A stretch of 24,247 bases of DNA from a virus. The position numbers and the translations under genes were made by a program. The notes below the pieces were generated by a model, which was not told the DNA's origin, made no database searches, and was given only the letters and a program-made list of their open reading frames with translations. Position 1 is the stretch's first letter; each line of letters begins with the position of its first letter. Shown piece by piece: positions 1-24,247 of the stretch. The stretch covers positions 64,001 through 88,247 of IMG/VR virus record IMGVR_UViG_3300033997_000074; one strand, 5' to 3'.

Positions 1-1
1 T

Positions 2-79
2 AATGATATGAAGTATGAGACGGGTAAGATTCATTATTACGCCGATAAGATTTTGGAACAGCATGAGGAGAAGAAGTGA
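2..79 (+). CDS. 3' end of an unidentified gene (partial)
   Basis: An open frame enters from the left edge and ends at TGA 77-79. The visible residues (about 25, ending in an acidic/basic stretch HEEKK) are too few to identify a family. An internal ATG lies at position 8, so a very short gene starting there cannot be excluded. The next gene starts at ATG 79, so the two overlap in a TGATG junction, which is typical of translationally coupled phage genes. No function can be given. Confidence 0.5.
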   Translation, partial: NDMKYETGKIHYYADKILEQHEEKK

Positions 80-264
80 TGGATGATCGTCTGGAAGAGC
101 GCTACGTTGTGGTTAAACTGAAAGGTTTAGACGAGGATCAAGTAGCCAATCTTTGGTGTACTTTGTGGGATAATAATATACAGACCACAGACTGTGTTGT
201 CGTAGAGTCCGATTGGGGTTGTTACAAGCGTGTGGTCGATATTGTGCTAGGGGAGGAGGTTTAA
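79..264 (+). CDS. Hypothetical protein, 61 aa, upstream of thyX
   Basis: This is a small acidic protein starting MDDRLEERYVVVKLKGL and ending VDIVLGEEV. I do not recognise it. ATG 79 is preferred over the in-frame GTG at 76 because a GAGGAG ribosome binding site (65-70) is well spaced from it and it overlaps the previous stop. No membrane segment or known motif is visible. The alternating hydrophobic strands and short helix would fit a small alpha/beta fold. It ends directly before the TTG start of thyX, and its last codons carry the strong ribosome binding site used by thyX, so the two are probably translated together. Confidence 0.7.
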   Translation: MDDRLEERYVVVKLKGLDEDQVANLWCTLWDNNIQTTDCVVVESDWGCYKRVVDIVLGEEV

Positions 265-927
265 TTGAGTTACGATTTTATTAAAGTGCGTGTTGTTGGT
301 GTCACCCAACCAGTTCTGGATTTTATTCCAGATAGCGAAGGCATTCTGTCTTATGCAGCACGGGTGAGCAGTCCTCAGAACCAAGGAAACTTTGATACAG
401 CAGCCAAGCTTTTGAAGTATTGCGTAGAGCATAAACACTACTCGGTCTTTGAAACTGCTAATATTACGATGGAGGTAGAAGCTCCACGAGACATTGCAAG
501 GCAACTGCTTCGTCACCGTAGCTTTACATTCCAAGAGTTCAGTCAACGCTATGCAGAAAGCACAGACTTCATTACTCGTGAATGTAGGCTACAGGATCAT
601 AAAAATCGCCAGAATAGCATGGATAGTGAAGACACTGGTACAAATCTTTGGTGGGAAACAGAACAAGAGAATCTAGTAGACCACATCCTGTGGCTTTATA
701 AAGAAGCTCTTGAAAAGGGGGTTGCTAAAGAAGTTGCTCGTGTTATCCTCCCCGAAGGTCTTACGATGAGTAAACTTTATGTGAATGGAACTGTTCGCTC
801 TTGGCTTCATTATTGCGAGCTACGCGACGGGAACGGGACACAACGAGAGCATGAGGATTTGGCTAAGAAGTGTAAAGTCGAAGTGCTAAAGCATTTCCCC
901 TTTCTTGAAAATGTTTGGAAGGAGTAA
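265..927 (+). CDS. thyX: Flavin-dependent thymidylate synthase ThyX
   Basis: The 220-aa product matches the ThyX family, which makes dTMP from dUMP using FAD, NADPH and methylene-tetrahydrofolate. The signature RHRx7S is present as RHRSFTFQEFS (residues 83-93), followed by QRY (94-96). The C-terminal substrate-binding segment with NGTVRSWLHY and R187 (residues 174-187) is also intact, and the length is normal for the family. The start is TTG at 265: an almost ideal GGAGGAGGT lies at 252-260 and the first ATG is far inside the conserved fold. It sits in an operon with ribonucleotide reductase and glutaredoxin, so its likely job is to supply dTTP for phage replication independently of host ThyA. 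Confidence 0.96.
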   Translation: MSYDFIKVRVVGVTQPVLDFIPDSEGILSYAARVSSPQNQGNFDTAAKLLKYCVEHKHYSVFETANITMEVEAPRDIARQLLRHRSFTFQEFSQRYAESTDFITRECRLQDHKNRQNSMDSEDTGTNLWWETEQENLVDHILWLYKEALEKGVAKEVARVILPEGLTMSKLYVNGTVRSWLHYCELRDGNGTQREHEDLAKKCKVEVLKHFPFLENVWKE

Positions 928-930
928 TTT

Positions 931-1131
931 ATGTTTATTCAAAACGAAGAGCTTCCGATTGAATGGTGGATTGAAGAAGTAGTTACTCTTGTAAAGCATG
1001 TAGAAGGAATTCCAAAGAAAGATTCTCGTCTTCGTGTGCAAGAGAACCTTAGTGAATTCATCTGGTATTACGAGGCTGCATTGACTCCTCGCCAAGCGGT
1101 TGATAAGTTCTGGATGGGAGATAAGAAATGA
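931..1131 (+). CDS. Hypothetical protein, 66 aa
   Basis: This small protein begins MFIQNEELPIEWWIEEV and has an acidic, Trp-rich N-terminal part. It is preceded by GGAAGGAG at the end of thyX and starts 3 nt after the thyX stop. Its end overlaps the next start by 4 nt (ATGA). No family is recognised. Its position between thyX and nrdA suggests co-expression with dNTP synthesis but gives no direct functional evidence. Confidence 0.75.
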   Translation: MFIQNEELPIEWWIEEVVTLVKHVEGIPKKDSRLRVQENLSEFIWYYEAALTPRQAVDKFWMGDKK

Positions 1132-1478
1132 GTGGTGTACATTATGCAAAAAGCTTTTATGACCTGATGCAAAATGCAGAGTTTAAGAAAGCTGTCGTAG
1201 AAGAAGATAAAAAGAAAATGGAAGAGCTGTTGTTTTCTATTGGCTTTGATATCTCACAAGGGTATGATCTGGTTTCTGTTCTACATCGTCCAGAGACAAC
1301 TAAAGAACCTTGGATGGGGGTAAGGGTTGAGGGCTTTGAACGTACAGACAAAGCTTGGTTAGACAGTCCTTATGCAAGCCTTGAGGCGCACATTGCAGCT
1401 TGCCCAGATGCGAGTAAACGAGTACACTTGGCGATGCTCAACCCCCGTGGGGCGATTAGCTCTTGGGAAGATGACTGA
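1128..1478 (+). CDS. Hypothetical protein, 116 aa
   Basis: The product starts MSGVHYAKSFYDLMQ and ends AISSWEDD. It has an N-terminal charged helical part (roughly residues 1-40, rich in K and E) and a C-terminal alpha/beta part. No membrane segment or catalytic motif is seen and I do not recognise the family. The ATG overlaps the preceding stop in ATGA. It ends 26 nt before nrdA, in the same transcription unit as thyX and nrdAB. Confidence 0.78.
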   Translation: MSGVHYAKSFYDLMQNAEFKKAVVEEDKKKMEELLFSIGFDISQGYDLVSVLHRPETTKEPWMGVRVEGFERTDKAWLDSPYASLEAHIAACPDASKRVHLAMLNPRGAISSWEDD

Positions 1479-1504
1479 TATAAAAGAATTTTGAGGAGAG
1501 GAAA

Positions 1505-4500
1505 TTGCTTAAGAATGTAATTAAGAACAACGGTGTTGTAGAAGAGTTTAGTGCAGAGAAGCTTAATAAGTGGGCACAATATGCCACTAAAACAGGCGGT
1601 AACTGGTCTGAGATTGCAATGGAAACGTATAAGCGTCTCCCTGAGACAGCAAAGTCCTCTGATATTCACCAGATGATGATTAATGTTTGTTTGGACAAGG
1701 AAGATATTAACTATTCCCGCATTGCTGCACGTCTTGAACAAGCAAGCCTTCGTAAGAATATGGAGCGTGTTCTTGGTGTATCTGATCGGGACAGTTTTAA
1801 AGCAATCTTTGAAGCAATGATTCGTGGTGGTGTTTGGGATGAAAAGACTATGCCTGAATACAACCCGGTATGGGAAAGTTGGTATGAGGAGATTTATCCA
1901 ACTAAGCTTGAATACTGGCAAATTGTTCAGTGGGGCGATAAGTATGCTATTCGTAAGGATGATGTACCTGTAGAAACTCCTCACATTGGTTGCATTGGCA
2001 TTGGTCTTGGCTTGCATGGTGATACGCAAGAAGCTTTTGATCTTGCTAAAGCTTTGGTAGAAGGAAAAGTAAATCTTCCAACCCCTGCACTTAACGGTAT
2101 TCGCACAGGAGATTTTGATACCATTAGTTGCTGCATTATCACCGGAGGGGATAGCGTAGACAGTATTGGTGTTGCCGAACACATTGCTTATAAGATGACG
2201 GCAAAGAAAGCAGGCATCGGTATTGAGTTTGATACGCGCTCGAAAGGGGCACCAGTTAAAGGTGGGGCTGTAAAGCATTTGGGTAAACACCCGATTTATT
2301 CTACCCTCGACAAAGCTGTAAAGATGTTTACTCAGATTAGCCGTGGCGGTAGTGCTACAGTTACTTTTAAGTGTATTGATCCTGAAGTAGAAAGTATTGT
2401 TCTTTGGAAAACTCAGAGGGTAGATATCGAAACTCGTCTGGATAAGATGGACTACAGCTTTGCTTATAACGATGCTTTCTTGCAGGCTGTTATCAATAAT
2501 GAAGACTGGTATCTGTTTGATTTGACTGAGGCACCAGAGATTCACGAAGCTTTCTATGTGCTGAAGGCGGATAAATATAACTCCGTAGTCAAAGGTTGTA
2601 TTGAAAAGGGTAAGAAGTTTAAGAAACTAAAAGCCCGTGATCTACTAAAGAGTGTGTTGATTGCTCGTAATGAAACAGGGCGTATGTACTCCATTAACGT
2701 GACTCGTGTTAATGAGCATACGCCATTTATTGACGTTATCCGACTGTCAAATTTATGCGTTGCACCAGAAACACAGATTCTGACTAAGCAAGGGTATATT
2801 CCTATTGCCGAATTGGAGGGCGAGAAAGTAGATGTGTGGAACGGTAAAGAATGGTCTGAGGTTGATGTAGTAAAGACAGGTGTAAATCAAAAACTCGTCA
2901 AAGTTACCACTAACAGCGGGTACGAGCTTGAATGCACGCCTTACCACAAATTCTATATTTCAACTGCATACCACAGCCCGTATAAGGAAGTGCGTGCTTG
3001 TGATTTGAAGCCGGGGGATAAGTTGGCCAAATTTGACCTACCTGTTGTGGAAGGGCATGAAGAGCTTGAAAATGCCTATATTAACGGGTTCTACTCTGGT
3101 GATGGTTGTTTGACAGATCAGGGTCAACGTATCTACTTGTACGGAGAAAAGCGAGAACTTGCGGGGTTTTTCAACGGTGGAGGTAAGTGGACGGTCCAAG
3201 ATGAATTTAATCGGCAATACAAACACTTCCGCACTTTGAAAGATAAGTTCTTCGTTCCGTCCAACGGGTTTACGGTAAAAAGTAGACTTGATTGGTTGGC
3301 GGGCTACCTCGATGCAGACGGTTGTGTCTACAGGAATGGGGATAATGAGCAGATTGTTGCATCTTCAGTAGAAAAGAATTTTCTGCGTGAAGTCCAGATG
3401 ATGCTTCAAACTCTTGGTATTTCAGCAAAGATTACTAAGATGGGCGAAGAAGGTTTCCGACTGATGCCTGCTAATGATGGTACTGGAGAGCTAAAGGAGT
3501 TTTGGTGTCAGGAGAGTTATCGTCTGCTGATTACAAGCTGTGACGCATACAAGTTGCAAACAATGGGACTGAAGCCGAATCGTCTTAAGCTAACTATGCA
3601 AAAGCCTCAGCGGGATGCTAAACAATTTGTAAAAGTTGTTTCTGTGGTGGATGAGTGCCGAGTTGATGATACATACTGCTTCACAGAGCCAAAGCGTCAC
3701 ATGGGCATGTTTAATGGTCTGTTGACGGGTCAGTGTCAAGAAATTACACTCCCTACAAAAGCTTACAAGAATATGCAAGACTTGTATGCCGAAGAGTCAG
3801 AAGCTGAAACTGCTTTTTGTACACTTTCAGCAATTAATGTTGGTAAAGTAAGTTTTGAAGAGTATGAGTATGTGGCCGAAGTTGCTTTGCGTGCTGTAGA
3901 CAAGATGATTGACAAAGCGCCAATGATGACAGCTTCAATGAAGAACAGCATCATGCGTCGTCGTAGTGCAGGGGTTGGTATTACGGGGTTGGCTGGAGCG
4001 CTGTATCGTGAAGGTCTTGATTATGATGGTAGCGAAGAGTCTTTTACCTTTGTGAGCAAAATTGCTGAAACCCATTACTTTTATCTTCTGAAAGCTTCTC
4101 AGAAATTGGCAGAAGAAAGTGGCTATGCTGTTGAGGGTATTAAGAAAGATTGGTTGCCTGTTGACACTCGCGTGAACAAAGGCTACACTCTGACGCTTGA
4201 TTGGGAGTCGCTTCGTGGTAAGCCCCGTAAGCATTCTGTGCTAGCTGCACATATGCCTACAGAGTCAAGTGCTGTGTTCTGTGATGCAGATAACAGCTTG
4301 TACCCACCACGGCAGAAAGTGATTAACAAGAAATCTCGGAAAGGTATCATTCAGTATATCTCGAAAGATTGGACGCCGGGTAAGAAACTGGCTTGGGACG
4401 TGGACAACATTACTTTGTCCAAGTATTATTCCAGAGTACAGGATTTTACTGACCAAGCTATCAGTGCTGATTACTACTTTGATCCGAGTAAATATGAAGA

Positions 4501-4669
4501 TGAGAAGAAGCCGCTAAGTGAGCTTATGAAGGAATGGGTAGCACAGGCTAAGGCCGGGAATAAGACCCAGTACTACATGAACACCCGCGACTACAACGGA
4601 GGTGGTGTTCAAGGTATCCTTGGTGCTACACAACCTGAAGAGGAAGCTTGCGAAAGCTGCAAACTTTAA
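1505..4669 (+). CDS. nrdA: Class Ia ribonucleotide reductase large subunit with intein
   Basis: The 1054-aa precursor is NrdA interrupted by a 326-aa intein (residues 418-743); the spliced enzyme would have 728 aa, slightly shorter than E. coli NrdA. It reduces ribonucleoside diphosphates. Visible features are an N-terminal ATP-cone (about residues 1-90), Cys209 in ISCCIITGGDS matching E. coli C225, the SNL|CQE site matching N437/C439/E441, FCTLSA carrying the C462 equivalent, QYYMNTRD carrying the Y730/Y731 radical-transfer pair, and the C-terminal swinging-arm cysteines in ACESCKL. The start is TTG 1505, supported by GAGGAG at 1493-1498; no ATG occurs early enough to keep the ATP-cone. nrdB follows immediately. 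Confidence 0.96.
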   Translation: MLKNVIKNNGVVEEFSAEKLNKWAQYATKTGGNWSEIAMETYKRLPETAKSSDIHQMMINVCLDKEDINYSRIAARLEQASLRKNMERVLGVSDRDSFKAIFEAMIRGGVWDEKTMPEYNPVWESWYEEIYPTKLEYWQIVQWGDKYAIRKDDVPVETPHIGCIGIGLGLHGDTQEAFDLAKALVEGKVNLPTPALNGIRTGDFDTISCCIITGGDSVDSIGVAEHIAYKMTAKKAGIGIEFDTRSKGAPVKGGAVKHLGKHPIYSTLDKAVKMFTQISRGGSATVTFKCIDPEVESIVLWKTQRVDIETRLDKMDYSFAYNDAFLQAVINNEDWYLFDLTEAPEIHEAFYVLKADKYNSVVKGCIEKGKKFKKLKARDLLKSVLIARNETGRMYSINVTRVNEHTPFIDVIRLSNLCVAPETQILTKQGYIPIAELEGEKVDVWNGKEWSEVDVVKTGVNQKLVKVTTNSGYELECTPYHKFYISTAYHSPYKEVRACDLKPGDKLAKFDLPVVEGHEELENAYINGFYSGDGCLTDQGQRIYLYGEKRELAGFFNGGGKWTVQDEFNRQYKHFRTLKDKFFVPSNGFTVKSRLDWLAGYLDADGCVYRNGDNEQIVASSVEKNFLREVQMMLQTLGISAKITKMGEEGFRLMPANDGTGELKEFWCQESYRLLITSCDAYKLQTMGLKPNRLKLTMQKPQRDAKQFVKVVSVVDECRVDDTYCFTEPKRHMGMFNGLLTGQCQEITLPTKAYKNMQDLYAEESEAETAFCTLSAINVGKVSFEEYEYVAEVALRAVDKMIDKAPMMTASMKNSIMRRRSAGVGITGLAGALYREGLDYDGSEESFTFVSKIAETHYFYLLKASQKLAEESGYAVEGIKKDWLPVDTRVNKGYTLTLDWESLRGKPRKHSVLAAHMPTESSAVFCDADNSLYPPRQKVINKKSRKGIIQYISKDWTPGKKLAWDVDNITLSKYYSRVQDFTDQAISADYYFDPSKYEDEKKPLSELMKEWVAQAKAGNKTQYYMNTRDYNGGGVQGILGATQPEEEACESCKL
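2756..3733 (+). mobile_element. NrdA intein with LAGLIDADG-type (DOD) homing endonuclease
   Basis: The intein begins with Cys at CVAPETQILT (precursor residue 418) and ends HMGMFNGLLTGQ, directly followed by the extein Cys744. Block A (CVAPETQILT) and block B (LECTPYHKF, with the TxxH-like arrangement) are present. The two endonuclease motifs are INGFYSGDG and LAGYLDADG, so the homing endonuclease looks complete. Block F (TYCFTEPKRHMGMFNG) is clear. The last residue is Gln rather than Asn and the usual penultimate His is replaced by Gly. The insertion point lies between SNL and CQE, so the +1 nucleophile is the catalytic radical cysteine of the reductase. Splicing is therefore required for an active enzyme. 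Confidence 0.93.
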
Positions 4670-4676
4670 GTAAGAT

Positions 4677-4702
4677 AGGGGCTGAAATATGCCCCTTTAT
4701 TT
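4677..4702 (+). terminator. Small hairpin between nrdA and nrdB
   Basis: AGGGGC (4677-4682) pairs with GCCCCT (4691-4696) around an 8-nt loop and is followed by a short T-rich run, TTTATTT. This resembles a weak intrinsic terminator or an mRNA processing or stabilising hairpin. Because nrdB starts only 12 nt later with its own AGGAGA ribosome binding site, partial termination or 3'-end protection of nrdA mRNA is more likely than a full stop. Confidence 0.45.
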
Positions 4703-4713
4703 AGGAGAGAAAA

Positions 4714-5787
4714 ATGTCTGTATTTAATGCAAATAACAAAGGTTATGAAAGTAACAAATACCCACTATTCCTTGGGGAAGATTTGGGATTGTTTGACACA
4801 GTAAATATTGCTTACCCCGAACTTGAAGACTTGTATCAAAAGCAGGTCAGCCAGATTTGGAACGAGAATGAAGTGTCTCTGACACAAGACAAACAGGATA
4901 TGATGAATGCCCCTAAAGATGTTGTTGATCTTATGGTGAAAACAATCTCATGGCAACATCTCGCAGACAGTGTGGCCTCCAAGTCTATTGCGGGTCTTCT
5001 TATGCGTTATGTTACCAACTCTGAACTTGAGGGCTTGATTAACGCTTGGTCTTTCTTTGAGACAATTCACGCTCGGACATACAGCCACATTGTAAAGCAG
5101 ACGGTGGTTAATCCAAACCAAGTGCTACGTGACACGTACAACAACATGGACATTGTCTCCCGTAGTGGTGCTATTGTTAAAGCTTTTGACCAACTTGAAG
5201 CTCTACCAGTGGATGCAACAATTGAGGAAAAACGCAAAGCTATTGCTCTGGCATTCGCTGCACTGTTTGCCCTCGAAGCTATTGCATTTATGAGTAGCTT
5301 TGCTGTCACGTTTGCCATTGCAGAGACTGGAATCTTTCAGGGGATTGGTAGCTTGGTAACCCTGATTGCTCGTGATGAAGTGCTGCATACCCGCATGGAC
5401 TACGCAATTCTTAATATCCTAAAGCAAAGTCCTGAGTGGGTGAACACTTTTAAAGAGCTGGCTCCAGATATTAAGTCTGTTTTGGATGCTATCACAAACC
5501 AAGAGCTGAGTAATGCTGACTACTTGTTTAGTGAAGGTCGTCAAGTGATCGGTCTTACATCTGGGCTACTTAAAGAGTATACGCTTTACATGGCACGCCC
5601 TTTGTATGTTGCTCTGGGTATTCCCTTTGACTTTGAAGTGATTGAAAAGAATCCTTGCAGTTACATGGATAAATACATCGACAGCTCCAAGATGCAAGTA
5701 GCTCCACAAGAGATTCAGATTACTTCTTACAAGATTGGGTCGGTGAAAGACGATACTGAGAATCTTGATTTGGATTTTGATTTTTAA
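4714..5787 (+). CDS. nrdB: Class Ia ribonucleotide reductase small subunit
   Basis: The 357-aa protein is the diiron-tyrosyl radical subunit that partners NrdA. All ligands expected from E. coli NrdB are visible: Asp85 (LADS), Glu116 and His119 (FFETIHARTY), Glu188 (LEAIAF), Glu222 and His225 (RDEVLH), with the radical Tyr123. The acidic C-terminal tail ending NLDLDFDF fits the peptide that docks on the large subunit. ATG 4714 is preceded by TTAGGAGAGA. No intein or intron interrupts this gene. It lies 44 nt after nrdA and 16 nt before the glutaredoxin gene. Confidence 0.96.
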   Translation: MSVFNANNKGYESNKYPLFLGEDLGLFDTVNIAYPELEDLYQKQVSQIWNENEVSLTQDKQDMMNAPKDVVDLMVKTISWQHLADSVASKSIAGLLMRYVTNSELEGLINAWSFFETIHARTYSHIVKQTVVNPNQVLRDTYNNMDIVSRSGAIVKAFDQLEALPVDATIEEKRKAIALAFAALFALEAIAFMSSFAVTFAIAETGIFQGIGSLVTLIARDEVLHTRMDYAILNILKQSPEWVNTFKELAPDIKSVLDAITNQELSNADYLFSEGRQVIGLTSGLLKEYTLYMARPLYVALGIPFDFEVIEKNPCSYMDKYIDSSKMQVAPQEIQITSYKIGSVKDDTENLDLDFDF

Positions 5788-5803
5788 TAAAAAGGAGAAT
5801 AAG

Positions 5804-6088
5804 ATGTTTATTGTGTACGGTGGAGAGAAATGCAGCTATTGCACTAAAACTAAGATGCTGCTTGACATGCGAGAGAAAGATTATCAATACTATGATATCT
5901 ACGATCAATGCAACGGAGCAGAAGATGGATGTGAGACACCTCTCACATATCGTGACCAGCTATTCACCCTAATGCAAGATATGGGACTTCCTCTTCCACG
6001 CAGTATTCCTCAATGCTTTGTTGTGAATGGAGGTGAGATGGAGTATATTGGTGGCTTTGATAATCTGAAAGAGTATTTGGGAGAGTAA
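5804..6088 (+). CDS. Glutaredoxin (phage NrdC-like)
   Basis: The 94-aa protein begins MFIVYGGEKCSYCTKTKMLL, with the dithiol active site CSYC at residues 10-13 after the first beta strand. IPQCFVVNGG supplies the cis-Pro motif (SIPQ) and YIGGFDNLKEYL is the usual C-terminal helix with its GG turn. It most likely reduces the ribonucleotide reductase encoded just upstream. ATG 5804 is chosen because AAAGGAG (5791-5797) precedes it; an earlier in-frame ATG at 5765 lies inside nrdB without a comparable site. An acidic insertion (around residues 35-45, containing a CNGAEDGC loop) is longer than in minimal glutaredoxins and adds two more cysteines. Confidence 0.9.
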   Translation: MFIVYGGEKCSYCTKTKMLLDMREKDYQYYDIYDQCNGAEDGCETPLTYRDQLFTLMQDMGLPLPRSIPQCFVVNGGEMEYIGGFDNLKEYLGE

Positions 6089-6375
6089 GGTTCCGGTGTA
6101 ACTCTTTTACCCGTTGCCATTATTTTTCATATAAGCTACGCTTTGCACAAACAAAATATAAGCTTCGCTTTTAAAAGCAGAGCACCAATACGGAGTATTG
6201 TGTGAGCGTAGCGAACATTCAGGAGAGAGAGGATAAATTGAAATAAAACTAAGCTCTTATATTTTTACTTAATTATTTTTAATATATATCATTTTTACTA
6301 TTGTAACTATGGTTCCCAGTGGCAGGGGTATTTGGGTTACTCCGGCTGGAATTAAAGTTACATTGGGAGGATAAA
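6089..6375 (+). promoter_or_regulatory. Palindrome-rich intergenic region, possible control region
   Basis: This stretch of about 290 nt has no convincing gene. It holds two near-identical copies of ATAAGCTACGCTTT (6131-6144) and ATAAGCTTCGCTTT (6158-6171), each self-complementary (AAGC/GCTT). It also holds an inverted third copy, AGCGTAGC (6205-6212), the 12-nt palindrome GCTTTTAAAAGC (6167-6178), and a tight hairpin CAATAC-GGA-GTATTG (6186-6200). An AT-rich run follows (about 6255-6300). TTGAAA at 6238 with TATATT at 6258 looks promoter-like, but the 14-nt spacer is too short to rely on. AGGAGAGAGAGG at 6221-6232 resembles a ribosome binding site but leads only to TTG AAA TAA. It probably controls the downstream two-gene DNA-binding unit. 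Confidence 0.45.
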
Positions 6376-6552
6376 ATGCAGAAAGTCCGAGTGACTTTGA
6401 GTGAGGAAGCTTCGATGAATCTGATTGCTACAATGGAGAGAATGGGTCATTCATCGCCCACTCACACAGCAAATCTAATCATTACTAAATTCAGTAAACT
6501 ACTATCCCCGAGCGAGGAAACCAATGCACGAGCCAAACAAAGAAACAGTTGA
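6376..6552 (+). CDS. Small ribbon-helix-helix-like protein
   Basis: The 58-aa product starts MQKVRVTLSEEASMNLI. The pattern of a short beta strand (KVRVTLS), a helix (about residues 9-26, ending GHSS) and a second helix starting at Pro-Thr (about 27-43) fits a ribbon-helix-helix DNA-binding fold, usually a dimeric repressor or partition-type regulator. ATG 6376 is chosen because GGGAGG lies just upstream; the longer frame starting at 6319 has no good ribosome binding site. The last 29 nt overlap the next gene in another frame. The palindromes upstream would be natural operator candidates, but that is inference. Confidence 0.6.
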   Translation: MQKVRVTLSEEASMNLIATMERMGHSSPTHTANLIITKFSKLLSPSEETNARAKQRNS

Positions 6553-7024
6553 CAGTTATTTTCCGACATACCATAATGTTACGAAAGCAACACACCTTCT
6601 CAACTTAAACACGGGAGAATATGAGAAGTTCCCTGATGTGCAGAAGCTTGTCTTTCATTACATGCTTGATAGATGGAAGTTCTTCAAAGGACAGGGTAAT
6701 GGCTATTTTGATAACCAAGAAGACATAGCAACTGCTTGTTGTGTCGTGCGTAAGACTGTCGGCAAAGCTATTAAGCTTCTTGCTGACTGCGGCTATTTGT
6801 CGGTGAAAGGTAAAATGTCATTCAACCATAGAAGTAATTCCTACATCTTTGACAGAGAGTTAAATCTTGCTATTCTTGATAAAGAGGGTAAGATTATGGA
6901 ATCTTTCAGGACAAATATAATTGGTTCTACAAAGCTTGACAAGAAAGTAGCTAAGAAGCCTGTCCCACAAAAGAGTTATATTCCAGCTCCGAGTTGGGAC
7001 GACGAAGAAGGATTACCATTTTAG
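6524..7024 (+). CDS. Winged-helix DNA-binding protein with SSB-like C-terminal tip
   Basis: This 166-aa protein has a predicted winged helix at about residues 62-110: the helices DIATACCVVRKTVGKAIKLL resemble the helix-turn-helix of phage and plasmid replication initiators, and SNSYIF would end the wing. A basic linker (residues 138-150) leads to the C-terminus PSWDDEEGLPF, which resembles the acidic, hydrophobic-ended tail of single-stranded DNA-binding proteins. It may be a replication or regulatory protein, but no exact family is recognised. ATG 6524 lies within the preceding gene, with GAGG 8 to 11 nt upstream. It ends 10 nt before the following gene. Confidence 0.65.
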   Translation: MHEPNKETVDSYFPTYHNVTKATHLLNLNTGEYEKFPDVQKLVFHYMLDRWKFFKGQGNGYFDNQEDIATACCVVRKTVGKAIKLLADCGYLSVKGKMSFNHRSNSYIFDRELNLAILDKEGKIMESFRTNIIGSTKLDKKVAKKPVPQKSYIPAPSWDDEEGLPF

Positions 7025-7034
7025 GAGGTGTGTT

Positions 7035-7658
7035 GTGAAGAAAAAGAAATTACTCTATGGTGTTGGAATAAATGATGCAGATTATGCTGTGGAAAAGTGT
7101 GAAACGATCAACTATGAAAACGGTGAACAAAAGCGGAAACTTGTGTGGATTTGTCCATTCTACTGTAAATGGAGAGACATGCTTCGGCGGTGCTACTCCG
7201 CTAAGTGGCAAGAAAAGTATCCAACCTACATTGGCTGCTCTGTCTGTAAAGACTGGCTTGTCTTTTCAAACTTTAAACATTGGATGGAAAAGCAAGATTG
7301 GGAAGGAAAACAATTAGATAAAGACCTGTTGCTACAAGGTAACGAAGTATACAGCCCCCGTGCCTGTGTCTTTGTGGACAAGAAGGTTAATTTGTTCGTA
7401 ACTGAAAGAAATGCTTCTCGTGGGCGATTGATGATTGGTGTCTGCTGGCATAGAGGGGCTAATAAATTTCAGGCGCTGTGTGGCGATGGATCAGGAAAGC
7501 AGAAACATCTCGGACTCTTCGACACAGAACTCGAAGCTCACAAAGCATGGCTTGCTTTTAAACTTGAACAAGCTAAAATTCTTGCTGCTGAACAATCTGA
7601 CCCTCGTGTTGCTAAAGCTTTGATTGAACGCTACGAAAACTATGTGATTGAAGAGTGA
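7035..7658 (+). CDS. AP2-domain homing-endonuclease-like protein
   Basis: The 207-aa protein resembles a family common in phages and often annotated as HNH or AP2 homing endonucleases. The N-terminal half has WRDMLRRCYS (46-55), YPTYIGCSVCKDW (62-74), a conserved LDKDLL (94-99) and YSPRACVFV (106-114). The C-terminal half has an AP2-like DNA-binding module: IGVCWHRGANKFQAL (134-148), then HLGLFDTELEAHKAW (158-172). GTG 7035 follows AGGAGGTG. It is the last gene before the terminator, a typical niche for a free-standing mobile endonuclease. No classical HNH triad is obvious, so nuclease activity is inferred from family resemblance only. Confidence 0.7.
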   Translation: MKKKKLLYGVGINDADYAVEKCETINYENGEQKRKLVWICPFYCKWRDMLRRCYSAKWQEKYPTYIGCSVCKDWLVFSNFKHWMEKQDWEGKQLDKDLLLQGNEVYSPRACVFVDKKVNLFVTERNASRGRLMIGVCWHRGANKFQALCGDGSGKQKHLGLFDTELEAHKAWLAFKLEQAKILAAEQSDPRVAKALIERYENYVIEE

Positions 7659-7675
7659 TAAATCGCAGACAAAAG

Positions 7676-7718
7676 AAAGCCCCGGAGGAGCCAATTTAAG
7701 GTTCTTGCCGGGGCTTTT
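7676..7718. terminator. Bidirectional intrinsic terminator between convergent operons
   Basis: AAGCCCCGG (7677-7685) pairs with CCGGGGCTT (7708-7716). An inner extension (AGGAGCC with GGTTCTT, including G-U pairs) makes a long stem around an AATTTAA loop. On the plus strand the stem is followed by TTTTAGTTTCTTCTTG; on the minus strand it is followed by a T-rich run (complement of AAAAGAAA, 7671-7678). It can therefore end both the rightward operon and the leftward lysis operon, whose last gene stops at 7742. Confidence 0.9.
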
Positions 7719-7741
7719 AGTTTCTTCTTGTATTGACAAAG

Positions 7742-8140
7742 CTATTCACTTGTAGCTTCTGTTCTCTTGACTGCAACATCAGTGATAGTGAGCGAGTTGT
7801 GTAGACTGTTATTGTTGATTAGTCTTTGTTTAGGCTCTTTCTTAGACAACTGCTCTACTTTATTTTCCAGTAATGTGATCTTTCTGGATGTAGAGAATTG
7901 GTAATCATTCTGAACTTTAGCAAGGGTGTTGATTTTATTCTCAAGGAAGATGGTGTTGTTTCCAATCACCTTCCTATTCTCATCCCTCACCATCTCAATC
8001 TGTTCAAGTAGATTGTTGGCTGCTACGTTATCTTGTGTGCTGCCCCAAAGAATAATCAGTAAGGCGACAGCTAAGAGCAGAAAAACAAAATTTACAACAT
8101 TCTGTAATAGCGTCCCCACGGGAGTCCCCTTACACGCCAT
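7742..8140 (-). CDS. Small membrane protein with coiled coil, end of lysis operon
   Basis: The 132-aa product has one strong transmembrane segment near the N-terminus (about residues 15-32, VVNFVFLLLAVALLIILW). A long polar helical region follows with heptad-like leucines (LLEQIEMVRDEN, then LLENKVEQL). The short N-terminal part MACKGTPVGT would be cytoplasmic and the coiled coil periplasmic, or the reverse. Its ATG overlaps the preceding TAA by one nucleotide (TAATG). I do not recognise the family. Its place after holin and spanins suggests a lysis-related or envelope role, but an unrelated late membrane protein is possible. Confidence 0.72.
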   Translation of the reverse strand: MACKGTPVGTLLQNVVNFVFLLLAVALLIILWGSTQDNVAANNLLEQIEMVRDENRKVIGNNTIFLENKINTLAKVQNDYQFSTSRKITLLENKVEQLSKKEPKQRLINNNSLHNSLTITDVAVKRTEATSE

Positions 8141-8478
8141 TACGGCTTCTGCTTAAAGTAGACATCGAGTCTAGAGATGATGCTTGCTTGTAAAAGGTCT
8201 TGTCGGGCTAGGATATCGCTCTTTAGAGCATCCATTTTTGAATTAAGGCGCTCTTCCAATTCCTTCAGATCACCCCGATCAACTTTCACCTTGTCCATTG
8301 CAATTACTTTGGCTTCAAGGTTTTCCACACGCTTTCCTTGCTCTTGAAAACTCCACACTACAAGGCTCATGACGATAGTCATGAGGCCAAGTGCAGCCCT
8401 CTCCCAATAGGTGTTAATTCGCCTGTCTACAATCACCGCAGATGTTTCTATTGGTTGGTTATTTCTGTTCGGCATCAT
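8140..8478 (-). CDS. Small membrane protein with coiled coil
   Basis: The 112-aa protein begins MMPNRNNQPIET, has one predicted membrane span at about residues 29-45 (ALGLMTIVMSLVVWSF), then an extended charged coiled-coil region (VENLEAKVIAMDKVKV, then LKELEERLNSKMDALKSDI) and ends in KQKP. Two adjacent ATGs (8478 and 8475) are both possible starts; GGAG lies just upstream. Its first 20 nt overlap the end of the Rz1-like gene. The layout resembles the next gene (one span plus coiled coil), which raises the possibility that the two act as partners. No family is recognised. Confidence 0.72.
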   Translation of the reverse strand: MMPNRNNQPIETSAVIVDRRINTYWERAALGLMTIVMSLVVWSFQEQGKRVENLEAKVIAMDKVKVDRGDLKELEERLNSKMDALKSDILARQDLLQASIISRLDVYFKQKP

Positions 8479-8746
8479 AAAGCTCCGCTATCTTTTTCTT
8501 GTGCTCTCTCTGTCTCTCAAGCAAGGATTTATATTTAGCAATACAGGAAGTGTTCTCTACATATCCAATACTGAGGCTTCTAACAGACCACCCAGCTTCT
8601 TTAGCTACACAAGGATCAACAAGAAGACTATCTGGTGTTGTATGCACCCTATCTCTGTATCGCACTTCGGTGGGCTTCGTTGAGCATCCGCTGAAGATCA
8701 AGAGGCAACACACCATCAATGTCCACAACGTTAGTTTCTTCAACAT
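8459..8746 (-). CDS. Rz1-like outer-membrane spanin lipoprotein
   Basis: The 95-aa product begins MLKKLTLWTLMVCCLLIFSG and then Cys21, a lipoprotein signal peptide with lipobox-like IFSGC. After processing, the mature protein would be tethered to the outer membrane. The C-terminal part (about residues 67-95) is a charged helix, KYKSLLERQREHKKKIAELY. Mature cysteines (in DPCVA and TSCIA) may form a disulfide. It starts inside the preceding Rz-like gene and overlaps it by 98 nt in another frame, the classic embedded Rz/Rz1 arrangement. Unlike lambda Rz1 it is not proline-rich. The residue at -3 of the lipobox is Phe, which is uncommon. Confidence 0.8.
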   Translation of the reverse strand: MLKKLTLWTLMVCCLLIFSGCSTKPTEVRYRDRVHTTPDSLLVDPCVAKEAGWSVRSLSIGYVENTSCIAKYKSLLERQREHKKKIAELYDAEQK

Positions 8747-9050
8747 CCGAGGATTCCTTAGTTGTTGGATTAGATTTCTTTGGGATGCTATCTATCTGCT
8801 TTACAATCTCTTCTTTCTTCTCATCCAAGGCTTTCTGTTCTTCGTTGTGCTTACTATTGATTTCATCAACGATGAGACAGGATTTAGTAGCCTTTTCTAC
8901 ATCAGAAACAAGCGTTGCATTAGCTTTCACTAAACGATCCACATCAGCTTTGAGCGTTGCTTTGTCGCTATAGAATGAGTAGGAGAGATAACCAAACAAA
9001 GAAGTGAGGGAGAGTAGAACAGCTATGATTATGATAAATAGTCTATTCAT
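8649..9050 (-). CDS. Rz-like inner-membrane spanin
   Basis: The 133-aa protein starts MNRLFIIIIAVLLSLTSLFG, an N-terminal signal-anchor span (about residues 4-26), followed by a long periplasmic coiled-coil region (about 30-90, rich in K, E, D and A). This is the i-spanin layout; the partner o-spanin is encoded in the overlapping gene downstream. Together they would fuse inner and outer membranes in the last step of lysis. Its C-terminal helix PLDLQRMLNEAHRSA may contact the partner. It overlaps the holin gene by 8 nt. Sequence similarity to lambda Rz is not visible; the assignment rests on topology and gene order. Confidence 0.82.
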   Translation of the reverse strand: MNRLFIIIIAVLLSLTSLFGYLSYSFYSDKATLKADVDRLVKANATLVSDVEKATKSCLIVDEINSKHNEEQKALDEKKEEIVKQIDSIPKKSNPTTKESSDVEETNVVDIDGVLPLDLQRMLNEAHRSAIQR

Positions 9051-9273
9051 CCTCTTCCCTCATATCGTCGTAAGACTGATCTACGAACCTACCAACCAGA
9101 CCAAGCAACCCGATAATAGATGCCAGAACAGCCAGAGTTCCGAAAGCCATCTGCGAAGATAGAACGCCTAACACACCCAACCCACTGACAGATAGTGCCA
9201 CCAACAAGTTTGCTACAATGGAGAGAAAGCTGTAGGTTTTAAGAATCTTTTTCCAATCTTCGTGAAATTTCAT
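9043..9273 (-). CDS. Putative holin
   Basis: The 76-aa product begins MKFHEDWKKILKTYSF, followed by two hydrophobic segments: about residues 17-38 (IVANLLVALSVSGLGVLGVL) and 43-62 (FGTLAVLASIIGLLGLVG). It ends in a charged tail DDMREEDE. This fits a two-span holin, and the N-terminus resembles a holin family common in phages of proteobacteria (DUF7940-like, from memory). It would control the timing of inner-membrane permeabilisation. It overlaps the endolysin gene by 35 nt and the Rz-like gene by 8 nt, so it is translationally coupled in the lysis cassette. Confidence 0.8.
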   Translation of the reverse strand: MKFHEDWKKILKTYSFLSIVANLLVALSVSGLGVLGVLSSQMAFGTLAVLASIIGLLGLVGRFVDQSYDDMREEDE

Positions 9274-9811
9274 TATATTGCTCCAAGAATTCTTTATATT
9301 CTTTTTGTTTCTCTGGTGTAAGCTCTCCGAGGCAATAGGGCATTGTCTTTTCTCTGCGGATCACCAACCCTTTTAGCTTTTTACCACCTGCATAAACCCA
9401 TCGTGTCAATTGCTCACAAGCTTCTTTGTGTTTCCCTTGATTGACAAGACGGAGAAGGGTACTACCTTTGACAGAGTTGATACCAAGGTTGAAGGTGAAG
9501 TCATTCAAAGCTTGACGTTGCCATTCAGAAGCATAGGGGACACGAACAACACTATCAATTTGCTTTAAGTGTTTCTTCCAGTCCTTGGCAAAGATTTCCA
9601 TGCACTCATCTTCTGTGTAGGAAGATTTTATTTTCTCTCCCTTCTGAACAAGATGTCCAACACACTTGGTTTTCAACCCAACAGGATCGGAATATGGTTG
9701 TAATACCAATCCCTCTGCGGGCAGGCTAAGGTCATATGCAACAAAAGCAGCTGGGGCACTAAGCCCCGCTGCAATAAATGCTGCAATCAGTTTATTTTTG
9801 ATTGCTTTCAT
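9239..9811 (-). CDS. Endolysin, GH24 (T4/P21-type) lysozyme with N-terminal SAR-like segment
   Basis: The 190-aa enzyme carries the glycoside hydrolase family 24 active site: Glu33, Asp42 and Thr48 in AEGLVLQPYSDPVGLKTKC, matching the E-x8-D-x5-T spacing of T4 lysozyme (E11/D20/T26). Later lysozyme features such as FTFNLG and RREKTMPYCLG are present. The N-terminus has a weakly hydrophobic Ala/Gly-rich segment (residues 8-26) after positive charges, which fits a signal-arrest-release (SAR) anchor like P21 endolysin, allowing Sec export without a pore-forming holin. It degrades peptidoglycan. It is the first gene of the lysis cassette, about 200 nt after the tailspike gene. Confidence 0.9.
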   Translation of the reverse strand: MKAIKNKLIAAFIAAGLSAPAAFVAYDLSLPAEGLVLQPYSDPVGLKTKCVGHLVQKGEKIKSSYTEDECMEIFAKDWKKHLKQIDSVVRVPYASEWQRQALNDFTFNLGINSVKGSTLLRLVNQGKHKEACEQLTRWVYAGGKKLKGLVIRREKTMPYCLGELTPEKQKEYKEFLEQYNEISRRLEKDS

Positions 9812-9839
9812 TTTACACCGTTAGTGATTGGCGACAACT

Positions 9840-9949
9840 AATCCCCACAGCTTTAGCTAAGTCAGTGGTATTCATTACTTACCTATAAAAGCAGCATCCC
9901 TTCCATGGTCGAGTCTCACTCCCGTATTTCAGAGGGGGTCATGGGGATT
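9840..9949 (+). ncRNA. Possible structured RNA before the lysis cassette
   Basis: An outer 8-bp stem AATCCCCA (9840-9847) / TGGGGATT (9942-9949) encloses further helices. These are GCTTT (9850-9854) / AAAGC (9888-9892); TAAGT plus AGTG (9858-9867, one bulged C) pairing with CATT plus ACTTA (9873-9881); and ACTCCC (9918-9923) / GGGGGT (9934-9939). The two G-U pairs form on the plus strand, where the minus strand would have A-C mismatches. That favours a plus-strand RNA, antisense to the surrounding operon. It is not a canonical tRNA. No good promoter was found for it, so this is a hand-made fold of low certainty. Confidence 0.3.
9882..9912 (-). promoter_or_regulatory. Weak candidate promoter for the lysis cassette
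   Basis: On the minus strand TCGACC (9912-9907) lies 19 nt before TATAGG (9887-9882), upstream of the endolysin start at 9811. Each box matches the sigma-70 consensus at four of six positions and the spacer is long. The idea is reasonable because a terminator sits between the tailspike gene and this point, but the boxes are weak and a phage-specific late promoter would not look like this. Confidence 0.2.
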
Positions 9950-9961
9950 CCTTTTAGGCAA

Positions 9962-9985
9962 TAAAAAGCCCCGACTGGCGGGGCT
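9962..9985 (-). terminator. Intrinsic terminator after the tailspike gene
   Basis: Read on the minus strand, AGCCCCG pairs with CGGGGCT around a CCAGT loop (9985-9967) and is followed by TTTTATT (complement of 9967-9961). It lies 23 nt downstream of the tailspike stop codon at 10008, so it ends the tail-gene transcript and isolates the lysis cassette. Confidence 0.88.
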
Positions 9986-10007
9986 GCTAGATGATGACCT
10001 GGCGCGA

Positions 10008-12317
10008 CTACCCTAGAAACTCTACGGTGACTATTCGGCTGGATGTGCTTGCGTTCTTAATGGTCAGTCGGCCCCCGCTGCCCCACACTTTCAGGAGTCC
10101 GTCTGCTGGTTCAGTCGTTAGCCCTACGCCAGTATTGGTGCCAGCGTAGACAGCTGTTGCGCCATCAGCATCAACAACCACTTGGCACGCAGTTGTTCGA
10201 AACGCACCCATAGTCACTGTGGCGAAATAGCAGTTCCAGCCGTGCGCCGGGAGCGTGAACGTCTCTCCTGCCGCCAGCTCGACCCCGAGAAGGCGACGCG
10301 AACCACTTGCGGCCAGTCCTGTTCCGCGTACATCCTCCGGAAGATCAGGACCGGCGCTGACACCAAGCCCACCAGTTGCTCCGACCGCACTGTCATTAAA
10401 TAGCCCCGAGGCACGGAGGAACCCGCGAATGGTCCCCTCCACGCCTACTAGGGTACGAGTCGTTTGCCCGGTATCGTTTGACCAGACCAGAGGAACTGAG
10501 CCGGTCATATTCCGGCAGTTCTTGGCGCTAACCAACGCCCTATAAGGGGCAGCCCCCCCGCTCACCGACAGTGCATGGATTAGCGATTGCGTCACTTGGC
10601 CCGCGATGCAGTTTTCGATGTGTAAGGATTGAGTATCGAATGTCGATGTACCGATACGCCCCACATTTTGCACAGCGCCGCGCACAGTGATGTTTCGACA
10701 TTCGGTAGCCATCGGGATATTGGTTGACAGCGGCGCGGCGAACACGACCTCGCGCAACGTGGCGGACGCATCGACAGACGCATCAACGAAGTCTAACGTC
10801 GAAACGATGGACCCCGAGGCCGCGGTTCCTTGAAACGCCACCAAGGTCAGAACGTTCACGCCGCTCAGGAACGCCCGAATATCACTGGCACTGGCACTTC
10901 CGGTTTGAAAGTCGACAAGTGGATTAACGCAGCCGTCTGTTGGCTGTGTGTCCATGTGGAGCCGAAGCCCTTCGGCGTGAGAGCGTCCTGTCTGCGACTT
11001 GATCGCGCGCCCCCAGCAGTTTTTGAACCTGACCCCCCGGATGTCGCAAGATGACAGACCGTTAGATGTATCGACCGGGTTGGCAAATATTCCGATTCCA
11101 TCCATGTCGTACTGGTAGGCCGGGTCGAGCGAGTAAACGTCGGAGACGCTACCACCTTCAATTTCGGTACGACGTGCATACGCGCCCGCAACGCCAAAGT
11201 GGTTGGTTACCAGTATCCCGGTGATTCCGTTGCTACCGATAACCCCAGCGCCCGGCCGCATTTTAATGTTGGTGGCCGAACAGTCCCGCAGCCGCACCAA
11301 CTGGAATCCACCGCGCACGCAAAGACCGGAAGACGCAACACCTGCCCCGACCTGCATTTCCGTGTCGAAAACTTCCAGGCCGTTGGCGTGAAACTCGGTC
11401 CCATCTACGTTTGCCGTGGGTTGTATAAACATCACACCGGTGTGCGCTTTACCTGCGAACTTAAAGGAGGCGCTGCCAGTAACACGGTGCTTATATCCAG
11501 GCTGCAATGTAACTTGCAGGCCTACCGGGACATCAGATGGGAGTTGGAAGTCTAGAACTGTATCTTCCAGGTTCCAATCGACAGCTCCGCCCGGGCTTAT
11601 CGAAAGCGCCGACGTAACGACGATACTTAAACCCTGAGCGCTAAATGGTAAACTGTTAGCGCTGGCATACTCAGCTGCGGCTTTGAAGCTGGCAGCGTCA
11701 GCCGGTGAACCATCGCCGATATAACCGAACATCTTAGGAGTTATTGTGATTGACATATTGCGCAACGTGGCACCTAAAGTCCCCTCCTGATACTCTTGGT
11801 CGGCGTCATAGCCGATTAATCCTGCCCCGACAGCTTCCCCCAACTCTTGTCTCAATGCATCGGTATAATTAGCAGCATTAGCTTCTGCTACATCTAATTC
11901 TGCGGTCTTAGCAAAATACTCTACGTTTTGAAAAGCAGCACTACCGAGTGTTGAGAGGGTGAGTTCCACATCTTCAATTCTATCACTAAGATCGGAAGAG
12001 CTTTCAATGGGCACTAAAGTAGAGCCATCGAATTGGTACAACACCCCTGTGGTGCGAATAACAAGAACAAACCAACGTGGTGTTGGGGAGGACAGCCAAT
12101 TACTTGAAACTCTAAAATACAACCGACTATCCGTGGTCAAGAAGTATGCGCTACCGTTACTCGGATTTGCGGGCAAGGTGTCTATAATTCCATCAATATT
12201 TCTATCAAAGAGGAATGAGAACTTAAGAATGTTTTCATCCATACCATCATTCCAACCGCTCTCCCCCAAGTTCCAACCATATTTTGCTTCTAATTGTGGA
12301 GTTATTTTCTGAACCAT
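10008..12317 (-). CDS. Tailspike / receptor-binding protein with beta-helix domain
   Basis: The 769-aa protein has an N-terminal attachment region (about residues 1-190) and a long beta-helix body. The motif FGYIGDGSPADAASFKAAAE (about 200-220) is the start typical of pectate-lyase-like right-handed beta-helix tailspikes, and repeated short beta/turn units with Asn and Gly follow. The C-terminal 100 residues look like a beta-rich trimerisation domain. It probably binds, and may depolymerise, a surface polysaccharide. Base composition changes within the gene: for example 35 of 60 bases are G or C in 10741-10800 against 26 of 60 in 14041-14100. The part coding for the first roughly 190 residues matches the AT-rich phage background. 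GGAGG precedes ATG 12317. Confidence 0.85.
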   Translation of the reverse strand: MVQKITPQLEAKYGWNLGESGWNDGMDENILKFSFLFDRNIDGIIDTLPANPSNGSAYFLTTDSRLYFRVSSNWLSSPTPRWFVLVIRTTGVLYQFDGSTLVPIESSSDLSDRIEDVELTLSTLGSAAFQNVEYFAKTAELDVAEANAANYTDALRQELGEAVGAGLIGYDADQEYQEGTLGATLRNMSITITPKMFGYIGDGSPADAASFKAAAEYASANSLPFSAQGLSIVVTSALSISPGGAVDWNLEDTVLDFQLPSDVPVGLQVTLQPGYKHRVTGSASFKFAGKAHTGVMFIQPTANVDGTEFHANGLEVFDTEMQVGAGVASSGLCVRGGFQLVRLRDCSATNIKMRPGAGVIGSNGITGILVTNHFGVAGAYARRTEIEGGSVSDVYSLDPAYQYDMDGIGIFANPVDTSNGLSSCDIRGVRFKNCWGRAIKSQTGRSHAEGLRLHMDTQPTDGCVNPLVDFQTGSASASDIRAFLSGVNVLTLVAFQGTAASGSIVSTLDFVDASVDASATLREVVFAAPLSTNIPMATECRNITVRGAVQNVGRIGTSTFDTQSLHIENCIAGQVTQSLIHALSVSGGAAPYRALVSAKNCRNMTGSVPLVWSNDTGQTTRTLVGVEGTIRGFLRASGLFNDSAVGATGGLGVSAGPDLPEDVRGTGLAASGSRRLLGVELAAGETFTLPAHGWNCYFATVTMGAFRTTACQVVVDADGATAVYAGTNTGVGLTTEPADGLLKVWGSGGRLTIKNASTSSRIVTVEFLG

Positions 12318-12332
12318 GTTACAAATCCTCCT

Positions 12333-13184
12333 TTAATATCCAATAGCCACCCAGTGAACTGTATTATTAGTGTTGTCACTAGTAATCCCTACTGTCATAC
12401 CCGTACTAGTAAGGTTTGTTGTGTAAGCAGAGTCGGCATTACTACCAGTCGCGCTACCGAATCCCGCAAGACCGATCCGACAAATGTTGTCAAATGCCGT
12501 AGCAAATGTCACGCTGGTGGACGTTGACCCACCGAGGGTGACCGTCCCCCACTGTACAGTAAAACCCCCAGGGAATTTTTGAAACCCGAGGGCAGCGGTC
12601 TGCCTATTTGCACCAAGAAAAGCATCTGCTAGACGTTGAGGAGTAAGTAAGACATTGTTGCTTGTCAATGCCTGAGACTGTGCTGCTGATGCAATGGTCG
12701 TCTTACCATCAACCTCCGTTTTTGTATAAGTTTCCGCCTTACTATACACACTTAAATTTGTACGGAAGGTTGCAGGATTGTACTCACTCCCGTTATTTGA
12801 AATACGGGCATAGCGGGCATCGCTTTCTGTTGCAGTGTAAAAGTCTCCCGCAGAAGCAAAAGCAATAATCCAATAATCGTTGTTAGTGTCTAAATCAGGA
12901 TTTTGGGCTGTGTGCGTCTGAACACAACGATAAACCGTACCAGTAGAACCTTGAACATAACTTCGGTCTGCTTGGTATTCTGTCTCACTATCCCAAACAG
13001 GAATACCGTGCTGATTCAAGTGGGCAAGCATCTGATCTTGCTTATAATCAATCTCGTTGAAGTATTGACGAGGAGGGATTTCTACTTGCCAACCAGTTGC
13101 GTATTTAGTATCACCGGGATAAATCCGATCCCCACCACTAGCCCATACATTGTTTAGATTGCTAGGCTTCAAAAATTGTGCCAT
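12333..13184 (-). CDS. Tail fibre protein with gp53-like C-terminal domain
   Basis: The 283-aa product begins MAQFLKPSNLNNVWASGG. Residues 60-110 resemble a small carbohydrate-binding-like repeat (YVQGSTGTVYRCVQTHTA, then DYWI). The middle is a coiled, fibre-like linker (SKAETYTKTEVDGKT). The C-terminal part (about 200-283), FQKFPGGFTVQWGTVTL through the end HWVAIGY, matches the gp53-like receptor-binding tip found in many phage tail fibres. It is encoded next to the tailspike, 15 nt upstream in the same transcript, so the phage probably carries two adhesins, or the fibre links the spike to the baseplate. Confidence 0.82.
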   Translation of the reverse strand: MAQFLKPSNLNNVWASGGDRIYPGDTKYATGWQVEIPPRQYFNEIDYKQDQMLAHLNQHGIPVWDSETEYQADRSYVQGSTGTVYRCVQTHTAQNPDLDTNNDYWIIAFASAGDFYTATESDARYARISNNGSEYNPATFRTNLSVYSKAETYTKTEVDGKTTIASAAQSQALTSNNVLLTPQRLADAFLGANRQTAALGFQKFPGGFTVQWGTVTLGGSTSTSVTFATAFDNICRIGLAGFGSATGSNADSAYTTNLTSTGMTVGITSDNTNNTVHWVAIGY

Positions 13185-13200
13185 TTGTTTCCTCTCTTAA

Positions 13201-13995
13201 TTAGTAAAGCGTAGCCCAAAGACCGCCATCGCCAGTAAGCTCGAAATCTGAGTCGCCATATTTAAGACCATAACCCAGACCATAACCGTAAGTGCCTGTG
13301 AACTCACCAAAGCCTTTAGCGCCCGGCGCACCTTGAAACCCAAAGTAATTCCCCCCATCAAACTCTCCGTAATTAATACGGACACCAACTGTTTTAGGAA
13401 TGAGTCTTGAAGGGTAGCCTTGAGATGTGCTCACGTAGTTCAGAAGAGCTTTCTCAAAAGCTGTTAGAATACGCCCGAACATCAATGTAACTTGAGCATC
13501 ACCCTCGGAGCTGATCGATATGGGAAGATCAAAGATCGTGTTTACAACGGTGATGAATTCTTCTGGTGTAGATGCTGTTACGTTCTTGAATATCTTAGCT
13601 TTGATAAACTTACGATATGTCGCATCGTCCAGCAAGACGTTACCGCCAAGAGGTGTTCCGTAGTTGTAGAACAAACCGCCAGTGCTTGAATTACCAAGCT
13701 CCCCAAAGCTTTGTGCATTAGTTGCACCTTGCAAACCAAAGTATTCGTATAGGTCTGCTTCAAGAAGTTCCCTTGGTTGCCCAACAATCCTGCCAATTAC
13801 ATTAAGTTGTTCACCCTCTGCTGTATCAATACTACGAAGCTGCATCACTTGTTTTAGAGCTTCTTGAATCTCAACTTGACCAAGAATCAACAACTGCAAA
13901 TACTTGTCGAAGATAGGCTTGTCGGTGAAAGCGTAGGTTACGCGATTACGGGCTTCTTCGAGATAGGGTACTGTGTCAAACTCATTTAAAGCCAT
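13201..13995 (-). CDS. DUF2612-like baseplate/tail protein
   Basis: The 264-aa product (MALNEFDTVPYLEEARNRV) resembles the DUF2612 family of phage tail proteins, placed like P2 gpI after the J-like protein. GEQLNVIGRIVGQPRELL (about 62-79) is the most characteristic stretch. It probably connects the baseplate wedge to the fibres. A GTG two codons upstream (14001) is also in frame, but GGAGGG is spaced better for ATG 13995. An internal repeat is present: YFGLQGATNAQSFGEL (85-100) and YFGFQGAPGAKGFGEF (217-232). The C-terminus is very rich in Gly, Tyr and Phe. Confidence 0.8.
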   Translation of the reverse strand: MALNEFDTVPYLEEARNRVTYAFTDKPIFDKYLQLLILGQVEIQEALKQVMQLRSIDTAEGEQLNVIGRIVGQPRELLEADLYEYFGLQGATNAQSFGELGNSSTGGLFYNYGTPLGGNVLLDDATYRKFIKAKIFKNVTASTPEEFITVVNTIFDLPISISSEGDAQVTLMFGRILTAFEKALLNYVSTSQGYPSRLIPKTVGVRINYGEFDGGNYFGFQGAPGAKGFGEFTGTYGYGLGYGLKYGDSDFELTGDGGLWATLY

Positions 13996-14006
13996 CAGCA
14001 CCCTCC

Positions 14007-15452
14007 TTAAGATACAGTGATTACGATGTTATTTGGATCAAGAGAAAACAACTCATTGAAAGCGATAGGGATGTTTACTGTCCCTGTTGGACTCGGAGAT
14101 GTTCCAATAGTTAGACTATTTACTTGATGGCCAGCAACGCTATTGATGGGTGTGTAAAGGCGGCTGTAAACGACATCATCACCAATCCCAAACTGTGCTT
14201 CCATGTATGCAGCAATTGCATCTTTAATTGCCTGCTCGCCGTTTTGTGGGAAATCAGAGTTGGTGGTAATATCCAAGTCAATATAAATGGTGACAGGATT
14301 TGGACGCTCAAAACCAATATCGTGAGGGAAGCCTTGACTATCGTAGATAGTTACAGAAGTGTTACCATAACTGCGGATACCAAGAGGCTTATTTTCCCAA
14401 ATACTTTGTGCAATGTTTGTGGAAATACCACCAAGAACAATCGGCATAAAGCTATGAGCAGGGATACCATTAGCATCCGTTACATCAGTATCGTTCTCAT
14501 AAATAACCACTTGCTCTACAGTGTCAAGGTTAATCAGAGCAGAATACAGGGCTTCAAGAATGTTAGAGGCACGTTCAAACTTGCTTACACGGAAGCGTTC
14601 ACGAAGCTCTTCGTCTGTTTCAATGAATCGGCCAGCAACAGCACTAATAGGGTTTGTAACACTATCCCATCCAAGCACCGGAGTAGAGATTGTGGTGATC
14701 GTGTTGGGAGATTGTTCAATTGGACCGTAGTTCTGAGCAATCAAATCACCAAGCTTAGTGATCTTAGTGAAGCCTAGGTTAGCGGATCGGGAGAACGTTG
14801 CTGTCTGGAAAATATCATCAAGACGGACATCTAGAGTGCTACCAACAACAGTTGCAACTAGTGTGGGGTGGTTAGCATCAATTTCTGCTTTCAGTCCTGA
14901 TAGAATACTTGCTGCTGTTGCAGAAGGTCCACTTGTGAAGCTTACAGTGGTGCTTGATGTAAGACGAGAATAGGTGATAGTATAGAGGGTGTTATTGGCA
15001 ACAGTTGTAACCGCAACAACAACACCAGAAGCCAGAGATGGCGACAATGCTACACTTGCTACAACATTAAAGCTTTGTCCAGTTGTGCCACTAGAAACAA
15101 CACTTCCAGCAGGGATCAAAGTACCGTTATTGCCGGTGAAAAGAGCTTGAGTTGTAGTGTAAGTGTTAGAGAAGCGAGTGATTCCACCAAGAGCTACAAG
15201 ATTATCAAGAGCAATACCTGTTGCTGAGTTTGGATCAAAAGCCGAGTATACTTCTTGTACAGCCTCCCAAAGATCAGCCTCTCCCGGAGCGGCAAGTGCA
15301 ATTAGTCGTCCAAGTGCTGAACTGGCAGACGTGTCTACTACATCACCAACAGAAACGAGGTCTTGAAAAAGCTCGACAGCCTTGGCTCTATTGTCAGCTA
15401 AAACTTCAGACAGGCGTTTAATCACCAAGCCTTCAGGTGTAATACCTGCCAT
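14007..15452 (-). CDS. Baseplate J / gp47-like wedge protein
   Basis: The 481-aa protein matches the baseplate J (P2 gpJ, T4 gp6, Mu gp47) family in size and sequence. Visible features include the N-terminal helical segment with SASSALGRLIALAAPGEADL, the domain LFTGNNGTLIPAGSVVSSG (about 104-122) that inserts into the core, and the C-terminal part with ETDEELRERFRVSKFERAS (about 275-293) typical of the family. It forms the wedge of the baseplate with the gp25-like protein encoded just upstream. A run of hydroxyl-rich repeats in the middle is normal for the beta-rich insertion domain. Confidence 0.92.
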   Translation of the reverse strand: MAGITPEGLVIKRLSEVLADNRAKAVELFQDLVSVGDVVDTSASSALGRLIALAAPGEADLWEAVQEVYSAFDPNSATGIALDNLVALGGITRFSNTYTTTQALFTGNNGTLIPAGSVVSSGTTGQSFNVVASVALSPSLASGVVVAVTTVANNTLYTITYSRLTSSTTVSFTSGPSATAASILSGLKAEIDANHPTLVATVVGSTLDVRLDDIFQTATFSRSANLGFTKITKLGDLIAQNYGPIEQSPNTITTISTPVLGWDSVTNPISAVAGRFIETDEELRERFRVSKFERASNILEALYSALINLDTVEQVVIYENDTDVTDANGIPAHSFMPIVLGGISTNIAQSIWENKPLGIRSYGNTSVTIYDSQGFPHDIGFERPNPVTIYIDLDITTNSDFPQNGEQAIKDAIAAYMEAQFGIGDDVVYSRLYTPINSVAGHQVNSLTIGTSPSPTGTVNIPIAFNELFSLDPNNIVITVS

Positions 15453-15455
15453 AAA

Positions 15456-15827
15456 TTAAGCCCCTATGTTGTTAATTTCTACTGAAGCAACTTCACCATT
15501 CGTACAACGAACACTGAATTTTGCGGAATAAGTTCGATTGTCTAAGATAGACGAGTAACTCAGTATTTCAGCAACACCATTCTCTTCTAGGATTTTTTCT
15601 TGGAAGATTCTGTCAGCGACAGATTTTGGTGTTTTTCTTCCTAGGATGCGTTGGAAATAAGGGATACCATATGTAGTATCTAAGAACCACTCTTCTTGGA
15701 ATGTACGAAGTAGAATAAACAGCCGCTGTTGAACATTTTCCGTAAACGGCTGTGTTACATCGGTCTTAGTTAGTGGTCCATTATTCCAGATGATATCGCC
15801 AACCGAATAATCTAATTTAAAATCCAT
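15456..15827 (-). CDS. GPW/gp25-like baseplate wedge protein
   Basis: The 123-aa protein (MDFKLDYSVGDIIWNNGPLT) fits the GPW/gp25 lysozyme-like fold family: ENVQQRLFILLRTFQEEWFL (about 30-49), then DTTYGIPYFQRILG (50-63). T4 gp25 anchors sheath to baseplate and starts sheath polymerisation. The family lacks lysozyme activity in most phages. It lies 3 nt before the J-like gene and overlaps the spike gene by 1 nt, the usual gp25-J order. Confidence 0.87.
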   Translation of the reverse strand: MDFKLDYSVGDIIWNNGPLTKTDVTQPFTENVQQRLFILLRTFQEEWFLDTTYGIPYFQRILGRKTPKSVADRIFQEKILEENGVAEILSYSSILDNRTYSAKFSVRCTNGEVASVEINNIGA

Positions 15828-16537
15828 TACTGCGGACCTCCGGTTGTGCTAGGACCAGATTGGACCCCTGTATGAACGTGACTATCAAACACAATTCCAT
15901 TTGAATTAAAAACACCTGCGTGTGTAATATTTCCAACCCACTCTGTATCTGCAACTTCAACCGACATATAGGAGGCCGACACTGCAACATTTTCAGCTTG
16001 AAGTTGAACGTCTGCGTTAGTCTTAATTAAGAAGTTACCTTCAGGGGTCATTCTCATTTCAACTTCGTTAGCTGTTCCAATATTATGTGCAACAACAGTA
16101 TCTTTTGTGCTATGAGGCCAGAATCGTGAAGACGGGTTATTCACTGAAATGATTGAAGGTTGAAGACCTGGGACAAATATAGCGTCGCCTTTATCAAACT
16201 TGGCAAAGTTTAGCGGCGCAGACGGGAATCCTTGACTGTTCTTCCAAGCGTCTAAGTTTCTCATCGAAAAGATTGCAAGACCTGTATCACCAGCTTGGAT
16301 GGGGAAGGTAAAAGCTGAGGTTCTGCTGCAAGGAAATACGACAGGGACGCCTAATATTGGAGTTCTCTCTTTTACAGTGCCGTCTTTGGTTCGTTGATTG
16401 ATGCTTGGTTGGATGTTAACCATTGCACCATTTAAGCTATCAATAACCCCAAGTACCACACAAGGAATAGCTGTCCATATCTCATTCAGGAGTTTGTTTG
16501 ATTGTGCATTAAGTGATTCTTGAAAAAGCTCTTTCAT
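15827..16537 (-). CDS. Baseplate central spike, Gp138/gpV-like
   Basis: The 236-aa protein matches the Gp138 N-terminal OB-fold family (phage phi92 Gp138, P2 gpV type). The N-terminal part ends with NFAKFDKGDAIFVPGL, followed by beta-prism-like repeats (NADVQLQAENVAVSAS, about 173-188). The tip FDSHVHTGVQSGPSTTGGP (residues 217-235) contains His220 and His222. This HxH is the iron-binding apex seen in P2 and phi92 spikes, where three chains coordinate Fe with six His side chains. The spike pierces the outer membrane during infection. Its ATG overlaps the hub stop (TCAT on the plus strand at 16534). Confidence 0.9.
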   Translation of the reverse strand: MKELFQESLNAQSNKLLNEIWTAIPCVVLGVIDSLNGAMVNIQPSINQRTKDGTVKERTPILGVPVVFPCSRTSAFTFPIQAGDTGLAIFSMRNLDAWKNSQGFPSAPLNFAKFDKGDAIFVPGLQPSIISVNNPSSRFWPHSTKDTVVAHNIGTANEVEMRMTPEGNFLIKTNADVQLQAENVAVSASYMSVEVADTEWVGNITHAGVFNSNGIVFDSHVHTGVQSGPSTTGGPQ

Positions 16538-17421
16538 TTTGTACTCACCACCTTTTCAATAGCACTGGCCTTAACTTCAGTGAACCAATCGTTGTCCCTC
16601 CAACCACCAAAGTGCCGCACATCATCAACCTTGTACCAACCTTGAATGAGTGTGTCTTCCAGCTTAACGATAGAGCCAGCAACGATATCTGGATTTAAGA
16701 GCATTCTCCACTGGACGCCTTGCTTCTTAACTTTATCTTTCTTTGATCGGCGCTCATCTGATGTAACACGATAAGCATTTTCAATCAAACCTGTATATCT
16801 TGATACTACGTAAGCCTGATCGAAGTTTTCGTCATTTGCTCTGTCTTTGTCGTGGACATACAAAACGTCGTCATCTACTTGCCAATCAAGTTGGTATTTC
16901 TCGCTCAGCTCATTCAGCATCTGCTTAGGTGTGCCGATCAGCGGATAACCATACAACACTTGATTGTTTAGATTTGTGCCGTTGTATACACCGCGAGAAA
17001 CGCCGGGAAGATTCTTACGGATATCTTCTAAAACCGCTTTAACATCTCGTCCGGGACTGGTAAGTTGGTTTAGGAGTGTATGGTTAAGATCAGTATAACC
17101 ACTACCCATACGCAGTTGAGTAATCCTATCTGTTCCACTTTTTCTAGTGGTTACTAGGTATACTTGCCCAGCAAAAAGCTGTTTAATTCCAATATCTCTA
17201 TATCCTACAGAGAAGGAAGCAAACGGGTAATCTGTATCCAAGACTCTCAAAGATTCGTCTGAAAGGTTATATATCTCTATAGCTGCGGAGTTTGTTTTAT
17301 CTTTATTGTTGGCAGACTTACTAACATCAAACGTAACTTGTAAATTTTGGATTAGTAGTCCATCTCCACTCTTCCAATCTCCGATTGAGAGAGAGTATTC
17401 CCTGTTACGTTGAAGTAGCAT
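16534..17421 (-). CDS. Baseplate hub protein (gp27/gpD-like)
   Basis: The 295-aa protein resembles the phage late control D / gp27 hub family. IQNLQVTFDVSKSANNKDKT and the following AAIEIYNLSDESL (residues 24-58) are typical of the first domain, while LIGTPKQMLNELSEKYQLDW (about 177-196) is the usual second-domain segment. It forms the trimeric hub between tail tube and spike. It overlaps the spike gene by 4 nt (ATGA) and is followed 5' by the small plug-like gene with a 2-nt gap. Confidence 0.85.
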   Translation of the reverse strand: MLLQRNREYSLSIGDWKSGDGLLIQNLQVTFDVSKSANNKDKTNSAAIEIYNLSDESLRVLDTDYPFASFSVGYRDIGIKQLFAGQVYLVTTRKSGTDRITQLRMGSGYTDLNHTLLNQLTSPGRDVKAVLEDIRKNLPGVSRGVYNGTNLNNQVLYGYPLIGTPKQMLNELSEKYQLDWQVDDDVLYVHDKDRANDENFDQAYVVSRYTGLIENAYRVTSDERRSKKDKVKKQGVQWRMLLNPDIVAGSIVKLEDTLIQGWYKVDDVRHFGGWRDNDWFTEVKASAIEKVVSTK

Positions 17422-17423
17422 TC

Positions 17424-17759
17424 TTATTCTCCGTCTTCGTAGATGTAAAACATCCTGTAATACTTAGCTAAGTCTTTGGGATATGTCTTGTAAAACTCAT
17501 CGCCAATCTCAGCAATTGGCTCCATCCAAAAGAACCCTGTTAGTTCATCAATCACGTAGTCTTTTAGTAGTGGGAAGTGGGGAACAACAGCTTGACCCCG
17601 TACCAAAGCTTCGCCATCGGCTGTAAACAAAGAGAGTGTGTAAAGCTCCATTCTGTTGTTATACAGAAACTCAAGGTTGTACGAATTACCCTCTAGAGTG
17701 ATTGAATACCCGTAGTAATCGTCTCCAAATAGCGGTATATCTACGTATCTAAGTGTCAT
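17424..17759 (-). CDS. Small baseplate plug protein (Pam3 gp18-like)
   Basis: The 111-aa product begins MTLRYVDIPLFGDDYYGYSI and ends MFYIYEDGE. It looks like the DUF6983 family, seen as a plug in the baseplate of cyanophage Pam3: a short N-terminal strand set with GDDYYGYSITLEGNSYNLEF and a conserved Arg-Met-Glu strand (NNRMELYTLSLF). It lies between the Dit-like and hub genes, the expected position. The ATG overlaps the preceding TGA (ATGA at 17759-17756). Confidence 0.75.
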   Translation of the reverse strand: MTLRYVDIPLFGDDYYGYSITLEGNSYNLEFLYNNRMELYTLSLFTADGEALVRGQAVVPHFPLLKDYVIDELTGFFWMEPIAEIGDEFYKTYPKDLAKYYRMFYIYEDGE

Positions 17760-18553
17760 AGTTCGTCCACCGCTGCTCTCAGAGGGTCTGTGTCTTTAGG
17801 GGCACCATCGTCGCCTGCTGTACCAATTGTACTATCTTGTTTACCCTTACTAACCTTACCAGATGCTTTACCTTGGAGTTCAGAACGAATATTCTCTGGA
17901 ATTTGTGTCTTTTGAAGTGTTATAAAATCCACTTTCTCCAATGTTAAGTCACAGAATAACCCATACCCAGTATTGATATCTTCTCTGATACTAATACTTG
18001 TAACAACAAGGTCACGAACGATATTAGTCAGCTTCAGTTCATCATACTCGTACAATGAAACAACTTGGATGTTGCTGTCGTATTGTCTAGTATCTTGGTT
18101 ATAGACTCGGCCAGTTACAAGGTTCTGAAGAACTCGCTTAAGGTATGGGAGATAGTCTAGGCGTTCTTCCTGCATAACAACTTCTGGTTCAGTGTTGGGA
18201 AGAAACTGACCAATGCTGTTTGGAATGAAACTTTTTACTTTATCAAACAATCCGTTGCTTTGCATAATGTAGACAGGCTCAGTGACCATATCTACGTTGT
18301 AGGGAGCAACGCCATCTAAATCCATAATAATGAAGGTTGCATCGCTAACATCAACTGCCGACATTACGGCTGAGATGTTATATACTGAGTTCTCTTTAAT
18401 AAAGTGGTCAGTAATCCTTCCACCACCATCTACAGGGTGTTTAGTAACCTGACCACGATGTTGCTCAGAAAATGAAGTTACAGCATCGAAATAGATAAAG
18501 CCGCTTGCTTCATTCTCAGCATCAGTAGGCGTCCAACGAAGAGCCAATGTCAT
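17756..18553 (-). CDS. Dit-like baseplate/tail protein
   Basis: The 265-aa protein carries a Dit-like N-terminal domain: FDAVTSFSEQHRGQVTKHPV followed by GGGRITDHFIKENSVYNISA (about residues 22-62), a pattern common in myovirus proteins located right after the tape measure. Residues 96-190 form a less conserved middle with a helical part (LPYLKRVLQNLVTG). The C-terminal 40 residues are polar and low in complexity (GKASGKVSKGKQDS). It probably forms the ring at the distal end of the tail tube that binds tape measure and hub. Confidence 0.75.
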   Translation of the reverse strand: MTLALRWTPTDAENEASGFIYFDAVTSFSEQHRGQVTKHPVDGGGRITDHFIKENSVYNISAVMSAVDVSDATFIIMDLDGVAPYNVDMVTEPVYIMQSNGLFDKVKSFIPNSIGQFLPNTEPEVVMQEERLDYLPYLKRVLQNLVTGRVYNQDTRQYDSNIQVVSLYEYDELKLTNIVRDLVVTSISIREDINTGYGLFCDLTLEKVDFITLQKTQIPENIRSELQGKASGKVSKGKQDSTIGTAGDDGAPKDTDPLRAAVDEL

Positions 18554-18565
18554 GTTGTTCTCCTA

Positions 18566-20458
18566 TTATTCTAATTCTGGGTTTTCGGCATTAACGGCCT
18601 TAAACATGTCTTCAAGCTTAATACGAACAACCTCCCCAACCTTATCTGGATTGGTTGCATCGTAAATATTGAAAGTTGCAGTAACTTGTCCAGCCTGCTT
18701 GTCCATCGGGAAAATCCCTACTGGATTCTGGTATCCCTCTTTAGCTGCTTGCTGGGCTGCTAACTGTCTTTGTATTTTTTGTTGAGTAATCCAATCTTCT
18801 GTTACACTGAACCCACTAAGTTGTGGTGGTACGGTTGACCCAACATCTACTCTCGGATCAATAGCTTCCAGCAGCCTTGTACCTCCCCTCAGAGCAGCAT
18901 TTACGCCTGCCCTTCCTGGGGCCGTCAGCGTGTTGGCATACCTCTTACCTGCTTCAGCAGCCATCTCTCCAGCTTTTCCAAAATCACCCTCAACTAAAGC
19001 ATTCAATGCCCCTGCACTGTTTGAGATGGTAGACATTGCAGTCATAAGGCGATCTAGTACGGAACTAGATTCTAAAGTTCCCAAAAGCTGTTGCCAACCA
19101 GTAATAGAGTTCCCCAACAGGGTGTTGACTTCTGTAAAAGCTTGTTTAGTAGATTCCAACCAAAGAAGAGCTTTACTTCTTGTCTCCTTATCTGGGAAGA
19201 GTTTGTCACCGAGGAAGCTATCTCGACCCTGAAAGAATCTTTGCAGTGACTGAAAGCTAAGCATGGCTACGGAGACATATTTAGTTATCTCATCAAAGCC
19301 TTTGGCTAATGATTCAACCAGAGGGCCAGCCTCTCGGGCACCATCGGCCATTGCTCTAAACAGGCGAGCAAAACCACTTTCAACACCAGCATTACTTGCC
19401 ACCATTGCTAATTGGTTGTAAGCATTCTGAAATCTTGCTTGCTCAGCTTGTGACGCTTTTTGTGCCGCAGTCAGACCGGGTTGTGCCATCTCCCCGGCAC
19501 GTTGCCCAGCATACAGAAGAATATCACCTTTGACCTCACGCCGCTCCATTGCGCTGCGAAGTTCTTGAATTGCCTCGCTTCCAGTTTTGCCACCCCCACG
19601 TCCCTCTGCTGCAAGCTTACGTTGGTATGCTTCAGCAAAGACAGCAATACCCCCCGGAAGAGCTTCAGCAATCTGACCAGTGAGTTCTTCTGACATCAGC
19701 TGGTTCTTACCAGCCACTTGACTAAGTGCTCTAAACAAACGATTCTGAGAAGTGCGGTCAAGCTTATTAACGCGGGCCAATTCAGAGAAGCCTTGAAAAA
19801 CTCCCTGACTTTGACCAACTGTCATTCCCGCACCAGTCAGACCGGAAATCAGTTTGTTATAATCGGGAATAGCCTCAAGCCAGTTGAAACCTACTCGTTC
19901 CCCTTGTGCCCTAAGCCAATCAAAAGCCTCTGTTCCCTGAGCAGCATTACCGCCAGCTTGTTGAACAATGGCTGAAGTCTGTAGCTGAGCCGAAACAATC
20001 TCTTGGTTACGACGATTAAGAGCACCAAGACCATATCCGCCACCAGCAAGAGCAACAAGCGGCATATAAGCACGAGCGGTAAATCCACCTACACCACCAG
20101 CTACACCCGCCTGTCTTGTGCTAATACCACCGCGACCATTTACGTTTGGGGTGATATCTGCTTGGGAGCTTGCCGCTCTTGCAGCATTCTTCATAGCTCT
20201 TGTCATTTGACGGGTAAGGCTTGCTTGGTCAATAACAAATCGGTCGATTGAGAAAGCAGTTGTCATGCTGGCTCGGTCTAGAGCATTACCGAGGACAATG
20301 TTTAACTTACGCTGATCAACAACAAAGCGATCAATTGAGAAAGCAAGTTTCCCAGCAGAGAATTTAGCTAGTTTCTTTTCAAGAAGTTTTAGGTTCTTAT
20401 CTAGCTGCTTCCACTTAAGATTAAAATCTACTCCAACTGTATACTTGGCAATTTCCAC
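18566..20458 (-). CDS. Tape measure protein
   Basis: The 630-aa protein lies between the tail assembly chaperone and baseplate genes and has the conserved tape-measure N-terminal domain: VGFNWLEAIPDYNKLISGLTG, then GVFQGFSELARVNKLDR and QLMSEELTGQIAEALPGG (about 195-280). The N-terminus has helices with a repeated FSIDRFVVDQ / FSIDRFVIDQ (residues 40-49 and 69-78). A stretch with ALVEGDFGKAGEMAAEAGKR continues the helical body. At about 0.15 nm per residue it would specify a tail near 95 nm. The start in VEIAKYTVGV-like context is a non-ATG codon at 20458 (GTG on the minus strand). It is short for a myovirus tape measure. Confidence 0.9.
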   Translation of the reverse strand: MEIAKYTVGVDFNLKWKQLDKNLKLLEKKLAKFSAGKLAFSIDRFVVDQRKLNIVLGNALDRASMTTAFSIDRFVIDQASLTRQMTRAMKNAARAASSQADITPNVNGRGGISTRQAGVAGGVGGFTARAYMPLVALAGGGYGLGALNRRNQEIVSAQLQTSAIVQQAGGNAAQGTEAFDWLRAQGERVGFNWLEAIPDYNKLISGLTGAGMTVGQSQGVFQGFSELARVNKLDRTSQNRLFRALSQVAGKNQLMSEELTGQIAEALPGGIAVFAEAYQRKLAAEGRGGGKTGSEAIQELRSAMERREVKGDILLYAGQRAGEMAQPGLTAAQKASQAEQARFQNAYNQLAMVASNAGVESGFARLFRAMADGAREAGPLVESLAKGFDEITKYVSVAMLSFQSLQRFFQGRDSFLGDKLFPDKETRSKALLWLESTKQAFTEVNTLLGNSITGWQQLLGTLESSSVLDRLMTAMSTISNSAGALNALVEGDFGKAGEMAAEAGKRYANTLTAPGRAGVNAALRGGTRLLEAIDPRVDVGSTVPPQLSGFSVTEDWITQQKIQRQLAAQQAAKEGYQNPVGIFPMDKQAGQVTATFNIYDATNPDKVGEVVRIKLEDMFKAVNAENPELE

Positions 20459-20470
20459 GCTAGATTACCT

Positions 20471-20761
20471 TCATCTTGTTAATCTTTTCTTAGCCTCAGC
20501 CTCTGCTTCAGCAGCTTTCTTAGCCTCTTCTTGTAATGTGTCATAGACATCAATCACTTCAAGCATGTCGTAGAGGTCTTTAAGTGTTCTACATGTAGAG
20601 AATTCACCTATAAGATGTAATCCGCCAAGCTTGTGTGTAGCCACACGATAAATTTGCCAAGGGATAGAAAAGTTTTCTTCAATCTCTTTCTCGACTTTTG
20701 ACTTGACGGTTGGTACAGATTTGTCTTTTATTACTCGTCTGTACCGCTTTCCGTAAAAAGG
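20471..20761 (-). CDS. Tail assembly chaperone, T-like extension in the -1 frame
   Basis: An open frame of 96 codons overlaps the end of the chaperone gene and stops at TGA 20473-20471. It has no credible start codon or ribosome binding site. Its stop-free stretch begins right after a TGA at 20764-20762 in its own frame. Translated, it reads GKRYRRVIKDKSVPTV near the start, EENFSIPWQIYRVATHKLGG in the middle and a helical Lys/Glu/Ala-rich end (EEAKKAAEAEAEAKKRLTR). The position, just before the tape measure, and the -1 relation to the upstream gene match the G/GT chaperones of lambda and P2 E/E'. The product would be a fusion of about 192 aa. Confidence 0.8.
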   Translation of the reverse strand, partial: PFYGKRYRRVIKDKSVPTVKSKVEKEIEENFSIPWQIYRVATHKLGGLHLIGEFSTCRTLKDLYDMLEVIDVYDTLQEEAKKAAEAEAEAKKRLTR

Positions 20762-21048
20762 TCAGGCATGTTCCACTGAATAATCTGATTGGTCAGCTCA
20801 TACAGGTGGGTAGTCCGGCGAGCAAAGATAATGTCAAAAGAGTTTTTATCAATATTCTTATTCTTATAAGAAACACTGCCAATAATAATACGCTTGATAA
20901 GCTCTACAGACGGCACACCGCCAGTCTTCATAAGTTCTTGTTGAACTTCAAGAGAGACGGTTGCGGGCATTGCATCTACAAGATAAGTTTCACCATCAAG
21001 TTCGATGGTAGTTTGCGGCAAAGCCATGATCCCAGCTTTACTAGCCAT
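20731..21048 (-). CDS. Tail assembly chaperone, G-like
   Basis: The 105-aa protein begins MASKAGIMALPQTTIELDGE and ends DLFTESGTDE. It is a small acidic alpha/beta protein encoded between the tube and tape measure genes, the place of the tail assembly chaperone that coats the tape measure before tube assembly. GGAGG lies upstream of ATG 21048. Sequence similarity to lambda gpG is not visible; the call depends on gene order and on the -1 frame extension described next to it. Confidence 0.75.
   Translation of the reverse strand: MASKAGIMALPQTTIELDGETYLVDAMPATVSLEVQQELMKTGGVPSVELIKRIIIGSVSYKNKNIDKNSFDIIFARRTTHLYELTNQIIQWNMPDLFTESGTDE
20752..20762 (-). promoter_or_regulatory. Candidate -1 ribosomal frameshift site
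   Basis: On the minus strand, zero-frame codons CTT TTT ACG lie in ACCTTTTTACG. A one-base slip at TTT (T run at 20759-20755) moves the ribosome into the -1 frame open to 20471. It is not a perfect X-XXY-YYZ heptamer: the A-site Phe codon re-pairs fully, but the preceding Leu codon re-pairs imperfectly. The slip must occur between the -1 frame TGA (20764-20762) and the zero-frame TAA (20733-20731). Confidence 0.55.
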
Positions 21049-21071
21049 AAATTATTTCCTCCGGTTTATTT

Positions 21072-21545
21072 CTAAAAAATACTCGACACACTATCAAATA
21101 GGCTATCAAGTACAGTTTTTGGTCTAGTATTACCACCAACCTTAAAGTCTCTAACGCTTTGACAAAAGATACTCCAAGTGCGAGTTTCAAATTGTCCACT
21201 AAAAGTGGCGTCAGGGAAGTTGGTAATATATGCGTCACTGCTGCTAAACACACTCGTACCAGATGAATCCTTCAGCATCACACTAAGTTTACCTGTACCC
21301 ATCTCAATATCCATCGAATGAATCGCTGAGAGAATATCATTTGCCGAACTTGTTTGAATAAGCTCAAACTGGATAGTGCAGGACTTATCTGGATTTCTAA
21401 CCCTCGTGTGTTTTCCCCTAATTCCGGGGATAGTGATAAATGATGGACTTGTCTTGATAATCGAAATACTGTCCCATCCGACGATTTGGAAGTCATCAAT
21501 TACCAGTGTTACGGAAGATGGGGAATACGTTACAATATCAGCCAT
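21072..21545 (-). CDS. Tail tube-like protein, paralogue 3
   Basis: The 157-aa protein (MADIVTYSPSSVTLVIDDFQ) belongs with the two genes upstream: it shares the core SVMLKDSSGTSVFSSSDAYI and the following FETRTWSI and VGGN. The family resembles DUF3277-type tail tube proteins. It is the most diverged of the three at its N-terminus (GWDSISIIKTSP in place of GYAEGTF). It may be a tube-related component such as tube initiator or terminator rather than the main tube subunit. GAGGTGG precedes ATG 21545. Confidence 0.75.
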   Translation of the reverse strand: MADIVTYSPSSVTLVIDDFQIVGWDSISIIKTSPSFITIPGIRGKHTRVRNPDKSCTIQFELIQTSSANDILSAIHSMDIEMGTGKLSVMLKDSSGTSVFSSSDAYITNFPDATFSGQFETRTWSIFCQSVRDFKVGGNTRPKTVLDSLFDSVSSIF

Positions 21546-21553
21546 TCACCACC

Positions 21554-22054
21554 TCAGAAGATTCCATTAAGTGAAGGAAGAGCAGCGGTGGCAATTGAAA
21601 CAATAGAATCAATCGTACTACCTCTTTCCTCATTACCACCAACATTGAGCGCCGCTTGTGTTGCCTTAAATACCCAAGTACGAGTTTCAAATCTATTAGA
21701 AAGTGTCAACGGGGGAATGTCTTCAATCCAAGCAGTTGCTGAAAAGAATAAAGATGTTCCGCTGCTGTCCTTAATCATAATAGGCATTTTGGCCATCTGC
21801 GTGATTTCGTCGGCAAGATAGAGCTTTGTTAGAGCATCATTACTTGAGCTTCCGCTATACAAGGTAACCTCAACTGTGTAAGTTGTGTCTTTCGTATACA
21901 AGCGACTGACAACGCTATCTGCTGTTCGTCTACTAGCGAAAGGAACTGTATCTTTTCTAATAGAGACGAAAGTTCCATCAGCATAGCCATTTAGAGACAG
22001 AAGTCCCGCAACGGTGATTGTCACATCTTCAGGAATATAGTTTGCGATTTCCAC
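21554..22054 (-). CDS. Tail tube-like protein, paralogue 2
   Basis: The 166-aa product (VEIANYIPEDVTITVAGLLS, initiated at GTG 22054 behind GGAGAG) shares the same fold signature as its neighbours: GYADGTFVSI near the N-terminus, then PIMIKDSSGTSLFFSATAWI, FETRTWVF and VGGNE. It is intermediate between paralogues 1 and 3 in sequence. It lies 8 nt from paralogue 3 and 54 nt from paralogue 1. The role within the tail is inferred from family and location. Confidence 0.77.
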   Translation of the reverse strand: MEIANYIPEDVTITVAGLLSLNGYADGTFVSIRKDTVPFASRRTADSVVSRLYTKDTTYTVEVTLYSGSSSNDALTKLYLADEITQMAKMPIMIKDSSGTSLFFSATAWIEDIPPLTLSNRFETRTWVFKATQAALNVGGNEERGSTIDSIVSIATAALPSLNGIF

Positions 22055-22108
22055 AAAACTCTCCGTCTTATTAGATTAAAGAAAAGGGAGAGCAAGTCTC
22101 CCTCTCCA

Positions 22109-22633
22109 TTACAGACGCCAGCGAGCGTCTACTTGACCGCCAAGACCTTCGATAGCGGCAGCTGTAGATTCATCAATCAGCGTGTTGCCGCCTATTTTAC
22201 CTGTAGCATTAAACAGGAAAATTGTCCAGTCGCGCTGTTCAGCAGTGTTTGAGAAGACAATATCCGGTGAAACTTCAATAAAAGCTTGATTGGAGTGCAG
22301 CAGCGTAGTCCCGCTATTATCTTTAATCATCACACTCCCAATAAACTCATTGCGAGATGCCTCTTCATCAGCTGCTTGCCAAGCTTCCATAAAGTTATTA
22401 CTTGCAGTGAACTGCATAAGGCTAAGGGTGACTCGACGAGATGTGTTGCGACGCTTTACCCTTCCGCCTTGATTATCGCTCCCCTGAAATGCCTCTGCCG
22501 GGGGGATGTTACGAGTTGCAGTGATGAAAGTTCCTTCAGCGTAACCAGTTACATTGTGAACCTGTCCACCAACGCTGATTACAACAGTAACTTCTTCTGG
22601 GGTGTAGGAACCCAAAATAGCTTCATTTGCCAT
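22109..22633 (-). CDS. Tail tube-like protein, paralogue 1 (probable main tube protein)
   Basis: The 174-aa protein (MANEAILGSYTPEEVTVVIS) is the first of three paralogues. It has GYAEGTFITATRNIPPAEAF, then SVMIKDNSGTTLLHSNQAFI and QRDWTIFLFNATGKIGGNT. The size and order after the sheath-like gene fit the major tail tube subunit of DUF3277-type phages. It carries the fullest N-terminal loop, including a polar insertion with GSDNQGGRVKRRNTSRR. A short non-coding gap follows before paralogue 2, which suggests that this gene is expressed most strongly, though that is inference. Confidence 0.8.
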   Translation of the reverse strand: MANEAILGSYTPEEVTVVISVGGQVHNVTGYAEGTFITATRNIPPAEAFQGSDNQGGRVKRRNTSRRVTLSLMQFTASNNFMEAWQAADEEASRNEFIGSVMIKDNSGTTLLHSNQAFIEVSPDIVFSNTAEQRDWTIFLFNATGKIGGNTLIDESTAAAIEGLGGQVDARWRL

Positions 22634-22649
22634 TTAATTTACCTCAAAA

Positions 22650-23534
22650 TTAAGCTCTCACGGTGTTGTTAGGCCTAACCCCATGAAAATCTTCATAAAA
22701 ATTATCGTAAACCGTCGCAGCCTCTTCCTCGGAGAGAAAAGTTCTGTCGAAGATTTTCTTACCCTTGAAAAACATTTTTGACCTAAATTTTCCATTATCC
22801 CTTAGAGTAACACCTATAGATTTGGGAGAGTTATCTAATTTAGGCTTACTCAGAACTCGTACTAATTTTTCTTCTACATCTCCCTTCCTTAGTAAAAGTT
22901 GTAGAAAATCAATAGACTTTCCCAATGCGGCGGAGGCATCAACCATCGTAGGAAACCAAAAACCCAGAAAATAGTATGGTCTATACCTAACAGATTTTTT
23001 ATTCTCGTGGTAAGTGTCTCCGAGAGTCCCCTCTTTAAGCCTCTTAAAGAAAGACTTTTTATTCATACCAAGGATTTCCATCCCTTTGAATCTATCTGGA
23101 AACCAGAATCCTGAGATAAACACTGGTATATTTTTATACCTGCTTTCCCTCGGTTTTCGGTTCTCTTTCAAATAGTTTGGATTCTCTTCGTAAAATTTTA
23201 ACAGGCTCAGCGACATTCTTTCCCTGACATCCTCTGGCACGGTGACCCCGAAAGAATTTGGATGGTGTCCAAGTATGTTGTAGCCGTTTTTAATCGAGTT
23301 GTACGCTTTTATGGCTTTTTCTTCTAGGTCAAGGATGAATTCTTCAGAACCAACACAAAGAACTTCGAAAAGAAAATTTTCTTTTCCGTACTTCTCAATA
23401 GCCCTGCGCAACTTAGTACAAGTGGAACCTTTGGAGAAGTGCTCTCTGCGCCTTTCATTGGGTCTGGAAGTTATGCCGATATACGCTTTCTCGTTGATGA
23501 CATTTGTCATCTTGTATAGATAAAACTTTCTCAT
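22650..23534 (-). CDS. Free-standing GIY-YIG homing endonuclease
   Basis: The 294-aa protein starts MRKFYLYKMTNVINEKAYIG: the GIY motif is represented by YLYKMTN (residues 5-11) and YIG is at 18-20. Arg residues follow at 24-30, with LRRAIEKYGKENF (42-54) and the catalytic-type Glu71 in LDLEEKAIKAYNS. Two similar DNA-binding modules come next (FISGFWFPDRFKGMEILG, about 139-156, and FLGFWFPTMVDASAALG, about 189-205), then an AP2-like end with IGVTLRDNGKFRSK (240-253). ATG 23534 is supported by GGAGG (23542-23538); the longer frame upstream overlaps the sheath-like gene and has no such site. It sits between two structural genes and is a mobile element. Confidence 0.9.
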   Translation of the reverse strand: MRKFYLYKMTNVINEKAYIGITSRPNERRREHFSKGSTCTKLRRAIEKYGKENFLFEVLCVGSEEFILDLEEKAIKAYNSIKNGYNILGHHPNSFGVTVPEDVRERMSLSLLKFYEENPNYLKENRKPRESRYKNIPVFISGFWFPDRFKGMEILGMNKKSFFKRLKEGTLGDTYHENKKSVRYRPYYFLGFWFPTMVDASAALGKSIDFLQLLLRKGDVEEKLVRVLSKPKLDNSPKSIGVTLRDNGKFRSKMFFKGKKIFDRTFLSEEEAATVYDNFYEDFHGVRPNNTVRA

Positions 23535-23594
23535 TTGACCTCCTGCAAAATTTAAGACTCCTTCAATTTTAGAGTATTTATTACAGGAGGTCAA
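23535..23594 (-). promoter_or_regulatory. Inverted repeat covering the ribosome binding site of the GIY-YIG gene
   Basis: TTGACCTCCTG (23535-23545 on the plus strand) and CAGGAGGTCAA (23584-23594) are perfect 11-bp inverted repeats with a 38-nt loop. On the mRNA (minus strand) the 3' arm is CAGGAGGTCAA directly before ATG, so the Shine-Dalgarno sequence is fully paired. An inner AAAATT / AATTTT pair (23547-23552, 23565-23570) extends the hairpin. The 5' arm begins 7 nt after the stop of the sheath-like gene. It resembles the RBS-hiding hairpins of phage homing endonucleases such as I-TevI. Confidence 0.75.
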
Positions 23595-23601
23595 GCGTTG
23601 A

Positions 23602-23907
23602 CTACACGGAAAGGTAACCCTCAATCTCAATTCGGCGAATGCTGCCTGCCAACCGGGCGCGGAATACGAAAACGCCAGCGGTTCGTTGAGCACGTAGATT
23701 CGGATCAATGCTCAAGACATCTGGGGTAGAGACGCTCCAACCACGATCAATAGCGCCGTTAGCTTCTGCCTGAGAAAGAACGGTACGGATTTCATTCTCA
23801 ATAATAGCCAGACCAGGATTGGTCATCGGAATCTTCAAGCTATTAATCAGACGGAAATAAATGCTTTCTTGCAGGCGGGCATACAGCCAGTCGATGACAA
23901 TCTGTTC
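23602..23907 (-). CDS. 3' exon of a DUF3383-type tail sheath-like protein
   Basis: Translation of this stretch gives EQIVIDWLYARLQESIYFRL, then a segment with NPGLAIIENEIRTVLSQAEA and the end RARLAGSIRRIEIEGYLSV. This is the C-terminal part of the DUF3383 family (myovirus sheath-like protein), which usually reads DWL.ARLQE....L near here and ends in a short beta hairpin. There is no start codon near its beginning; instead, in-frame TGA and TAA lie just upstream (about 23919-23911). The first 101 codons therefore look like an exon that depends on splicing to an upstream exon outside the window. The exact junction (23907/23908) is inferred from the frame. Confidence 0.75.
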   Translation of the reverse strand, partial: EQIVIDWLYARLQESIYFRLINSLKIPMTNPGLAIIENEIRTVLSQAEANGAIDRGWSVSTPDVLSIDPNLRAQRTAGVFVFRARLAGSIRRIEIEGYLSV

Positions 23908-24247
23908 CGTTTATGTTCATGCGGGGTCGTTAATCCCGCACTGCTAAGGTTTAGGCTTCCGAGACCAACCATGTTGAGCCCGTTTGCACCAGTTCTCTAC
24001 CACACAATAGTCCAAATCTTCTGAATAATATTTGGCAGCATATATCGGGCTTTGAAACTCTAAACCTTCGGGTGATACAAATAAATTTAAACTTTTAGAA
24101 GAGGTTTTGTGCAGGTACTCTTCATTTCTTTGCGCGTTTTTAATTACTTCCTCGGAGAGAGATTTTGAATTTTCTTTCTTCAAGGCCACAGACTTTTCAA
24201 TCATCGAGGCATAGTGTTCTTGGTTTTCTGTTGCCCACTTTTTCATT
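23908..24247 (-). mobile_element. 3' part of a probable group I intron in the sheath-like gene
   Basis: The segment separates the sheath-like 3' exon from the window edge. Immediately before the exon, on the minus strand, lies a 6-bp hairpin TGCGGG / CCCGCA (23940-23935 and 23925-23920), followed by TGAACATAAACG, which would end in the conserved terminal G of a group I intron. It encodes a homing-endonuclease-like protein. The catalytic core (P3-P8) is not visible and must lie further 5', outside this window, so the group I class is an inference. A free-standing insertion that disrupted the gene is the alternative. Confidence 0.5.
23944..24247 (-). CDS. Intron-encoded homing endonuclease, C-terminal part (partial)
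   Basis: About 100 residues run into the window edge. They include a helical Lys/Glu-rich stretch (ENQEHYASMIEKSVALKK) and a C-terminal module LFVSPEGLEFQSPIYAAKYY, ending WCKRAQHGWSRKPKP. This is the small DNA-recognition repeat found at the ends of phage homing endonucleases (HNH or GIY-YIG type; the usual form is VxxPEGxFxSxxEAA...WCxxxxxGWSxK). The catalytic domain is outside the window. An ATG at 24246 may be internal. Its stop lies 36 nt before the putative exon start. Confidence 0.7.
   Translation of the reverse strand, partial: MKKWATENQEHYASMIEKSVALKKENSKSLSEEVIKNAQRNEEYLHKTSSKSLNLFVSPEGLEFQSPIYAAKYYSEDLDYCVVENWCKRAQHGWSRKPKP

Follow-up and report, generated by a model that had tools for sequence, protein, structure and literature searches.

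What controls a homing endonuclease gene that has settled in the structural operon of a phage, just downstream of the tail sheath gene? The question is raised by a sheath/tube junction in the window, by which we mean the whole stretch of viral DNA analyzed here (24,247 nucleotides, positions 64,001 to 88,247 of IMG/VR record IMGVR_UViG_3300033997_000074). On the minus strand, the last sheath exon is followed there by a 67-nt spacer, a GIY-YIG gene, and the tail tube gene. For T4-type phages, it is textbook knowledge that homing endonucleases have hairpins over the ribosome binding site (RBS) and that these are released by phage late promoters. We consider it quite probable, on the model developed below, that the sheath/tube spacer acts as a promoter-in-hairpin switch of the inserted gene. 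The features of the locus are as follows.

22109 to 22633, minus strand: tail tube gene, identified by tblastn to tail tube proteins; downstream of the endonuclease gene
22650 to 23534, minus strand: GIY-YIG homing endonuclease gene, 294 aa, ATG at 23534-23532
23535 to 23548, minus strand: hairpin 3' arm, TTGCAGGAGGTCAA, abutting the start codon
23539 to 23544, minus strand: Shine-Dalgarno (SD) sequence AGGAGG, all bases paired in the hairpin by sequence and fold
23557 to 23561, minus strand: predicted transcription start (about 23559), placed from the -10 box; leader of about 25 nt without the 5' arm
23566 to 23571, minus strand: predicted -10 box TAAAAT, 17 nt past the -35 box, in the loop
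23581 to 23594, minus strand: hairpin 5' arm, TTGACCTCCTGTAA, pairing with the RBS arm; perfect part 23584-23594
23589 to 23594, minus strand: predicted -35 box TTGACC, coinciding with the base of the 5' arm
23602 to 23907, minus strand: last exon of the tail sheath gene, identified by DUF3383 and tblastn to sheath proteins
23908 to 24247, minus strand: 3' portion of the sheath-gene group I intron, which has an HNH ORF; continues past the window edge

The inserted ORF matches PF01541 (E 3e-9) and PHROG homing endonuclease (E 8e-28). It is free-standing, lying between the sheath stop (TAG, 23604-23602) and the tube start, and its catalytic domain is outside any intron or intein, as in seg-type free-standing homing endonucleases. 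The insertion is polymorphic, being absent from 49 distinct sheath/tube junctions as well as from PaP1 and M1. A group I intron ends upstream of it, in the sheath gene, about 300 bp away (window 23908-24247; 3518-4627 of L003, a second assembled contig); it matches Intron_gpI of Rfam in L003 (E 1.8e-19), and its HNH ORF matches PF01844 (E 9e-5). Its ends were assigned by eye using P1 and the sheath alignment, and the sheath exon start at 23907 was deduced from the ends as read in L003. This intron is a neighboring element and stands outside the switch. The window further contains a LAGLIDADG intein within the ribonucleotide reductase large subunit (1505-4669) and, beside the nucleotide-metabolism block, a free-standing HNH/AP2-type endonuclease gene (7035-7658) with an unlocked start region. 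No lock was found at the other homing genes of the same phage, namely the HNH gene at 7035 and the HNH ORF of the sheath intron.

The 5' arm of the hairpin begins 7 nt past the sheath stop. Its first part, TTGACCTCCTG (23594-23584, minus strand), is fully complementary to CAGGAGGTCAA (23545-23535), which directly adjoins the endonuclease ATG. The original prediction had placed the RBS in an 11-bp perfect hairpin with AGGAGG fully paired, and sequence, fold, and second contig all bear this out; the complete helix is nevertheless longer, reaching 14 bp by the addition of one G·U and two A-U pairs (TTGACCTCCTGTAA, 23594-23581, with TTGCAGGAGGTCAA, 23548-23535). L003 is 100% identical over 5.8 kb and carries the same hairpin sequence, so the structure is not a slip of one assembly. 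The region from 23620 to 23515 folds at -30.7 kcal/mol (z -3.75), with 1 of 200 dinucleotide shuffles equally good, and among the approximately 155 genes called in the 88-kb genome no other has a perfect stem of more than 7 bp covering its SD sequence. We also calculated an opening energy, defined as the cost of freeing positions -16 to +3 around a start codon. At 18.8 kcal/mol, the endonuclease start ranks first among 145 genes (mean 6.3, SD 2.9), and the hairpin differs from shuffles of the upstream spacer with the SD region kept fixed (p = 0.010, 200 shuffles). Two further genes of this phage, at 31882-32334 and 16865-17149 of G000:C1, likewise have strongly structured starts (wide opening energies of 20.9 and 19.6 kcal/mol), both putative start calls. 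An Rfam scan of the window gave no RNA family close to the hairpin site. We also considered the hairpin as a terminator and rejected this, as there is no terminator-like site there.

The same spacer contains a sigma70-type promoter match, TTGACC-17-TAAAAT (10/12), the sole minus-strand match in 2.2 kb (p = 0.002 for the whole promoter against spacer shuffles). Given the arm, the TAAAAT box taken alone is just mildly surprising for an A+T-rich loop. Sigma70-like sites scoring at least 10/12 are enriched in this genome (56 versus approximately 21 expected), and 16 of the 56 lie mostly in the intergenic part, which makes up 13% of the genome. The literature describes promoters of this type for KIL phages (PMC4791379) and, in PAK_P1-like phages, for early genes (PMC4309531). 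Because the -35 box falls in the 5' arm and the predicted start in the loop, the read-through mRNA would be locked and the promoter mRNA free; the calculated opening energy drops from 18.8 kcal/mol on the former to 4.4 on RNA from the predicted internal start. A start within 23546-23583 that releases the site, as originally proposed, is thus supported in silico by the predicted sigma70-type start near 23559. The proposed likeness to the logic of I-TevI has in silico support too, but the T4 late promoter that went with it does not, since the boxes are of the host sigma70 type. We did consider a T4-late promoter in the loop, where AATAAATA (23582-23575) is one mismatch from TATAAATA. The motif is probably a coincidence because the relatives do not share it and because a search of this genome record gave no gp55 homologue, the latter a weak negative.

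We propose that RNA reading through from the sheath operon, which contains both arms, would pair its SD sequence and start codon and hardly be translated into nuclease. The promoter would share the same stretch of approximately 60 bp: the base of the 5' arm would serve as the -35 box, and the -35/-10 spacer, where polymerase tolerates most sequences, would hold much of the anti-RBS arm. Only polymerase arriving from upstream would transcribe that arm. Transcripts from the gene's own promoter would start in the loop without the 5' arm, leaving the ribosome site exposed. With the RBS locked on read-through RNA and free on promoter RNA, the nuclease would therefore be made from its own promoter only and not from the abundant structural message. 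The expectation that sheath read-through yields little endonuclease gains in silico support from the opening cost and from the recurrence of the arrangement described below. RNA in the cell folds during transcription and translation, which counts against the model. Promoter use, a working lock in the cell, and the timing are what we infer from this model; the gene's own promoter is likely early or constitutive and the read-through late, which would be the reverse of T4 timing.

A nucleotide search for the locus among named phages gave no match, but protein-level searches, three scans of IMG/VR among them, led to a total of 22 distinct junctions, from Pakpunavirus (PAK_P4, PaZq-1, and JG004) and metagenomic relatives, with a GIY-YIG gene and a sheath/tube spacer of 57 to 75 nt. 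In all 22, the start region is covered by a hairpin that contains a promoter-like site, with the -10 box ending 26 to 37 nt ahead of the start codon and predicted leaders of 20 to 31 nt. The arm sequences are unlike between lineages, yet pairing with the start region is kept in each. An average of 97% of the bases in the 5' arm precede the predicted start, and 59% of them fall within the -35/-10 spacer. Individually, 20/22 hairpins and 18/22 promoters differ from shuffles at p < 0.05; the exceptions are the hairpins of L308 (p 0.16) and L292 (p 0.065) and the weak promoters of L298, L314, L304, and L208. The combined p-values (1e-22 for hairpins and 3e-24 for promoters; 7e-19 and 4e-18 in a thinned set of 18) overstate independence, as the junctions are related by the tree.

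The spacer of Pakpunavirus has no sequence relation to that of the window, having TTGACA-16-TATCAT or TATTAT with an extended -10. Its hairpin is even stronger and buries the start codon and codons 2 to 8, the 3' arm lying inside those codons. Between PAK_P4 and PaZq-1, a compensatory change from A-U to G-C is protein-silent. When six close relatives were aligned, pair covariation was 0.330 versus 0.219±0.026 in shuffled alignments and at most 0.14 with slid partners; one covarying pair was seen as G-C, A-U, C-G, and U-A. Because many related phages have this arrangement at the same place irrespective of its sequence, the hairpin with its internal promoter is very probably a real control device.

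Control loci delimit this arrangement. At the 49 distinct junctions without the gene, no spacer has a promoter match of at least 9, and tube starts are open (mean 6.1), L210 (15.2) being the one exception; the spacers of these empty sites are shorter (median 30), so length explains part of the difference from occupied sites. Six orthologs with short spacers (0 to 17 nt) have neither hairpin nor promoter, and the same is true of the GIY-YIG genes inserted before the sheath in L166, L168, and L181; the one in L210 has moderate structure (12.2) and no promoter. At 155 GIY-YIG loci elsewhere, hairpins alone are somewhat more common than at control ORFs (18/155 versus 16/264), but a sigma70-type promoter and hairpin occur jointly in 1/155 versus 1/264. 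This lack of joint enrichment makes the module a property of the sheath/tube lineage. A GIY-YIG gene of L103 (about 2501), outside the sheath locus, is arranged similarly, with TTTACT-17-TATAAT and an extended -10 within its start-site hairpin. The GIY-YIG genes at L061 2459 and L286 2492 carry TATAAATA in the start-site hairpin, resembling the design of T4 segB and I-TevI.

In KIL1 and KIL4, the spacer is 291 nt long and holds a group I intron and annotated promoters with no lock. The intron core (L030 1807-2040 in KIL1 and L031 1565-1798 in KIL4) lies just past the sheath stop, before the GIY-YIG gene, which makes the sheath 3' end a hot spot for various homing elements. The KIL1 record has an apparent 1-nt shift near the sheath end. 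In L032 and L152, the GIY-YIG orthologs overlap the sheath stop (TGATGA), which suggests translational coupling as an alternative solution for the same locus. Searching the collection for the exact-arm DNA pattern returned the second contig of this phage and 17 other contigs. L011, L016, L026, and L027 have the same TTGACCTCCT...AGGAGGTCAA arms as the window before an unrelated gene of 146 to 147 aa, and the remaining matches are unrelated or transposon-like. The pattern is thus of no use for finding homologues.

Translational coupling could also be at work in the window itself, with ribosomes that finish the sheath melting the hairpin, so that nuclease would scale with sheath translation instead of depending on its own promoter. 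With 7 nt between the sheath stop and the 5' arm, a ribosome that terminates there could reach the base of that arm, and L032 and L152 show the classical coupled arrangement, though without a hairpin. In 22/22 junctions, however, the sheath stop lies upstream of the SD-pairing bases, 12 to 35 nt away, and the mean opening energy is 20.1 kcal/mol on read-through RNA, 16.5 (13.3 in the window) when a ribosome occupies the stop, and 5.6 on RNA that begins at the internal start. These energies favor the internal-promoter lock, and coupling leaves the promoter unexplained; we therefore regard it as improbable.

The remaining alternatives are less probable still. The inverted repeat could mainly be a DNA operator, bound by the endonuclease or another protein, with RNA pairing incidental; I-TevI autorepresses its promoter (PMC2988022), and the repeat in the window overlaps the promoter. 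We think this very improbable, as the arms are unrelated between lineages and always pair with the start region, the Pakpunavirus 3' arm lies within codons 2 to 8, and covariation speaks for pairing and against a fixed site, although an operator and RNA pairing could exist side by side. Equally slim is the chance that the hairpin is a by-product or serves RNA stability, processing, or attenuation and leaves translation uncontrolled. Intergenic structures can stabilize mRNA or undergo processing, but this one sits exactly over the SD sequence or start in 22 junctions, the predicted start always lies past the 5' arm, and nothing terminator-like accompanies it. A random inverted repeat meeting a random promoter match is the least probable reading. 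Promoter-like sites are common in A+T-rich DNA, and the joint occurrence at other GIY-YIG loci is close to that of controls, yet chance would have to produce the unique stem, the first rank in opening energy, the recurrence in 22 junctions, the shuffle p-values, the covariation, and the empty sites without a promoter.

The promoter-in-hairpin switch proposed for the window can be compared with several known systems. In phage T4, a stable hairpin hides the RBS of I-TevI, I-TevII, and I-TevIII on transcripts initiated upstream, and a promoter in or beside it gives shorter transcripts with the RBS free (PMC2988022); both features hold here by prediction. Those promoters are of the T4 middle or late type, whereas the gene in the window has a -35/-10 sigma70-type promoter. 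The three T4 genes are also intron-encoded, with an early or middle host operon and late nuclease (PMC2988022), whereas the gene studied here stands free within a structural operon whose expression is late in relatives. Closer in this respect are T4 segB and Aeh1 mobE, free-standing nucleases with an RBS hairpin and a promoter in the leader, but theirs is a T4-type late promoter in another phage group and at another insertion site. The portions of PMC2988022 and PMC3014915 on which this comparison is based report no recurrence in unrelated sequence. SegB is a GIY-YIG enzyme too, and its opening energy by our calculation is near that of the window gene (17.4 versus 18.8).

Like segB, I-TevII and lysozyme e of T4 are described as hairpin-controlled and served as positive controls. 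The same calculation gave 13.5 for I-TevII and 15.6 for lysozyme e (other T4 genes, mean 6.2), and as some further T4 genes score high, opening energy alone is not specific. Lysozyme e, like soc and 49, uses an RBS hairpin on early read-through RNA by the same switch logic, but e is an ordinary phage gene with a T4 late promoter and not a mobile element (PMC3014915). The window thus shares with I-TevI, segB, and mobE, by prediction, the hairpin-sequestered RBS and the promoter transcript without the 5' arm; it has sigma70-type boxes in place of a T4-type late or middle promoter, which makes it a variant beside that group and not a member of it. For the Pakpunavirus phage Adele, insertion of a GIY-YIG gene at the sheath/tube junction has been reported as a rare derived trait (PMC12846349), and this gene type (including PAK_P4, JG004, and PaZq-1) agrees with the window gene in family and insertion place. 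The portion of that report considered here mentions the insertion and neither hairpin nor promoter.

How the module arose can be approached from the tree, which needs approximately four changes between genes with and without it. It may accordingly be ancestral with losses or have been gained repeatedly, and the Pakpunavirus type, in which codons and not the SD sequence are buried, is placed among relatives without the module and may represent an independent gain. We found no report of a sigma70 version of the lock in the literature searched, which covered few of the subscription journals. What would be new is that a phage group other than the T4-type one has reached a known solution by means of a host-type promoter and at one insertion site. 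We give an even chance to the stronger claim of a conserved module whose sigma70 promoter, together with the -35/-10 spacer, serves at the same time as the anti-RBS arm, the architecture being kept while the sequence turns over. The idea lends itself to a direct test, since both PAK_P4 and JG004 exist in culture and RNA-seq work on PAK_P4 has been reported. The design would be compact, with promoter and translational lock within the same 60 bp or so. If true, it would allow early-only expression of the nuclease from within a late structural operon, and it suggests a general rule for selfish genes in such operons, which is to uncouple from the operon message and rely on a small dose from a promoter of their own.
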